Source: Rhodohalobacter sulfatireducens
Lineage (GTDB): Bacteria; Bacteroidota; Rhodothermia; Balneolales; Balneolaceae
NCBI RefSeq assembly: GCF_022012475.1
Contig: NZ_JAKLWS010000007.1
Coordinates: 1-64,000, forward strand
Direction: 5' to 3'
DNA length: 64,000 bases
Shown here: positions 1 through 64,000 of the stretch, in pieces
Layout of the letters: every line of letters starts with the position of its first letter
Numbering within the stretch: position 1 is the first letter of the stretch
Notes under the pieces: model-generated
Seen by the model: the letters and a program-made list of their open reading frames with translations, nothing else
Told to the model about the DNA's origin: nothing
Database searches by the model: none
Program-made: the position numbers and the translations under genes

Positions 1-89
1 CATTCCGCTGAGTTTCGAGGCTTATTATACGTATCCGGCCGGTGGGTAGGTCAGATATGAGATTTGAGATGTGACAGTAATTAAAAGCA

Positions 90-210
90 CGAGCGAGTCT
101 ACTACGTTAAAACTTCGTTGACCGAGGACGCTCGCGCTATTCCAATATTCCAATTTATTTTGAGATGGCGCAAGCAGCCTGCCCCGTACCGTCGGGGGCT
201 CGCGATGACA
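90..210. repeat. Possible REP-like palindromic stretch at the window edge
   Basis: The first 224 bases hold no gene I can support. They contain an imperfect GC-rich hairpin at 181-199 (GCCCCG, six-base loop, CGGGGGC) beside a CGCGATG/GATGGCG-like flank. A 6-base inverted repeat CGAGCG/CGCTCG lies at 90-95 and 129-134. The texture resembles dispersed intergenic palindromes, but with one copy in view this is only a suggestion. Confidence 0.25.
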
Positions 211-224
211 ATATCGAACACTCG

Positions 225-1055
225 CTACTGCCCGGAAGCATATAAATACTCATTCTCACGCCGGACATTGAAACCGGAATCTTCATATGGATTAACCGTA
301 AGCCTGATCTGGATGTGACCGGTACTCCCATCAGCATTTTGAAAATCCGGGTTGTTTCCCTCAAGGTTCGAAATACCAACGATAGTGATCGTTGAATCTG
401 TAATATTCTCGGATATCACAAAATCGAACTGGCTCCCGGGATCGTATCGGTTGAGGTCACTCAATTGAATAGGCCGGGTTGATCCGTTGTCCGCTGCAAA
501 TGTTGTAAAATGTCCACCGCCTCCTCCATTTTCTTGTGGTAGAATGGCTTTTGCAGAGGCATTGAAATAGAGATCGAGCATCTCAGACTGAAGTTGAGCT
601 AATGTATGCTGTCGTTCTATTGAGGCAACATTCTGACTTTCATAAGCAGAAACGCTGATAGCCGAATAAAAGCCGATCGTAACGGCTGCAATTACTATAC
701 CTGTACCGAGATGCCACCTTACAGGTTGTAGTAATTTTTCAGAATTTTCCCTTTTTTTAAATCCAAATGCCATAAATGTTGGCGCTATTACAAGAATGAT
801 TGCAATCCCCGTCATAACAAAAAGCAAAGCCGAATTTAATCCTTCAATAGTCGTATCGCCTGCAAACTGATTGATGGCATTTATGGTGGTATATCCAAGA
901 AGGGGTGCTGAAGGATACGTCAATAAATGCCCTGTACTTTCAACAGTATTAGAAAATGGCTCAAAAGCTCTGGGTACAGTAATAGAAAGCAGTACGATTC
1001 CCGCGACAATGATTGGAATCATCCAGTTTATAATCGTCTTAGTTCTCTCTTTCAT
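225..1055 (-). CDS. Membrane-anchored protein of unknown function
   Basis: I do not recognise this protein. It has three predicted membrane segments, near residues 8-28, 76-98 and 116-136, then a glycine-rich linker (five consecutive Gly) and a soluble C-terminal domain of about 110 residues ending in a beta-rich stretch. The start chosen is the ATG at 1055, which has GGGA about 8 bases upstream. An in-frame ATG at 1067 adds four residues but has no visible ribosome binding site. The gene overlaps the end of the upstream membrane protein by 17 bases, so the two are probably translationally coupled and may form a complex. No enzyme motif is visible. Confidence 0.7.
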   Translation of the reverse strand: MKERTKTIINWMIPIIVAGIVLLSITVPRAFEPFSNTVESTGHLLTYPSAPLLGYTTINAINQFAGDTTIEGLNSALLFVMTGIAIILVIAPTFMAFGFKKRENSEKLLQPVRWHLGTGIVIAAVTIGFYSAISVSAYESQNVASIERQHTLAQLQSEMLDLYFNASAKAILPQENGGGGGHFTTFAADNGSTRPIQLSDLNRYDPGSQFDFVISENITDSTITIVGISNLEGNNPDFQNADGSTGHIQIRLTVNPYEDSGFNVRRENEYLYASGQ

Positions 1056-1683
1056 AACTGATCCCATTTGGAGTTAAGGTTGCAACGGCCTGGTATTTGC
1101 CGGTTTGAGAACTCACATTTACAAAATCTGAATTTCTCCCATGGGCGATCTTTGCACTTGCTGTGATTGATACCTTTTCAGGCGAAATGATTTTGTATTC
1201 GAAATGAATATCCGTTTCTACACCGGATTCAGACAGATCAATGGATCCATCGTCATTTAGTTTGTCTCCCATTATTTGCCTGAATGAAGATGCGATTGTG
1301 GCACTGGCATCCTCAGGCAGAGAGGCGTGGTGTTTCAGTGTTTCCAAAAGCACTTCCTGTGTTCGTATTTTAGAAATACCTTCATCGATGTTGGTTCTTA
1401 TTTGAACCAGATTATTTTCTGTGATTTGACTGCGGCTGTACGTCAAATAAGCACCAAAAAATTGTACGAATACAAGTAAAACAATCAATACACGAATTGC
1501 GGTTTTTTGTGGAGCGGATTCAATTGATTGAATGACTTTCCGATCCAGCCAGATGAGATAAATAAGACTGATAAACAGTACGGTAAATAAGCCTGCCCAG
1601 ATATTTCCCGTTACGAACGAGACCCCGGCGGATGCTGCAATACCGAGAATCCCTGCCATGATGAACCCCGCTTCTCTTTTCAT
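1039..1683 (-). CDS. Membrane protein of unknown function
   Basis: This 214-residue protein has two N-terminal hydrophobic hairpin segments (about residues 7-25 and 28-46) and a third near 63-83. A helical region (85-140) and a soluble tail with alternating beta-like sequence follow. That plan, a few membrane helices then a soluble C-terminal domain, matches the following gene, which overlaps it. The pair looks like a two-gene operon of membrane proteins. No family is recognised and no catalytic motif is seen. The start is ATG followed by basic residues (MKRE), typical of an inner-membrane protein. Confidence 0.7.
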   Translation of the reverse strand: MKREAGFIMAGILGIAASAGVSFVTGNIWAGLFTVLFISLIYLIWLDRKVIQSIESAPQKTAIRVLIVLLVFVQFFGAYLTYSRSQITENNLVQIRTNIDEGISKIRTQEVLLETLKHHASLPEDASATIASSFRQIMGDKLNDDGSIDLSESGVETDIHFEYKIISPEKVSITASAKIAHGRNSDFVNVSSQTGKYQAVATLTPNGISYEREN

Positions 1684-1822
1684 ACACTCTTGGTTAGATT
1701 CGATTTACATTACAAATCACGCTCTTTTAGGTGAAAAAAGCAAAAAGGGAAGTTGTAGATGATGGAGCTTACTTATAAGGTAAGATGAGGTCAGGTGATA
1801 TGCTTTTCATGTTCTCTTTTAC

Positions 1823-2302
1823 CTACTCCTCACGAAGCATATTTTCCAGGCCATTTGTATTGTTTCTTTGGGAGGTTCTCCGTGGCTCGGCTTGGTCTCT
1901 CTTGTGATAATCGTACTCCTCTTTTTCCTCTTCATCTAGGTTATTCAGTTTTCTTTCCAGGATTTCGTACATCAGTTTGGACCGAAACGATTTTGCTTTC
2001 TCAAAATCTATCTTCTTTACAGATAATTTCAGGCTATTTCCCTCCAGTTGAAAAGGATTATCCAGGTCAGGAATTCGGTTAAATGTTAATTCAAATTTTC
2101 CTGAAAACCACTTCTTCTCCACCTCAACTGAATCTATGATACGGAGTGGAATTCGACATGACTTCACACTGGAATCCAGAAAACCCAGCGTTGTATCTTT
2201 TACCCGGTACTCCAGTTCTAATGATTGATCCACCACTCGCAGCAAACCGTGGATCTCTGCAAGGCCCAGGTATATCTCTTTCTGTTTAAAGGGAAGACTC
2301 AT
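1823..2302 (-). CDS. Small soluble protein, possible PH-like fold, unknown function
   Basis: This is a 159-residue protein with no signal peptide or membrane segment. Residues 1-110 are an alternating beta pattern with repeated hydrophobic strands ending in a helix rich in K and E, reminiscent of bacterial PH-like domains. Residues 118-150 are highly charged (a run of Glu/Lys/Asp/Arg) and probably disordered. The PH-like reading is an inference from strand/helix rhythm only. It stands alone, about 140 bases upstream of the membrane-protein pair on the same strand. Confidence 0.6.
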   Translation of the reverse strand: MSLPFKQKEIYLGLAEIHGLLRVVDQSLELEYRVKDTTLGFLDSSVKSCRIPLRIIDSVEVEKKWFSGKFELTFNRIPDLDNPFQLEGNSLKLSVKKIDFEKAKSFRSKLMYEILERKLNNLDEEEKEEYDYHKRDQAEPRRTSQRNNTNGLENMLREE

Positions 2303-2680
2303 TCTCAGTTCAGTTGATCTGTCTTTCGTTTGGATTCAAATTAAGAGAAATGAACAGGATTGCAAAGGGTTTGCTTTAAAACAATTTATTGTACAACAGT
2401 AACGGTGCTGAAATTTGTTCTGGTTTGAAATTCGCACAACAACTGGTCCAAGTTGCAAACTTGAACCAGTTGATTGCCGTCTTTTAATAACATGTACGAA
2501 AATGGCCCAAGTTACAAACTTGAGCCAGTTTGGGATTTTTATTTTTCCTATGATGATCCACAAAACCAACGAACCTATAACTCGCGCAAGTTTGCAACTT
2601 GTGCGATAACGAGTCTAATTCATAATGGTGAAACCATTTATAGTTTTATGTCTCTAATCATGGATCACAAAACCAACGAA
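2303..2680. repeat. Intergenic cluster of short palindromes (REP-like), tsaD 3' side
   Basis: This 378-base gap holds no credible gene. It contains three related imperfect palindromes built on CAAGTT-n3-AACTTG: 2442-2470, 2503-2527 and 2583-2605. In the first two, arms beginning TGGT pair with ACCA and arms beginning TGGC pair with GCCA, so the pair changes but the stem is kept. A separate 16-base direct repeat (CACAAAACCAACGAAC) occurs at 2559-2574 and 2666-2681. The same palindrome family reappears at 3718-3770. No transposase is present in the window. Confidence 0.75.
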
Positions 2681-3667
2681 CTAAGCCAGTCTTGCAAAAG
2701 GTTTGATTTGCAAATCGTCGTACCTGCCCTCCCTGGCCTTTAAGGCCCCGGTGATGGCAATCATTGCAGCATTATCGGTACAATATTGAATGGATGGAAT
2801 CATAAGATGCAGATCCATTTTTTGGGCCATCTCCTCAACTTTTTCTCTTAACATTGAGTTTGCTGAAACACCCCCGGCCACCATAATGTTTTTGACCCCG
2901 GTCTTCTTCACAGCCCTTTTCAGTTTTACATGAAGCACGTCTGTAATAGCGGCTGAAACACTTGCACAAATATCATTCAAATTCTGTTGAACAAACTCCT
3001 CTCCTTTTTCCTGGGTGTAATAGAGCACACTCGTCTTCAGACCCGAAAAACTAAAATCCAATCCTTTGTTGATCATGGATCGCGGAAAATCATGAAAGGC
3101 TGGATCTCCCTCCTTTGAAAGTTTATCAACGATCGGCCCGGCGGGATAATCCAGGTTCAGTAACTTCCCGATTTTATCAAACGCTTCTCCGGCGGCGTCA
3201 TCGCGTGTCTTTCCAAGTACTTTGTGAGAGAATAGTTCATCTACCTGGACGAGCCGGGTGTGTCCGCCAGATACAATCAACGCCAAAAACGGGTACACTT
3301 CTTCATGCTCAATAAAATTGGCATACATATGGGCGTCGATATGGTTGACGCCAATAATTGGCCGTTCCTGAGAAATTGACAATCCTTTTGCAAAACTAAG
3401 GCCAACAAGCAAAGAGCCGATCAATCCCGGTCCACGGGCAACGGCTATAGAATCTACCTGGTCAAGAGAGATATCTGCTTCCCGGAGAGCCTGGTCCACA
3501 GTTTTCCAGATCGTTTTATGGTGAGCTCTTGATGCGAGTTCAGGGACCACTCCGCCAAATTGTTCATGAATGGTCTGGGAAGCGATAATATTTGATAAGA
3601 TTGAACCATCTGCCCAAACCGCAGCTGCTGTCTCATCACATGAGGATTCGATACCCAATATGGTCAT
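2681..3667 (-). CDS. tsaD: tRNA N6-adenosine threonylcarbamoyltransferase
   Basis: TsaD (Kae1/YgjD/Gcp) transfers the threonylcarbamoyl group from threonylcarbamoyl-AMP to A37 of ANN-decoding tRNAs, acting with TsaB and TsaE. The protein is 328 residues, normal for the family. It starts with the family hallmark MTILGIESSCDET and carries the metal-binding HEQFGGVVPELASRAH stretch and the nucleotide-binding SGGHTRL motif, with a late VAGGVSANS segment. Its partner tsaE lies at 34.1 kb, in a different operon. The gene is isolated between two clusters of REP-like palindromes. Identification is secure. Confidence 0.97.
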   Translation of the reverse strand: MTILGIESSCDETAAAVWADGSILSNIIASQTIHEQFGGVVPELASRAHHKTIWKTVDQALREADISLDQVDSIAVARGPGLIGSLLVGLSFAKGLSISQERPIIGVNHIDAHMYANFIEHEEVYPFLALIVSGGHTRLVQVDELFSHKVLGKTRDDAAGEAFDKIGKLLNLDYPAGPIVDKLSKEGDPAFHDFPRSMINKGLDFSFSGLKTSVLYYTQEKGEEFVQQNLNDICASVSAAITDVLHVKLKRAVKKTGVKNIMVAGGVSANSMLREKVEEMAQKMDLHLMIPSIQYCTDNAAMIAITGALKAREGRYDDLQIKPFARLA

Positions 3668-3717
3668 ATTTACTTTGTGATTTGATCTTGCAAGAGTTGA
3701 TTATTGAATTCTAGCAC

Positions 3718-3824
3718 TAGCGCAAGTTTGAAACTTGCGCTACCGTGGTCCAAGTTACAAACTTGAACCAGTGAGGAGAAGCAGAGCTTCTATTTTGGCA
3801 TTCCGAAGCAGGAGCTTCGGAATG
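3718..3824. repeat. Tandem cluster of four palindromes (REP-like), tsaD upstream side
   Basis: Four hairpins sit almost end to end: 3718-3742 (12-base perfect arms around one base, core GCGCAAGTTT), 3746-3770 (TGGTCCAAGTT/AACTTGAACCA, one mismatch), 3777-3791 (AGAAGC-AGA-GCTTCT) and 3799-3824 (CATTCCGAAGC, loop AGGA, GCTTCGGAATG, perfect). The first two belong to the same family as the palindromes at 2442-2605 on the other side of tsaD. This packing is typical of REP/BIME-type elements mobilised by Y1 (RAYT) transposases. That link is inference, since no such gene is in view. Confidence 0.8.
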
Positions 3825-3908
3825 AGTAACCACCCCTGTTTCCCCTTCTTCAAAAGGAGTGGATTGTTTCAATGCTAATTCTAATTCTTGAGTAAAGATC
3901 TCGAATTA

Positions 3909-4859
3909 TTAACCTACCTGAAGCATCCGGTCGATCGGTACCTTGGCTTTTTCCGCCAGCTCTTTTGGTACCTTCACCTCAAACTGTTTGTGCTTGAGGG
4001 CATCTCGCAGATTGTCCATCGTAATCATCTTCATGTAATCACAGACCGATTCTTCATTCGCGGCATAGAATTTTTTCTCGGGACTGTCTTTTCTCATCCG
4101 GTGAAGAATCCCGGTCTCCGTCGCTACCACAAATTCCTCTGCATCCGATTCCTTCGCACGATTCAGCATACCGCTCGTTGAATGAACATGACCATCTTTG
4201 CAATCAAAATACATGGCTGATTTCATCATGCACGATGTTGAACATCCGCATTCCGGGTGAATCAGAAACTCCGCATCGGGATACTCTTTCTGTTTTTCAG
4301 CTAAATTCAGTTCACCAATTTTTTCATGTACGTGGCACGCACCCTGCCAGATATTCAATTCACGCCCCGTAATCATCTCCACATAGGCTCCTAAAAACTT
4401 ATCAGGTAAAAAGAGAATTTCCTTGTCCTCCGGGATCGACTCCACAATACCAACCGCATTCGATGAGGTACAGCAATAGTCGCTCTCTGCCTTCACTGCA
4501 GCCGTTGTATTCACATAAGAAACCACTACGGCACCCGGGTGTTGAGTTTTCCACTCTCTCAGCTGATCAGCAGTGATACTGTCTGCCAGCGAACAACCGG
4601 CATCCAGGTCGGGAATCAATACGGTTTTATCCGGCGAAATAATGGATGCAGTTTCAGCCATAAAATGGACTCCACAAAAAACAATGACGTCCTCTTCAGC
4701 TTCAGCTGCTTTGTGTGACAATCCAAGTGAATCACCAACATAATCAGCAATATCCTGGATTTCGGGGATTTGATAGTTATGAGCGAGGATTACAGCATTT
4801 CGCTGCTCCTTCAACTCAAGAATTTCGGTGGCTAAATCTTCGTTTACTGCGGTTTCCAT
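3909..4859 (-). CDS. nadA: Quinolinate synthase
   Basis: NadA condenses iminoaspartate (made by NadB) with dihydroxyacetone phosphate to give quinolinate, using a [4Fe-4S] cluster. At 316 residues it is a normal short-form NadA. The expected cysteine-bearing motifs are visible: CGVHFMAET, DAGCSLAD, YCCTSSNA and HPECGCS. It lies 148 bases downstream of nadC on the same strand. The gap holds an inverted repeat (CTTCAAG, 11 bases, CTTGAAG, near 4887-4911), so it may have its own promoter or processing site rather than strict co-translation. Confidence 0.96.
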   Translation of the reverse strand: METAVNEDLATEILELKEQRNAVILAHNYQIPEIQDIADYVGDSLGLSHKAAEAEEDVIVFCGVHFMAETASIISPDKTVLIPDLDAGCSLADSITADQLREWKTQHPGAVVVSYVNTTAAVKAESDYCCTSSNAVGIVESIPEDKEILFLPDKFLGAYVEMITGRELNIWQGACHVHEKIGELNLAEKQKEYPDAEFLIHPECGCSTSCMMKSAMYFDCKDGHVHSTSGMLNRAKESDAEEFVVATETGILHRMRKDSPEKKFYAANEESVCDYMKMITMDNLRDALKHKQFEVKVPKELAEKAKVPIDRMLQVG

Positions 4860-5007
4860 TTTTTTTGATCTAAAATTAATGAACCTTCAAGCGTCCCTGG
4901 ACCTTGAAGCGTTCGAATTTATACTAAAATCATGACTCTTCTCCCCAAGAAATTCCTCAGGGAATATGTTTGTCTGTAAAAAAACGTGACTCTTCAAAGA
5001 CACTTGA

Positions 5008-5862
5008 TTAAAAAATTTCTAAAATTCGCTGGCTGATATCGAATGCTTTTACGGAGTGTGTTAACGCACCAACCGAGATAAAATTGACCCCTGTTTCAGC
5101 TACATTTCGAATGCTTTTCTGCGTGATATTCCCGGAAGCTTCCGTTTGAGCACGATCACCAATGAATTCCACAGCATCTCGCATCTGCTTAATACTCATG
5201 TTGTCAAGCATAATAATATCTGCACCGCCATCCAACGCTTCGCGGACCTGATCGATGTTTGTAGTTTCTACTTCAATTCTGATGTCGGGATTTGCAGATC
5301 GAACACGATTAACAGCCTTTTCGATACTTCCGGCAGCTTGAATGTGATTGTCTTTAATCATCGCCAGGTCGTACAATCCCATCCTGTGATTGGTACCGCC
5401 ACCTGCTTTTACAGCCATCTTATCTAACTTTCGTAATCCGGGAACGGTTTTTCGGGTATCTAAGATCTTGGTTGAAAAGCCATCCAACAGACAAACAAGC
5501 TCAGACGTTTGAGTGGCAATACCGGACATCCGTTGAGAAATATTCAGAGCTGTACGTTCCGCTGTTAAAACAGCCCTGCAATTGCCTGTAAATTCCACAA
5601 TTGTATCACCATTCTTTACAGGGTCTCCATTCTCAAAAAGTGGATTCCAGTCAATAACTTCATCCAGCTTCTGAAAAACGAATTTGGCCGCATCCAAGCC
5701 TGCCACAACTCCATCTTGTTTTGCAATCCACACAGCTTTGGCTTTTACCTGATCTTCTATAATGGCATCTGTTGTAACGTCACCACCACCAATATCTTCA
5801 GCCAAGGCAACATCGATGAGATCATCAAGCCACTCTTTGTCAGAAACCTCCGAAAAAATCAT
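5008..5862 (-). CDS. nadC: Nicotinate-nucleotide pyrophosphorylase (carboxylating)
   Basis: NadC converts quinolinate and PRPP to nicotinate mononucleotide, the last step of de novo pyridine ring synthesis. It is 284 residues, normal length. The core TRKTVPGLRKLDKMAVKAGG region and the KDNH motif are both present, with the C-terminal GVNFISVGALTHS motif. Its start overlaps the nadB stop by 4 bases (ATGA), so the two are translationally coupled. The gene order nadB-nadC-nadA makes a complete aspartate-to-NaMN pathway. Confidence 0.97.
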   Translation of the reverse strand: MIFSEVSDKEWLDDLIDVALAEDIGGGDVTTDAIIEDQVKAKAVWIAKQDGVVAGLDAAKFVFQKLDEVIDWNPLFENGDPVKNGDTIVEFTGNCRAVLTAERTALNISQRMSGIATQTSELVCLLDGFSTKILDTRKTVPGLRKLDKMAVKAGGGTNHRMGLYDLAMIKDNHIQAAGSIEKAVNRVRSANPDIRIEVETTNIDQVREALDGGADIIMLDNMSIKQMRDAVEFIGDRAQTEASGNITQKSIRNVAETGVNFISVGALTHSVKAFDISQRILEIF

Positions 5863-7436
5863 GAAACAGCCTGAACTTTATTGAATCGGTTCCTGTAAAA
5901 TCGCATAGGTTCTTTTTGAGTATCGTCCGGTTCTGGAAAATCATTTCTAAAGTGTACACCGCGACTTTCTTTCCTGTTTAGAGCCCCCACGATAATCAAC
6001 TCTGCTATATTCACCATCTCCATCATTCGTAAAAAGAAATACTCGTTTCCCTGGTGGTACATAGGTGATTTCAATTCACTGTTGATCTGATCAAGCGCCT
6101 GGTGCAATCCGGAATCATTTCGCTCAATTCCCGCAAAACGATTCAGAAGAGATGTAACAATTTTCTTTTGTACTAAAAACGGCTCTTCCAGGTCCGAAGA
6201 TAATGTAAAAGGCTTCATGTTAACTCCGATCAACCTGGAACTTTCACGGATTTTGCTGGCATGGTCTATTGCGCGTTTACTAAAAACAAGACATTCCAAA
6301 AGTGAGTTACTTGCAAGGCGATTTGCCCCATGAACGCCTGTTGCCGCCACTTCCCCACAAGCATATAGGCCTTTGATATTAGTTTCTCCGTCCAGCCCTG
6401 TTTCTATTCCTCCTATGCAGTAATGAGCTGCAGGCGCCACCGGGATACCCTCTTTTGTGATATCAATTCCGCGATCTTCAATTCTTTGGATCAATCCCGG
6501 GAATCGGTTTCGAATTTTCTCGGAATCCAGGTGAGTGAGATCGAGGTAGACGAACTCTTTATCCTGCTTTGCAATCTGGTTAAAAATCTCTTTTGATACC
6601 ACATCACGCGGAGAGAGTTCAAGATCCGGATACTTTTCCATAAATCGCTCACCGGATGCATTATAGAGTCTTCCACCTTCACCGCGAACGGCCTCACTTA
6701 TCAAAAATCCGTCTCCCTTGGAGCTGTAAAAAACAGTCGGATGAAACTGAATAAACTCCAAATCTTTTAAAATCGCACCGTGATTCAGCGCAAGCCACAA
6801 ACCATCACCTGTGGAGGTATGCGGATTCGTGGAACGAGTGTACAAGCCCGAGTAACCGCCTGTTGCCAGAACTGTAGCCTTACTTTGAATTTGAACAACT
6901 TTATCCTCATCATAAACATAGGCAAGCGCTCCAAAACACCGGTTATCGTCACTGATCAAATCGTACACAAATACATTTTCAGTAATCGTAATTTGATCGT
7001 TCTCCCGAATTTTCGAAGTCAAAAAATCTACAAGTGCCTTTCCTGTTGCGGCCCCGTTGGCATGTAATATCCGCCGATTGGAGTGCCCCCCTTCCATCCC
7101 AAGGTTCAGTGCACCATTCGTCCTCTCAAACGGCATTCCGTTATTGATCAGCTCTTTAACTCGATCGGCACCCTCTCTCACCAAAATTTCTACGGCTTCA
7201 GGATCACAATATCCGCGGCCGGCGTCAAGTGTATCAGAGATATGCTTTTCGTATGAATCGGTGTCCGCAAGCACAGCTGCAACTCCTCCCTGGGCCCAAT
7301 AACTGCTGCTTTCATCAAGGGTAGATTTGGTAACAAGAAGTACCTCTCCATGTTTGGCTGCTTCAATCGCAGCGTTCAAACCGGCAACTCCACTGCCAAT
7401 GATTAGATAATCTGTTTTTTTAACTGTAAAGCTCAC
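5859..7436 (-). CDS. nadB: L-aspartate oxidase
   Basis: NadB oxidises L-aspartate to iminoaspartate using FAD. The 525-residue protein opens with an FAD-binding GSGVAGLNAAIEAA dinucleotide fold (residues 13-26). It carries the SSYWAQGGVAA segment and the family-typical FIQFHPT and EAVRGEGG motifs, then a C-terminal helical domain of the succinate dehydrogenase/fumarate reductase type. It is the first gene of the NAD cluster; the promoter should lie in 7437-7500. Nothing is missing from the active-site region as far as I can judge. Confidence 0.97.
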   Translation of the reverse strand: MSFTVKKTDYLIIGSGVAGLNAAIEAAKHGEVLLVTKSTLDESSSYWAQGGVAAVLADTDSYEKHISDTLDAGRGYCDPEAVEILVREGADRVKELINNGMPFERTNGALNLGMEGGHSNRRILHANGAATGKALVDFLTSKIRENDQITITENVFVYDLISDDNRCFGALAYVYDEDKVVQIQSKATVLATGGYSGLYTRSTNPHTSTGDGLWLALNHGAILKDLEFIQFHPTVFYSSKGDGFLISEAVRGEGGRLYNASGERFMEKYPDLELSPRDVVSKEIFNQIAKQDKEFVYLDLTHLDSEKIRNRFPGLIQRIEDRGIDITKEGIPVAPAAHYCIGGIETGLDGETNIKGLYACGEVAATGVHGANRLASNSLLECLVFSKRAIDHASKIRESSRLIGVNMKPFTLSSDLEEPFLVQKKIVTSLLNRFAGIERNDSGLHQALDQINSELKSPMYHQGNEYFFLRMMEMVNIAELIIVGALNRKESRGVHFRNDFPEPDDTQKEPMRFYRNRFNKVQAVS

Positions 7437-7501
7437 AATGCGTTATCAATACGTTGGAAAGCAATAAAATACAATTTTTTTACGAGGAGCTACAAAATAG
7501 A

Positions 7502-7532
7502 AAAGCCCTCTGCCTATATAGCAGAGGGCTTT
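7502..7532 (-). terminator. Intrinsic terminator of hsp20-dnaK
   Basis: There is a 12-base perfect inverted repeat (AAAGCCCTCTGC at 7502-7513 and its complement at 7521-7532) around a 7-base loop. On the minus strand it is followed by TTTTCTATTTTG. It sits 27 bases after the dnaK stop and before the nadB promoter region, so it separates the two units. Confidence 0.9.
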
Positions 7533-7559
7533 GAATTATGTTCTAAGAATCAGCAATGC

Positions 7560-9515
7560 TTACTTCTTGTCGTCTTCGTCTTCATCAACAACTTCAAAGT
7601 CTGCATCTACTGCATCATCTTCTTCCTCAGATGCTTCACTGTCGCCGGCCCCGTTCTGAGATGGTCCGCCTTGAGCACCTGCTCCCGGTCCTCCGGGTTG
7701 TTGCTGTGCATCAGCTGCCTGATAAATCTCCTGAGAAGCAGCGGCCCAAACCTGGTTCAACTCTTCCATTGCAGGTTCGAGTTCGTCCATATTTTCCTCC
7801 TTATGAGCTTCTTCAAGTTTATTCAGGGCATCTTCAATCTTCTGCTTGCTATCTTCAGAGATCTTGTCTTCGTGCTCTTCAAGCTGCTTTCTGGTTGAGA
7901 AGATCAGAGAGTCTGCTTTATTGAGAGTTTCAATTCTCTCTTTGACTTTCTTGTCTTCCTCGGCATGCTCTTCAGCAGCTTTCTTCATTTTTTCGATCTC
8001 TTCATCACTCAGGCCGGAAGAAGATTCAATTCGAATACTTTGCTCTTTTCCGGTTCCTTTGTCCTTCGCACTTACATTCAGAACACCGTTGGCATCCATA
8101 TCAAATGTCACTTCAATTTGTGGTACGCCACGTGGTGCCGGTGGAATTCCATCAAGATGGAATCGGCCGAGCGTTCTGTTATCCTGTGCTTTGGCACGTT
8201 CACCCTGGAGTACGTGAATCTCTACACTGGTTTGATTATCCGCAGCGGTCGAGAATGTCTCTTTCTTGCTGGTAGGGATCGTTGTGTTGGATTCGATCAA
8301 CTTCGTCATCACTCCTCCAAGTGTTTCGATTCCGAGTGTCAGTGGAGTTACATCGAGGAGAACTACATCGTCTACATCACCTGTCATCACTCCACCCTGG
8401 ATAGCAGCTCCAACAGCTACAACCTCATCGGGATTCACACCTTTACTTGGATCTTTACCAAAGAATTCCTTCACAACTTCCTGGATTTTTGGAATACGGG
8501 TTGAACCACCCACCAGTATTACTTCATGAATATCATTTTTGGTAATTCCGGCATCTTTCAGCGCTTTCTCGCAGGGTTTAATCGTTTTCTTCACAAGGTC
8601 ATCAACCAGTTGCTCAAACTTAGCTCGCGTAAGGTCGATGTTCAGGTGCTTCGGTCCTGAATCCGTTGCAGTGATGAACGGCAGGTTTACATTTGTTTTC
8701 TGAGAACTTGAAAGTTCAATCTTGGCTTTCTCAGCAGCATCTTTCAATCGCTGCATCGCCATCGGATCTTCTTTCAGATCAATGCCTTCATCTTTTTTGA
8801 ATTCGTCGGCCAGGTATTTGATAATTCTCTGGTCAAAGTCATCACCGCCAAGGTGGGTGTCACCGGCAGATGATTTTACTTCAAAAACACCATCACCAAG
8901 ATCAAGCACGGAAACGTCAAAAGTACCGCCACCAAAGTCATAAACAATGATGGTTTGATCTTTCTCTTTCTTGTCGAGTCCGTATGCCAGTGAGGCAGCC
9001 GTCGGCTCGTTGATAATTCGTCTTACTTCAAGTCCGGCAATTTTTCCTGCTTCCTGGGTTGCTTTACGCTGTGCATCATTAAAGTAAGCGGGCACTGTAA
9101 TCACAGCATCCGTTACTTTTTCACCCAGGTACTCCTCTGCGGTCTGTTTCATTTTTTGCAGTACCATCGCAGAGATCTCCTGCGGTGCATATTTTCTGTC
9201 TTCGATTTGAACCCTTGCAGTGTTGTCATCATCAGACTTCACCACATTGTATGATACCTGGCCAATCTCTTCCTTGACCTCATCATACATCCGGCCCATG
9301 AATCGCTTAATGGATGAAACGGTTTTATCCGGATTTGTGATCGCCTGTCGTTTCGCAGGGGCACCAACCAACCGCTCGCCATCTTTTGAAAAAGCGACGA
9401 CAGACGGGGTTGTTCTGCCACCCTCTGAATTTTGGATCACTACCGGCTCGTTTCCTTCCATTACGGCAACGCACGAGTTTGTAGTACCTAAGTCAATTCC
9501 TATAATCTTACCCAT
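7560..9515 (-). CDS. dnaK: Chaperone protein DnaK (Hsp70)
   Basis: This is the ATP-dependent Hsp70 chaperone. It is 651 residues: an N-terminal actin-like ATPase domain opening with [18 protein letters not shown] and carrying the [24 protein letters not shown] and GGSTRIP signatures, then the substrate-binding domain (about 390-510), a helical lid and a Gly/Gln-rich linker leading to an acidic tail containing EVVDEDE. It follows an hsp20 gene by 41 bases, an uncommon partner; grpE and dnaJ are not adjacent. A strong terminator follows. Confidence 0.98.
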
Positions 9516-9556
9516 AATAGTCTACCTGTCTTATTTTTGTTCGTTTAAATTCTTAC

Positions 9557-9988
9557 TTAATTAATGGGGATGGATTGCGAATCATCATCGTTTTCCAACC
9601 CGGCTTTTAAAATTTTTACCTGGAGCACTCCCTCTTTGAACGTGGCATCTACAGATGATACATCTGCATTTTCAGGCAGTGCAAATGAACGGGAAAATGA
9701 TCCCTGAGTTCGTTCTGAACGTTTCAACTCTTCATCATCCTCAAGAAACAGTTCCCGCTCGCCACTGACTGTGAGAATTCTGTCTTTCAGAGTGATTTTA
9801 ATATCTTTCTTTTTCATCCCCGGCAGATCCATATAAAGTGAATACATTTTTTCACTTTCAACGATATCACAATCGGGTTTAAAATCACCTGCTTCCACAG
9901 TCAAAGGAACCATTCGTTCAACTAAACCCTGGATATCTTTGCCGAGTCTTGAAAGTTGTTTTTCTAAGTCAATGTTCAAATTGCTCAT
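9557..9988 (-). CDS. Small heat-shock protein, Hsp20/alpha-crystallin family
   Basis: This 143-residue holdase has a central alpha-crystallin domain (about residues 35-130). Visible hallmarks are the MDLPGMKKKDIKI strand, the LTVSGER strand and the closing FKEGVLQVKI motif, followed by a short tail with SIPI as a possible I-x-I-like anchor. The N-terminal region is helical and hydrophobic, as expected for oligomerisation. It is the first gene of a two-gene unit with dnaK, so the pair is probably co-induced by heat or misfolded protein. No CIRCE element was found upstream; a 6-base inverted repeat CCTCAA/TTGAGG lies near 10020-10048. Confidence 0.93.
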   Translation of the reverse strand: MSNLNIDLEKQLSRLGKDIQGLVERMVPLTVEAGDFKPDCDIVESEKMYSLYMDLPGMKKKDIKITLKDRILTVSGERELFLEDDEELKRSERTQGSFSRSFALPENADVSSVDATFKEGVLQVKILKAGLENDDDSQSIPIN

Positions 9989-10100
9989 TTTTTCACCATT
10001 TTTACTAATAGTTTAGCAACCTCAATGCCAACGTACCTCGGGTTGAGGCTTCACTGACGTATTGACATAGAAAAAGTTAGAAATGTGACCTCATGCCAGT

Positions 10101-11396
10101 TCAGGCCGCAGAATCGCTTAAAGTCTGCAGATCAGTCCAGAACTTTGGATAAGAGATGGCAGTACAGTCGGCATGAGTGATTGCAGAGGTGTCAGTTCCC
10201 TTGGTGGCAAGCACTGCTGCAGCCATCGCCATGCGGTGATCGTGATAGGTTGGAAATGTTGCCGCTGAAGGTTTAAAATCTCTCCTGCCTTGAATAATAA
10301 TCCCATCTTGCTGTAGTTCAACTTCTGTACCTGCAAGATTCAGGATCTCTGCCATTGCTGAAAGCCTGTCAGTCTCTTTGTGACGAAGCTCTTCCGCGCC
10401 GGTTATTACGGATTTCCCATCGGCAAAGCACATGGCCACCATCAGTATTGGAAGTTCATCGATACAGTTGGGGATGAGTGCCGGATCGAGGTGAATCGGT
10501 TTTAAGTCTGAGGATTCTACAAACAGATCAGATACCGGTTCTTTCCCGGCCAATCTATTATTTGTCTTTTTGAAGGATGCTCCCATCTCTTCAAGGATAT
10601 GATAAACTGCATCGCGGCTTGGATTGACACCGGTACCGCTCAGGTGAATCTCAGCATTTTCATGAATAGATCCTGCAACCAGCCAAAATGCAGCTGCGGA
10701 AAAATCACCGGGTACACGATAATTTTGTTGGGGGATGATGTGATCGCGGCTGCTTTGAATAATTTTTCCCGATCCATACGGTTCTGTTTCCAACTGAAGA
10801 AGCCGTTCTGTGTGATCGCGGCTGAGTACATCTTCAACCACTTCAGTGGGTTCATCTCCAAAAAGACCCGCAAGAAGTACACACGACTTGAGTTGCGCAC
10901 TCGCAATGGGCAATGGATATCTCATTCCTTTTACTCCTCCATGCGAATGAATTTCGAGTGGCGCGTAAATCCCCTCTTTTCCGTCAATCTTGCAACCCAT
11001 TTTTCGGAGCGGATCGATAATTCGTTTCATCGTACGGGCGGAGAGAGATTCGTCGCCAATCATGGTACATTCCACTCCGGCTCCGGCTACAATTCCGCTC
11101 AATAACCGCATTGTGGTTCCGGAATTTCCACAATCCAAAGATTTTTCGGGATCTTGGAAACCATCCCGCCCCACTCCTGAAATTTTCACGGTTGATCCTT
11201 CCTGATGGATCTCTACTCCCAATTGCTTCAAACATTCAAGAGTGCTTTGCGGATCCGCCGCAGAAGAGTAGTTTTGAATGATACTATTTTCAGAGGAAAG
11301 AGCGGCAAACATAGCCGATCGGTGAGAAATGGATTTATCAGGCGGGGGTACAATTTCTCCGGATAGTTTGGCTACCGGATCTACAGCTTTATTCAT
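10101..11396 (-). CDS. aroA: 3-phosphoshikimate 1-carboxyvinyltransferase (EPSP synthase)
   Basis: AroA adds the enolpyruvyl group of PEP to shikimate-3-phosphate in aromatic amino-acid synthesis. It is 431 residues. The substrate-binding PPDKSISHRSAM motif is near residue 20, the LDCGNSGTTMRLLSG loop near 85-100, and the late DHRMAMA motif near 390. These are the two classic EPSP synthase signatures. It starts 3 bases after the stop of a large TPR protein, so the two are co-transcribed although their functions look unrelated. Confidence 0.97.
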   Translation of the reverse strand: MNKAVDPVAKLSGEIVPPPDKSISHRSAMFAALSSENSIIQNYSSAADPQSTLECLKQLGVEIHQEGSTVKISGVGRDGFQDPEKSLDCGNSGTTMRLLSGIVAGAGVECTMIGDESLSARTMKRIIDPLRKMGCKIDGKEGIYAPLEIHSHGGVKGMRYPLPIASAQLKSCVLLAGLFGDEPTEVVEDVLSRDHTERLLQLETEPYGSGKIIQSSRDHIIPQQNYRVPGDFSAAAFWLVAGSIHENAEIHLSGTGVNPSRDAVYHILEEMGASFKKTNNRLAGKEPVSDLFVESSDLKPIHLDPALIPNCIDELPILMVAMCFADGKSVITGAEELRHKETDRLSAMAEILNLAGTEVELQQDGIIIQGRRDFKPSAATFPTYHDHRMAMAAAVLATKGTDTSAITHADCTAISYPKFWTDLQTLSDSAA

Positions 11397-11399
11397 GAT

Positions 11400-14387
11400 T
11401 TAATTGGATTGCAGTAAACGTCTTGCTTTTTGCGCCCCGGGTGTATCAGGATAGGTTTCTACGATGGAGTTGAGCAGGTTTGTAGCTTCTCCGCGATTTC
11501 CCTGGCGAATATAAATTTCTGCCGTTTTGTATTGGGCTTCGGCTACCCACTCATCAAATGTTTCAAATAGTACACTCACCCTGGAATATGCCTCTAATGC
11601 CGATTCCCTGTCGCCTTCTGACTGATAGGACTCCCCGAGCAGATATTGAGCCTCTGCCCCAATTTCAGTGGTACTGTTTTCTGCGACCAACTGGAAGAAA
11701 CGCCGGGCTTCATCTTGTCGTCCGTCTTGCATCAAAACTTTACCAACACCAAGCCTGGCAGCATTGTTTTCTGAGTTGATGGATAACACACGCTCAAAGT
11801 TTTGGCGCGCTTCATTTATGTTTCCAAGTTGTAATTGGGCATTTCCAATCCCAAGATACGCCTCTTGCTGGTATCGTTCGTCATTCTCCAAAAGTTGCTG
11901 ATAGTAGTTCAGCGACCGATTGTAGTTTCCCATCTCATTCTGGAGCCGTCCGAGCTCGGCAAATGCAGGAGCTGTCCGTTCGGAATTCGGAAATTCATTC
12001 ACCAGTGTAAGGAGTGCATCCGATGCCTGTTCCAGGCTGTCGGTTCGGGTGTAAGCATCCGCCAGGTTGTAATACGCTTCCGGCATCAGTTCGCGGTTAT
12101 TGGTCACTCTTAAATACTGACGGAATTCACGCACAGCAGCTTCGTAATCTCCTGTCTGAAATACATTCTCCGCCTGTCGAAATCTCAGGCGATCTGCCGT
12201 TGTGGAAGTGGGGTTGTCGGCCAGGAAACCTTCAAGTACATCCGTGCTTGTATCTTCTGAACCGGTGGATAGCTGTGCATATTCAATTCCATCAATCGCC
12301 TCGATGATATAATCACTTCGGGGATACTCCTCAAGTACGGTTTGATAGGCTTCAATCGCCTCCTCGTATTGACCTGCGTTATAGTAGGAATCCCCAATAT
12401 TGTACTGTGCTCGTGCAGCCCACTCTGTATTGGGATACCGGGAAATAACAGAGCGAAATTCTTCAATCGCCTGATCGTAATTTCCGGTATTCAAATAAAC
12501 ATAGGCAATGTTATATGCTGCCTGCTCTCGAAGACTGCTAAACGGGTAGATCCTGAGCAGGCGACGAAATTCTGTTACCGCCTCAAAATTTCGGTTCATC
12601 CGGTAATAGCTATTCGCTACCTGGTACATCGCATAATCGCCGCCGGGTTCGGCTCCAATAGTATCACGATAATATTCAAGAGCTTGCTGATACTCACCCT
12701 GTGCGAAGAAGGAATCTCCAATTCGAAGTTTAGTATCCGTTTCATACGGGTAGAGAACAATCGGCGGAGGTTCATAATTATTCAGAAAATCGATTAGCGG
12801 AGCTGTGGCATTCCCAAAATCACCCATCTTGAAATAGGTCCAACCTAAACTGTATTTGGCAGCTCCTACGAGTTCATGTTCGGGGTATTGTCGTATAAAT
12901 GAATTGAACTGTGTAGCTGCCTGACCAAATTCTTCAATTTGGAAGTTAGCGTCGGCGCTCCAAAAGAGGGCTTCACTTCCCAAATCTGAATTTGGAGCTT
13001 GTTCGTGAACCTGTTCAAAATCGGGTTGTGCTTGCTCATACGCCTGGTTGTAATAGAGTACCCATGCCCGCTGGAACCTGGCCTGACGTTTCAGTGCCGG
13101 ATCCAGGTCTGTTATCTCTTCAGCAAGCTGAAACGTTTCCATCGATCTTGTGTACTCATTATTGGCATAAAACACCTCTCCCAGGAATGTAAGGAGCTGC
13201 CCGGGATTCTCCAGTGTTTCATATTCGCGGGCAAGAGGCAGCAGTACCTCAATCGCTTCATTATAGAGTCCGGATTCAAACGCTGTGACCGCCCATTCGA
13301 ATCGTGCCTGCTCCTGGAAAATTCCTTCCTGGAATCGATCGCCAAACTCTCGGAAGGAGTTGAGTGATTCTTGATATCGGCCTGCCAATTTTTGGTTGAC
13401 CGCTTCATAATATTGAGCTTTGATTGCAATTTCATCTTCCCCGGAAGAAGCTTCACCAAACGACCGGGCCGCCCAGTGATAGATATCCTGTTTATGAAAG
13501 ACCCATCCCAAACCGTAATGAGCTATTCTTGATTGCTCCGGATCATCAATTAAATTCAGGTAGCGACGGTAAAAACGTGTGGCATCTTCATAATTATTGA
13601 TGGCGTTGTAACTTTCTGCAGTCAGGTAAACAGCCTTCGCTCGATTTTCATCATCCAGGTAGGGCAGTGCATCCAAAAAAGCTTCAATTGCTTCTTCAAA
13701 CTTTCGCTGCTGGTAATACGATTCACCAAGCGCAGTACCGATTCGCCGCGTCATTGCATTTTGCGGATGTCTCTCCCGCAACAACTCAAATGCTTCAGAT
13801 GCATCTGAATAACTTTCCTCCTCAAGATAAAGACGTCCTCTTGCATAGAGTGCCCTGGGGGCCCAAACACTTCTGCCGTGGGTATCATCCAAAGCCAGGA
13901 AATAATCACGGGCCAGGTCAAATTCTCCTGCTTCTGCCGCCGTCTCCCCCAGTGTGTAGTATAACTCAGCTTTATCATCGTATGACTGAGGAAAGTTCAG
14001 GGCTTCATCCATCCTGCGAATCGCCTCATCATAATTTTCAATTCTCAGATGTTTCTCAGCTAGATCTCGCAACAAAACTGCTGTTTGGTTACTCCCGGGA
14101 TAGGCTTGTAAAAAATCATCAACATATTTGTTGGTACCGGTTGAGTCGATCCGCGTAAGTGCTCTCGTCCTGTAGTATGCAGCGGTTTCTTTGATGAGAG
14201 TGTTTGATCCATCCCTGGAAACCTCCTCGAAATATGGGATAGCTTCGCTGTAAAGACCTTTTTCAAATAGAGTAAGCCCTGTCTGAAATGTTTCCCGGGG
14301 CGATGCCTGATTATTTTGTGCAACACCTTCGTAGGAATAAAACAGAACTGAAACAAGAATACAGATTGAAATTAGGTTTCTACTCAT
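11400..14387 (-). CDS. Large exported TPR-repeat protein
   Basis: This 995-residue protein has a signal peptide (about residues 1-23, ending near VAQ) followed by tetratricopeptide repeats over nearly the whole length, recognisable by repeated Y-x-x-A-x-x-x-F/Y units and G-x-Y/F-x-x-A motifs such as GNYDQAIEEF, GQYEEAIEAY and GDYEAAVREF. It resembles the YbgF/BamD-like TPR proteins of the periplasm and outer membrane. I infer a scaffold role in the cell envelope, perhaps linked to secretion or outer-membrane assembly. The exact partner cannot be read from sequence. aroA follows 3 bases later. Confidence 0.85.
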   Translation of the reverse strand: MSRNLISICILVSVLFYSYEGVAQNNQASPRETFQTGLTLFEKGLYSEAIPYFEEVSRDGSNTLIKETAAYYRTRALTRIDSTGTNKYVDDFLQAYPGSNQTAVLLRDLAEKHLRIENYDEAIRRMDEALNFPQSYDDKAELYYTLGETAAEAGEFDLARDYFLALDDTHGRSVWAPRALYARGRLYLEEESYSDASEAFELLRERHPQNAMTRRIGTALGESYYQQRKFEEAIEAFLDALPYLDDENRAKAVYLTAESYNAINNYEDATRFYRRYLNLIDDPEQSRIAHYGLGWVFHKQDIYHWAARSFGEASSGEDEIAIKAQYYEAVNQKLAGRYQESLNSFREFGDRFQEGIFQEQARFEWAVTAFESGLYNEAIEVLLPLAREYETLENPGQLLTFLGEVFYANNEYTRSMETFQLAEEITDLDPALKRQARFQRAWVLYYNQAYEQAQPDFEQVHEQAPNSDLGSEALFWSADANFQIEEFGQAATQFNSFIRQYPEHELVGAAKYSLGWTYFKMGDFGNATAPLIDFLNNYEPPPIVLYPYETDTKLRIGDSFFAQGEYQQALEYYRDTIGAEPGGDYAMYQVANSYYRMNRNFEAVTEFRRLLRIYPFSSLREQAAYNIAYVYLNTGNYDQAIEEFRSVISRYPNTEWAARAQYNIGDSYYNAGQYEEAIEAYQTVLEEYPRSDYIIEAIDGIEYAQLSTGSEDTSTDVLEGFLADNPTSTTADRLRFRQAENVFQTGDYEAAVREFRQYLRVTNNRELMPEAYYNLADAYTRTDSLEQASDALLTLVNEFPNSERTAPAFAELGRLQNEMGNYNRSLNYYQQLLENDERYQQEAYLGIGNAQLQLGNINEARQNFERVLSINSENNAARLGVGKVLMQDGRQDEARRFFQLVAENSTTEIGAEAQYLLGESYQSEGDRESALEAYSRVSVLFETFDEWVAEAQYKTAEIYIRQGNRGEATNLLNSIVETYPDTPGAQKARRLLQSN

Positions 14388-14484
14388 GAAAACATCTAAA
14401 TAGCTCAGAAATTGATTGTTGTATTCTGAAATATAGCACTCAACCTAATTTGTTCCCACATTTAATGAATTGAGCTTTTTTTGT

Positions 14485-15153
14485 TTATACATCCAGGTAG
14501 CGTAAAAGTTCATCAGCGCGGGTGGAAAGGTCAACTTGCATCTGGTCGTTGCGATTCGCAGTGGTTGTAATATAGCCATGGCGCTGCAGCGAAGATATCA
14601 CAGCAGATGTATCCTCGTGACTAATTTTGAGCGACACTCGCAATGACTCTTCAAAATCCACCGGTTGTTCTACCGTTAATCCAAGGATTTTAGCTCCTTC
14701 CGTTTCAATCAGGTGAACCAGTTCCGAGATCGTAAAATCGGACTGTGGAATTTCTACAGTAATAGTTGATCCGGCTGTAGCAATATTCAGCATTGTTGAA
14801 AGTGCCTCGAGAACCTGTTTCTTTTCAATGACTCCCAAATAGGTCTCTGAAGAATCTACTACGGGCAACAGTCTAACTTCGTGTTGTAACATCTGCCGGG
14901 CCACTTCAAATACATGTTGTTCTTTGAGTGCGTAAACGGGTTGCCGAAGCTCGAGCGAAGAAATTGTTTGCTGCTCATCTGTAATGTCAGAAATATCATC
15001 AAACAGAATATGTCCAATGTTTTTCTTTGTAGTGGGTTCTACAATTGGAATATTTGAAGTTTGCCACGCATCCATTTTTGCCAAAGCTGCAGAAATTGTG
15101 CTCGATGGCTCAAGAGGTTTGAAATCGGTATTTAAAAGGTCTTTTGCTAACAC
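14485..15153 (-). CDS. CBS-domain protein with C-terminal ACT-like domain
   Basis: This is a 222-residue cytoplasmic protein. Residues 1-60 and 65-125 form a pair of CBS motifs (MLAKDLLNTDFKPL start; VRLLPVVDSSETYLGVIEKK in the second), which usually bind adenine nucleotides. Residues 130-210 look like an ACT-type ligand-binding or regulatory fold (STITVEIPQSDFTISELVHL start). This architecture is common in Bacteroidetes/Chlorobi and is of unknown function. It lies 12 bases after hflX and is probably co-transcribed with it. Confidence 0.8.
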   Translation of the reverse strand: MLAKDLLNTDFKPLEPSSTISAALAKMDAWQTSNIPIVEPTTKKNIGHILFDDISDITDEQQTISSLELRQPVYALKEQHVFEVARQMLQHEVRLLPVVDSSETYLGVIEKKQVLEALSTMLNIATAGSTITVEIPQSDFTISELVHLIETEGAKILGLTVEQPVDFEESLRVSLKISHEDTSAVISSLQRHGYITTTANRNDQMQVDLSTRADELLRYLDV

Positions 15154-15165
15154 GGTTTTATAATA

Positions 15166-16437
15166 TTATTTAATGTCAGCGAGCATCGATTCAAATCGAT
15201 CGCGATCTGCTTTCGATGTGCTACCTGCTATTGAAACGTGATTGCCTTCATATTGTTCTTTATTGACCACAGCAACCTCGTGTAAGTATGCCACGGCTTT
15301 GTAATGCGACATCGGTACATTGTAAGAAAAATCGACGTAATCTTCTTCAATCAATTCTTCCAGTTTCTTTTCCAGCTTCCCAAGCCCAATTCCCCGGTAG
15401 GCGGATACAAAAATAGCATCAGAAAACTCTTTCTTTAATCCAACCAATTTTTCCGGCTCAACAAGATCTATTTTATTAAAAACCAGCATTTTTTTAGACT
15501 GATGGATCCCCATCTCTTCGAGAGTATCATTCACGACTTCTATATAATCATCAAGGAGCCGGCTGGACGCATCAACTACATGCAGCAAAACATCTGCTTC
15601 TCGAACTTCGTCAAGGGTCGATTTAAAACTTTCAATCAAATCGTGCGGCAGTTTTCGGATAAACCCGACCGTGTCTGAAAGAAGTACCTCATGATTTTCG
15701 AGCTCAAGCCGACGTACTGTTGAATCAAGCGTGGCAAAAAGCCTGTCTTCGGCCAGTACATTGGTTTCAGTCAAGGCATTCATCAGTGTTGATTTCCCGG
15801 CGTTGGTGTAACCAACCAATGAAACCCGCGTGTTATTTTCACGGCCTTTTCGCTGTGTAGTTCGCTGCCTGTCTAACTTCTCCAGTTTCTCTTTGAGTGT
15901 TGTAATTCTTTTTCCAATCAAGCGCCTGTCTGTCTCAATCTGTGTTTCACCGGGTCCTTTTGTTCCAATACCCCCTTTCTGTCGGGAGAGGTGAGTCCAA
16001 AATCTTGTCAATCTTGGAAGCAGGTATTGCAGTTGAGCCAATTCAACCTGCGTCTTCGCTGCTGCCGTTTTAGCACGGGATGCAAATATATCAAGTATCA
16101 AACCGCTTCTGTCCAGTACTTTAACCTTGGCTATCTTTTCCACATTACGGATCTGAGTTGCGGTCAGGTCGTCATCAAATATTATAAGGTCGGCGTTTTT
16201 ATCCCCACAGATCTGTTTCAATTGTTTCACTTTTCCTGTACCGACATAGGTGGACGGATCCGGGTGGGGTCGATTTTGCAGCTCCTTATGAACCGTACTT
16301 GCACCGGCTGTATCAGCCAATAACATAAGCTCATCCAGGTATTCCTCTGCCAGCCAACGAGGAGTATCGGGGCCAAAAAGGCCTACCAATACGGCCCTTT
16401 CTTTTTCGAGCGAGGGTTTTCTAATCTCTTCTAACAA
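15166..16437 (-). CDS. hflX: GTPase HflX
   Basis: HflX is a ribosome-associated GTPase that rescues or splits stalled ribosomes under stress. The protein is 423 residues. The N-terminal HflX domain includes the GTGKVKQL and DDDLTATQIRNVEK motifs, then a coiled linker holding GGIGTKGPGETQIETDRR. The G domain has G1 GYTNAGKST, G3 DTVGF and G4 NKID. Length and motifs are normal. It is preceded by the small membrane protein and followed by the CBS protein on the same strand. Confidence 0.96.
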   Translation of the reverse strand: MLEEIRKPSLEKERAVLVGLFGPDTPRWLAEEYLDELMLLADTAGASTVHKELQNRPHPDPSTYVGTGKVKQLKQICGDKNADLIIFDDDLTATQIRNVEKIAKVKVLDRSGLILDIFASRAKTAAAKTQVELAQLQYLLPRLTRFWTHLSRQKGGIGTKGPGETQIETDRRLIGKRITTLKEKLEKLDRQRTTQRKGRENNTRVSLVGYTNAGKSTLMNALTETNVLAEDRLFATLDSTVRRLELENHEVLLSDTVGFIRKLPHDLIESFKSTLDEVREADVLLHVVDASSRLLDDYIEVVNDTLEEMGIHQSKKMLVFNKIDLVEPEKLVGLKKEFSDAIFVSAYRGIGLGKLEKKLEELIEEDYVDFSYNVPMSHYKAVAYLHEVAVVNKEQYEGNHVSIAGSTSKADRDRFESMLADIK

Positions 16438-16464
16438 GCTATAAAGTCCTTTTATTGATCTTTT

Positions 16465-17052
16465 TTATTCAAATGCCTTGAAATCGAAAGAGGAGTCAGC
16501 AACCGGGGTCATTGTCTTGCCGATCTTCAGATCGATAATCTTATTAAATTTATGGATATTCCTGTCGGGTACAAAGAGTTCAAGGCGAATGAGTTTCGTA
16601 CGTTTTATACTCTCTGATGGTTCACGATAGATAAAAATATATTCAGACCCTTTAGAAGACGGTTTCTCTACATAATCACTGATCTGGTGCCATGCGATTG
16701 TTTGAGACGGATCATTGATATTTTTTACAATTCCATGATCGGTTATGTACGACTTGTTGGTAAAGTAACTCGACATAAACCAGCAGACTCCCATCCAGCT
16801 GTAACAGCCAAGCACCGTGTACACCTGGCTGATTTCGAAGGAATAAACTATGGTGCTGACCAATCCGGCGAACCCCAAAAACAAAGTTGAAAACAGCGGG
16901 TAGCCTTTCAGCTTTCCCGAACGCCAGCTCAAACGGATGTTTCTAAGTCGAATAGCATTGGCTGTCGTGTAAGCAGCAAGAAATGTTGCCCCCAGCGTAA
17001 ACATAGCGAGAAGTAGTACAAAGAGGCTATGGATGTCAGTTGAGATATTCAT
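16465..17052 (-). CDS. Membrane protein with C-terminal PH-like domain, unknown function
   Basis: This 195-residue protein has three or four hydrophobic segments in residues 8-100 (LFVLLLAMFTLGATFLAAYT; LFSTLFLGFAGLVSTIVYSF; a Trp/Cys-rich segment ending FMSSYF). A beta-rich C-terminal domain of about 90 residues resembles bacterial PH-like domains (SDYVEKPSSKGSEYIFIYRE). Its ATG overlaps the stop of the upstream BatA-like gene by 4 bases, which suggests coupled synthesis and a shared membrane function. No family name can be given with confidence. Confidence 0.65.
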   Translation of the reverse strand: MNISTDIHSLFVLLLAMFTLGATFLAAYTTANAIRLRNIRLSWRSGKLKGYPLFSTLFLGFAGLVSTIVYSFEISQVYTVLGCYSWMGVCWFMSSYFTNKSYITDHGIVKNINDPSQTIAWHQISDYVEKPSSKGSEYIFIYREPSESIKRTKLIRLELFVPDRNIHKFNKIIDLKIGKTMTPVADSSFDFKAFE

Positions 17053-19157
17053 TCAAAAGTTTCTGCTTTAAAGTATCTGGAGACTAATAATTCCAATAGT
17101 AATAAAATGATTGCAATTAAAACAAACCAATACCAGATTTCTCGCCCAAAAGATGCTAATTCGAGTTCGTTTTCCAGCTGTGCATTGTCTACACCACCTT
17201 CAACGACATACACATTGCTAAAAAGTGTACCAATACTTTCTGTCAGTTGGTCTTCATTCAACGAACCCAATATGGATTCCATTGCATTCTGATTTACCGA
17301 AAATAATATTGTTTGATTATTTGATTGCAGTGTCAGCCAACCCGGTTCCCACTCAGTTGCGTGGTAGGTCACACGAGCCCCCTGGAATGTTTGTTGTATT
17401 TCCGGAAGTATTATTTCATCATCTTTTACCAGTTGGATACTTTCGGAGTTCTCATTCAATTCAGCCAGGAAAGGTGCACCCAATTCATGCACTTGTAGTG
17501 TTGCATCTTCTCCCTGCACAAGATAATCGAGAGTTCTGTAGAATAATGGGGCAAAGAATGGCTTCACCGGAAAGTTCGACCACCCCGGATCGCTCCCAAT
17601 CGCCGAATAGATCATCTTGCCGCTTCCAACCCTGTTTTCAACCAAGAGTGGATTTCCTGTTCGTGTTTGAAGGATAGAAAATCCCGATGACTGATTGCCC
17701 ATCGCAATCTCGTAGTAATAAAATAGTTCTGGCACATTCAGTCTTATCTCCTCATCCTCCGGCTTTTCAAACATCTGATCCATAATCGGGTGACCTTCTG
17801 CCGGCTCCGCCATTCGATCTACCGGTTCAAATGAACCATAACTTCCTATGACATTCGAATACCGCCCTGCATTGCTGAAATTCAAAAGCCTGTTGTAACT
17901 GGTAACATCACCGTTGGCAGCAGGCATGAACAACAAGCCGGCCCCGGCCTGAACATGATCGGTCAGCGGCTCAGACAGATAATCCGGAACCCGGCGAATG
18001 CCATCCAGAATGACGGCATCATATTGATTAAGCTCCGAAACCTGGAAGTTGTTAATATTTGCAAACTGAATATTCATCCTCCCGGACTCATCCGACGCAA
18101 TTTCCAACATCGGAAGAAGGTAGGACTGGAAATCTGCCGTCTCCGGTTGTTGATTGAAAACGAGAATATTTTTTTCATCGGGAAGCTCAATGGCGGCGTA
18201 ATAGCGATTATCAAACGATAGTTCGTCTCCTTCAAGAAAAAGCTCAACCCGAAGTGAATCCTGGTTCCCGACGGGCAGATCAAACAAAAACTCCCGGGAT
18301 GATCCGGCATTCAAATCAAATGCCTGCTGCGTAATAAGCTCACCCCCCTGATAAAGATTAATGAATTGATTTGCAGCAGTTTGATTTCCTTCATTCAGTA
18401 CATTTGCCCGCAACTGCACATTCCCAGATTGAGACATCCCGCCATATTCAATCTCAACACTTTCATACCCAAGATTGAGTGCATCTCCGCTCCCAACCGT
18501 CAACACCTGTACATTGATTTCTTCAATAACCGACTCACTTTCCTCAAATTCAGAGAATTGCGACTCTTGCCCGTCGGTAATCAGGTAAAGAATTTTATTG
18601 GGTTGGTCCGCTTCCATCAATCGCTCAGCCACCGATTGAAGCCGGTCTGCCAGATAGTTTCCTGCATTTACAGTTCCAATGTCTTCCAGTCGATTAAGTG
18701 CGGCTCTTTGTGAAATGAGAGGCACATTCAGTGAACCGCCATTGGTTACATCCATCAGTATTCGGTCATCATCTCCTGCAATCGATAGGATATCCCGAAC
18801 AGCGTTCTTTGCCTGCTCGCTATAGGGTCCATTTCGATCTACCCGATTCATCGTAGGACTATTATCTATCAAAATTCCTATCGCTTTAGGCTGATTGTTG
18901 CTTGACCATCCATACTCGGGAGGTAAAAAGGGACGAGATGCAGCGAGCACAAGAGCCAAAATTGCCAAACAGCGGATTGCCAGAAGCAACCATCTTTTAA
19001 TTCGAATCCGTTTTAAAGCAGTGGATTTTAACGAATCAAAAAAAGCGAGAGTCGAAAATCTCACTTTTTTAGGTTTTCTTACGTTAAGCAGGTAGATCAA
19101 CAAAGGAACTGCCACTGTAAGAAGTGCAAATAGAAAAAAAGGATTAAGAAAGCTCAT
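17049..19157 (-). CDS. BatA-like membrane protein with von Willebrand-type domain
   Basis: This is a 702-residue inner-membrane protein. The N-terminus is the typical BatA signature (FLNPFFLFALLTVAVPLLIYL, then a basic VRKPKKVRFSTLAF loop), with a second helix at about 57-77. A von Willebrand type A-like domain follows with a DNSPTM metal-site motif (residues about 98-103), then a long extracytoplasmic beta and Rossmann-like region. A C-terminal helix (about 675-695) closes it. Such proteins occur in Bacteroidetes beside MoxR/Bat operons; here no moxR is adjacent. It forms an operon with the small membrane protein that overlaps its stop. Confidence 0.85.
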   Translation of the reverse strand: MSFLNPFFLFALLTVAVPLLIYLLNVRKPKKVRFSTLAFFDSLKSTALKRIRIKRWLLLAIRCLAILALVLAASRPFLPPEYGWSSNNQPKAIGILIDNSPTMNRVDRNGPYSEQAKNAVRDILSIAGDDDRILMDVTNGGSLNVPLISQRAALNRLEDIGTVNAGNYLADRLQSVAERLMEADQPNKILYLITDGQESQFSEFEESESVIEEINVQVLTVGSGDALNLGYESVEIEYGGMSQSGNVQLRANVLNEGNQTAANQFINLYQGGELITQQAFDLNAGSSREFLFDLPVGNQDSLRVELFLEGDELSFDNRYYAAIELPDEKNILVFNQQPETADFQSYLLPMLEIASDESGRMNIQFANINNFQVSELNQYDAVILDGIRRVPDYLSEPLTDHVQAGAGLLFMPAANGDVTSYNRLLNFSNAGRYSNVIGSYGSFEPVDRMAEPAEGHPIMDQMFEKPEDEEIRLNVPELFYYYEIAMGNQSSGFSILQTRTGNPLLVENRVGSGKMIYSAIGSDPGWSNFPVKPFFAPLFYRTLDYLVQGEDATLQVHELGAPFLAELNENSESIQLVKDDEIILPEIQQTFQGARVTYHATEWEPGWLTLQSNNQTILFSVNQNAMESILGSLNEDQLTESIGTLFSNVYVVEGGVDNAQLENELELASFGREIWYWFVLIAIILLLLELLVSRYFKAETFE

Positions 19158-19260
19158 TTACTGAAAAGTTTTTACCTTGGTACACACAAAATTGGAACAA
19201 ATCTGCCAGAGCGTAATTAAGCTATGGTAATAACCCATCCCTAACAAACTTATTATTCGA

Positions 19261-21930
19261 TTGACGGTGGCTCGCAAAAAAAGACTGACTTTATTATCTC
19301 TATTCGTTGCTCTGCTCATCACATCCTGTACCCAACCAACCACAGAACATTGGTCTGAGTTCGTACCGGAGTCAACGTTTGTAGTAATGGTTCCAGGTAC
19401 GGACGGTACAATCAACCAGGTATTAGCTGAACCGTTTGCTCCCCTGATGGATGATATTACACCCTCAGCTATGCAGCTCATTACTAATATCCAGGAACAT
19501 ACAGATCAACAAATTCCTGTTGAGGCTTTATTACTGCACCCAAGCAGCTCAAACAACTGGCAGCCCGTATGGATTACACGGACGGTAAATGGGCTCCCCG
19601 AATCGCTGGCTGGAATCTACCAGGAGAGCTATCAACAAAACCAATATGATTTTAAAGGATTTACAATTGAAAAACTCTTTTTTGATGAGAGAATTTTATT
19701 CATGGTTAGTTTTGAACAATGGACCCTGTTTTCTCAGTCAAGCTTTAGCATTGAAAGTGTAATACGCACCCTGAGCGGAGCTGAAGCTGTGATGCCGTTG
19801 CAAGACAACCAACTTTCACCCGGCGCCATCATTATGAATACAGAAAGTATGGACGAGTGGGTTCAACAGGTTTCTCAGGTGCTTTTCAGGCCTTTTCTAA
19901 AAGATATTTTTGCAGGATCTTCCCCCATATCGTTTCGGCCGTTGCAAGCCGATACAGAAGAATTCCAGTGGCAATTGCAGGGTGCAATGGAACTTCAAGA
20001 CAGTACTTCTTCACTTGTTCGATACATCACGCAGCCTGCAACCGGTTTCTCTCTCGATCGATATATACCTGTCAACGCCGCAGCATTCAGCATTTTCCGG
20101 GTCGATCAACAGGTTTTACAAACAGCTGAGGAAAGCTTTCAATCCGAGCTTGAACTCGACCAATATCTTCAATCAACCCCGAGAGACTGGCATACGATTC
20201 AACAAAACATTGGAGATGAAGTTGCCTTTGTTTCCTTTGCCAATTCCGGTCCGTCCAGCGAAAGCGAATACCTGTTCCTTCGAACCATTCAGGATTCCAG
20301 TTCGGTTCGATCTGCACTCGACCGGCTGGCTGAACAAGAAATTGTAATTAAAGATGAAGCCACCTATTTCGTAAACAGTTACCTGCTGGGCAAACTTTTT
20401 GGTTCTGATATATTCCCTATTGATGATTTTTATATTACAGTTTATGAAGACGTTGCGGCGATAGCTCAAAGAAAAGGCCTTGCTGAAAGTATCGGCGGAG
20501 ATGCCACACGCAGGAGAGTTATCTATTATGATAACGGTTATGCCACCATTCGAAATTCGCTTCCAAATCCACTCAGCTCTATTCACTACATTAATGCGGC
20601 TGATTTTGGCACCTACATTCAACCCTGGCTTTTTCCTCAAAATTATATCGGAACCATTCTCGGTAATCTCGACGAATTTGTAATATCCACACGACTTGAA
20701 CCGGGAACCAATACTGTGGATGTACGACTAACCTCTTTTGAGCAGGAAACGGAATCCAGCCCGTACACCGATCAATGGGTTTTCCCGCTGAATGGAGCTG
20801 AAATAAGTGGGGAACCGGTATTGGCAGACATCACCGGCGGGCCAAGCAATGAAGTGATCTTCTCAACTGAAAACGGGTATATCTACGCACTGGCTATGGA
20901 CGGAACAGCAATCCTCCAGGCTTCCACAGAGAATGATGTTCCAATCGGGGCCCCTGTTGTGTTTGACTGGTATGGTAATAATCAAAATATCATCATGCAG
21001 GCAGCCGGAAATAAGGTATATGCCTGGAATCAATCCGGTACTATTTTGCCGAACTTTCCTATCCGGCTTGATGAAGATATTTCAACTCCGTTAACCATTA
21101 CCGATATCACCGGCAATGGAATTGCAGAAATTATTGTGGCAACGGCAGATCGCAACATGCACATTTTGAACGCCCGTGGGCAGTCGATTCAAGGCTGGCC
21201 TCAATCCACTAACTCAGTTGTGGAATCAAGTCCTTTGATTGCAGAAATCAATAATCAAAAATCCATGTTTGCCTATTCAGAAAACACATTGCATGCATGG
21301 AACGTAAATGGTGAGCTCAGAGAAAATTACCCGGTATTCTTAACATCACAGGTTCAAGGTTCCCCTTACAATTACAACAACACCATCCTCGGCTCCGGGC
21401 TGAACGGAAACGTGTATAGCATAGGCCTCTCACCTTTCTTTTCTGATTCCCTATCGAATCTTGTATCATCCGACTCTCTGATTATTCAAACTTTACAGGT
21501 CACGAATAGCAGCCTGAATTCAACGCCCTCTCACTTCGAAACAACGATACCAACAGAAGAGGGAGGTCTGGTTCAGAGAAACCTGATACTTCTCCAGGCT
21601 ACCAACGGGTCTCTGTTTTTGTATGATGAAACCGGTCAGCTTCAATTTACACAGTCGATGGGTCAGCCCTCTTCGGCTACCACTCCACCGCTTATTCAAG
21701 ATCTTGATGGAGACCAACGTGAGGATCTGATTGCCCTGGCTGATTTTGGCAGACTCTATGCGTGGGATATTCTGAGCGGTGAACGGCACAGCGAACTTCC
21801 AACTGCCGGAATGAGCTACCCGGTTATCAGCGATTTTCTTGGAAATGGGCGACAGGAAATAATAGCCAGAACTCGTGAAGGGTTACAATGCTGGACGATT
21901 AACTTCACCGAGCGGATTAGCTCTGAATAA
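19261..21930 (+). CDS. Large lipoprotein with C-terminal propeller-like domain
   Basis: This 889-residue protein has a lipoprotein signal, hydrophobic core LLSLFVALL then ITSC as lipobox (Cys near residue 23). The start is TTG at 19261 or GTG at 19267; no upstream ATG fits. Residues about 30-490 resemble DUF3352-type sequence (inference). From about 500 onward there are repeats of the form ADITGG-x-x-N/E-x-E-V/I-I and a late DLDGDQREDLIAL motif, as in FG-GAP/VCBS or PQQ-like beta-propellers. It is divergent from the BatA-like gene and ends 3 bases from the convergent epimerase, so the two mRNAs must overlap at their ends. Confidence 0.8.
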   Translation: MTVARKKRLTLLSLFVALLITSCTQPTTEHWSEFVPESTFVVMVPGTDGTINQVLAEPFAPLMDDITPSAMQLITNIQEHTDQQIPVEALLLHPSSSNNWQPVWITRTVNGLPESLAGIYQESYQQNQYDFKGFTIEKLFFDERILFMVSFEQWTLFSQSSFSIESVIRTLSGAEAVMPLQDNQLSPGAIIMNTESMDEWVQQVSQVLFRPFLKDIFAGSSPISFRPLQADTEEFQWQLQGAMELQDSTSSLVRYITQPATGFSLDRYIPVNAAAFSIFRVDQQVLQTAEESFQSELELDQYLQSTPRDWHTIQQNIGDEVAFVSFANSGPSSESEYLFLRTIQDSSSVRSALDRLAEQEIVIKDEATYFVNSYLLGKLFGSDIFPIDDFYITVYEDVAAIAQRKGLAESIGGDATRRRVIYYDNGYATIRNSLPNPLSSIHYINAADFGTYIQPWLFPQNYIGTILGNLDEFVISTRLEPGTNTVDVRLTSFEQETESSPYTDQWVFPLNGAEISGEPVLADITGGPSNEVIFSTENGYIYALAMDGTAILQASTENDVPIGAPVVFDWYGNNQNIIMQAAGNKVYAWNQSGTILPNFPIRLDEDISTPLTITDITGNGIAEIIVATADRNMHILNARGQSIQGWPQSTNSVVESSPLIAEINNQKSMFAYSENTLHAWNVNGELRENYPVFLTSQVQGSPYNYNNTILGSGLNGNVYSIGLSPFFSDSLSNLVSSDSLIIQTLQVTNSSLNSTPSHFETTIPTEEGGLVQRNLILLQATNGSLFLYDETGQLQFTQSMGQPSSATTPPLIQDLDGDQREDLIALADFGRLYAWDILSGERHSELPTAGMSYPVISDFLGNGRQEIIARTREGLQCWTINFTERISSE

Positions 21931-21933
21931 AAG

Positions 21934-22839
21934 TTAGAAAATATCAGCCAACGCCTCTTCCAGGTCTTCAAACTTAAATTCAAATCCTGAAATTTGCAGA
22001 ACCTTAGGCTGAACATTCAAACTCGAAAGTGTTGGTTCTGCCGCCTCACCCAGGAGAGTTCGCATAACAAATTCCGGAACCCGGAAAAACGACGGGCGAT
22101 TTAATACATTCCCTAATGCATCGGCTACGCGATTCATGGGCTCAGGCTCGGGAGAGCAAACATTATATGCCCCGGTCAATTCCTTTTCATCAATCGGGTA
22201 AATTAAAGCACGGACCAGGTCGTCCATATGAATCCATGGCAAAAATTGTTTACCGTCTCCAATGGGCCCTCCCACAAAAAAGAGGAAAGGCAATTTCATG
22301 ATTTGGAGAAATCCACCGTTTTTTTCAAGTACTATTCCAATACGCGGATTTACTACACGTATGCCCAAATCTTCCGCTTTCCTGGATTCTTCTTCCCAAT
22401 CTTTACAAACATGGGCCAGGAAATCATCGCCCAAAGAAGAGGATTCATCCAGCAGTTTATCGCCATTGTCTCCATAGATACCCACTGCTGAGGCCGAAAT
22501 AAACAGTTCCGGCTTTGATCCTGCTTCTTTCATCGCCGTTACAAGTTGTTTCGTAGACTCTATCCGGCTGTTGTAAATCGATTTTTTTACACTTTCCGTC
22601 CACCTTTTGCCAAATAGACTTTCGCCAACGAGATTGATAACAACATCCGATTCAGCCATCGCTCCTGACAGATTATCATCCCAACTAATATATTTCAGAT
22701 TTTTTGATTGCTCTTTTGAATACTTATCTGGAGAACGAGTAACGATGGAGATAAAATGCCCTTGCTTCAGAAGCTCACTACAGAGAGCTGAGCCTATAAA
22801 TCCAGTTCCGCCGGTAATTACTATATTTTTTGGTTCCAT
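21934..22839 (-). CDS. TIGR01777-family NAD(P)-dependent epimerase (SDR)
   Basis: This 301-residue atypical short-chain dehydrogenase opens with the nucleotide-binding motif ITGGTGFIGSAL. The family-typical NLVGESLFGKRWTESVKKSIYNSR region is in residues 70-95, an SASAVGIYG active-site motif near 115 and LPWIHMDDL near 205. A C-terminal DUF1731-like tail follows (LGEAAEPTL...). The physiological substrate is unknown in this family (YfcH-like). It is the last gene of the accA-cdsA run, 47 bases after cdsA. Confidence 0.92.
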   Translation of the reverse strand: MEPKNIVITGGTGFIGSALCSELLKQGHFISIVTRSPDKYSKEQSKNLKYISWDDNLSGAMAESDVVINLVGESLFGKRWTESVKKSIYNSRIESTKQLVTAMKEAGSKPELFISASAVGIYGDNGDKLLDESSSLGDDFLAHVCKDWEEESRKAEDLGIRVVNPRIGIVLEKNGGFLQIMKLPFLFFVGGPIGDGKQFLPWIHMDDLVRALIYPIDEKELTGAYNVCSPEPEPMNRVADALGNVLNRPSFFRVPEFVMRTLLGEAAEPTLSSLNVQPKVLQISGFEFKFEDLEEALADIF

Positions 22840-22886
22840 ATTTAAATAACATCTCTTTCTTCCAAATCAATCCATTCAACAAATAT

Positions 22887-23687
22887 CTAAATCAACAAAT
22901 AAAAGAGGAAATAGATAACAGGTGCGGTGAGAATCATCGAATCAAAACGATCAAAAAACCCTCCATGGCCAGGTATAATCTTTGAAGAATCTTTGATATT
23001 TGCCTGCCGTTTCAAACGACTTTCAGCTAAATCCCCCAATGGTCCCAAAACCCCTACTGCAATCACAGCAGGAATTACCACCCAAAGAGCCAGCGGGAAA
23101 GATCCGGCAATTCCATAAGCAATGAAGAATCCTACAGCAGATCCTAAAAACCCGAACCAAAAACCTTCTAAAGTTTTATTTGGGCTGATATTTGGAGCCA
23201 GCGGTGTTTTGCCCCATGTTTTGCCTCCAAAATACGCAAACACATCATTCCCCCATATCATCAGAAAGAACGAGAGGATCAACCAGAAACCATCCTGTCC
23301 AATCCCCATTTCGCGGACATTTACAATCATCAAAAAACCTGCCGGTGCATAAATACCGGTAAACAGGGTGGTAAATAATTTTCTCTGAAATTCTCCCCAT
23401 TCAACAAAAAAAGCAGCAACTGACAAGAGCAAAACAACCAATGTAATTACAACCAAACTCCAATCGGGCAGATCCCCAAAAAACCAAACAAGCACTGCAA
23501 TTACCAATGATAGGATAAACAGATCGCTGTCGTTTGTTTTCTTGAAAATTCGGTGTATTTCCCAGGTAGTAAGGAGAGCGATAGCTGCAAATAAAATTTC
23601 AAAAGCCAGTCCTCCCACCCATGTTATGTACAGCATGACCGCCGCAGCCGGAACAGCAAAGAGAACTCTTTTGGTTAGTTCCTTCAA
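22887..23687 (-). CDS. cdsA: Phosphatidate cytidylyltransferase
   Basis: CdsA makes CDP-diacylglycerol from CTP and phosphatidate, the branch point of phospholipid synthesis. It is a 266-residue polytopic membrane protein with about seven hydrophobic helices. The CTP transferase signature is intact near the C-terminus: SRLKRQANIKD then IIPGHGGFFDRFDS. Its ATG overlaps the stop of the preceding DUF2007 gene by 4 bases. The neighbourhood (accA, thioesterase) fits lipid synthesis. Confidence 0.95.
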   Translation of the reverse strand: MKELTKRVLFAVPAAAVMLYITWVGGLAFEILFAAIALLTTWEIHRIFKKTNDSDLFILSLVIAVLVWFFGDLPDWSLVVITLVVLLLSVAAFFVEWGEFQRKLFTTLFTGIYAPAGFLMIVNVREMGIGQDGFWLILSFFLMIWGNDVFAYFGGKTWGKTPLAPNISPNKTLEGFWFGFLGSAVGFFIAYGIAGSFPLALWVVIPAVIAVGVLGPLGDLAESRLKRQANIKDSSKIIPGHGGFFDRFDSMILTAPVIYFLFYLLI

Positions 23688-23965
23688 TCCGCCTCGTTTT
23701 CATTCCAGTCGAAATCGTCTTCCTGCTCGTTCAGGTCAGCCAACGCTTTTCTTGCTTTCTTTTCAAACTCTTTAGGCACATAAAGATATACCATCGACAT
23801 TTCACCAAAATTCAGGCTGTAGGATGAGTCCCTTTTCGAAAGGATATTGGATGGTATTTTCAGGTTTGAAAGATAGTTTTTGGCAAGCTCCACTTCATAC
23901 TCCGTACCTCTCTCCAGTACGCAAACCCAATTATTGATTTTATTCGGTTCCGATCCTCTTAACAT
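23684..23965 (-). CDS. Small DUF2007-like protein
   Basis: This 93-residue soluble protein fits the DUF2007 pattern: a short ferredoxin-like alpha/beta fold beginning WVCVLERGTEYEVELAKNYL, a middle strand with MVYLYVP, a helix, and an acidic tail (EQEDDFDWNENEAD). Members are annotated as putative signal-transducing proteins without biochemical support. It overlaps cdsA by 4 bases and follows the CPBP protease gene by 11 bases. Confidence 0.75.
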   Translation of the reverse strand: MLRGSEPNKINNWVCVLERGTEYEVELAKNYLSNLKIPSNILSKRDSSYSLNFGEMSMVYLYVPKEFEKKARKALADLNEQEDDFDWNENEAD

Positions 23966-23976
23966 GAACTACCGTC

Positions 23977-24912
23977 CTATTTCAGCTGCTTCGATTTGTT
24001 AATCATCCAATAAACGATTGAAAACGTAAAAATAATACTTCCCACAAGTACCCAAACAGGCGGCAGAGTTTCGGCTGTCATCTCCTGGAAAAGAAGTTCC
24101 GGGTATTGCGATCCGACTAAAACCGCTGCACCATTGTTAATAAAATGGGCAACTACGGCCGGCCAAATCGTACCGCTCAGCCAAGTCATCAGTGCAAGTA
24201 CAACTCCAAGTGTTGCAAGTGGCAAAATATTCCCAAGCTGGATGTGAAACATTCCAAATATTAAACCCGAAATTATGACGGCAAGAATAGGGCCCCAGCT
24301 TTTTTCAAAGGCTCGTAAAATATATCCCCGGAACAGGATCTCTTCACAAATGGCCGGAACGAGCGCAATATTCAGCAATCCAAACCATATGATACCATCT
24401 GTGCTCAGAAAATCTTCGATCATTTCGTACTGTGAAACCTGTAAATCACTAAACATCTCCGGCAGAGGAATTAACGAATTCAGGTATCCGAGATAGATAA
24501 TTACGGGTTGAATGACGACGATAAGCAATCCACCCATCAACAAATATTTTATAACCTGGTTATTCCACTTGATTCTCAGAAAGGATCGTTTGCTTTCACT
24601 CCCAATATTAAAACGGACAACTATAAACGTAGCGAGACCGAGAAATAGGATTTGTCCGATTGAGTTTCCAATGAAGAGCAAATCGATATTCTCGGTTACT
24701 GAGGCCATAGTATTAGCCGGGTCAATCTCCCCGCTGGTGACCATAATCAAACCGACAAAAACTATTCCCGCCACTACCTGGAACAGGATTAACACTACGA
24801 CCAACCAAATCAGAGCGATAACCCAATGGGCAAAACCGTTCTTTTCAGCCCAGGAACGAACGACAGTGGGGGTAAATGAGTATTCTTCAGATGGTTCAGA
24901 AGTTTGGTTCAT
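23977..24912 (-). CDS. CPBP family intramembrane glutamic endopeptidase
   Basis: This is a 311-residue membrane protein with about eight helices. The three Abi/CPBP (Rce1-like) motifs are present: EEILFRGYILRAFE (motif 1, residues about 190-203), FGMFHIQLGN (motif 2) and HFINNGA (motif 3). In characterised relatives these residues form the active site of intramembrane CAAX-type proteases; bacterial substrates are mostly unknown. It sits in the lipid-linked operon between a DUF4199-like protein and a DUF2007 protein. Confidence 0.9.
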   Translation of the reverse strand: MNQTSEPSEEYSFTPTVVRSWAEKNGFAHWVIALIWLVVVLILFQVVAGIVFVGLIMVTSGEIDPANTMASVTENIDLLFIGNSIGQILFLGLATFIVVRFNIGSESKRSFLRIKWNNQVIKYLLMGGLLIVVIQPVIIYLGYLNSLIPLPEMFSDLQVSQYEMIEDFLSTDGIIWFGLLNIALVPAICEEILFRGYILRAFEKSWGPILAVIISGLIFGMFHIQLGNILPLATLGVVLALMTWLSGTIWPAVVAHFINNGAAVLVGSQYPELLFQEMTAETLPPVWVLVGSIIFTFSIVYWMINKSKQLK

Positions 24913-24921
24913 ACGTGATAT

Positions 24922-25500
24922 TTAAAATGTCTCTTCTTTCTTTTCAGCAAAGACTTTTACCCCTATAAGGCCGGTAACCAAGTTAATAAGGCCGGTAATG
25001 GGAACTCCCCAAAAAATTTGCTGCCAGATGGACTGCCCTCCTGCCATTGAATCGGCAACAGCATCAATCATCTGCTGTTTGTTTGCCTCCGGCATCTCCA
25101 TCGCTTCGATATTGGCGATGGCAGCATCCATCATTTTCGTTGTATAGTCGGGATCGAAAATAAGAATCCATAGTTCACTCAATACTACACTAAACAAAAC
25201 AATTACGGCGCCGGTGAGAAAACCGATAAGTGCTCCCTGTCCCAGGGTCATATAGGGTGTAACTTCCCTGGTAAAATGCCAAACGGCAAGCAAGCCCGCA
25301 AGAGCCGATACCAGGCAGATTACAACTCCGCTAAACATCATAGGTGACATGAATGAACCTGAGGGCTCTGAATTGATCTGCTGATAGCCAAAAAACAGTC
25401 CAATTACAAAGCTTACCAAGGCGAAAATTACGCCGACAATTCCTACAGATGGTAAATAGTCACTAAATGAGAGTGCTTGTGTATTTTCTTCCTCGTTCAT
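24922..25500 (-). CDS. DUF4199-like membrane protein
   Basis: This 192-residue protein has four hydrophobic segments (about residues 16-36, 50-70, 88-110 and 160-182). An amphipathic region between the third and fourth is rich in Met, Ala and Glu (TTKMMDAAIANIEAMEMPEANK), as seen in DUF4199 proteins of Bacteroidetes. Function unknown. Its start lies within the 3' end of the upstream DUF2085-like gene (38-base overlap), a strong hint of translational coupling. Confidence 0.7.
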   Translation of the reverse strand: MNEEENTQALSFSDYLPSVGIVGVIFALVSFVIGLFFGYQQINSEPSGSFMSPMMFSGVVICLVSALAGLLAVWHFTREVTPYMTLGQGALIGFLTGAVIVLFSVVLSELWILIFDPDYTTKMMDAAIANIEAMEMPEANKQQMIDAVADSMAGGQSIWQQIFWGVPITGLINLVTGLIGVKVFAEKKEETF

Positions 25501-25948
25501 GATTAACCCTTATTTTTTTAGTTTGAAAGAAATCTGATAAAAAAATGGCGACTGCTGCCCCCAACAGTAAACCCAATACGACTCTTGAGGCATTATTGTT
25601 TTCCCATAAAATATGGTTGCCCATATAATCGATGATTTGAAGCATCACTGCAAGCAAAAGAAACCAGTTTGTCCAAAGTTTTTTCAGGCTAAAACGAATG
25701 ATTATGGGGATAGCCAGCCAGCCCATCCAAAGCCCTGAAAAAATTCCGAAGCAGCGACTGTTTACAGCCATCGGAGTTCCATTCACAGTCAATGATCGCA
25801 GGGGGTCTTGATGGCAAACATTTTCGAATAACTTTCCGGTCCAATGACCGATACTTTGTTCTGCCCCCCACAGCCCCCCGCCAAGTGATAAAACCAACAT
25901 AATTGTCAGGCCACCCAAAAGCAGCCAATAACTCATTGCATTCTTCAT
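25463..25948 (-). CDS. DUF2085-like membrane protein
   Basis: This is a 161-residue polytopic membrane protein. It carries the DUF2085 pattern of CHQDPLRS followed by a MAVNSRCFGIFSG motif (residues about 44-70), then two or three helices and a basic C-terminal tail. Function is unknown in the family. The 3' end runs 38 bases into the next gene. The thioesterase gene lies 6 bases upstream. Confidence 0.78.
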   Translation of the reverse strand: MKNAMSYWLLLGGLTIMLVLSLGGGLWGAEQSIGHWTGKLFENVCHQDPLRSLTVNGTPMAVNSRCFGIFSGLWMGWLAIPIIIRFSLKKLWTNWFLLLAVMLQIIDYMGNHILWENNNASRVVLGLLLGAAVAIFLSDFFQTKKIRVNHERGRKYTSTLI

Positions 25949-25954
25949 AGGCCA

Positions 25955-26389
25955 TCACGACTGTTGATCTATCAAATCGTTAAAATAATCGGGTGCCCTG
26001 CAAGGCCTTCGATTTTCCGTATCCGTAAAGCAAAGCGTTACCTGACCCAAAACGTGCGGTTTTTCCAACCTGGAGGTTAATACACGGTAAAATGTATCCA
26101 GTCGTACCATCGGTTTTTCAAAAACAGAAACCTCTATGGTCATCAACTCATCGTAATGAATTGGGGCTTTGTATTCCAACTGCGCATAGACAACCGGAAG
26201 CATAAAACCATCCTCTTCCAGGCGGGAATAAGGTATCCCAAGCGAACGAATCATCTCGGTCCGTGCCACTTCAAAATATTCGAGATACCGGCCGTAATAA
26301 ACGTATCCCATCTGATCTGTCTCACCATAGCGGCTTCGCAGTTCGTAATTGAAACGTATAATCGGTTTGGTTTCTGGAAACCGGATCAT
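25955..26389 (-). CDS. Acyl-CoA thioesterase, 4-hydroxybenzoyl-CoA thioesterase (YbgC/FadM) type
   Basis: This 144-residue hotdog-fold protein has the family's key motif RYGETDQMGYVYYGRYLEYFE in two parts, with the Asp followed by QMG in the usual catalytic position (near residue 23). Such enzymes hydrolyse short- or medium-chain acyl-CoA. Placement 9 bases after accA and upstream of cdsA fits a role in fatty-acid or phospholipid metabolism. Exact substrate unknown. Confidence 0.88.
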   Translation of the reverse strand: MIRFPETKPIIRFNYELRSRYGETDQMGYVYYGRYLEYFEVARTEMIRSLGIPYSRLEEDGFMLPVVYAQLEYKAPIHYDELMTIEVSVFEKPMVRLDTFYRVLTSRLEKPHVLGQVTLCFTDTENRRPCRAPDYFNDLIDQQS

Positions 26390-26398
26390 GATCTGAAA

Positions 26399-27361
26399 TC
26401 AGGAATTTTGATCGGCTTCAAGCCAGACTCCCATGACCGAATATTTTTCAATGCGGTGATCGATCAGTTCGGCAGGTTTCATCTTATTGAGCCTTTTGAG
26501 GCTTTTCAGAATCTGCTCTTTTACAGCCTGTGCCGATTTTTCAAAATCACGGTGAGCACCACCAAGAGGCTCTTTTATCACGCCATCAATAATTTTCATC
26601 TCAAGAAGATCTTTGGCCGTGAGTTTCAAGGCGGATGCTGCCTGTTCTTTGTATTCCCAGGTTTTCCACAAAATAGAGGAACAGGACTCAGGTGAAATTA
26701 CCGAGTACCAGGTATTTTCCATCATGTAAATTTCATTTCCTACACCAATACCAATGGCCCCACCGCTTGCACCTTCGCCAATTACAATAGAAATGATGGG
26801 AACTTCCAGTACAGACATCAATTTCAAATTTTTTGCAATCGCTTCTGCCTGGCCTCTTTCTTCTGCTTCAAGTCCGGGATAGGCTCCGGGAGTATCTAAC
26901 AGAGTCACAACCGGAATGCCAAACTTTTCAGCAGTTTTCATCAAACGGTAAGCTTTCCTGTACCCTTCGGGATTGGCCATACCAAAATTTCGATATTGCC
27001 GCTGTTTTGTATCTCTTCCTTTCTGATGGCCGATAATCATTACTGATTGCCCGTCAATGGTTGCCAATCCGCCAACCATCGCTTTATCATCCGCATGATA
27101 ACGGTCTCCGTGAAGTTCGATGAACTCGTCGGTCATCAAATCAATGTAATCGAGTGTATAGGGGCGCTCCGGATGGCGGGCCAGCTGAACCCGCTGCCAC
27201 CGGGTAAGGTTTGAAAATATTGATTCTCGCAGCTGATCGGCCTTCTTACGAAGCCTGTTGATCTCCGGTGTCAAGACTTCATCGCCCACGGAGAGTTCAT
27301 TCAGCTCATCAATTTTTTTCTCCAGTTCCGCGATAGGTTGTTCAAAATCGAGATACTGCAT
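26399..27361 (-). CDS. accA: Acetyl-CoA carboxylase carboxyltransferase subunit alpha
   Basis: AccA is one half of the carboxyltransferase that moves CO2 from biotin to acetyl-CoA, the first step of fatty-acid synthesis. It is 320 residues, a normal length. It has the N-terminal helical [17 protein letters not shown], then [11 protein letters not shown], the crotonase-like core with [23 protein letters not shown] and [14 protein letters not shown]. It leads the eight-gene minus-strand run. The 163 bases upstream hold a purine-biased run of AACC/AAAACC repeats on the coding strand and presumably the promoter. Confidence 0.97.
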
Positions 27362-27524
27362 TCAGATTCCTAATTTCTGATTTCTGGTTTTGGTTTTGGT
27401 TTCTGAAAATTTTTTGATCATCTCACAATTTTAACTAGTCCAATATAAAACAATTCTCAAAGGATATTTTGTCGATTACATACCAATCACCTTAAACATT
27501 AAGTTTTAGACTTGTAACCAAATA

Positions 27525-27860
27525 TTATTCAGCGATCTCCATTTTTTCGGCAAAATAGGCACAAAAATCTCTCATGTCGCCGCTGATTCGTGAATCGTTC
27601 GTGGAATTTTCAAGCGTATCTGCCATCGTTACAAGTGTTTGGTGAAAAAAAATCTTCATCTCATCCACGGTCATATCCTTGGTCCACAGATCAAGCCGCA
27701 GGGTATCTTTATTCCGGTGATCCCATAACGAGAGCAGCATGGCACGGCAAACTGCTTCATCATATCCCTGCAGGTCGGTAGCCGACCATTTGATATCCTC
27801 CGGAACATTATTCTCATCAAGTAATACTTCGATATTTATTTTTTTTGATTTCTCAGACAT
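27525..27860 (-). CDS. gldC: Gliding-motility protein GldC homologue
   Basis: This 111-residue cytoplasmic protein matches GldC of Bacteroidetes in length and in motifs: LDENNVPEDIKWSATD, AMLLSLWDHRNKDTLRLDLW and the C-terminal FFHQTLVTMADTLE with DMRDFCAYFAEKM. GldC is linked to gliding and type IX secretion in Flavobacterium but is also found in non-gliding relatives. It overlaps the upstream pseudouridine synthase gene by 8 bases. Together with porX and a T9SS-tailed protein it supports a T9SS-bearing organism. Confidence 0.9.
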   Translation of the reverse strand: MSEKSKKINIEVLLDENNVPEDIKWSATDLQGYDEAVCRAMLLSLWDHRNKDTLRLDLWTKDMTVDEMKIFFHQTLVTMADTLENSTNDSRISGDMRDFCAYFAEKMEIAE

Positions 27861-28872
27861 AGTTTGAAGTGGGTTTACAATTTTGCCGCAGTTTTTCTAA
27901 CACTTTTTGAAAATCTGCAGGGAGTGGAGAATTAAATTCTACAAATTCGCCGGTGGCGGGGTGATTAAACCCAAGCGTTTTTGCATGCAGAGCTTGCCGC
28001 TCCAGGGTGGCAAACATATTTTGGAACATTTTCTTTCTGGAACCGGTATTCGGACCATAACGAACGGAATCACCCCCGTAGGTTGGATCACCAAAAACGT
28101 AATAGCCGGCATGCTGCATATGCACGCGAATTTGATGCGTCCGCCCTGTTTCAAGTTGTATTTCAAGCAGGGCCAGGTGGTCGAAACTTTCCAGCTTTTT
28201 GAAGTGCGTGACAGCTGATTTGCCACCCTCCTCTAATACCGTCATTATTTTTCGGTCCCTTGGCGAGCGGCCTATATTTCCTTCGATGGTTCCTTCATCC
28301 GGCGGATTTCCCCAAACAATAGCCCAGTATTTTCTCTCGGGTTTTTTCTTCGCAAATTGTTTTGACAATTTTTTATGAGTCTCATCCTCTTTTGCCACTA
28401 CAAGAAGTCCACTCGTATCTTTATCCAATCGATGAACAATTCCCGGCCGAACGGTATCCTTCTCCGTCAGGGATAAATTTTCATTTGTGTAGTGCAACAA
28501 CCCGTTTACAAGCGTACCTGTCCAGTTTCCATAGGCGGGATGTACTACCATATCGGCCGTTTTATTCACCAACAGTAAGTACTCATCTTCATACACAATA
28601 TTCAGATCCATCTTCTCAGGCTTGGCTTCCTGTGGAGGTGGTTTAGGAAGTGAAATCTCAATTTTATCCCCCGGCTGCATGATATATGATGATTTCTCAT
28701 GACTCCCGTTTACCAGTACGTACCCATTCTTGATCGCTTTTTGGACCTTTGTTCGGCTGGCATTTTGGATAAAGGAGGTGATGTACTTGTCGAGCCGAAT
28801 ATCAGAGTGCTGACCTTCGGGGACTTCCAGTAAGTACTCTGTTTTTTGGGAATGTTCTTTTTCTATGAGCAT
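27853..28872 (-). CDS. Pseudouridine synthase, RluA family (RluD-like)
   Basis: This 339-residue enzyme converts uridine to pseudouridine in rRNA (RluD) or related RNAs. An N-terminal S4 RNA-binding domain (residues about 18-75, with RLDKYITSFI and VLVNG) is followed by the catalytic domain holding GIVHRLDKDTSGLLVVAK with the catalytic Asp in RLDKDTSG. ETGRTHQIRVHMQH follows. S4 plus this core points to the RluC/RluD branch. It is the first gene of a pair with gldC. Confidence 0.93.
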   Translation of the reverse strand: MLIEKEHSQKTEYLLEVPEGQHSDIRLDKYITSFIQNASRTKVQKAIKNGYVLVNGSHEKSSYIMQPGDKIEISLPKPPPQEAKPEKMDLNIVYEDEYLLLVNKTADMVVHPAYGNWTGTLVNGLLHYTNENLSLTEKDTVRPGIVHRLDKDTSGLLVVAKEDETHKKLSKQFAKKKPERKYWAIVWGNPPDEGTIEGNIGRSPRDRKIMTVLEEGGKSAVTHFKKLESFDHLALLEIQLETGRTHQIRVHMQHAGYYVFGDPTYGGDSVRYGPNTGSRKKMFQNMFATLERQALHAKTLGFNHPATGEFVEFNSPLPADFQKVLEKLRQNCKPTSNYV

Positions 28873-29083
28873 AACGGCAAAAATAACAAAATTTTAACTA
28901 CCGGATGAAGAACCCTTCATTATTGTGAGGATATCTCTAACCTCGACACCTACGAATGCAACCATATTTGATATTTTAGCACCCATTGGAGACTAAACGG
29001 GCTTAAAAAGGAGATGTTTGCAATGACAGGGTTTGCTTGAATAATTACACCGAGGTCCTATTTAAAAAAAATTTAAATTTTTC

Positions 29084-29115
29084 TGTAAGGTTTTGTGAAA
29101 ATCCGGTTCATACAA
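29084..29115 (+). promoter_or_regulatory. Bipartite promoter-like motif (ECF-sigma style), copy 1
   Basis: TGTAAGGTTTT (29084-29094), nine bases, then CGGTTCATACAA (29104-29115), preceded by an AT-rich tract. The same two boxes with the same nine-base spacing recur at 38935-38966 upstream of the subtilase gene. The layout resembles -35/-10 boxes for an extracytoplasmic-function sigma factor; that assignment is inference. The downstream transcript would be the candidate small RNA ending at about 29236. Confidence 0.6.
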
Positions 29116-29116
29116 G

Positions 29117-29236
29117 TGACTATTGATTAAGAAGGAGGCTATAACCCCCTTCAATCAATTGAAGGACAAAAGAGATCAAGAGCTGTAAAAGCCGTGGAAT
29201 GGTATTGAATCCGTTTTCGCGGCTTTTCTTTTTTTT
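29117..29236 (+). ncRNA. Candidate small RNA with two exclusive hairpins
   Basis: Between the promoter-like motif and a strong terminator lie about 120 bases with no usable open reading frame. Hairpin 1 (29123-29158) pairs TTGATT..GAAGG with CCTTC AATCAA and hides an AAGGAGG Shine-Dalgarno-like run. Hairpin 2 (29148-29165) is CCTTCAA, loop TCAA, TTGAAGG. They share 29148-29158, so only one can form at a time. The unit is convergent with the neighbouring degP-like gene. An envelope-stress small RNA is one reading; a leader or attenuator without a gene is another. Confidence 0.5.
29187..29236 (+). terminator. Intrinsic terminator, plus strand
   Basis: AAAAGCCG (29187-29194) pairs with CGGCTTTT (29220-29227), and the stem can extend inward to about 13 pairs with two G-U wobbles. 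It is followed by C and eight T (29229-29236). The T-run is only on the plus-strand side, so it ends a plus-strand transcript, not degP. It lies 31 bases from the degP stop. Confidence 0.85.
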
Positions 29237-29267
29237 GAATAACAAGAATCTTCGCCTGGCAAAAAAG

Positions 29268-30479
29268 CTATTCAGCAGTCACTTTCTGGCGCAGAGCCAT
29301 TTCAGTTTGATAAAGTTCTCCATCTCTTAATAGTTCAATATACATATGGTCGCCCTCCTCGTATTCCCGAAGAAGTGCCATTGCATGCATTTTACTCGAA
29401 ACGCGCTCCTCACCAATCCGAACGATGATATCTCCGGGCATGATGCCACACTCATAAGCCGGGCCATTACGGTTCACGCTGGTTACAAGAAGTCCGCTTA
29501 CGTATGGCAATCGATAGCGGTATACGAGCTGTTCCGTCATTGATGTAAACTCCATACCGGGATCGTAATCTAAAACTACACTGCCGCTTGTTAACAGTTG
29601 AGAAATTATTTTTTCAACCCGATTGCTTGGAATGGCAAAGCCAAGGCCTACAAAACCCGAACTGGTCCCGCCGGTATAGATAAACGTATTGATACCTATC
29701 ACTTCACCGTTGCTGTTCAATAAAGGCCCACCGGAGTTCCCGCGATTGATCGCTGCATCTGTCTGAATCATATCGATGTAGGTACGCGGGTTGTTTGGGT
29801 CGGGGCGAAAATCGCGATTGATGGCACTGACCACTCCAACCGTAACGGTTGGCTTTCCGTCATTAAACAACCCGAAAGGATTCCCAAGAGCGATGGACCA
29901 TTCGCCAACAATGATTTCATCAGAATCACTAAATTCAAGAAACGGGAATACATGGTCCGACTGAATGCGAAGAAGGGCGATGTCCGTCAGCTCGTCGCTC
30001 CCTATCAACTCGGCATCGTAAGATTCTCCGTCGGTTGTAGAGATGGTGATATCATTGGGATTTCTTCCCACCACGTGCTGGTTTGTTACTACCAGTCCAT
30101 CTTCACTAATTAAAAAACCCGACCCCATACTGCTGTGTTCTCTCGGCGGCTCGCCAAAAAAGAAACGGAAAAATTCCTCCTGTGCAGATTGGTAATTACG
30201 GGAAGAGGTCACCGCAATACTAACAATTGCAGGATTTGCTTTTTCAACAGCATTCGTTATGGCATTCGATCGGCTTTCTGTAACTGATTCTAAATTTTCT
30301 GATGAATCATTATCAGGTTCATCAATAATCTCTTCCGGCGGGTTCCCTTCCAGGTAAGCAGCTGAGAAGGGCTGTTCTTCTGAATTGCCGGCGTTTTCTG
30401 CTGTTTCTTCCGGGTTTGAACATCCCAGGAATAGGAACAGATTTACAATCAAGCCACTATAAAACAGTAGTCGTTTCAA
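29268..30479 (-). CDS. DegP/HtrA-like serine protease lipoprotein with one PDZ domain
   Basis: This 403-residue protein has a lipoprotein signal (lipobox FLGC, Cys near residue 20), an acidic linker (about 25-75), then an S1C trypsin-like domain with catalytic triad motifs VTNQHVV (His), LTDIALL (Asp) and GNSGGPLL (Ser). One PDZ domain closes it (about 310-395, with SGLLVTSVNRNGPAYECGI and GDIIVRIG). HtrA proteases degrade or refold damaged envelope proteins. Its start overlaps the end of nrnA by 23 bases, so the two are probably coupled. Confidence 0.93.
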   Translation of the reverse strand: MKRLLFYSGLIVNLFLFLGCSNPEETAENAGNSEEQPFSAAYLEGNPPEEIIDEPDNDSSENLESVTESRSNAITNAVEKANPAIVSIAVTSSRNYQSAQEEFFRFFFGEPPREHSSMGSGFLISEDGLVVTNQHVVGRNPNDITISTTDGESYDAELIGSDELTDIALLRIQSDHVFPFLEFSDSDEIIVGEWSIALGNPFGLFNDGKPTVTVGVVSAINRDFRPDPNNPRTYIDMIQTDAAINRGNSGGPLLNSNGEVIGINTFIYTGGTSSGFVGLGFAIPSNRVEKIISQLLTSGSVVLDYDPGMEFTSMTEQLVYRYRLPYVSGLLVTSVNRNGPAYECGIMPGDIIVRIGEERVSSKMHAMALLREYEEGDHMYIELLRDGELYQTEMALRQKVTAE

Positions 30480-31449
30480 TATCTTTTAGCTGTTTAGCTC
30501 CAATTTTAACAATTTCTTCAATGGCTTTTTCCCGCGGCCCTTCGTGCCAGGCACCTGCTGCTTTTTTGTGGCCACCGCCACCCAGCTCTTTTGCCCATAC
30601 ATTAACGTCCACATTACTTCTTGAACGAAGGCTGATTCGTATCCCATCGTCATGAAAATCTTTGACAAGAATAGCGGCTTTAATATTTGCTACGCTCAAA
30701 GGATATTTTACAAAGCCCTCACAATCGGCATTTGAAGTACCGGTTTCTTCCAGCATCTCTTTTGTAACGCTCATCACTGCAATTTGATTATCTTCAAAAA
30801 GCTGAATGGTGTCTAACGCCATACTCAGAAGTTTCATCTGCGGAAGTGTTTTATTTGAGTAGATCACTTCAATGACTTCATTTGGCCGAAAATCTCCTCT
30901 CGCAAGTAGATCTGAAACAATTGCCACCGTTCGCGGAGTTACACTTTCGAACTGAAGTGAACCGGTATCCGTAATAATCCCCGTATACAACGCTTTCGCT
31001 GAAGCCTCATCCAGTTGGCTAAGACTGTGCTCCTCATACAGTCCATAAATGAGTTCACAGGTTGAGGAGGCATCATCTACAGATATTGTAATATCAAACT
31101 CGTCGGAGGGGTTGGGATGGTGATCAATCATAAAAATGGGAAGAGATTTATCTTCCAACCATTCAGATATTTCTCCAAAGCGGTGGAGTGCATTGCCATC
31201 TACCATGACAAAAAGGTCACATTCGGCAAGTTTTTCCTCTGTTGGGGTTTCAATATCCACCGCTTTCATTAACCACTGCATGTTTAGAGGAATTTCATCC
31301 TCGTTAAATGCCGTTACCTGAAAGTCATTTTTCTGCAGCCATAAACTGATCGCAACTTGCGCACCAATACAATCCCCATCAGGTCGCACATGCGAAAATA
31401 CCCCAATATGATTGTAGTCCTTAATTTTTTTGATAAACTCAGAAAACAT
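30457..31449 (-). CDS. nrnA: DHH/DHHA1 phosphoesterase, NrnA-type
   Basis: NrnA is a bifunctional oligoribonuclease and 3'-phosphoadenosine 5'-phosphate phosphatase. At 330 residues it fits. The DHH domain has SHVRPDGDCIGA (metal motif) and IDHHPNP (the DHH motif, residues about 108-114), and the C-terminal DHHA1 domain has ELGGGGHKKAAG. It clears short RNAs and pAp in cells lacking Orn. It is the first gene of a pair with the DegP-like protease. The nrnA assignment within the DHH family is the usual one but not proven by sequence. Confidence 0.9.
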   Translation of the reverse strand: MFSEFIKKIKDYNHIGVFSHVRPDGDCIGAQVAISLWLQKNDFQVTAFNEDEIPLNMQWLMKAVDIETPTEEKLAECDLFVMVDGNALHRFGEISEWLEDKSLPIFMIDHHPNPSDEFDITISVDDASSTCELIYGLYEEHSLSQLDEASAKALYTGIITDTGSLQFESVTPRTVAIVSDLLARGDFRPNEVIEVIYSNKTLPQMKLLSMALDTIQLFEDNQIAVMSVTKEMLEETGTSNADCEGFVKYPLSVANIKAAILVKDFHDDGIRISLRSRSNVDVNVWAKELGGGGHKKAAGAWHEGPREKAIEEIVKIGAKQLKDIETTTVL

Positions 31450-31483
31450 AACTTCTCAAACCTAAATCTTAATCATTATTTTT

Positions 31484-31527
31484 TTGATGGTGCAATGCAT
31501 TTTTATTGTTATTGTAGCATCCATCAA
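31484..31527. other. Bulged inverted repeat in divergent promoter region
   Basis: TTGATGG-TGC at 31484-31493 pairs with GCATCCATCAA at 31517-31527 with one bulged base. It lies in the 202-base gap between nrnA (minus) and thiN (plus). No TPP riboswitch consensus (CUGAGA / ACCUGAUCUGG) was found although thiN follows. It could be an operator or a leader hairpin. Confidence 0.35.
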
Positions 31528-31651
31528 GCACCTGCAATAAACACCTGAAATCAAATTTTTTCAGAACGTTCAAAAATGATGGTTCTTGACTTAGATAGCA
31601 AACATTTTTACTTGATGGATTCATAACGCTCAATCATCTAATATCATTTAC

Positions 31652-32266
31652 ATGAAAGCAGTAATTATCTGTGACGGCGACATTCCTGAAAAAGCAAAGA
31701 TAGAACGTGCCCTGTCTGACGCTGACATTTTTATAGCCGCTGACGGAGGTGTGCTGAGAGCAAGAGAACTGGGATTTCAGCCGGATATTATCATTGGCGA
31801 TCTGGACAGCTATTCAATTACCGGTCAAGAAAAGGCAGATGTGATAAAGGATGAGGACCAGGAAACCAACGACCTGGAGAAAGCACTGTCATTTGCTTTA
31901 AAGAAATCTGCGAATTCAGCCATTGTGTTTGGTGCTACCGGGAAACGGCTCGATCATACATTGAAGAACCTGTCTGTACTACTACAGTTCGATTCCAGGT
32001 TTGATTCCATCACTTTTTTGGATGATTATGCTGAATTGTCCGTGATCCACTCTCCCTTTAAGGAGTCATTCGAAATCGGAACAATTATCTCACTGTTTCC
32101 ACTCTCGGGTAAAGTAGAGGGTATCTCCACAGACGGTTTAAAATATCCCTTGAATAATGAGGCGCTTGAAAATGGTGTCCGCGATGGAAGTTCCAATGAA
32201 GCAGTAGAGGAAACAGTCGAAATTAAATTTAAAAAGGGAGACCTTCTTCTCCTTACACATCACTAA
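31652..32266 (+). CDS. thiN: Thiamine pyrophosphokinase
   Basis: ThiN transfers a pyrophosphate from ATP to thiamine, giving the active cofactor TPP. It is 204 residues, normal length. The ATP/thiamine-binding motifs AADGGVLRARELG, IIGDLDS and DQETNDLEKAL are present, with GATGKRLDHTLKNLS. It is the first gene of a plus-strand pair; an SSS symporter starts 11 bases after the stop. Confidence 0.93.
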   Translation: MKAVIICDGDIPEKAKIERALSDADIFIAADGGVLRARELGFQPDIIIGDLDSYSITGQEKADVIKDEDQETNDLEKALSFALKKSANSAIVFGATGKRLDHTLKNLSVLLQFDSRFDSITFLDDYAELSVIHSPFKESFEIGTIISLFPLSGKVEGISTDGLKYPLNNEALENGVRDGSSNEAVEETVEIKFKKGDLLLLTHH

Positions 32267-32277
32267 AAACTGGTTCT

Positions 32278-33678
32278 GTGTCTTCAGATTTTGCTCTTTT
32301 TGATTGGTTCCATGTAGCACTCTATTTCATTTTTTTAATCTGGCTAAGCTGGAAAAAAGGATGGGGTGAAGATGAATCTGAAGAACAGTTTTTGTTAAGT
32401 GGACGAAAAGTAACACTCCCTGCTTTTATTGCTACTCTTGTCTCCACATGGTATGGCGGGATTTTGGGAGTTGGTGAGTGGAGCTATCAATTTGGCATTT
32501 CACAATGGCTGATTTTGGGTTTTCCATTTTACATATTCTCAGCCATTTTCGCAGTTTTCCTGGCCGGTAAAATTCGTTTGAACAAAGCTCTGACTATTCC
32601 GGAAGCCGTAGCCAATCAATACAGTGAACGTGCGGGACGAATTAGCGCTCTGCCCATTTTCATCCTGGTGAGCCCGGCCCCCTACATTTTAATGCTCGGT
32701 TTGATTTTCCAGTTTCTGATTGGTGGGGATGCTCCCTTTTTGTTCTATGCTTCACTGGTTGCACTGTTTTCAGTACTTTATATCACCATTGGCGGATTCG
32801 GAGCCGTTCTTCGGACAGATATGCTGCAAGTTGTATTGATGTTCAGCGGTTTTATCCTTCTATTGGCGTTTGCCATCTCAGAATTTGGCGGATTCGGGAC
32901 ACTGTTTGAAACATTACCAGCCGGCCACCTTGATATTACAGGTGGACATTCGCTTCAATATATTCTTGTATGGTTTTTTATTGCGCTGTGGACATTCGTA
33001 GATCCCAGTTTTCATCAGCGTGCAGCGGCTGCGGAATCTCCCGAGACAGCAAAAAAAGGAATTTTCTGGTCAATAGCGTTTTGGGTCGCCTTCGATTTCC
33101 TCACCTGTTTTGCCGGCATGTATGCATTTGCCATTTTAGGGGAAGGACTCGATCAGCCCGTTTTGGCCTATCCACTTTTAGCAGATCAAATTTTACCCGT
33201 TGGCTTGAAAGGGATTTTCTTTCTCTCTCTGCTGGCAACCATTATGTCTACGTTGGATAGTTACCTTTTTATCTCCGGCCAAACACTCGGCAGGGATTAT
33301 CTTGTGAAATATTTCCCCAATGTTCGGCCGAACCTGTTAACCCGAATCGGAATTTTGGTTTCAGCACTCATCGGCATTATCCTGATTATTATCTATCCGA
33401 GTGTAATTGATCTATGGTATGTCATCGGTTCGGTATTTATCCCCGGATTGTTGATCCCTGTCTTGGGAATCTACCTCAAACCATTCCGGTTTCCAGCCAG
33501 AATTGTTTATGCCTCCATTATCGGATGCACATTGGTTTCACTAATCTGGCTTATTCTCGGAACTATCTTTCCAAATGCTCAAGGCGGATACGCTTTTTAT
33601 GACCTTGAACCATTCTATCCCGGTCTCTTTTTAGCAATTCTTTTATGGATTTATGGGCGATTTAGGATGAGTGAATAA
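32278..33678 (+). CDS. Sodium/solute symporter family protein
   Basis: This 466-residue membrane protein of the SSS family (LeuT fold) has about 12-13 hydrophobic helices. The start is the GTG at 32278, 11 bases after the thiN stop, with no ATG nearby. Motifs seen are VSTWYGGILGVGEW near residue 55, KALTIPEAVANQYSERAGR near 105, TIGGFGAVLRTDMLQ near 165 and DPSFHQRAAAAE near 245. The substrate is not readable. Tight linkage to thiN suggests thiamine or a precursor, but SSS members carry many solutes. Confidence 0.85.
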   Translation: MSSDFALFDWFHVALYFIFLIWLSWKKGWGEDESEEQFLLSGRKVTLPAFIATLVSTWYGGILGVGEWSYQFGISQWLILGFPFYIFSAIFAVFLAGKIRLNKALTIPEAVANQYSERAGRISALPIFILVSPAPYILMLGLIFQFLIGGDAPFLFYASLVALFSVLYITIGGFGAVLRTDMLQVVLMFSGFILLLAFAISEFGGFGTLFETLPAGHLDITGGHSLQYILVWFFIALWTFVDPSFHQRAAAAESPETAKKGIFWSIAFWVAFDFLTCFAGMYAFAILGEGLDQPVLAYPLLADQILPVGLKGIFFLSLLATIMSTLDSYLFISGQTLGRDYLVKYFPNVRPNLLTRIGILVSALIGIILIIIYPSVIDLWYVIGSVFIPGLLIPVLGIYLKPFRFPARIVYASIIGCTLVSLIWLILGTIFPNAQGGYAFYDLEPFYPGLFLAILLWIYGRFRMSE

Positions 33679-33835
33679 TTGTGTTCCAGAGAACGAAGTT
33701 CGGTATGCAATCTGTCAGCACCTACCGGATCTGACTGCGTTGGATCGGAACTAAAACACGTTGTTGACAGAAACCCGAAAAACATGGGAATGCTGTCAGG
33801 TCTCCCTGGCTACTCACAACCCACAACAAAAGGGG

Positions 33836-34120
33836 CTATGTCGATTTGAGCAAGTGTCCCAAATTCAACTTATGGATGGGAATGATATACTTATTAGAAA
33901 AGACATCTTTCTGGATTCCGAGCAACCCGGTCCCGCGAAAATCAACGACACAGAAATTTCCTTCTGCACTCACAACCTCGCCAATACCGTAATACTCCGG
34001 AGACGGGCCATAATACACCAAGTCACCCAACTGCACAACATTCGTCGCTCGCCTGTGATATGGATAGATCACGGGAAGCAGATCCAATCGGTAAGAGAGT
34101 CGCCGGTTTCGTGTTGCCAT
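33836..34120 (-). CDS. Small soluble protein, SH3/KOW-like, unknown function
   Basis: This 94-residue protein has a basic N-terminus (MATRNRRLSYRLD) and then a short beta-rich core LGDLVYYGPSPEYYGIGEVVSAEG followed by FCVVDFRGTG, which looks like a small barrel of the DUF3553 or SH3 type. It starts 9 bases after tsaE on the same strand and is the third gene of the porX unit. Nothing shows a partner beyond that position. Confidence 0.6.
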   Translation of the reverse strand: MATRNRRLSYRLDLLPVIYPYHRRATNVVQLGDLVYYGPSPEYYGIGEVVSAEGNFCVVDFRGTGLLGIQKDVFSNKYIIPIHKLNLGHLLKST

Positions 34121-34129
34121 TTTTAACGT

Positions 34130-34543
34130 TTATTGAAAACTAATTTCGCGTTTTTTCTTTCCAGTGATGCTAAAGGTAACATGCTTTGCGCTTGGTGGCA
34201 ATAAATCTGTAATTCGATCCGGCCACTCGATAACGCAAACGCCGTCACCATACAAATATTCTTCCGCCCCAATTTCGAGAGCTTCCTGCACATGTTCAAG
34301 TCGATAACAATCAAAATGGTAAACGGGGAGTTCACCTTCATATTCATTGATGATCGTAAAAGTCGGAGAGGAAACAATATCTGAGGAAAGTCCCAGTCCC
34401 TGTACAAACCCTTTCACAAATTGCGTTTTACCGGCTCCGAGATTTCCATCCAGGCAAATTACATCTCCGGGTTTTACCGTTTTTGCGAACTCTTTGGCGA
34501 TCTTTATCGTCTCGTCCGGACTACTGCTTTGCACCGTTTTCAT
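34130..34543 (-). CDS. tsaE: tRNA threonylcarbamoyladenosine biosynthesis ATPase
   Basis: TsaE is the ATPase partner of TsaD/TsaB in t6A37 tRNA modification. It is 137 residues. The Walker A motif DGNLGAGKTQFVKG is near residue 39, SSPTFTIINEY is near 58, and YHFDCYRL then EWPDRI are near 75-105. It starts 4 bases after porX, so it is probably co-transcribed with a regulator of type IX secretion, while tsaD is 30 kb away. Confidence 0.95.
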   Translation of the reverse strand: MKTVQSSSPDETIKIAKEFAKTVKPGDVICLDGNLGAGKTQFVKGFVQGLGLSSDIVSSPTFTIINEYEGELPVYHFDCYRLEHVQEALEIGAEEYLYGDGVCVIEWPDRITDLLPPSAKHVTFSITGKKKREISFQ

Positions 34544-34547
34544 CCTG

Positions 34548-36095
34548 TCATTCGCGGGGTTTCATCGTTACAACGGGAAGAATCATTTCTTCCATCGAGG
34601 CACCTCCATGCTGGAAGGTATCCCGATAGCGGTTCTGAAATTTGTTGTAATTATTCGGGTACACAAAGAAATAATCCTCTTTTGCAATGATATAAGAATT
34701 TGCAGGTGGTTCTACCGGTAATTGATATGCATGGGGCTTATCGATATAAATTGCAGCACTTTCCTGTGCTCGTAAATTGCGGCCAAATTTGTAGCGAAGA
34801 TTGGTGGCGGCATCCCGGTCCCCAAAAACTTTTGTATCTCTCATGGAGCGTACTGACCCATGATCTGTTGAAACCACAACCGTTACATCCTGTTTGGAAA
34901 GTTCTTTAAACATCCTCAGAAGTGAGGAGTGCTGGAACCAGGTTTCTGTAAGCGACCGGAAAGCAGAAACGTCCGGGGCGAGTTGCTTTAAAACTTCCGA
35001 ATCTGACCGGCTGTGGACCAGCGTGTCCACAAAATTGTAAATGATAGTTGAAAACTGTGCCTGGGTATAGTTCGAAATTTTGTCTGCAATTTTATTTCCA
35101 TCTTCGGGATTGATAATTTTTTCGTACTTAACCTGTTCAGGTAACCCATTCCTGTTCAAGTACCGCTGCAGCAGTATCTCTTCATTTCGGTTAAGTGATG
35201 TTTCATCTTTTCCCATCTCCCAAAGGTCCGGGTATCGTCTTTGAATTTCTAAGGGATATAAACCTGAAAAAATTGCATTCCTTGAAAAGGGTGTTGCAGT
35301 GGGAAGTATTGAATAATAGAAATCGGTCTGTATGGTATAATAATCATTCAACAACCCCTGGAACAACAACCATTGATCGTATCGCATACAGTCAATCAAA
35401 AAGAATACAACAGTTTTATTCTCCTTCAGCAGCGGAAATACTTTCCACTCTAACAGATCGGGGCTCAACACAGGGTGATCACTATCCTGCGCTTTCAGCC
35501 ACCCGCGATACTCCAGTTTGATAAATTTTCCGAACGCCTGGTTGGCCTGCTGAAATTGATCCTGCAAAACTTGTTGCAAACCCTCATCGCTCGATTCGAG
35601 GTTTAACTCCCAATGTGTAAGTTTTTTATAAATATCAATCCACTCCTGCCAGCTTGTATCTTCACTGAATTTGGCCGACAGTTCATTAAAATTTTTCAGG
35701 TAGCTTTGAGCAGCTTTCTCATTTTGAATTCTTCGTTTATCCAGAATCCGTTTTATGGTAAGCAGAATCTGGTTTGGATTGACCGGTTTGATCAGGTAAT
35801 CTGAGATTTTATTTCCAATTGCATCCTCCATAATGGATTCTTCTTCACTCTTGGTGATCATCACGACGGGTAGCGAAGGCTGTATTTCCTGGATCTTTTC
35901 AAGAGTGGCGAGACCGTCCATTCCAGGCATCTGTTCATCAAGAAAAACGATATCAAACGGACGGGATTTAATCAAAGAAACAGCGTCCCCGCCATTTGTC
36001 ACCGGCGTAACTTCAAACCCTTTGTTCCGGAGGAAAATGATGTGAGATTTTAATTGATCGATCTCATCATCAGCCCATAATATTTTATTCGACAT
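34548..36095 (-). CDS. porX: PorX-type response regulator with PglZ domain
   Basis: This 515-residue protein has an N-terminal receiver (residues 1-120, [10 protein letters not shown] with the phospho-acceptor at about Asp53 and a conserved Lys in LIKPVNP) joined through a helical region to a large PglZ/alkaline-phosphatase-like domain from about residue 200 ([29 protein letters not shown], ending [14 protein letters not shown]). That architecture is PorX, which regulates T9SS genes with PorY and sigma-P, and hydrolyses oligoribonucleotide signals in studied strains. It leads the tsaE operon. Confidence 0.93.
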
Positions 36096-36185
36096 CTAAT
36101 CCCTGATTACTTCTTTACTTTGATTAAAAAATAGTGAAACAGGGTCGGTATAAAAATTAAGTTCCGTGTCATTTTAATTCTTTTT

Positions 36186-36713
36186 TCACCTCAGAGTGAT
36201 TAACGGTTTGATACGAGCTAATCTTTTATCACCAATACCCTTTATTTCCAACAACTGATCCTTGGTGGTGTACGGACCGTTCTCTTCTCTCCAGTTGATA
36301 ATTCGCTCTGAATATGCTGGGCCAACTCCCGGAAGTTCCTGGAGAAGCTCTTTATTTGCAGTATTAATATTTATGACTTTATCAGCTTCAGGCCGCCTCT
36401 CCTCGCTATCAGTTGTATCAGGTAATTTCGGTTTCGTACTATTGTCTGCACTTAAAGAGTTCGATACGGGTACGTCGCGCTCTGGCATATACCTTGCCAG
36501 GATTACCTGTTCTTCCTGTTTTATCTGTTCACTTTTCTCCTTGAAAACTTTTTCAAGTTCAGCATATTTCTCTTCGCTATAATTAGCATTCGGCTCGTTA
36601 AATGTGACTATCCCACTTAGAATCACCATTAAAATAAAAAGTATGGAAATCGCTATTCTTTCACTTCTCTTTATCTCGAGTTTTTCGATTAAGAAAAATA
36701 GTCTTCTCTTCAT
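36186..36713 (-). CDS. Membrane-anchored helix-hairpin-helix protein, ComEA-like
   Basis: This 175-residue protein has a basic N-terminus, one membrane helix (about residues 19-38) and a Glu/Lys-rich coiled segment. After a low-complexity linker comes a C-terminal helix-hairpin-helix pair (from about 112): ININTANKELLQELPGVGPAYSERII then GPYTTKDQLLEIKGIGDKRL. This is the DNA-binding module of ComEA, the receptor for DNA uptake. No other competence gene is nearby, so a general DNA-binding role is possible. It lies 90 bases upstream of porX on the same strand. Confidence 0.85.
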   Translation of the reverse strand: MKRRLFFLIEKLEIKRSERIAISILFILMVILSGIVTFNEPNANYSEEKYAELEKVFKEKSEQIKQEEQVILARYMPERDVPVSNSLSADNSTKPKLPDTTDSEERRPEADKVININTANKELLQELPGVGPAYSERIINWREENGPYTTKDQLLEIKGIGDKRLARIKPLITLR

Positions 36714-36841
36714 AAGTACTCCGCTTTTAGAAACCTATAATTGTATTTATAGTACCAAACAACGCTTTCTGATTATCCAAACCCATACAGGTTCTTTATA
36801 TTTATGAACCCGATTTTTTAAATCCCTTACAAGATTTGTAT

Positions 36842-37645
36842 ATGAACCCAAACTTTTTTGAGACTAAAAAAGGTAAACTGGCCTGGTATTCAACCGGAAC
36901 CGGAAAACCATTGCTGCATTTGCATGGCTGGGGGAGCGACTCTAAGGTAATGATGCCAATGGCAAAACAACTCCAGGATGTCCGAAAAAGTTATCTTGTG
37001 GACTTCCCCGGGTTTGGAAATTCACCTGAACCGACATCAGCCTGGGGTATTGATGATTTTGCTGATATCATTGAATCTTTTGTTGATGAGAAGTTTCAGG
37101 AAACCTCATTTGATTTGATTGTCCACTCTTTTGGAGCACGGATAGCAATCAAACTGTTGACTCGCCCAAGGGTCTCATCAAAAATAGATAAGGTAGTTTT
37201 TACAGGCGCTGCCGGTTTGAAACCTAAGCGGAGCATCTCGTTTTATCTGAAAAAATACACCGCAAAAACATTGAAACTGCCCTTTAATTTGCTCCCGACA
37301 AATCTACGTGAGAAAGGACTTAAGAATCTCCGGGAAACGGCTCTGTGGAAAAGCCTGGGTTCATCAGACTATCAAAGACTCTCGGGAGTGATTAGAGAAA
37401 CATTTGTTGCTTGTGTAAATGACCACCTGGACCATCTAGTCCCGCAAATAAACCATGAGGTTTTACTGATTTGGGGCACGAGTGATGTTGCTACCCCATT
37501 AGAGCAGGGTAAACGATTTAACACTTTGCTTCAGGAAAGTGCACTCATCGAGATCGAAGGAGGCGGACACTACGCTTTTCTTGACAAACCTAAACAGTTC
37601 GCCTCAATACTACGTGCATATTTTAAACCTGGTGAGAAAAGCTAA
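36842..37645 (+). CDS. Alpha/beta hydrolase
   Basis: This is a soluble hydrolase with the alpha/beta-hydrolase core. It has the oxyanion region HLHGWGSDSK near residue 27, a nucleophile elbow VHSFGARIAI with Ser near residue 98, an acid position in GTSDVATP and a late His in GGGHYAFLDKP. Substrate unknown. The ATG at 36842 is preferred; a TTG six bases upstream is in frame but unlikely. Its stop codon is directly followed by the end of the convergent small YegP-like gene, with no gap. Confidence 0.88.
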   Translation: MNPNFFETKKGKLAWYSTGTGKPLLHLHGWGSDSKVMMPMAKQLQDVRKSYLVDFPGFGNSPEPTSAWGIDDFADIIESFVDEKFQETSFDLIVHSFGARIAIKLLTRPRVSSKIDKVVFTGAAGLKPKRSISFYLKKYTAKTLKLPFNLLPTNLREKGLKNLRETALWKSLGSSDYQRLSGVIRETFVACVNDHLDHLVPQINHEVLLIWGTSDVATPLEQGKRFNTLLQESALIEIEGGGHYAFLDKPKQFASILRAYFKPGEKS

Positions 37646-37816
37646 TTATACCTTCAATTTATAGCTGGTACAAGGACCTTCTTCTTTTCCGTTTTTTTCA
37701 CAATCTTCTCGTTTTTCAAAGCCTTCCGTGGCATGAGCGAGAATGTCGCCTTTTTTGTTGGTTCTCCGCCATCTCCATTCTCCTTTCATGTCCTGGTAAA
37801 TTTCACACTTCGGCAT
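37646..37816 (-). CDS. Small YegP/DUF1508-like protein (56 residues)
   Basis: The ATG is at 37816 and TAA at 37648-37646, giving 56 residues. It begins MPKCEIYQDMKGEWRWRRTN and continues with GDILAHATEGFEKREDCEKN. This fits the single-repeat DUF1508 (YegP-like) pattern: a strand with K-G-x-W-R-W-R, then NG/KG-D-I-L-A, then a helix starting near F-E-K-R-E-D. Three Cys are present. Role unknown; related proteins are small cytoplasmic stress-linked proteins. Its end abuts the hydrolase gene. Confidence 0.75.
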   Translation of the reverse strand: MPKCEIYQDMKGEWRWRRTNKKGDILAHATEGFEKREDCEKNGKEEGPCTSYKLKV

Positions 37817-37978
37817 ACTATATTGATTTGATTAAAAACTTATATATATCTAAAAGGACTTCATTTTTTTAGCCAGAATCAACAATTTATTATTCATAAG
37901 CTGTGAAACCGATGAAAAAGGTTATCTTGTGATCAGAGCTAACTAATAAAATAAACCAAGAAAGAATCAAATCATTCC

Positions 37979-38716
37979 ATGGATACAGGGACAACGCAAA
38001 AACTTGCCATACTTATTGATGCTGATAATGCTCAACCCTCCATCACAGAAAATTTACTCGCAGAAGTAGCCAAATATGGAACAGCTAATGTTAAACGAAT
38101 CTACGGCGACTGGACTCAACCCCAGTTAAGAGGATGGAAAGAAATTTTGCTTGAGCACTCCATTCAACCAATACAGCAATTTGGTTATACACGCGGCAAA
38201 AATGCAACGGACAGCGCATTGATTATTGATGCGATGGATCTTTTATACACAGATAAGTTTGATGGTTTCTGCCTCGTCTCCAGTGACAGTGATTTTACCA
38301 AACTTGCTGCCCGCATTCGGGAAGCCGGGCTTGTTGTATACGGGTTTGGAGAACAAAAAACACCCGATCCATTCGTAGCTGCCTGCGATAAATTTATTTA
38401 CACCGAGGTTCTGGCTGAGGAAGATGATGACAAAGATCAAAGAAAGAAACGGCCTACCAAAGATTTAAAACAGGATACCAAGCTTGTTAATCTCGTAAGA
38501 AATGCCATTGAAGCTTCATCGGATGAAAGCGGTTGGGCACATCTTGCACCGGTGGGCAGCTACATCGCAAAACAGTCTCCCGGTTTCGATCCCAGGAATT
38601 ATGGGTACAGGAAACTCGGCGAGTTGATTGATGCCATAGGCCTTTTTGAAATGGAAGAGAGAAAGGTGGGAGACGGTCATTCCAAAGTGATTTATGTGAA
38701 AGATAAGCGGAAGTGA
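37979..38716 (+). CDS. NYN-domain protein with OST-HTH/LOTUS C-terminus
   Basis: This 245-residue protein has a PIN-like NYN ribonuclease fold (residues 8-145) with the acidic motifs LIDADNAQPS, DSALIIDAMDLLY and VSSDSDFTKLA, which coordinate metal in this family. A charged linker is followed by an OST-HTH/LOTUS RNA-binding domain (about 165-240, LVNLVRNAIEASSDE then YGYRKLGELIDAIG). Similar bacterial proteins (LabA/limkain-like) are thought to act on RNA; no substrate is known. It stands alone. Confidence 0.9.
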   Translation: MDTGTTQKLAILIDADNAQPSITENLLAEVAKYGTANVKRIYGDWTQPQLRGWKEILLEHSIQPIQQFGYTRGKNATDSALIIDAMDLLYTDKFDGFCLVSSDSDFTKLAARIREAGLVVYGFGEQKTPDPFVAACDKFIYTEVLAEEDDDKDQRKKRPTKDLKQDTKLVNLVRNAIEASSDESGWAHLAPVGSYIAKQSPGFDPRNYGYRKLGELIDAIGLFEMEERKVGDGHSKVIYVKDKRK

Positions 38717-39200
38717 CGTGGATCTTTATAGTAGATCTTCGACTTTACTCGAATAGGAATTGGCTAAAATTTACTAACCCACCAGGCATTCATTCACTGA
38801 AATTGATTGGCCTGCTATGCTTTGAACAAGCCTCCCTCCAATTTTATTCTAAAGCTATATACTGGACAATATCAGGAAACAGAGCTAATTACAACAGATT
38901 ACCTACGTCTCTCTGATTTTTTTTCAAAAAATTTTGTAAGGTTTTCCGGTTTTTCGGTTCATACAACCAAAAGGTTAAAGTTTTATAACACTTTGGTTTG
39001 ATTTTATACAGATCAAATTGCTAATTAAGGGTAAGCTATTCATTGTATCATCAAAAGCTTATTCCCTAATCTACTTTGGCTTTCCACAAGGGTATAACTA
39101 CAAAGAACTTTAGGATAACTATAATGTGATTATGGTTATTTGGAGGGCGGTATCCGAAAAGCCGAAAGAGTAGGAGATAACATAACAGGAGAAATCAACG
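38717..39200. other. Gene-free leader upstream of subtilase gene
   Basis: This 484-base gap holds no credible gene; an open frame beginning with GTG at 38713 has no binding site and no recognisable protein. It contains the second copy of the bipartite promoter-like motif (38935-38966), implying a leader of about 230 bases before the ATG at 39201. A hairpin pairing AACCAAA (38965-38971) with TTTGGTT (38992-38998) lies just after the motif. AGGAG at about 39187 serves the start. Confidence 0.55.
38935..38966 (+). promoter_or_regulatory. Bipartite promoter-like motif (ECF-sigma style), copy 2
   Basis: TGTAAGGTTTT (38935-38945), nine bases, CGGTTCATACAA (38955-38966), with an AT-rich tract upstream. 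Boxes and spacing are identical to copy 1 at 29084-29115; the nine spacer bases differ. It is oriented towards the subtilase gene at 39201. The shared sequence with a differing spacer argues for two contacts by one factor. Assignment to an ECF sigma is inference. Confidence 0.6.
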
Positions 39201-40595
39201 ATGAATCAGAAGAAAAAGAAGAGATACCTGGTTACATATGCCGATCAGGACATTGACTCGTCTAAAGCAAGCAGTATTCTTGGTGTTGCAAAAAGCAAAA
39301 CCAAAGAGGGAGTCTCATTCATGGAGGCCGATGCCACACCGAAAGGAGATGATGTTTTGCATTTTTCAAAACTTGGAATAAGCTCCATTGAATTGGATGA
39401 CGAAGAACAATCTAAATTGGCTAAAAAGAAAGAGGTGTTAGCCATTGAAGAGGATATCGAGGTTCACATTCTTGAACTCACGGAAGAGGAGAAGCAGATG
39501 GAGCGATTCAGCAGTTCCCTTAACGATGCCGGTTACGATACGAACGGGTCCTACGAAGAGGGTTACCAAAATGCGATGATGGACCTGTTTTCAACGATGC
39601 TGCAAATGGGATCCAGATCACAATCTTCAGTGGAAGGTGGACCTAATCCAACATTCCCATTTCCTCGAAAACCCATTCCAAGAAAACCTTTACCATTTCC
39701 CTGGAAACCACCCGTGTTACGAAAGCAACCGGTCCCGTGGAATATCAGCATGATCAATGCACCGGCAGCCTGGAATCGAGGTTTTAAAGGTAACGGAGTG
39801 AAGGTTGCCGTTCTTGATACGGGAATTGCAAATCATAATGACCTTTCCATCTCCGGAGGTGTATCTTTTGTGAATGGCGTATCCAGTTATGATGACGGTC
39901 ACAGCCACGGAACCCACTGTGCCGGTATCATCGGTGCTAGAAATAACTTCATCGGTGTTGTTGGAGTCGCGCCTTTATGCGACCTCTATGCCGTTAAGGT
40001 TCTCTCCGATTCAGGAAGTGGATACTCTTCTTGGGTAATCGCAGGAATGGACTGGTGTATTCAAAATGACATAAACGTTGCCAGCATGAGCCTTGGGAGC
40101 AAATCAAGCCCAAGTGTAGCCTATGCAAATGCTGTTCGCCGCTGCCAGGAAGCAGGGGTAACCGTTGTTACGTCTGCCGGAAACTCCGGGAATGATCATT
40201 CTTTCCCCTGGGTTGGTTCGCCGGGCAATGCTTACCAGTTATCAAACTCCAAAGCCAGTCCGATTGCTGTGGGCGCCGTAAATCAAAGCAGTACGATTGC
40301 CAGTTTCTCATCACGTGATGGAAATCATGACGAGTGGAATCGTGTAACTGTTGTGGCACCCGGCGTTGATGTCAATTCCACTGTGCTGAATAATGGATAT
40401 GATGAAAAAACGGGAACCAGCATGGCTTGCCCACATGTAGCCGGCCTTGCTGCACTTCTTTACGAGAAGTTTCCCGGAATCAGCCCTATTAACGTAGAGC
40501 GCAGAATTACTGCTTCCTCTACTGACCTTGGCGGTCCCGGATTCGATGAGCCACACGGTTATGGCTTGATTAACTGTGACCTGGCTACAGCGTAG
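39201..40595 (+). CDS. S8 subtilisin-like serine protease, no signal peptide
   Basis: This 464-residue protein has an N-terminal pro-like region (about 1-90, opening KKRYLVTYADQD and closing on an EEDIEVHIL strand), a Pro/Lys/Phe-rich linker (about 145-180), then the subtilase domain. The triad is complete: Asp206 in VLDTGI, His236 in HGTHCAG, Ser407 in GTSMACPH. There is no hydrophobic signal; the N-terminus is MNQKKKKR. It may be cytoplasmic or use an unrecognised route. A 78-residue propeptide-like gene follows. Its leader carries a shared promoter-like motif. Confidence 0.92.
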   Translation: MNQKKKKRYLVTYADQDIDSSKASSILGVAKSKTKEGVSFMEADATPKGDDVLHFSKLGISSIELDDEEQSKLAKKKEVLAIEEDIEVHILELTEEEKQMERFSSSLNDAGYDTNGSYEEGYQNAMMDLFSTMLQMGSRSQSSVEGGPNPTFPFPRKPIPRKPLPFPWKPPVLRKQPVPWNISMINAPAAWNRGFKGNGVKVAVLDTGIANHNDLSISGGVSFVNGVSSYDDGHSHGTHCAGIIGARNNFIGVVGVAPLCDLYAVKVLSDSGSGYSSWVIAGMDWCIQNDINVASMSLGSKSSPSVAYANAVRRCQEAGVTVVTSAGNSGNDHSFPWVGSPGNAYQLSNSKASPIAVGAVNQSSTIASFSSRDGNHDEWNRVTVVAPGVDVNSTVLNNGYDEKTGTSMACPHVAGLAALLYEKFPGISPINVERRITASSTDLGGPGFDEPHGYGLINCDLATA

Positions 40596-40611
40596 CTTTA
40601 AACATAAATCA

Positions 40612-40641
40612 GTAAGGTACCCGTTCTACAGGGTACCTTAC
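40612..40641. terminator. Strong hairpin between subtilase and small protein gene
   Basis: GTAAGGTACCC (40612-40622) pairs perfectly with GGGTACCTTAC (40631-40641) around an 8-base loop. It starts 16 bases after the subtilase stop and ends 23 bases before the next ATG. There is no T-run afterwards, so it may stabilise the mRNA or partly attenuate transcription rather than end it. Confidence 0.6.
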
Positions 40642-40664
40642 ATTCTTAAATATAAACTGCTGAT

Positions 40665-40901
40665 ATGAAAAATATTCAAACTGAACTGGAAAATGCTATT
40701 CGTAACCACCCTGAAAAATCATACCGGGTACTTATAGTTACGAAGGATGGAAGTGATGTGAGCAAACTAAACCTTGAGGATGCAAAAAAATTGATGGACA
40801 ACATCCTTTCGGCTGAATTAAAAGGCTCAAAAATTTTATCGATTGCAAAAAATAGTATCGTTGAATCGATTGAGCTTGATAGCGAGATGACCACTACATA
40901 A
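40665..40901 (+). CDS. Small propeptide-inhibitor-like protein (78 residues)
   Basis: This soluble 78-residue protein has a beta-alpha-beta rhythm: YRVLIVTKDG strand, a helix around LEDAKKLMDNILS, then KILSIAKNSIVESIELDSE, and a short Thr-rich tail. That is close in size and pattern to the I9-type propeptide that folds and inhibits subtilases, which ends in an S-I-E-x-D strand. Being placed 69 bases after a subtilase gene, it may be a free-standing inhibitor or chaperone of that enzyme. The similarity is by eye, so the function is an inference. Confidence 0.65.
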   Translation: MKNIQTELENAIRNHPEKSYRVLIVTKDGSDVSKLNLEDAKKLMDNILSAELKGSKILSIAKNSIVESIELDSEMTTT

Positions 40902-41017
40902 CCTAGAGATCCATCGCAAAATATTAAATTCGGTAAAGATTACATCTACTTCTTGCGAATAGATCAACACAGTATTACTATTCATACATACATATATGAT
41001 TCTTAAACGATGATGTA

Positions 41018-41434
41018 ATGAAATACATAATCACATCTCTTTTATTTGCAGGAATGCTTTTCATTACCGGCTGTGCAAGTACAGGATCATCTTCTTCCGG
41101 CAACTCTCCACAGGCCGGAACTGAAATTATGGTCGACAACCCAAATCTTGGCCTCGACATCTACTTGCGCCGGTTGAGTGGTGTAAGAGTACAGGGATCG
41201 GGTCGTGCGGCAACGATCTCCATTCGTGGCTCATCATCTACTTTTTTGGAGTCTGATACTCGTCCACTTTTTGTGATTGACGGTGTACGAGCCGGCAGAA
41301 GTTTTTCAAATATCTATACGATGCTGAACATGCAAAATGTGAGTGCGGTCCGTGTCCTTAAATTATCGAGAGCAAACCTCTTGTATGGTTATGAAGGAAG
41401 AAATGGAGTGATTGAGATCATGACAAGAAGTTAA
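41018..41434 (+). CDS. Lipoprotein consisting of a TonB-plug-like domain
   Basis: This 138-residue protein has a lipoprotein signal (lipobox ITGC, Cys near residue 19), a Ser-rich linker, and then one domain like the plug of TonB-dependent receptors: GLDIYLRRLSGVRVQGSG, ATISIRGSSS, RPLFVIDGV and the closing GRNGVIEIMT. No barrel follows, and the gene ends cleanly with TAA. Short plug-only lipoproteins occur in Bacteroidetes relatives with unknown roles, perhaps in outer-membrane assembly or as decoys. It lies 116 bases after the propeptide-like gene. Confidence 0.8.
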   Translation: MKYIITSLLFAGMLFITGCASTGSSSSGNSPQAGTEIMVDNPNLGLDIYLRRLSGVRVQGSGRAATISIRGSSSTFLESDTRPLFVIDGVRAGRSFSNIYTMLNMQNVSAVRVLKLSRANLLYGYEGRNGVIEIMTRS

Positions 41435-41612
41435 GAAGCAAGGCACTCTATCCGCCTAACCGTTTGAACTCGAATTTTGTACAAACACTTCTTTTCTTGT
41501 TTTACGGTCGTTGAACCTCTCCTCTTTCACAAATGGCATGATGTAGATGCTTCACCCAAACCAATTCTTCCCCGTTTTACTACATATTACTTATTGATAA
41601 CGCGCTTACCTT

Positions 41613-42644
41613 TTAAATGACCTTCAAACCTTTGAGATCAAATTTATTTTTTTCAGCCCATTTAATCAGCTTTGGTTCATTTATTATTTTCTCAAGAATA
41701 ATCTCACTTTTAGCCGCTGTCTTTAAATCATTAATCATCTCCTGGTTATCTACATCTTCCAGGTTTGTACCACAAATAGCTTTGTTGAATTCATACATAT
41801 AGAAGCCTTTCCTGTTATTTTTGTCCCTGATTTTTATAGCCTCTTTTAGTTCCTCATAAGCTCGCTTCCACTCTTTATCTTTCTTGTCTTTTAGACAGTA
41901 GGCAAGTTGCGCATGATTTCTGTGGTACTCCTCTCCGGCTTCATTTTCAATTAAAGCCTCAAATATTGGAACCAAACGTTTTAATACTTCCGGATTTTCC
42001 GCTTTTTCCTTCCTTGTTGAACGTGCCTCTTTAAAAATTTCAAACCTTGCAGTTTTTGATGCCTTTATTATTGCATCCTTCATCTCCTGTTCATTACCTA
42101 CTTCTTCATTCTCATCCAGGTGTAGGTTTACTAATTCCAGGGCTTTCGTGTCCACTTCCTGCATCTTATTCACTTTTTCCTTGGCCTCTTGCGCATTTTG
42201 CATCGCTTCATCAGCTCTTTTAGCAATATTTGAAAGAGCCTTGTCTACAAGACTTCGTCCGCCATAACCGCCGACCAGTGCTAATGCCATCAGCCTGATG
42301 ATATCCATAACCGACCCTGTACTTAGAATTGAGCTTCCATTTTCAGCGTTGTTGAGTTCGGTGGGTACAACCAGAAATACTACAAGTGCCCCGGCTATTC
42401 CAAAAGCACAATCTGCCACCCAGCCCAATTTAATTTGATACTGATTATCAGGGTCCCGGTGAAGCAGTTCAAGACCACTATCTCTCGCTGTATAGAGTAA
42501 CCCCCCAAAGGCTCCGGAGGAGAGAATAATTAAAAAGATGGATGCATTTTCAGACCACGGCACTCCGGCCCTGACATAGAAACCCAAGAAGTAGCCAATC
42601 ACAAGAGTAAACAGTACACTCAGCGATACTATAATTTTATTCAT
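41613..42644 (-). CDS. Four-helix membrane protein with cytoplasmic helical-repeat domain
   Basis: This 343-residue protein is unknown to me. It has four hydrophobic segments (about 5-24, 33-52, 75-96, 113-132), then a coiled-coil segment (about 140-170, ADEAMQNAQEAKEKVNKMQE) and a helical C-terminal region with TPR-like pairs (about 215-300, HRNHAQLAYCLKDKKDKEWKRAYEELKEAI). Membrane anchor plus helical repeats suggests a scaffold. It stands alone with 178 and 210 bases on either side. Confidence 0.65.
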   Translation of the reverse strand: MNKIIVSLSVLFTLVIGYFLGFYVRAGVPWSENASIFLIILSSGAFGGLLYTARDSGLELLHRDPDNQYQIKLGWVADCAFGIAGALVVFLVVPTELNNAENGSSILSTGSVMDIIRLMALALVGGYGGRSLVDKALSNIAKRADEAMQNAQEAKEKVNKMQEVDTKALELVNLHLDENEEVGNEQEMKDAIIKASKTARFEIFKEARSTRKEKAENPEVLKRLVPIFEALIENEAGEEYHRNHAQLAYCLKDKKDKEWKRAYEELKEAIKIRDKNNRKGFYMYEFNKAICGTNLEDVDNQEMINDLKTAAKSEIILEKIINEPKLIKWAEKNKFDLKGLKVI

Positions 42645-42854
42645 TGATCCCCCTCCTAATCCCGATTTAATATTAAGTATGTGAAATGCTTATATGATGT
42701 AAACAACTGAATAATATTAAGATAGCATTTCCGGGATGAACCGCAAGTTTAAGCTTACAAAAATGAATCGGTTCAGAATTCAAGAATAAACGTAGCCCGT
42801 CAATATCTATGAGCTATTAGAGACTAAAATTGCATGGATTGAATCTTCAAGAGC

Positions 42855-45260
42855 TTACTCCGTTTTTATACTCCTGACCGGATTCATAAAAGCGGCTTTG
42901 AGGGTTTGCCAACTAATGGTAACCAGTACAATGCCAATGGTTGCCAGGGCAGTAAATACAAAAATCATTGGGCTAATTTCCGTTCTGTAAGCAAAGCCCT
43001 GAAGCCAGTTTTGAATGAAATACCAGGAGATTGGTATTGCCAAGAGGAATGCTATCCCGATCAACTTGAGAAATTCAACAGACAGCAACCCTAAAATGTT
43101 AGGTACAGTTGCACCCATTACTTTTCGAATGCCAATCTCTTGTGTACGGCGTTCAGCCATATAAGCCGACAGGCCCAATAAACCCAAACATGCAATAAAT
43201 ATAGCTATGATCGTAAAAGCCGTAAATACAGCCCCGAGCCGTTGCTCTTCCCTGAAAAGTTCATCGAAGTCATCATCCAAAAACGTATAATCTACCGGCT
43301 CACCACCTGAATACTCATCCCAGGTAGATGTTATCATATTTACGGCATCCCGGGGATCTTCCGACTGAAAGCGGACGATCATCTCATTCGCAGTTTCGGT
43401 TAATACTATGGCCAACGGCATGATTTCGTCTCGCAGGGATTGGAAATTAAAATCTTTCATGACACCAATTACATCATATACCCGATTGTCATTGCCCGGA
43501 AAAATAATCTCTTGACCCACCGGATCTTCAAGCCCGAGTTCCTGAACTGCTGTTTGATTAATGACAATTGCTGAAGAATCCGTTGGAAAATCTTCGCTAA
43601 AGTACCGGCCCTCTGCCATCTCAAAACCAAGAGCTTCCCGGTGATCGTGATCGGCATAGTACATTGCCATAATGTAATCGGAATCTGTTTCAGGCCGTTG
43701 AAACACAGTTACATTTTGAGTGCCGGGAATGGTAAAGGTCGTGTAACTTGCAGCGAGAACACGAGTATCTGAAAGTAGTTCTTCTTTAAAGGGTTCCCGG
43801 TTATTATCCAGGCGGGAGGTATTTGTAAGTACGATGGACTGCTCTTTGTTGAATCCAAGGTTCTTATTTTGCATAAATTGCAACTGCTGATTTACCAGGA
43901 TCGTGCACGCAATCAAACCGATGGAGATAAAGAACTGGCCTACAACAAGCGTACTTCTGAAACCACTACTTTGAGCTCCTCGCCGAACTCTTCCTTTTAA
44001 AACATCAACAGGACTAAAACTGGTCAGATAAAACGCCGGATAGCTGCCCGCTATCAATCCAATGATGATAATGAGACCCGACATCGTTCCAAGAAACCAG
44101 GGCTCGGTAAAGATTTGGAGTGTCAGCATTTTACCGGAAAGGGAATTAAACCAGGGTAAAATAAGGTAGATCAGAAATACAGATAAAATAGCCGCTAACA
44201 GTACATAGAGGATAGATTCGAAGAGAAACTGAGTCATCATGCTGTTTCGCTCTGCACCGAGAGTTTTTCGCAAACCTACTTCTTTTGCCCGTCCTGAAGC
44301 ACTCGCCGTGTAGAGGTTCATAAAGTTGACACAGGCGATCAAAATCAGGAAAAATCCTATTACTGAAAAAATATAAACATAGGTGATGTCACTTGGAGCC
44401 TTGAACGCTGAAACCATCCCCGAAGCGTGCAGATGCAGATCTAAAATCGGGAATGCAAAATAACCATACTGATTCCCCTGTGCTTCCATCTGCTCTATTG
44501 TGGCTCCCATAAACTGCTCCATTTGTGGGCCTACATACTTTGTAACCAACTCATCAAATGATTCCTCAATCTCTGATATGCTTACATTTGGATTTACCTC
44601 GAGGTAGGTGTTGATGCTGTTTGAAAGCCATTGTGTGGAGCGACTGTAATCGATAGAGCTAAAGGAAAGTAAAATATCGAACTCAAAATGGGTATTGTGA
44701 GGTGGATCGGCTGTGATTCCGGTTACCTCGTAACTGCTCTGATCGTTTCCAACTGAGATTGTTTGTCCGATTGGGTTTTCACTGCCGAAGTATTTCGTTG
44801 CAGCCGACTCTGTCAGAACGACTTTATTCGGACTATCTAATACCGTTTCCGGATCACCCTGCATCAACTCAAATCCAAAAAAGTCAAAAAAGGTTGAATC
44901 AGCCCAGTAGACACTTTTCTCTGTAAATACCTGGTCATCTTTTCGAAATACAATATCTCCTGCGTTATATGTTCGAGTTACACTTTGAATCCCCGGTGTT
45001 TCTTCCAGGATAATACCTGCCATTACAGGAGGTGTATGTATTCCCATAATTTCCTGGTTCCCCATTTTACCGTCGAGACCTGCTACATACTTGTTTTCGA
45101 TATTGGGATGAAACTGATCGTAACTCAATTCATCCTGAACATAGATGATAATTAAAACACCTGCGGTAATACCGATTGAAAGACCTAATAAATTAAGAAG
45201 TGAATAAAATTTCTTATTCCGGATATTGCGAAGAGCAATTTTCAGGTAATTTTTGAGCAT
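42855..45260 (-). CDS. ABC transporter permease, FtsX/MacB type
   Basis: This 801-residue permease has a duplicated layout: membrane helix near residues 20-40, a MacB-type periplasmic domain (about 50-285), three helices (about 290-400), a second helix with periplasmic domain (about 430-660) and three C-terminal helices containing the AERRTQEIGIRKVMGA coupling motif; the first half has a matching GRAKEVGLRKTLGAE. Bacteroidetes carry many such genes. No ABC ATPase is next to it, so the partner must be elsewhere. Substrate unknown. Confidence 0.9.
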   Translation of the reverse strand: MLKNYLKIALRNIRNKKFYSLLNLLGLSIGITAGVLIIIYVQDELSYDQFHPNIENKYVAGLDGKMGNQEIMGIHTPPVMAGIILEETPGIQSVTRTYNAGDIVFRKDDQVFTEKSVYWADSTFFDFFGFELMQGDPETVLDSPNKVVLTESAATKYFGSENPIGQTISVGNDQSSYEVTGITADPPHNTHFEFDILLSFSSIDYSRSTQWLSNSINTYLEVNPNVSISEIEESFDELVTKYVGPQMEQFMGATIEQMEAQGNQYGYFAFPILDLHLHASGMVSAFKAPSDITYVYIFSVIGFFLILIACVNFMNLYTASASGRAKEVGLRKTLGAERNSMMTQFLFESILYVLLAAILSVFLIYLILPWFNSLSGKMLTLQIFTEPWFLGTMSGLIIIIGLIAGSYPAFYLTSFSPVDVLKGRVRRGAQSSGFRSTLVVGQFFISIGLIACTILVNQQLQFMQNKNLGFNKEQSIVLTNTSRLDNNREPFKEELLSDTRVLAASYTTFTIPGTQNVTVFQRPETDSDYIMAMYYADHDHREALGFEMAEGRYFSEDFPTDSSAIVINQTAVQELGLEDPVGQEIIFPGNDNRVYDVIGVMKDFNFQSLRDEIMPLAIVLTETANEMIVRFQSEDPRDAVNMITSTWDEYSGGEPVDYTFLDDDFDELFREEQRLGAVFTAFTIIAIFIACLGLLGLSAYMAERRTQEIGIRKVMGATVPNILGLLSVEFLKLIGIAFLLAIPISWYFIQNWLQGFAYRTEISPMIFVFTALATIGIVLVTISWQTLKAAFMNPVRSIKTE

Positions 45261-45580
45261 GTTGTTCCCTTACATCTTAGTGATCTACATGCTGCATTAC
45301 GGATTCTTGGATTCGTGGTTTCAATTCTGAATCACTAAGATTTTTTTCAAAACTACCTTATGTACTTTATAAGTCTAATGTTTTCTTATATTTGAGAAAT
45401 ATACTTGCTGAATCAAAAAAGTTATCATTTGAAAGTTCTATTCAATTTGGTGAAAATGTTTAGAAATTCATTCTGCATTCTTTCATGTAATAGAAAATGA
45501 AGATTACTTTATTTTGCCTTTTCTTCTTCTTTTCATTTTAATAATACAGCCTATCATCATAAAATATATTAATAACTATT
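45261..45580. other. 320-base divergent intergenic region
   Basis: This gap separates the ABC permease (minus) from the histidine kinase gene (plus). It is strongly AT-rich. CTTAGTGAT (45276-45284) and ATCACTAAG (45331-45339) form a 9-base perfect inverted repeat 46 bases apart, with ATTTTTTTC after the right arm; the arms could bind a regulator or form a long hairpin in the permease leader. No gene is seen. Confidence 0.5.
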
Positions 45581-47446
45581 ATGATCAGGAATATTCGCAA
45601 CATATTTGAGCAGGTTTCTGATGTTGTATATGCATGTGATCTCAAAGGTACTTTGATCTTTGTCAATAGATATACGTGCAATTTTTTAGGGGTCTCGGCT
45701 GAAGAAATTCTAAATAAACATTTCACAGAATTTATTTCTGATGATCAAAAAAATGTCTTAAAAGCTCAATTACGAAGTAAATCTCTGGATGATCTGAATG
45801 GGTTTTACAATGAAATTAAGCTTAAAACAAAATCTGATAATGATCTATGGATTGGACAACGAATGCACCTAATTCGTGATGACCAAGGTTCACCCTCTTA
45901 TCTATTAATGATCGGGCATTTAATTTCAAAGTTAAAAAGCCAGGAACTCTCACTTCGTGAAACTGAATTAAAACTAAAGACAATCATTAACTCTGCCTTA
46001 GATGCAGTGGTAGTTATCGATCAAGAGGGACAAATTACAGAATGGAACACTCAGGCAGAATCCATATTTGGGTGGAAAAAAAGCGAAGTTCTCGGAAAAC
46101 GTATTTCAGAAACGATCATTCCCGACCAACATGTAGAAGCTCATGAAAAAGGAATGAATAACTATATGAAAACCGGGCATGGGCCTGTTTTAAATAAGCG
46201 AATAGAAATTATCGGGAAAAAAAGTGATGGCTCTATTTTTCCTATTGAGCTCGCTATCATTCCTAATAAAATAGGAGGTAAACATTTTTTTAGTGCATTT
46301 GTACGTGATATCACTAAAAAAAATGAGCAGGAGCAAGCTTTAAAAGAAAGTGAACAGCGCTGGCAAAAACTGGTAAATAATCAACCCGAAGCAATACAAA
46401 TCACAAAAAATGCAGTGGTTGAATATCTGAATCCTGCAGGATATGAATTATATGGGGTAAGCGAACCGGAAGAAATTATAGGGAAAAATTTACTGGAAGT
46501 TACATCCCCAAGTAAGAAATCAAAGTTTAATGAACGTCTTTCAAAATTAAGTAAAGGGGAAACTCTTACTCCATTGGAATTTGATATAACAACATTAAAA
46601 GGTCACAGAAAAACGATTGAGGTACGATCAACACCGATTGTTTTTAAAGGTGAAAAAATGATCCAGACAATAGCCAGGGATATCACAGAAAAGAAAAAGA
46701 ATGAACGGAGACGGGAAGAACTTCTCTCACAACTAAAAAAAGCAAATGATAATCTTAGTGAATTTGCTCATGTAATATCTCACGATCTGAAAGCACCTCT
46801 TAGAGCTATTAGCTCCTTAAGTGAATGGCTAATTGAGGATTATGAAGACAAACTGGATAAAGACGGGCGACAAAGCCTGCAGCTTCTCATACAAAATGTA
46901 TCACGAATGGACCAACTTATTGATGGCGTGCTTTCCTATTCGATGGCAACTCAATCACAGGGATTACATGAACAGATTCAAACAAAAAATCAAATCCAGT
47001 CTGTTAAACGCCTGTTGAATATTCCTAAGAATATTACAATAGAATTGAAAGGTGATTTCCCGTTAATTGTTTTTAACAAATTTCAGTTCAGGCAAATAGT
47101 GCAGAATCTCTTATCTAATTCCATTAAATTTATCGGTGCAGAAGATGGCCGCATTGAAATCCAGTCTGAATACTTAAAAGAGAAACATTCTTGGTTGTTT
47201 AGCTTTAAGGACAACGGGCCGGGCATCTCCGAAAATAAAGAAGAGGTTTTCCAATTATTTAGCAGTTACTCCGATAAGAAAACCGATTCAACCGGTATTG
47301 GTCTTTCCATTGTTAAAAAAATATTGAATGACCACGGTGAGCGGATTTGGTTCGAGAACAATAAAGAAAATGGAGTAACTTTTTATTTTACATTGAAAGA
47401 ACACTATGACACATATGAAAGGGCTGAAATCGATTTTACTACTTGA
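45581..47446 (+). CDS. Soluble PAS-domain sensor histidine kinase
   Basis: This 621-residue kinase has no membrane segment. Three PAS domains are visible, at about 5-115, 130-250 and 258-375; the second has VVVIDQEGQITEWN and the third NAVVEYLNPAGYELYGV. The dimerisation/phospho-acceptor domain has SHDLKAPLRA with His401, and the HATPase domain shows the N box QNLLSNSIKFI, G1 DNGPGIS near 544 and G2 STGIGLSIV. It heads a run with three regulators, each overlapping or nearly touching the next, and is likely the input of that phosphorelay. Confidence 0.93.
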   Translation: MIRNIRNIFEQVSDVVYACDLKGTLIFVNRYTCNFLGVSAEEILNKHFTEFISDDQKNVLKAQLRSKSLDDLNGFYNEIKLKTKSDNDLWIGQRMHLIRDDQGSPSYLLMIGHLISKLKSQELSLRETELKLKTIINSALDAVVVIDQEGQITEWNTQAESIFGWKKSEVLGKRISETIIPDQHVEAHEKGMNNYMKTGHGPVLNKRIEIIGKKSDGSIFPIELAIIPNKIGGKHFFSAFVRDITKKNEQEQALKESEQRWQKLVNNQPEAIQITKNAVVEYLNPAGYELYGVSEPEEIIGKNLLEVTSPSKKSKFNERLSKLSKGETLTPLEFDITTLKGHRKTIEVRSTPIVFKGEKMIQTIARDITEKKKNERRREELLSQLKKANDNLSEFAHVISHDLKAPLRAISSLSEWLIEDYEDKLDKDGRQSLQLLIQNVSRMDQLIDGVLSYSMATQSQGLHEQIQTKNQIQSVKRLLNIPKNITIELKGDFPLIVFNKFQFRQIVQNLLSNSIKFIGAEDGRIEIQSEYLKEKHSWLFSFKDNGPGISENKEEVFQLFSSYSDKKTDSTGIGLSIVKKILNDHGERIWFENNKENGVTFYFTLKEHYDTYERAEIDFTT

Positions 47447-47828
47447 AGATGATGCTATTGAAGTAAAAAAGGTTCATCGTGCTCTCAAAAAGTTAGATAT
47501 ACCTAATAACCTTGTGGTTTGCAGAAATGGTGTGGAAGGTCTCAATTGGTTGTCATCTAACCCGGACAATTTACCCGGCACAATATTGCTGGACCTTAGT
47601 ATGCCAAAAATGAATGGATTTGAATTTCTGGACCGTATTAAGCAAGATTCAAAATATCGGAAAATACCAGTTGTAGTGCTAACTACATCAAATCACCAGG
47701 AAGATAAACTCCGAAGTTTTGACAAGCAGGTGGCCGGGTATATGGTAAAACCTGTGCGATATAGTGAATTTGTTAAAATGCTGAAAACGATTAAATCATA
47801 TTGGAACACAAGTGAATTAGCCTATTGA
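47406..47828 (+). CDS. Single-domain response regulator (Rcp1-like)
   Basis: This 140-residue receiver has no output domain. It has the acidic pair LLLEDDA, phospho-acceptor Asp63 in LLDLSMPKMNG, VVVLTTS with the conserved Thr, and a Lys in MVKPV. Length, and position directly after a PAS kinase, resemble the Rcp1/CheY-like regulators paired with phytochrome-type kinases. The start overlaps the kinase 3' end by 41 bases; a second ATG three codons in is also possible. It could act as a phosphate carrier to the Hpt protein. Confidence 0.9.
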   Translation: MTHMKGLKSILLLEDDAIEVKKVHRALKKLDIPNNLVVCRNGVEGLNWLSSNPDNLPGTILLDLSMPKMNGFEFLDRIKQDSKYRKIPVVVLTTSNHQEDKLRSFDKQVAGYMVKPVRYSEFVKMLKTIKSYWNTSELAY

Positions 47829-47829
47829 T

Positions 47830-48510
47830 ATGCAGATCCTGTACGTTGAGGATGATAAGTTCGATCAGCTTGCATTTAAAAGAATTCTAAAAAAAATACC
47901 ATCGATATCAGTTGATATCGCTACTTCGCATCACGAAATGAGAGAAAAAGTGGAGGTCAATGCATACGATATTATCATCAGAGATATTTACCTGAATGGA
48001 GAAAAAAATCTAGACACTCCTGGCAATATACCCGTCTATTTTACATCTGGATCTAAACCTGTATTGGAGCAACTATCAAAAAAATCCATCGATTCAAAGT
48101 TTCTTTTGCTGAAACCAATTAGTCTTCAAGATGTTCAAAAAATTGTAACCGACTATACAAATATCTCTACTGAACCAGATTTTTCACAAATTGATGAGTG
48201 GGCAGATGGTGACGAGCATTTTAAAAATGAGCTTATTACTTATTATTTGGATGAAATTCCCAGCCAAATTCAAAAAATAGAAGAAGTCGCACTGGAGGGT
48301 GACTTGAAAAAACTGGCGGACTTGTTACACGCTGTTTTGACTAAATTAAGAACATTCGGTTTTCATGACCTTGTGAATAAAGTATCGAAATTAGAATATG
48401 ATGCACGAAACAACGATTTAGCAATATCTGTTTGCAATCAACGTCTTGAACCTATCATAATAGCCCTCCATCAAACAAGGTTAACGCTAAGAACCAAGAG
48501 AATAACATGA
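47830..48510 (+). CDS. Receiver-Hpt protein
   Basis: This 226-residue protein has an N-terminal receiver-like domain (1-110), with YVEDDKFDQ and the acceptor Asp52 in IIIRDIYLNG, and a Hpt-like domain (about 120-215). The likely phosphate-bearing His is His167 in LLHAVLTKLRTFGF. The receiver looks slightly divergent in loop motifs but keeps the Asp and a Lys in LLLKPIS. It starts 1 base after the single-domain receiver stop and overlaps the LytTR gene by 4 bases. A REC-to-Hpt relay step is the simplest reading. Confidence 0.85.
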   Translation: MQILYVEDDKFDQLAFKRILKKIPSISVDIATSHHEMREKVEVNAYDIIIRDIYLNGEKNLDTPGNIPVYFTSGSKPVLEQLSKKSIDSKFLLLKPISLQDVQKIVTDYTNISTEPDFSQIDEWADGDEHFKNELITYYLDEIPSQIQKIEEVALEGDLKKLADLLHAVLTKLRTFGFHDLVNKVSKLEYDARNNDLAISVCNQRLEPIIIALHQTRLTLRTKRIT

Positions 48511-49199
48511 AATGTATCATTATAGACGATGAAAAGATTGCACGTGCAGCTCTGAAGAAGTTATGTGAAAAAGTTGATTTCCTGGAGTCCGTTGCCGAAT
48601 TCAACAATCCACTTGAGGCGATTGACTTTTTAAACAAAGAAGAGATCGATCTTGTTTTTTTAGATATCCACATGCCGGATTTTTCAGGCTTTGACTTTTT
48701 AAGCAGTGTAAAAAATGTACCTGAGGTTATAATTACCACCAGTGATGATAATTTTGGAGTTCAGGCATTTGAATACGATGTATCCGACTATATTCTGAAA
48801 CCGGTTAGTACACCCCGATTCATTAAGGCTGTTAACAAAGTACGTGACGAAAGGATGTCTGCTGAGAGAAATGAGCCGGATTCAAAAGAGAAGCACATTT
48901 TTATCAACGTGAATTCCAGGTTGGTTCGACTAAATTACGATGATATTCTCTTTATGGAAGCCCGTGGTGATTATGTTCAGATTCAAACTCCCCAAAAAAA
49001 GCATCTTGTTCATGCAACGATGAAACGTTTTGCCGAAAAACTCCCGCCTAATCGGTTTGTACAGGTCCATCGCTCTTATATTGTAAATATCAATAAGATT
49101 GTTGATATAGAAGACAACAGCATACTCATTGCAGAGGAGATCATTCCTATCAGCCGATCTAACAAAGACGAGCTCTTAAATCGACTAAATACAATTTAA
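48507..49199 (+). CDS. LytTR-type DNA-binding response regulator
   Basis: This 230-residue regulator has a receiver (1-120) with Asp53 in FLDIHMPDFSG and LKPVSTPR carrying the switch Lys. A LytTR DNA-binding domain (about 130-228) follows, with ILFMEARGDYVQI and FVQVHRSYIVNINKI. LytTR regulators often control extracellular products. It is the last gene of the signalling run, 112 bases before the TolC-like gene of the polysaccharide locus, which it may regulate. That regulatory link is an inference from position. Confidence 0.93.
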   Translation: MKCIIIDDEKIARAALKKLCEKVDFLESVAEFNNPLEAIDFLNKEEIDLVFLDIHMPDFSGFDFLSSVKNVPEVIITTSDDNFGVQAFEYDVSDYILKPVSTPRFIKAVNKVRDERMSAERNEPDSKEKHIFINVNSRLVRLNYDDILFMEARGDYVQIQTPQKKHLVHATMKRFAEKLPPNRFVQVHRSYIVNINKIVDIEDNSILIAEEIIPISRSNKDELLNRLNTI

Positions 49200-49311
49200 A
49201 AAATCGGTTCATCCATCCCTTATAACCATTGATCGTTTCTAATCTGCCATTCAACGAAAGATCCTGAATGGTACATACATCCTGGTGTATGTTTAAAGAA
49301 AAATAAGATCA

Positions 49312-50994
49312 ATGAAATATTTAATTCTCTGGATGAGCCTGGCAATCCTGCCCGCAACTGTTTCGGGTTCTAAAACGGATAGCAACGAGTTTCTAAACGC
49401 GTTATTCAACTTTGGTTTAGAGGTAGCCGTCAATAATTCAGCTACTGAAGAGCGTTATCTAACCGAAAGTGACATTTATCAACAAGACATTGGAATTCAG
49501 TGGAGTTCATCTGTTACCCGACGGATTGGAGATGCCTCAGTAGATCCTGACAGTATTTTTTCAGGAGGCAAAACGTTTTACCGTACAGGGGTAGACTGGA
49601 ATATTCTTGAAGGGGGATGGTTTTCCAACAGAAATAAAGCTGATTATTTGCAATATCAGGCAAAAATTGAACGCCGTTTGCAGAATCAGAAAGCTAATGA
49701 TCTTGCCTACTATAAACAGTTCTTGTTTGCCGATTATCTTTTCAATCATCGACTGGCCGAAATTTATTCTCAAAGAAAAGAACTGCTTACATCAAAAAAA
49801 GAAATAGCTTATGAACTGAATCATGATCGAATTATTCAAAATGAACCGCTTATTGAGATAAGGAAACGGCTGGATGAAGCAGAACTCCAATTATCATTTT
49901 ATCAATCCTCTTTAATCCGGTTTGAAAATCAATTTTCGAGGGAGCTATCTAACACAAATATTAAGAATGGATTGCCCGAACTCACAAATCTTCCTGATTT
50001 ACAATTAAACGATCTCCTTAAAGATCTGCCTAGTATCACACCCGGCACAGATCTGCTTCAGCTTAAGAAAAGGCAACTCGATATTGAAAACAGCTGGTGG
50101 GCAGACACGAAACTAACCGCCTCACTGAATTACAATTACCAGGTTCCATTTACCGGGGACGCCCGGCAGTATTCCTCCGCAAGATTATCGTTACGAATTC
50201 CGATATCAAGTCTAACGAACCGTAGTGAGCGTAAAGATCTGCTTTCTGCCAAAATCAGGGATCTTGACCAACTCCATAACAGTCAGCAGGAACATACGCG
50301 CAAGGAGCTTATGACACTTTATCAAGAATATAGATATAAGCAGAAACAAGCAGGCGACCTGAAATATAATCTCCAAAAAATAGATGAACAGCTGAGAGTA
50401 CACCAACTAATCGAAGAGTCTGTCTCTACAAAAGTAAGTGAATCTATTCACTTGATGAATGATGACCGATTGGCTGTACAATCTGAGCTACTCAAGGTTC
50501 AGCAGGATGCTTTAAAAATTCTGTTAAAAATAAATCTCCTGGTACCAGATACTGATCTGCGAACCTACCTACTCATCTCCCCTGATACGCATCCGGCTCT
50601 TAATATAGCTCTCTTTGAATTAGAAAAAATCCAAGACGCAAACTGGCAATTGATTGCTGATTATCTAAAAGGAAGTAACGTCAGAAATATTATTCTTCAT
50701 GGAGATGGAAAGAGAAAGCATGAGCTCTATGATTTTTTTGGTGGTCAGTCATTCCGTGTTTCTTTTTTAGTGCATGAGGATGCAGAACGAAACCAAAGTC
50801 TATTAGAGGATGGTTTTCATCTCATGATTGGATCTAATTTATCGAACAATGACTTTCAATTTCAAAATGGTGATACAGTCTATCTCGCTTTTCATAATAA
50901 TGAAGCAAAGGGATATGTAGGGCTTATCCCCAAACCTGGATTTATCCCTGCATCTGTTACCATCCCACCATCCGAATTTTATTCACAATTTTAA
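49312..50994 (+). CDS. TolC-like outer-membrane protein with extra C-terminal domain
   Basis: This 560-residue exported protein has a signal peptide (about 1-19) and long helical segments (about 105-225 and 305-410) with membrane-strand-like stretches between (VTRRIGDASVD, LTASLNYNYQVPF), the usual TolC pattern. After about residue 415 a soluble domain of about 145 residues follows that I cannot place (NVRNIILHGDGKRKHEL then YVGLIPKPGFIP). It precedes a HlyD-type gene by 21 bases. It is a candidate export channel of a polysaccharide machine. Confidence 0.75.
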   Translation: MKYLILWMSLAILPATVSGSKTDSNEFLNALFNFGLEVAVNNSATEERYLTESDIYQQDIGIQWSSSVTRRIGDASVDPDSIFSGGKTFYRTGVDWNILEGGWFSNRNKADYLQYQAKIERRLQNQKANDLAYYKQFLFADYLFNHRLAEIYSQRKELLTSKKEIAYELNHDRIIQNEPLIEIRKRLDEAELQLSFYQSSLIRFENQFSRELSNTNIKNGLPELTNLPDLQLNDLLKDLPSITPGTDLLQLKKRQLDIENSWWADTKLTASLNYNYQVPFTGDARQYSSARLSLRIPISSLTNRSERKDLLSAKIRDLDQLHNSQQEHTRKELMTLYQEYRYKQKQAGDLKYNLQKIDEQLRVHQLIEESVSTKVSESIHLMNDDRLAVQSELLKVQQDALKILLKINLLVPDTDLRTYLLISPDTHPALNIALFELEKIQDANWQLIADYLKGSNVRNIILHGDGKRKHELYDFFGGQSFRVSFLVHEDAERNQSLLEDGFHLMIGSNLSNNDFQFQNGDTVYLAFHNNEAKGYVGLIPKPGFIPASVTIPPSEFYSQF

Positions 50995-51015
50995 TTTTAA
51001 AACAAAGAGAGTAAC

Positions 51016-52053
51016 ATGAAAGAGTTTACATTTTCTTCCGGGAATGCTGCTATCCGGCAGCTCAAGGAGTTGCCAAAACCCAAAAAAAAGAAACTTAATA
51101 CCGACCGTATTCTGTTTTTGGCTCTTCTGGCAATCATCCTCATCTACGTATTGGTAAAACTTTACCAGGGTATCGCATTGATCCAGGTTGATGGCATGGT
51201 AACCATGGACAAACTCTCGGTAAACTTTTCTGAGGATATTCGAATCTTAGATATTAATATCCGGGAAGGCGCCGATATTAGTCACGGAGATACCCTGTTT
51301 ACCTATCGCAACCAGTATTTCGAGAATGATGCCACTTACTTCTCTATGCAGGTATCAAATCAGGAGCGAATCAATCGTGACCGACGCCAAATTGAAATGG
51401 ATATCAGGCAAAAAGAAGCAGAGCGAGATTATCACTTGCAGACTGTCGAAATGCTTACAAATGAATCTAATGAGACGGCTCGTCTTGTTGCATTAGCTGT
51501 CTATTCCAAAACAACGTATGAACAAGCCAACCAAAGACTTCGCCGAGCTGAAATCGATCTCCGGAAAACGGAAAAAGAATTACTCATACTTAAACAAGAA
51601 CGAGAGAAAATATTGCTGTCAGAATCTTCAAACATAAATCAGTCAATACCTGATGGTTTTCAGAATACACGTGTTTACAAGGCTCCTTTTAATGGCATTG
51701 TGGGACAGATATCTGTACAAGAAAATGAAATCTCTTACAAGGCAAACGAAGTACTTACCATCCATCAACCAAAGAAGACAAAGATTCAAGCTTATTTTCC
51801 TCAATCAGCCATTGACTATATAAGTATTGGGGAAACAGTTGAACTTTCATTTCCAAACGGAGAGACCCACCAGGGAGTCATTGAACAATACTATATAGCC
51901 ACATACGAACTTCCGGATGAATTCCAAAAGAGCTACGAACCCACCGAACGTGGAATATTGGTTGATATCCTTCCATTCAAGAATTCAGACGATAATGACT
52001 GGAAGAAATTTTACAAGATGAGTGTAACGGTTTCGGTAGGAAGATTCTTTTAA
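51016..52053 (+). CDS. HlyD/Alg44-like membrane fusion protein
   Basis: This 345-residue protein has a short cytoplasmic start (FTFSSGNAAIRQLKELPKP), one membrane helix (about 30-50) and then a HlyD-type periplasmic part. That part has a split lipoyl-like domain (INIREGADISHGDTLF, later APFNGIVGQISVQENE), a coiled coil of about 80 residues (about 115-200) and a beta-barrel-like tail. No PilZ domain is present, unlike Alg44. It likely bridges the inner-membrane synthase to the TolC-like channel. Confidence 0.83.
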   Translation: MKEFTFSSGNAAIRQLKELPKPKKKKLNTDRILFLALLAIILIYVLVKLYQGIALIQVDGMVTMDKLSVNFSEDIRILDINIREGADISHGDTLFTYRNQYFENDATYFSMQVSNQERINRDRRQIEMDIRQKEAERDYHLQTVEMLTNESNETARLVALAVYSKTTYEQANQRLRRAEIDLRKTEKELLILKQEREKILLSESSNINQSIPDGFQNTRVYKAPFNGIVGQISVQENEISYKANEVLTIHQPKKTKIQAYFPQSAIDYISIGETVELSFPNGETHQGVIEQYYIATYELPDEFQKSYEPTERGILVDILPFKNSDDNDWKKFYKMSVTVSVGRFF

Positions 52054-52254
52054 GTGAAATAAAATTAGAGTCTTATCAAGCTTCGAAATAAACGTTTCTC
52101 TCATTTCAAATGGTCTGCAAAAACCACTTAACCCAGATTTTTTACCACTTATCGACAGTAACTGTTTATTGATCGAGAATATCACTAAAACCTGTTAAAA
52201 CAACGTAGATTACATTAACAAAAAATTTAAAACTGATAATAAATAGAAACAATC

Positions 52255-53622
52255 ATGAACAACACAGCAAAAACAATACAAACAGTCAATATTGACCAGA
52301 AAAGAAAAAGCCCTGTAAAGTATGATATGAACCTTTTTCAAAGGCTGGAATCAAACAAAGCTAAACTTGCAGTTGTAGGATTAGGATATGTTGGACTTCC
52401 GATTGCACTGGAATTTGCAAACCGATATTCCGTTCTCGGATTCGATATCAATGAAGAACGAGTAGAGATGCTTAACCAACATATGGATCCATCACGTGAA
52501 CTATCGAAAGAGAATTTTAAAAATAAGAAGATTAAATATACCCACCGGTTAGATAGAATTGAAGACGCGCAGTTTTATGTAGTGGCAGTACCCACTCCAA
52601 TTGATTCATTACGAGAACCAAATCTCACCCCTTTGAAAAAAGCAACAGCTTCTGTAGCCAGAGTTTTGAAGGAAGGTGATTGCGTAGTTTTTGAATCTAC
52701 TGTCTACCCCGGCTGTACCGAAGAAGTTTGTGTACCAATCCTTGAGCGCATTTCAGGCCTCAAATTAAATGAAGATTTTAAAGTAGGATATTCGCCCGAA
52801 CGCATCAATCCCGGTGATAAAGTTAACACGGTAACCACAATCACCAAGGTCGTGTCCGGAAGCGATGAAGAGGCACTTGATATCATTGCAGATGTATATA
52901 GCAGCATCATCAAAGCGGGAGTTCACAAAGCCTCCTCTATTAAAGTTGCCGAAGCTTCAAAAATTATTGAGAATACCCAACGAGACGTCAATATCGCCCT
53001 GATGAATGAACTTTCTGTGATTTTTGAGAAAATGAATATCAACACTCATGAAGTGTTAAAAGCAGCCGGAACAAAGTGGAATTTTTTGAATTTCTTTCCC
53101 GGCCTGGTTGGTGGGCACTGCATCGGTGTAGATCCATATTACTTAGCCCACAAAGCACTTGAACTGGATGTTGATCCTAAAGTAATTCTTTCTTCCCGAC
53201 ATATAAATGATTCCATGGCTCTGAATATAGCAGACCGGGTTATTTCAAAGCTTATTGATAATGGAAAATCTCCACATGAATCGAATATCCTGGTGAAGGG
53301 AATTACATTCAAAGAAAACGTAAGTGATATCCGTAATTCTAAAGTAGCTGACCTTGTAAAGAAACTCCGTTTAATGGGTGCCAATGTAACGGTTGAAGAC
53401 CCGCATGCAGAGCCATCTGAAGTTTCTGATGAATATAATATTCAAACAGTACATAAAGCAGAAGGATCCTATGACATCGTAATTATTGCAGTAGCTCACG
53501 ATAAATACAATGAGGAAGATCAGGACTACTATCGATCTATTTCCAATCAGGATACAATTTTCTTTGATATTCGCGGAACCTTTGAAGCTCAAATTCCACA
53601 CGGAATTTACATGAGCCTCTAA
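52255..53622 (+). CDS. UDP-sugar 6-dehydrogenase (WbpA/TviB/Ugd type)
   Basis: This 455-residue enzyme oxidises the C6 of a UDP-hexose to a uronic acid with two NAD+. It has the NAD-binding motif VVGLGYVGLPIALEFA (residues about 40-55), the central ESTVYPGCTEE, SPERINPGD, and the catalytic cysteine (about 288) in GGHCIGVDPYY, the form typical of UDP-N-acetyl-hexosamine dehydrogenases. The locus would therefore supply a uronate. It is 201 bases after the HlyD-like gene and 36 before the TackOD1-like gene. Confidence 0.92.
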   Translation: MNNTAKTIQTVNIDQKRKSPVKYDMNLFQRLESNKAKLAVVGLGYVGLPIALEFANRYSVLGFDINEERVEMLNQHMDPSRELSKENFKNKKIKYTHRLDRIEDAQFYVVAVPTPIDSLREPNLTPLKKATASVARVLKEGDCVVFESTVYPGCTEEVCVPILERISGLKLNEDFKVGYSPERINPGDKVNTVTTITKVVSGSDEEALDIIADVYSSIIKAGVHKASSIKVAEASKIIENTQRDVNIALMNELSVIFEKMNINTHEVLKAAGTKWNFLNFFPGLVGGHCIGVDPYYLAHKALELDVDPKVILSSRHINDSMALNIADRVISKLIDNGKSPHESNILVKGITFKENVSDIRNSKVADLVKKLRLMGANVTVEDPHAEPSEVSDEYNIQTVHKAEGSYDIVIIAVAHDKYNEEDQDYYRSISNQDTIFFDIRGTFEAQIPHGIYMSL

Positions 53623-53658
53623 TTCCTCCAAAATTTTCAAACCTATCAATTCAAAAAA

Positions 53659-55035
53659 ATGCTAGAATTAGCAAAATCTAAAAAAGAAGGTCGTCGGTCA
53701 TTACGATTAGACGGTCTTCATATTCTCTATCTTTATCATCACTCTGATGTAAAACGTGAGGATGCAAGCCATGCTGATGCTATAGTCGTTCAAACTGATT
53801 CTGAGTTCGAGGCGATGGAAACACTCCGTGAAGTTAGATCGGATTCCAGCCGAACAATCTCACTAAAACCGGTTTTTGTAAGTAGTTACACAAATTGCGG
53901 TGAGAATATACGTCTTCTTTTCGATGGAACGTGGACCGAAGAGCACCCTGAAAATCAACTTCAATTCATTCGAAAAATTACAGGCAGTCTAAAAAATCTT
54001 AACACAGAAGTGCATGAACTTGATTTTAGACGAGCTCTGTCACAACGGATTTGTCAGTATCTTTACAGCAGGGTCACAACTCTTCAACCTATACGGGCCA
54101 GATATGTTAACACCGGTTATGCCTACTCATTTATCAGTTCTATATTTAAGTCTTCAGAAGGCTTAAAAGCAATTGACCTTCTGGATGAAATGCATCAAGA
54201 TGGATATGTAGATGGGCAAAGAAATGAAATTATTCAATCTTGCAACCATTGTTCAGGAGGATACTTTAACTACCGCGAATGTTGTCCTTCTTGTGGTTCT
54301 CCCGACCTGCAGTCATCCGATCTTATCCATCATTTTGTATGTGCTCATGTAGGGCCTGAGGATACTTTCAAAAATGACGACCGGCTTGAGTGTCCGAAAT
54401 GTGATAAAGAGTTACGTCATATAGGGATCGATTACGATAAACCTTCCTCAATGTATACCTGTCGATCTTGCAGGAATCAATTTCAAAACGCAACGGTAAA
54501 AGCTCTGTGCGTGGACTGTGGAAACGATAATGAACTCTCCATGCTGCATACTCGATCTATAAAAACCTACTCAATAACTGCAAAAGGGGAGTACTTAGCC
54601 AAATTTGGTTATAAGGGAGAGCCTGCTCAGAAAACAGAAGAGAATTCTTCCATACTAAATCCGGAGATTTACAAGCTTTTCCGCAAACAAGAGCTTTTGA
54701 AACGCCAAACAGGTAGTGCATCACCATTATTTGAAGCTGAACTAACCATTTTGGCTAACATTGTAGACCGATTTCATGTAGAAAGAAGAAAGATGCTGCA
54801 GCAAGAAATTTGCAGCATATTGACACATTACCTGGAACCTACAGATCTGATTTGTAGTGAAAATCCATACAGTTACACCATCCTTATGTGCAATTCTGAT
54901 ACCAAAAGGGCACATCTTACCAGCGATGTCATTAACAATAATATCAGCCGGCTTCTTGCTGATGGACTTGATATCAAAGATCAAACCGTAAGGTTAAAAC
55001 TAACTGATATTTCTGATTCCAACGATAATGCCTGA
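53659..55035 (+). CDS. TackOD1-like multi-zinc-ribbon protein with GGDEF-like tail
   Basis: This 458-residue cytoplasmic protein has an N-terminal region (1-190) that looks like an alpha/beta domain. The centre (about 195-320) carries five Cys-pair motifs, CNHC at 195-198, CCPSC, CPKC near 245, CRSC near 268 and CVDC near 284, with HHFVCAH and IGIDYDKP between. This matches the TackOD1 zinc-ribbon pattern known from thaumarchaeal signalling proteins (inference by eye). The C-terminus (about 355-455) has a degenerate GGDEF-like rhythm without a GGDEF motif. It overlaps the synthase gene by 8 bases. Confidence 0.65.
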   Translation: MLELAKSKKEGRRSLRLDGLHILYLYHHSDVKREDASHADAIVVQTDSEFEAMETLREVRSDSSRTISLKPVFVSSYTNCGENIRLLFDGTWTEEHPENQLQFIRKITGSLKNLNTEVHELDFRRALSQRICQYLYSRVTTLQPIRARYVNTGYAYSFISSIFKSSEGLKAIDLLDEMHQDGYVDGQRNEIIQSCNHCSGGYFNYRECCPSCGSPDLQSSDLIHHFVCAHVGPEDTFKNDDRLECPKCDKELRHIGIDYDKPSSMYTCRSCRNQFQNATVKALCVDCGNDNELSMLHTRSIKTYSITAKGEYLAKFGYKGEPAQKTEENSSILNPEIYKLFRKQELLKRQTGSASPLFEAELTILANIVDRFHVERRKMLQQEICSILTHYLEPTDLICSENPYSYTILMCNSDTKRAHLTSDVINNNISRLLADGLDIKDQTVRLKLTDISDSNDNA

Positions 55036-56338
55036 TCAACTTATACCTGAATATATCCAATATTGGCTCGCCGGTGGATGGGGGAAATTTCTCCGGGTAT
55101 TCTGGTATTTTGCAATATTCGAGTTCACCCGATATATCATCATAGATTACATCATTGCATTTATCCATTGGGTAAAGCGTGAGGATTATGATGATCGCTA
55201 TAAAGCAGGCCGCCAGGCTTTATTTTCTGAAAATCCACTGATTTCGATCATTATCCCCGGTAAAAATGAAGGGAGACACCTTTATAAACTCACCAAATCA
55301 TTAGAGGAGCAAACCTATCAAAATTTTGAACTTATCATTGTTGATGACGGCTCTGATGACGATACCCCGATTATTGGTAAGAATCTTGAAAAACTGGGAC
55401 TCATTGATAAGTTTATCCGTAACGAAGTAAGAGGTGGCAAAGCCTCTGCAGCGAACCTTGCTTTACAATATGCAACCGGAAAGTTTATTGTTCACCTTGA
55501 CGCAGATTGTTCGTTTGATCGTGATGCAATTGCACGGGTGGTAATTCCATTCTACTATGATGAGAAGATTGGAGCCGTCGGTGGTAATGTAAAGGTGCGT
55601 AATTATCAAGACAGCCTTTGCTCCTCTCTTCAAGCCATTGAGTATTTAAAAACTGTTTCTGTTGGCCGGATTATTACTTCTACTCTGGGTATTTATAAAA
55701 TTGTTTCGGGAGCATTTGGAGCGTTTCGCCCTGAAATTTTGGATAAAATTGGTGGATGGGATATTGGCCCCGGATTGGACGGAGACATTACTGTTAAAAT
55801 TCGAAAGTGTGGTTATAAAATACATTTCGAACCAAAAGCAATATGTCTTACAAATGCACCCGATTCTTTTAAGGTCCTCACCAAACAACGCCTTCGATGG
55901 GACAAATCAATTATTCGTTTCCGTGTTAGAAAACACAGGGATGTTTACTTTCCGAACGCCAATTTTAACTGGAAAAACTTCTTCTCTTTGTTTGAAAACG
56001 TGTTCTATAATGTAATTCTAGATATTACATGGCTTATTTATATGGCCGATATTTTATTGAATTATACCTCTTCTCTTGTTTATATCATCCCAATGAATAT
56101 TACACTTTACGTAGTGATGGGTTACGTTCAGATGGGTAGTATTATGATCTTCACTGAACGCCGAAATCAAGAAAAAAAGCTGTTCAAGTATGTTCATTTA
56201 ATGAGTATCTATACCGGTCTTTACCTAAGAATTGTAAGGACTATAGCATACTATCAAGAATTCTTCTTTAAAAGGTCGTATGAAGATGCTTGGAATCCGG
56301 TAAAATCTTCTTCAAAGGCCAAGCTGCATGGACTTTAA
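55028..56338 (+). CDS. Processive GT2 polysaccharide synthase (Alg8/HasA/BcsA-like)
   Basis: This 436-residue membrane glycosyltransferase has a helix at about 20-45, then a cytoplasmic GT2 domain with IIVDDGSDDD (about 103), HLDADCSFD (about 157), an LDGD acceptor motif (about 250) and QRLRW (about 287). These D, DxD, D and Q/RxxRW motifs mark processive synthases. Three or four C-terminal helices follow (about 325-415). It probably polymerises and moves an exopolysaccharide built from the UDP-uronate made next door. It is the last gene of the locus. Confidence 0.92.
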   Translation: MPDQLIPEYIQYWLAGGWGKFLRVFWYFAIFEFTRYIIIDYIIAFIHWVKREDYDDRYKAGRQALFSENPLISIIIPGKNEGRHLYKLTKSLEEQTYQNFELIIVDDGSDDDTPIIGKNLEKLGLIDKFIRNEVRGGKASAANLALQYATGKFIVHLDADCSFDRDAIARVVIPFYYDEKIGAVGGNVKVRNYQDSLCSSLQAIEYLKTVSVGRIITSTLGIYKIVSGAFGAFRPEILDKIGGWDIGPGLDGDITVKIRKCGYKIHFEPKAICLTNAPDSFKVLTKQRLRWDKSIIRFRVRKHRDVYFPNANFNWKNFFSLFENVFYNVILDITWLIYMADILLNYTSSLVYIIPMNITLYVVMGYVQMGSIMIFTERRNQEKKLFKYVHLMSIYTGLYLRIVRTIAYYQEFFFKRSYEDAWNPVKSSSKAKLHGL

Positions 56339-56377
56339 CGGGACCTGATACGAACTAAAATGTAGGAGGTAAAGTGA

Positions 56378-57049
56378 TCACTCTTCAAACACTAGACTAT
56401 CCGGTTCGGCTCCGAGCTCTTTCAAGTACTTCATCATATTTTCGTTGAATTTCATCGGGCCGCAAACGTAAAATGGCTGGTCGTAATTATCGATCTGTTC
56501 GGCCAAAAAATCTTTGTCAATGAATCCATCAAGAAACATATGTCCTTCAGCGTCTTTATCTGTCAGAACCGATACAAAATTATCGCCAAGCATCTCCTCA
56601 AATTCTTCTTGGAGAATTACATCTTTGGCTGTTTTATTGGAAAAAATTAGTGTGTTTCCTTCCAGCTCTCCCTTTTTGTGAAGATCTCTAAAGATCGCAA
56701 TAAATGGTGTTACTCCCGCACCACCCGCAAGGTAAACTCCCGGACCTTTGTATTGAATGGTGCCCCAGGGATCATCAATAATAAATTCGTCTCCCACTTC
56801 CAGTTTGCCGATTTGATTTGTCACACCATCATGATCTTCATATATCTTAATTATGAATTCCAGATCAGGGTCTTCATTCAGCGAAGTAAACGTAAATGGC
56901 CGTTTTTCATCCTCCCACCCCTCTTTGTTGATGGAAGCTTCCGTGGCCTGACCCGGTGTAAATGAGTAACCCTCGGGTTTTTCAAACGTAAACTTTTTTA
57001 CGTCGTGTGTAACTTTTTCAATTGATTTTATAGCAACTGTATAGCTCAT
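56378..57049 (-). CDS. FAD/NAD(P)H-dependent ferredoxin reductase-like protein
   Basis: This 223-residue flavoprotein is of the ferredoxin-NADP reductase fold. The FAD part has RPFTFTS, the NAD(P) part has GGAGVTPF (about 106-113) and VCGPMKF near the C-terminus. There is no ferredoxin domain and no membrane helix. It could act as a flavodoxin or ferredoxin reductase or with an unknown partner. It is convergent with the polysaccharide synthase, 39 bases from its stop, with no terminator visible in between. Confidence 0.88.
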   Translation of the reverse strand: MSYTVAIKSIEKVTHDVKKFTFEKPEGYSFTPGQATEASINKEGWEDEKRPFTFTSLNEDPDLEFIIKIYEDHDGVTNQIGKLEVGDEFIIDDPWGTIQYKGPGVYLAGGAGVTPFIAIFRDLHKKGELEGNTLIFSNKTAKDVILQEEFEEMLGDNFVSVLTDKDAEGHMFLDGFIDKDFLAEQIDNYDQPFYVCGPMKFNENMMKYLKELGAEPDSLVFEE

Positions 57050-57370
57050 AATCTGTCTGGTATTTCATTTTTTTGTTTCCATTAATTAAAGAAATCTCAG
57101 CGAAGATTCGTTCAGTTACATATCTGAAATTCAGTTTACACGAAACTTGACTTTCAAACTGAATATTTATCCTGAAACAGAACTACCCGTTTAACCGGTA
57201 AACGGTATCCAAAAAAATCCTGTACGCATTTAACGTTTAACAAAGAAGTGATCTTACAACATCTATATCTCCGATGGCATCGGGTGGAACTCTTTCACAT
57301 TGCAAGGTCAGTTCGAAAAGAAAGCTTCAAGGACCTTCAAATGCTTTTATATTCTGAACTTATAATAAAG
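57050..57370. other. 321-base gap with two inverted repeats
   Basis: No credible gene is present; a plus-strand frame at 57248-57502 lies antisense to the esterase 3' end and has no family match. TTCAGTTT (57130-57137) pairs with AAACTGAA (57156-57163), and CCGTTTA (57187-57193) pairs with TAAACGG (57199-57205) around ACCGG. Neither has a T-run, so operators for the downstream reductase gene are as likely as terminators for the esterase gene. Confidence 0.45.
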
Positions 57371-58252
57371 CTATCTTTGAAACCGGGCACTTACAAACTC
57401 GAGAACATCAGGCAGAGCTGTTCGCCAATAATCCCATGTATGGGCACCATCTCGAACCCTGAACTCAGCACTGATTTCATTTTGAACCATCATATCATAT
57501 AATGCTAAGTTTCCGCGGATTAGAAAGTCGTCATCTCCGCAGTCTATGTAATAATCCACAGATTTTATGGCTTCCTGATCTCCATTTTCCATGATCTCAA
57601 TGATAGAGTTTTTATAATAATGATCGGTCAACCGGTCTTCACCCTCTAATGCCTCTCCAAATGGGGTTCCTAAAGCGTTATCCCAGTTTTCCTGGGGCAT
57701 GCCTGAAATTTCTTCATCTAAAAACACAGCTGCACTTAAAGGCGCGGCAGCTATAAAAAGTTCTGAATGTTTGGTTGCCATAATGAGTGTACCATATCCG
57801 CCCATGGATAGTCCAGCTACCGCCCGAAACTCTTTTGTTGCCCGCGTTCGGTAGGTTTCATCCACATGCGGTATCAGTTCCTGTGTAAAGAAATCTTCGT
57901 AATTCACTGATCCATCATGGTTATTGATATACCAACTTACGCCGGCATCGGGCATTACGATAATCATATCCGTAACGCTCAAACTTTCGCTCGCTTCATC
58001 GGCAATTTGCTGAACCTCGCCAAACTGCGTCCAGCCAATTTCATTATCAGTATATCCGTGAAGAAGATATAACACAGGATAGCTTCTGTTTGACTCTTCA
58101 TAACCGTTAGGCAGGTAAATATTGTAGTTTACATTTTTATTCAGTACAGAGCTTTCAATCGCAAGGCTTTCGTGAATGGTACTTGTTTGAGCCGGTAAAA
58201 CTGCAGGCAAAAGTATAAATAGAAACAGATAAGAAAATATTCGGTAGAGCAT
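57371..58252 (-). CDS. Exported esterase, alpha/beta-hydrolase (PF00756-like)
   Basis: This 293-residue protein has a signal peptide (about 1-21, ending LPAQ) and a putative esterase/feruloyl-esterase-like fold. It has YPVLYLLHGYTDNE near residue 55-70, the nucleophile elbow AGLSMGGYGT with Ser near 150, and a late DGAHTWDYWR with the catalytic His. Relatives hydrolyse acyl esters on carbohydrates or act as S-formylglutathione hydrolase-like enzymes. Being exported and near polysaccharide genes, it might act on decorated sugars, but this is inference. Confidence 0.87.
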   Translation of the reverse strand: MLYRIFSYLFLFILLPAVLPAQTSTIHESLAIESSVLNKNVNYNIYLPNGYEESNRSYPVLYLLHGYTDNEIGWTQFGEVQQIADEASESLSVTDMIIVMPDAGVSWYINNHDGSVNYEDFFTQELIPHVDETYRTRATKEFRAVAGLSMGGYGTLIMATKHSELFIAAAPLSAAVFLDEEISGMPQENWDNALGTPFGEALEGEDRLTDHYYKNSIIEIMENGDQEAIKSVDYYIDCGDDDFLIRGNLALYDMMVQNEISAEFRVRDGAHTWDYWRTALPDVLEFVSARFQR

Positions 58253-58437
58253 AAATAGTCTAGTTGTTAGAGTTTCGATGCTAAAGGTAGTTTTTTCGCT
58301 GTTGATTCAAAAAAGAAACATATTTCAGAACTTAATCTTACTTTTGGCTGCTCCAAGTGAAATCATGATATTTAGCCGAATGGCTATCTATCAGCCCTGA
58401 AAGTCCTATTATATTCAATCATTTAGAATGATAAATG

Positions 58438-58761
58438 ATGTTAGACAAAAAAATATACGCACTTTCTTATACTACCCTAGATCCATTCTTGGCCGTCTCG
58501 CTAAATAAAAATATTCGGGCAATTAAATTGCCGAGTCTTACATAATGTATTATGTCGCTTGCTACTGTATCTAAACACATTAAAGTGTTAAAAAAAGTTT
58601 ATCTCATCATTAGAGAGAAGGTAGTGCAAAGTTATAAGTCCTATACAAATTATGAGCCGTTGGCCGAAGTGGTGAAACTTATCAAAGAGTAGAGCACATT
58701 TTGGAAGGAGAGATTCGACGAACTGGAAAATTTTATCTCGAATAACAAGGAAGAAATATAA
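58438..58761 (+). pseudogene. Decayed ArsR-family repressor
   Basis: Pieces of an ArsR winged-helix repressor can be read in two frames: MLDKKIYALSYTT (from 58438), a shift near 58477, RSILGRLAK, in-frame TAA at 58506, KYSGN, TAA, IAESYIM, a second shift at about 58548 where ATGTATTATG looks duplicated, then MSLATVSKHIKVLKK (from 58552), a TAG at 58690 and STFWKERFDELENF to 58761. The order fits ArsR proteins, ending in the FWKERFDEL motif. At least five lesions make it non-functional. Confidence 0.85.
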
Positions 58762-58790
58762 AATTCAAACACATTAAGATTACAATAGAT

Positions 58791-59213
58791 GTGAATAATG
58801 ATTCTGCATTAACTGTGTCTAACTGATTGACTCTGATAAGTAAACAATTTTAAAGTATTGACCGGATAAAGAAGTGATGAAAAAAATGGTTTTTTGCCCG
58901 AACCGATGGCTGGTATGAATCTGTGAAAAGTGAAGCTAAAGTGGATGAAACTGCCAAATATATATACGATGAAAACGATACTTATACGCATACTAGTGAT
59001 TGTAAAGAGATCATTCCCTTTGAAAAGATAGTGCTTACCTACAATTCCCAATCTGTCCAAGATACTTTTATTGCAATCACTCTAACGTCTATAAGCAATA
59101 CCACTGAAGTAAAATTAGTACACGAATTTATTCCGAATCTGGAGATGATCGAAAACCATATCAAAGGCTGAATACTTATTTTTGAAAGACTGGGTAATAT
59201 TACTACCGGTTAA
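58791..59213 (+). pseudogene. Decayed AHSA1/SRPBCC-domain protein
   Basis: An AHSA1-type (START-like) protein is broken by several lesions: SALTVS then stops and shifts near 58812-58863, DKEVMKK, a one-base shift in a run of A at 58880-58886, then WFFARTDGWYESVKSE and an open run with YTHTSDCKEIIPFEKIVLTY and TEVKLVHEFIP. A TGA at 59169 replaces the family's Trp, after which ILIFERLG continues in frame to 59213. ArsR plus AHSA1 is a standard two-gene unit, and both halves are decayed here. Confidence 0.85.
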
Positions 59214-59237
59214 GTTTTATCCATAAAATACTCGTTA

Positions 59238-59696
59238 CTAAGGTTCCTTATTAGCACCGACAGGTTTATCAACCCGAATATTATATTCGTTACTCTCGAC
59301 CTTTCCATTTTCGGCAAGAATTTTTATATCCAATTCAAACCACTGCTCATCCGTTCCGAAGCGAAAGCACCAGTCGAAAGAAACAGAGCCGTCGCTGGGA
59401 TTAAATTGGCTTGATAAGATATTGTTTTCTTGATCTTCACTATCCCAAAGCAGGTCAAATTCAATTCCGTCGATTTCAATTTCATCGGTTGCTGAATACT
59501 CAATGTCAAAAAGAAATTCAGACGCCAGTGCGCCCAAACCAATATCACATTCATTCAGACTTAATAACGAAGGGGTTACATTTGTGATCTCAATAGAGAT
59601 GTTGCTCGAATTTGTCGAGTTATCCTTACATGAAACTGATGTAAGCACCAAAACAAAAACTACTAAAACAATTGTTATGTAGTGTATATGTTTCAT
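59238..59696 (-). CDS. Lipoprotein of unknown function
   Basis: The start is the ATG at 59696 (MKHIHYITIVLVV), giving 152 residues; a longer frame adds ten residues (from 59726) but the hydrophobic signal begins here. The signal ends in a lipobox-like SVSC (Cys near residue 23), followed by DNSTNSSN. The remainder is a beta-rich acidic domain (DEIEIDGIEFDLLWDSED, VSFDWCFRFGTDEQW) that looks like an immunoglobulin-like fold. I do not recognise the family. Confidence 0.65.
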   Translation of the reverse strand: MKHIHYITIVLVVFVLVLTSVSCKDNSTNSSNISIEITNVTPSLLSLNECDIGLGALASEFLFDIEYSATDEIEIDGIEFDLLWDSEDQENNILSSQFNPSDGSVSFDWCFRFGTDEQWFELDIKILAENGKVESNEYNIRVDKPVGANKEP

Positions 59697-59983
59697 AATT
59701 TTTTTATTTGTTGATGGTACTGGCATTATGAAATGCGTAAACCAGGCAGAATCTATCTCACCTTATAGCCCTTTACTGCTAAAAATTCTGATAAAAATGT
59801 ATACTTTGACCAAAATTTAAATTACCCGAGTTAAGATTATTGTATTCAAGATTATTCCCGTTCATCCTATTATCTTTATAAAAAAAACTTGAGATCAAGG
59901 TTTCAATTGAATGATTATAAATATCTAATAACTTTCAAGTGAACTTTTATACACTGAAAAATTTTTCGTAAAGATATCAAGGG

Positions 59984-62900
59984 ATGAAAAAATTCTTTTT
60001 TGGATACCTAATTTTATTTTTTTTCAATACGTCTCTTTCTGCACAGGTGATTAATAATATTCCGCCCAATGAACCAAACACCCGCTTTACGGATGATCTC
60101 CCTTTAATCTCTATGCGGCCGGGATTATCCATTGCCGGTTTTTCGAATGAAGGAAAAAGTGGTTTGGGGCTTGCACAGATTTTGAACAATGCGGCAGCCT
60201 CCGAAAGTAGTTCAACATATCAGTTGGTTACAGAGATTTTAGACAAGGCGAAAGAACCAATCTCGCTAAACCCGGAAACCGATCAGATAGAATACACAAC
60301 CAACATCCTGCAGTACATGGCATTTGAAGCTTTGGCGTCAGTTGTGTTAGAACAAAACGGTATCAACTCAGAGGAAGCAAATAGTGCCTATGGACTAAAT
60401 ATCCGTGAACACTCATCCATAATGACGGCATTGAAAAATGCTCTCACAACTTTAACTAAAAATGATAAACTGGCAAGAAAAATCCCCGGAAATGAGCCTT
60501 TTGACGACTATCTAAATGCGATTCGATCATACAGCAATACAGCCCGTGCACTAGATCTCTACCTGGCTATCGAGAATGCTTATCAACATTATTCCCTGGA
60601 AGAGTCATTCCTCCTAAACGAACAGGAGAAGAAAGGTTTGATGAACCGGTTCAGAGCTGATATTGATATACTTTTTAACGAAGGATTGAAAAGAGAATAC
60701 AGTGCAGGTGATCTTTTTTCTGTTACGGAGGATAACCTTGAAGCCGGAAATCGGCCACTCAAGGGATATCTTGCCCTCGCTTATGCATCTATGAGTGCAC
60801 AGGCTACAATGCAAGATGACCAGGATCTATTGGACGGATATATCACTACAACACGAAGAAAAGCCAGTGAGCCTTATGAGGACCAAAGAGGACTATATTG
60901 GATGTATCAAACCGCAAATGGCAGCCGCTTTTGGGCCGAGGGCCCGTTTTATTTTGATTTTGTACTGAAAGACGCCATTATATTCTGGCATGCAATTCGG
61001 ATCAATGAAGATCTGGATAACTCGTTCGATCCTTTTTTTAACGACTGGTTTCTGAACCCTGTTCGCTGGCTTGCAGATCTGTCCACACCGGATGGGTCCC
61101 TCCCCCCTCTGGATGATAGTAACAAACGTCCAATTCAATCAGCGAATTTACTCAGGTGGAATGAGGAATATGGAGATAGCGAGATTGGCAATACATTCTC
61201 CACCATTTTTGACCGCGTGTCTGAAAATCATGGAGAGACCTTTACGGAAGACCAATTCTACCTGGTGGAAGCCGCAATTCCAATCAATGATATCGGTGGT
61301 TCCGAAGTTGAGTCTCAAACATACCCTGCAGAGCAACAACTTGTACTTCGCCATACTGATAGATCAAACCGGCAGCATTATCTTGCATTTGTGGGCGAAA
61401 AGGGAGAGGCTGTTACCAGCGGCGAGGGGCACGAACAGCCCGATCAATTACAACTGCTCTACTACATTGACGAATATTCTTTTTTGGTTGATGGCGGATA
61501 CGACAGCGGGAATCCACAGACAAACAGCACGTGGAATGGGTACCAATACACGAATACCATGCAGTATAATGCATCGAATATTGAAGCAACATTTGATTTT
61601 GTTACTTATCAGAACGAAGGTGGACTCGAAAGCCCCTTTGCATCCATTGCTGAGGCCAGAAAAGTGAGCGAGCATGATGAAGCGGAAATAGATTATCAAA
61701 ATCCTGCCCCAAATGTTGAGTTATTGTCAGGCAAGGTAGAGCTGAATTTCGAATCACCAACCGAATCGTCTTCTACCTATCATCGATCCATTTTATTTGT
61801 GAAGGGCGAAGATCCCTACCTGGTTGATATCAATGATATAACAGCCGTTTCGGGGCGCAATGATTTTGTGATGCGGTACTACGGCAACAGCAATCAAACC
61901 TCTACAAATAATGATTGGTTCTTTTGGGATTTTTCAGATCAATCCTTTACGAGTCCCACTCACCGCCTCTTTTTATTCACGGTTCCATTGTCTGGAAATT
62001 ATTTCGAGGAGAATGAAACGGTTCATATCCAGGAAGCTCAAAACCGAATAAACGGAGAAAAACAGCCATATCCCGTTATAAGAAAGTCTTATCTCAGTGA
62101 ACAGGAAAACGATCGGTTTGCAACTGCAAGTATCCTGAAAATACTTGAAAACACTCCAACATCTGAGCCAGAATTTGTATCAAATACGGGTGGGTTGAGT
62201 TATCTCACATATCCATTGAACTCAGAGACAATTGACCTGTTTGTTTTTGCAGCTGATACCTCGGAAAATGATCGTTTGGTTAACATTCAATCCGGCCCGC
62301 TGAATGAAAACGAAATATTTCTCCGGGCCAATCAAAATATTGGGTTTTCAAGGTTCAGAATAGAAAATAATTCATGGGTACAGGATTCTGATTTTACGGT
62401 TAACATGCGTTCCAGTACAGCACCTGATATCCCCAATAATCTCACCGTATCAATTGAAGATGGTACTTCAGGACCCGCAGCTGTCTTGATGTGGGATGAA
62501 CCCGGGGGGGATATCTCTTTTTATGAAATCTGGAAACAGTTGCGAGAACGAACCGATCAGTCCGAACAACCCGCTGAAATAGTCGGCAGATCTGAAACAA
62601 ATAGTTTTTCGGATACCTCCATTAACAATCTGCCGCTCGGCGAGTTTGAACAACGATGGTTTGTAAAAGCTGTGAACTCAGATTCACTGGTATCATTACC
62701 CTCTGATTACACGGATTGGATCTATATCGATCCCTCGGCTCCACCCGAGGAGTTCAAACTGTTTAATCCCTTTCCGAATCCCATGCAGGAAACAGGAAAT
62801 ATCAGATATCAGCTTGCTGAACAGGCCGATGTAAAACTTCAACTTTTTGATCTTTTAGGGCGCGAAATCAAATTATTGTTTCGTGATTCTCAAACCGAAG

Positions 62901-63025
62901 GAAGCTATATAAAAGAGTGGGATACAGGTGGAATCTCATCGGGTATTTACATTCTTCGGCTGTCCGCAACCTCCGGATCTGGTTCAACCTTTCAAAAAAG
63001 TGTGATGGTGAGTGTGATTAAGTAA
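59984..63025 (+). CDS. T9SS-secreted heparinase II/III-like polysaccharide lyase
   Basis: This 1013-residue exported protein has a signal peptide (about 1-21, ending SLSAQ). A mainly helical region (about 30-425) includes WMYQTANGSRFWAEGPFYF, as in alpha/alpha-toroid polysaccharide lyases, and a beta-sandwich-like part (about 430-700) carries GEGHEQPDQLQLLYYIDEY. A fibronectin type III domain (about 815-910) and a type IX sorting tail (about 930-1013, NPFPNPMQ, LFDLLGREI, LSSGIYILRL-type end) follow. The lyase call is inference. The tail shows export through T9SS. Confidence 0.8.
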   Translation: MKKFFFGYLILFFFNTSLSAQVINNIPPNEPNTRFTDDLPLISMRPGLSIAGFSNEGKSGLGLAQILNNAAASESSSTYQLVTEILDKAKEPISLNPETDQIEYTTNILQYMAFEALASVVLEQNGINSEEANSAYGLNIREHSSIMTALKNALTTLTKNDKLARKIPGNEPFDDYLNAIRSYSNTARALDLYLAIENAYQHYSLEESFLLNEQEKKGLMNRFRADIDILFNEGLKREYSAGDLFSVTEDNLEAGNRPLKGYLALAYASMSAQATMQDDQDLLDGYITTTRRKASEPYEDQRGLYWMYQTANGSRFWAEGPFYFDFVLKDAIIFWHAIRINEDLDNSFDPFFNDWFLNPVRWLADLSTPDGSLPPLDDSNKRPIQSANLLRWNEEYGDSEIGNTFSTIFDRVSENHGETFTEDQFYLVEAAIPINDIGGSEVESQTYPAEQQLVLRHTDRSNRQHYLAFVGEKGEAVTSGEGHEQPDQLQLLYYIDEYSFLVDGGYDSGNPQTNSTWNGYQYTNTMQYNASNIEATFDFVTYQNEGGLESPFASIAEARKVSEHDEAEIDYQNPAPNVELLSGKVELNFESPTESSSTYHRSILFVKGEDPYLVDINDITAVSGRNDFVMRYYGNSNQTSTNNDWFFWDFSDQSFTSPTHRLFLFTVPLSGNYFEENETVHIQEAQNRINGEKQPYPVIRKSYLSEQENDRFATASILKILENTPTSEPEFVSNTGGLSYLTYPLNSETIDLFVFAADTSENDRLVNIQSGPLNENEIFLRANQNIGFSRFRIENNSWVQDSDFTVNMRSSTAPDIPNNLTVSIEDGTSGPAAVLMWDEPGGDISFYEIWKQLRERTDQSEQPAEIVGRSETNSFSDTSINNLPLGEFEQRWFVKAVNSDSLVSLPSDYTDWIYIDPSAPPEEFKLFNPFPNPMQETGNIRYQLAEQADVKLQLFDLLGREIKLLFRDSQTEGSYIKEWDTGGISSGIYILRLSATSGSGSTFQKSVMVSVIK

Positions 63026-63065
63026 TGAACTTTGATCCCCCGGCTGCTCGATGCTTTTTGGGGCT

Positions 63066-63088
63066 GGAGAGTCCCTAAAGGGTACTCC
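63066..63088. repeat. Hairpin after the secreted lyase gene
   Basis: GGAGAGTCCCT pairs with AGGGTACTCC across AA, with one bulged base. It lies 41 bases after the stop of the lyase gene. There is no T-run, so it is either a terminator of unusual form or another dispersed palindrome. Confidence 0.4.
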
Positions 63089-63220
63089 AAGAATTCGGCA
63101 GCTTAAGTGCATTCAGCAGCCGCTCGTTAATCAACAGCCAAACAATTCCCGGCTTCAAAGCATTGATTTTTTGCTTATTATCATATCTTCAAAGAATTCC
63201 CGACTGATCGTTTCGAATTT

Positions 63221-64000
63221 ATGATTCTCACATTTTCATACCCTAAAAAGGTAACTCCAAATCTGCTCATGGCAGCTATGGTGATTCTGCTTGTTGCGTT
63301 CGGCTGCCGTTCCAGCAAACCCATTGTGGAACCGGTTGAAGAGACTATTCCGAGTAGCAAAGAAACTATATCAAAAATACCGGATTCATCAACTTTAGAC
63401 GCCGAATCTCTCAAACCAAACCGGGAATTCCGGGCTGTTTGGGTGGCCACTGTTGCAAACATCGACTGGCCTTCGGAACCCGGCTTAACAGTACATGATC
63501 AGAAAGAGGAGATGATTGACATCCTGGATCGTGCTGCTGCACTGAATTTCAATGCCCTCATTTTCCAGGTTCGGCCTGCGGCGGATGCACTCTATCCCTC
63601 ACCCCTTGAACCCTGGTCGTATTACCTGACGGGTAAAATGGGCCAGCCGCCTTTGCCGGCTTATGACCCTCTTGAGTTCGCCGTTACTGAAGCCCATAAG
63701 CGGGGACTTGAACTTCATGCATGGTTTAATCCATACCGGGCGGGACATCCTTCTGATAAATCTAAAATTTCCCCTGATCACATCAGTAACATTCAGCCCG
63801 ACTGGGTTCATCAGTATGGCGATTATCTCTGGCTCGATCCCGGTATTCCTGAAGTCCGCCAACATACCATTGATGTAATTTTAGATGTGGTCAAGCGATA
63901 TGACATTGACGGAGTTCATTTTGATGATTATTTCTATCCATATCCGTCCTACGCCGATGGAGCCGATTTTCCCGATGACAAGAGCTGGCAGAAAGCGCTT
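63221..64000 (+). CDS. GHL10/YngK-like glycoside-hydrolase-type lipoprotein (5' part)
   Basis: The open frame runs from ATG at 63221 to the window edge (260 codons, no stop). A signal (LLMAAMVILLVAF) ends in a Gly-Cys lipobox at about residue 29. Residues about 68 onward match the GHL10/DUF187 family: REFRAVWVATVANIDWPSE, FNALIFQVRPAADALYPS, LELHAWFNPYRAG, and IDGVHFDDYFYPYPS. Family members are (beta/alpha)8-barrel enzymes, some acting on peptidoglycan glycans. The rest of the barrel lies outside the window. Confidence 0.88.
   Translation, partial: MILTFSYPKKVTPNLLMAAMVILLVAFGCRSSKPIVEPVEETIPSSKETISKIPDSSTLDAESLKPNREFRAVWVATVANIDWPSEPGLTVHDQKEEMIDILDRAAALNFNALIFQVRPAADALYPSPLEPWSYYLTGKMGQPPLPAYDPLEFAVTEAHKRGLELHAWFNPYRAGHPSDKSKISPDHISNIQPDWVHQYGDYLWLDPGIPEVRQHTIDVILDVVKRYDIDGVHFDDYFYPYPSYADGADFPDDKSWQKAL

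Follow-up and report, generated by a model that had tools for sequence, protein, structure and literature searches.

A TackOD1 zinc-domain protein with a degenerate GGDEF domain is encoded alongside a processive GT2 synthase in a polysaccharide export cassette of Rhodohalobacter sulfatireducens

Gene organization at the locus

The window considered here is the whole analysed stretch of 64,000 nucleotides from Rhodohalobacter sulfatireducens (contig NZ_JAKLWS010000007.1, forward strand). At positions 53659-55035 (+), it carries a gene encoding a protein of 458 aa composed of an N-terminal alpha/beta domain, a TackOD1 zinc domain and a degenerate GGDEF domain, referred to below as the TackOD1 gene. 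Its stop codon TGA occupies positions 55033-55035, while the ATG start codon of the following gene lies at 55028, and the two genes share eight bases (ATGCCTGA). Both the reading frame and this overlap are exactly as given in the original prediction, which had been made from the sequence of the window. The following gene (55028-56338, +) encodes a GT2 synthase of 436 aa with the motifs DDGS, DAD, GLDGD and QRLRW, which together make up the D, D, D, QxxRW signature that marks processive synthases. The nearest named family is that of the poly-N-acetylglucosamine synthases PgaC/IcaA (TIGR03937), yet the score of 174 bits is well below the cut-off of 422 and leaves the synthase outside this family. 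No PilZ domain was found on the GT2 of the window or elsewhere in the genome.

The two genes form the end of a conserved cassette, which the original prediction missed, consisting of a TolC-like outer-membrane protein, a HlyD-like adaptor, optionally a sugar dehydrogenase, the TackOD1 protein and the processive GT2 synthase. In the window, the TolC-like protein of the OEP type (49312-50994, +; PF02321, 24.4 bits against a cut-off of 22) is followed by the HlyD-like periplasmic adaptor (51016-52053, +; HlyD_3, 5.6e-9) and a nucleotide-sugar 6-dehydrogenase (52255-53622, +), which is nearest to the UDP-GlcNAc C-6 dehydrogenase TviB, although below the cut-off of that model. As both the dehydrogenase (TviB) and the synthase (PgaC) score below the cut-offs of their nearest models, they do not fix the identity of the polymer, and the presence of an N-acetylhexosaminuronic acid is a guess. 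The HlyD-like adaptors have a cytosolic N-terminal tail with a short conserved motif before the membrane helix, reading AAIRQLKE in the window and IR..KEP or similar in most others, and this motif is a candidate docking peptide. Upstream of the cassette, positions 45581-49199 (+) encode a phosphorelay consisting of a PAS histidine kinase, a REC protein, a REC-Hpt protein and a LytTR-type regulator. The same order, whole or in part, precedes several related cassettes, and similar sets are found in several Flavobacteriia and Balneolaceae. Downstream, at 59984-63025, the window encodes a protein of 1013 aa with a T9SS sorting tail and otherwise no family match, which is possibly active on polysaccharides.

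The TackOD1 zinc domain

The TackOD1 domain covers residues 126-306 (54034-54576, +) and matches PF18551 with an E-value of 2.2e-52 and 177.8 bits, far above the family cut-off of 32. The original prediction had named TackOD1 as the likely family for residues 195-320, and the Pfam profile agrees with the assignment while giving a wider span. The five CXXC motifs that had been noticed in the sequence start at residues 195, 209, 245, 268 and 284, and are joined by one HXXC at residue 225. Shuffling the protein reproduced five CXXC motifs in only 11 of 100,000 trials. Among 49 relatives, ten of the 11 cysteines and the histidine are invariant, and C271 is conserved in at least 90%. This arrangement of five CXXC and one HXXC with 11 conserved cysteines is the pattern defining the TackOD1 family (PMC5847659), and the window protein thus carries the same domain as the described members (PF18551, arCOG06883; Galperin 2018, PMC5847659; Makarova 2016, PMC4858521). 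The 12 conserved ligands would probably hold three zinc ions, and the resulting zinc core may play a structural role or offer a docking surface.

The described archaeal members, whose function has been called obscure (PMC5847659, PMC4858521), are found in type IV pilus loci and also as REC-wHTH-TackOD1 proteins (PMC5847659), and the domain is therefore not tied exclusively to GT2 synthases. The statement that the function of TackOD1 in bacteria is undescribed stands as far as the open-licence literature shows; its occurrence in some bacteria, however, had already been noted (PMC5847659). In a fold search with residues 1-320 of the window protein, even the best PDB match (E=0.24) was not significant, suggesting that the TackOD1 fold is unrepresented in the PDB. 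The protein is predicted to be cytosolic, and a Pfam profile search recognised no DNA-binding domain in it.

The N-terminal domain and sister cassettes

Residues 1-119 (53659-54015, +) form an alpha/beta domain that is encoded by a separate gene of 110-120 aa in a sister cassette type, here called type B. The small type-B proteins align with the N-terminal domain of the window protein at a probability of 99.6 (hhalign, E=5.8e-24). In the Balneolaceae, this sister type has a true receiver fused to TackOD1, with the small gene for the N-terminal domain located just upstream, and a sister-type copy is also present in the genome of the window (G000:C116:68967-69521). That the domain exists as a separate neighbouring gene suggests that it works in the same complex. 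While receivers are present in the Balneolaceae sister proteins, none is found in the window protein: a D-x4-D pattern and the order of the secondary-structure elements were suggestive of a degenerate receiver at the N-terminus, but profile comparison did not support it (hhalign probability 0.2), and no receiver appeared among the top 50 fold matches for residues 1-320, none of which were significant. The REC-TackOD1 architecture described in archaea also occurs in sister proteins of the same genome and family.

The sister-type copy in the genome of the window lies in a second, diverged TackOD1-GT2 cassette on the same contig and opposite strand, about 11 kb beyond the window cassette (L016:9140-16025, equal to G000:C116:67140-74025), and its TackOD1 is fused to a true receiver. 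The HlyD-like adaptor of this second cassette (L016:12292-13833, -) carries a C-terminal SPOR fusion, a peptidoglycan-binding domain. The TolC-like protein also exists in a 700-aa form (L016:13833-16025, -; L069:5357-7534) with a conserved HLDxEPH motif in a C-terminal region that resembles GH18 by sub-threshold Pfam matches; in the window, where the copy is shorter, this region seems to have been largely lost. Beside several type-A cassettes, a lipoprotein-like protein of 650-660 aa ending in DUF4114 is encoded (L017:10274-12238; L042:11429-13417), which is absent at the corresponding place in the window.

The degenerate GGDEF domain

The C-terminal domain covers residues of about 335-450 (54661-55008, +) and had been described from the sequence as GGDEF-like in its order of elements while missing the signature. 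Structural and profile comparisons bear this out. An AlphaFold2 model built with 49 relatives reached a mean pLDDT of 90.8, and the best 50 Foldseek matches of the domain in the PDB were all GGDEF-domain structures, led by DosC (E=7.6e-5). Using hhalign, a profile built from 85 sequences, of which 78 were used after filtering, aligned with true GGDEF domains at a probability of 96.9 (E=1.4e-10), while the controls, receivers and column-shuffled profiles, gave 0.1-0.6. By itself, the window protein has no match to the Pfam GGDEF family (PF00990). Matches to this family at E<=0.1 were obtained for 8 of the 49 relatives, and three relatives passed the Pfam cut-off, namely those in G940 (the genome of locus L114; 31.9 bits), G783 (26.2 bits) and G799 (24.3 bits).

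In the hhalign alignment, the signature position GGEEF falls on NPYSY of the window protein (residues 402-406; 54862-54876, +), and the GG(D/E)EF signature is absent from the window protein and all relatives inspected. With the signature missing, an active diguanylate cyclase was rejected. At the position of the I-site RxxD, the window protein reads EPTD (residues 393-396; 54835-54846, +), with a glutamate in place of the arginine. Three relatives (L021, L038 and L118) have no GGDEF domain at all, indicating that the domain is dispensable. The DUF2652 cyclase-like proteins of Bacteroidetes were also considered and rejected, as these consist of a single domain and have been described as unlike GGDEF (PMC4886424). 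The GGDEF domain of the window protein would most likely serve as an interaction or dimerisation module rather than as a diguanylate cyclase.

Pairing with the GT2 synthase across genomes

From 320 relatives detected in a scan of named genomes, 80 were retained, the majority from Bacteroidota. GT2 was the gene following TackOD1, in the same orientation, at 85 of the 85 non-redundant TackOD1 loci with downstream sequence (87 genes in total), a figure to be read in the light of the 80 named loci having been retrieved with a near-relative query, so that the sample leans to the GT2-linked clade. Spacing is tight, with 60 of the 85 pairs overlapping or abutting and 23 lying within 60 bases. Upstream of the 87 genes, a HlyD gene is present in 83, an outer-membrane protein gene in 75 and a sugar dehydrogenase gene in 26. 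Two loci with apparently deviating gene calls, L051 and L105 (the place of L152), also proved to have TackOD1 followed by GT2, the calls being shadow ORFs, and an apparent TackOD1-GT2 fusion in L157 (an ORF of 882 aa) was rejected, as its TackOD1 and GT2 matches are read in different frames. No relatives were found on viral contigs.

Within the family, each TackOD1 locus above the cut-off directly precedes a GT2 gene, with HlyD-like and TolC-like genes upstream where the contig allows. In the reciprocal direction, the close GT2 subfamily was found in exactly those 13 of 89 genomes that have TackOD1 above the cut-off. At the level of the phylum, the GT2 subfamily (49-100% identity) and TackOD1 occur in the same 11 of 395 genomes, the next GT2 proteins being only 30-36% identical. 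In the Nitrospirota, both TackOD1 loci have the full cassette. Seven of 247 Desulfobacterota genomes encode TackOD1, which is paired with GT2 at five of the seven loci, four times directly adjacent and once with an epimerase-like gene in between, and a GT2 search of the 247 genomes located the subfamily in four, all of them TackOD1 carriers. At the other two loci, L156 and L159, no recognisable GT2 lies near TackOD1. By eye, these two loci share Sir2-like and FAD-oxidase-like neighbours, and their TackOD1 proteins have an intact RxxD. The original prediction had taken the eight-base overlap to suggest coupled synthesis and a cytoplasmic complex with the synthase. The constant gene order and the one-for-one co-occurrence tie the protein to the synthase far more firmly than a single overlap could, while the physical complex itself is what we infer from this pattern.

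Proposed role and rival explanations

Taken together, these observations lead us to propose that the window protein is a cytosolic component dedicated to a machine for synthase-dependent polysaccharide export, in which it assembles or gates the synthase, a reading to which we assign a probability of about 0.72. The GT2 synthase would polymerise the sugar chain and drive it across the inner membrane, the HlyD-like adaptor would span the periplasm, and the TolC-like protein would form the exit at the outer membrane. From the cytosolic side, the TackOD1 protein may bind the GT2, with the conserved tail of the HlyD-like adaptor as a further possible docking site. There, it would assemble or gate the synthase in the slot that is held elsewhere by BcsE, PelD or a PilZ domain.

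It could be speculated that the protein is instead a c-di-GMP receptor like PelD and BcsE, which bind c-di-GMP through an RxxD within a degenerate GGDEF domain, and that binding at the I-site turns the synthase on. The RxxD is indeed kept in all nine Nitrospirota and Desulfobacterota members, where no columns within residues 376-411 other than R393 and D396 are invariant, and all nine hosts have GGDEF matches, with 2-52 each. In the Bacteroidota, however, only 24 of 84 members have the RxxD (Fisher p=4e-5 against nine of nine, uncorrected for relatedness), among them one of the 13 Balneolaceae members with the GGDEF domain. Moreover, no true GGDEF protein was found in any of the 69 Bacteroidota host genomes tested (19 + 50); the few weak matches in these hosts agree in place and frame length (474-486 aa) with the C-termini of the TackOD1 genes themselves. 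The genome of the window has no GGDEF match above the cut-off, PilZ was not found in ten Bacteroidota genomes tested, and some Bacteroidota members, e.g., that of G149, keep the RxxD with no GGDEF found in the host. As the window genome showed no true GGDEF or PilZ gene and the I-site arginine is absent, a role of c-di-GMP, which the original prediction had raised for testing, is unlikely in this organism, and its GGDEF domain is probably not a c-di-GMP receptor. As an explanation of the window protein, a c-di-GMP switch appears improbable. The distribution of the RxxD would fit a receptor that lost its ligand, but shared ancestry could also have retained the motif. A tentative possibility, which we hold somewhat less likely than its opposite, is that TackOD1-GGDEF proteins form a distinct class of synthase regulators, acting as zinc-scaffolded I-site receptors of c-di-GMP in Nitrospirota and Desulfobacterota, while their GGDEF domain would persist as a pure protein-interaction module in Bacteroidota without c-di-GMP signalling.

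Zinc ribbons commonly bind nucleic acids, and a protein built around them might regulate the polysaccharide operon at the level of transcription or translation, as archaeal REC-wHTH-TackOD1 proteins also bring to mind (PMC5847659). Against such a regulator, no DNA-binding domain was recognised, and residues 1-320 yielded no significant fold match in the PDB. Type-A operons already include a LytTR-type regulator, and the fixed slot directly before the synthase across phyla and the strict one-for-one co-occurrence are more what is typically seen for a subunit of a complex; we consider this explanation slightly less probable still than the c-di-GMP switch. Finally, 11 conserved cysteines and a conserved histidine in a predicted cytosolic protein could point to a zinc or redox sensor, in which zinc loss or cysteine oxidation toggles polymer export. 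The cysteines, however, are spaced as in ordinary structural zinc ribbons, and no recurrent metal-uptake or oxidative-stress neighbour was seen among BLAST labels against the window genes, making a sensor of this kind very improbable.

Relation to known systems and significance

A subunit that assembles or gates the synthase has counterparts in other systems. BcsE of cellulose secretion in E. coli is cytosolic and has a catalytically dead GGDEF domain, like the window protein, and it serves a GT2 synthase complex (PMC7439463), as proposed here for the window protein. BcsE consists of an NTD, a REC-like and a GGDEF-like domain, binds c-di-GMP, is encoded in its own operon bcsEFG, and has no zinc core described (PMC7439463), whereas in the window protein a receiver is unsupported, the I-site lacks its arginine and the host showed no c-di-GMP enzymes. 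PelD of Pel polysaccharide also has a degenerate GGDEF domain encoded within a polysaccharide operon, with the RxxD seen in distant TackOD1 relatives, yet it resides in the membrane, contains a GAF domain and serves a GT4 enzyme (PMC8461298). On the best reading, the window protein may work like BcsE and PelD, while being classified as neither. The cassette itself matches the XcsAB-TolC model of cyanobacterial cellulose export in its GT2 synthase, HlyD-like adaptor and TolC-like exit, but XcsA has a PilZ domain and the genes are scattered in T. vulcanus (PMC12430437), whereas here they form one operon with TackOD1 and without PilZ. The PgaC/IcaA synthases, in turn, have export partners that differ from those of the window cassette. 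No already described GT2-HlyD-TolC cassette in Bacteroidetes was found in the open-licence literature. The window protein also departs from the described archaeal TackOD1 members, which belong to type IV pilus loci or response regulators, in being encoded with a GT2 synthase and in continuing into a degenerate GGDEF domain.

TackOD1 is a named domain without an assigned function, and its strict pairing with one GT2 subfamily offers a concrete and testable role in bacteria. This role would be exerted in a polysaccharide export cassette, comprising TolC-like, HlyD, TackOD1 and GT2 proteins, that is spread through Bacteroidota. As no GGDEF enzymes were found in the 69 Bacteroidota hosts tested, control of a synthase without c-di-GMP becomes directly testable in these organisms. 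If true, the split between a zinc-scaffolded receptor in some lineages and an interaction module in others would be a natural experiment in the rewiring of second-messenger receptors.
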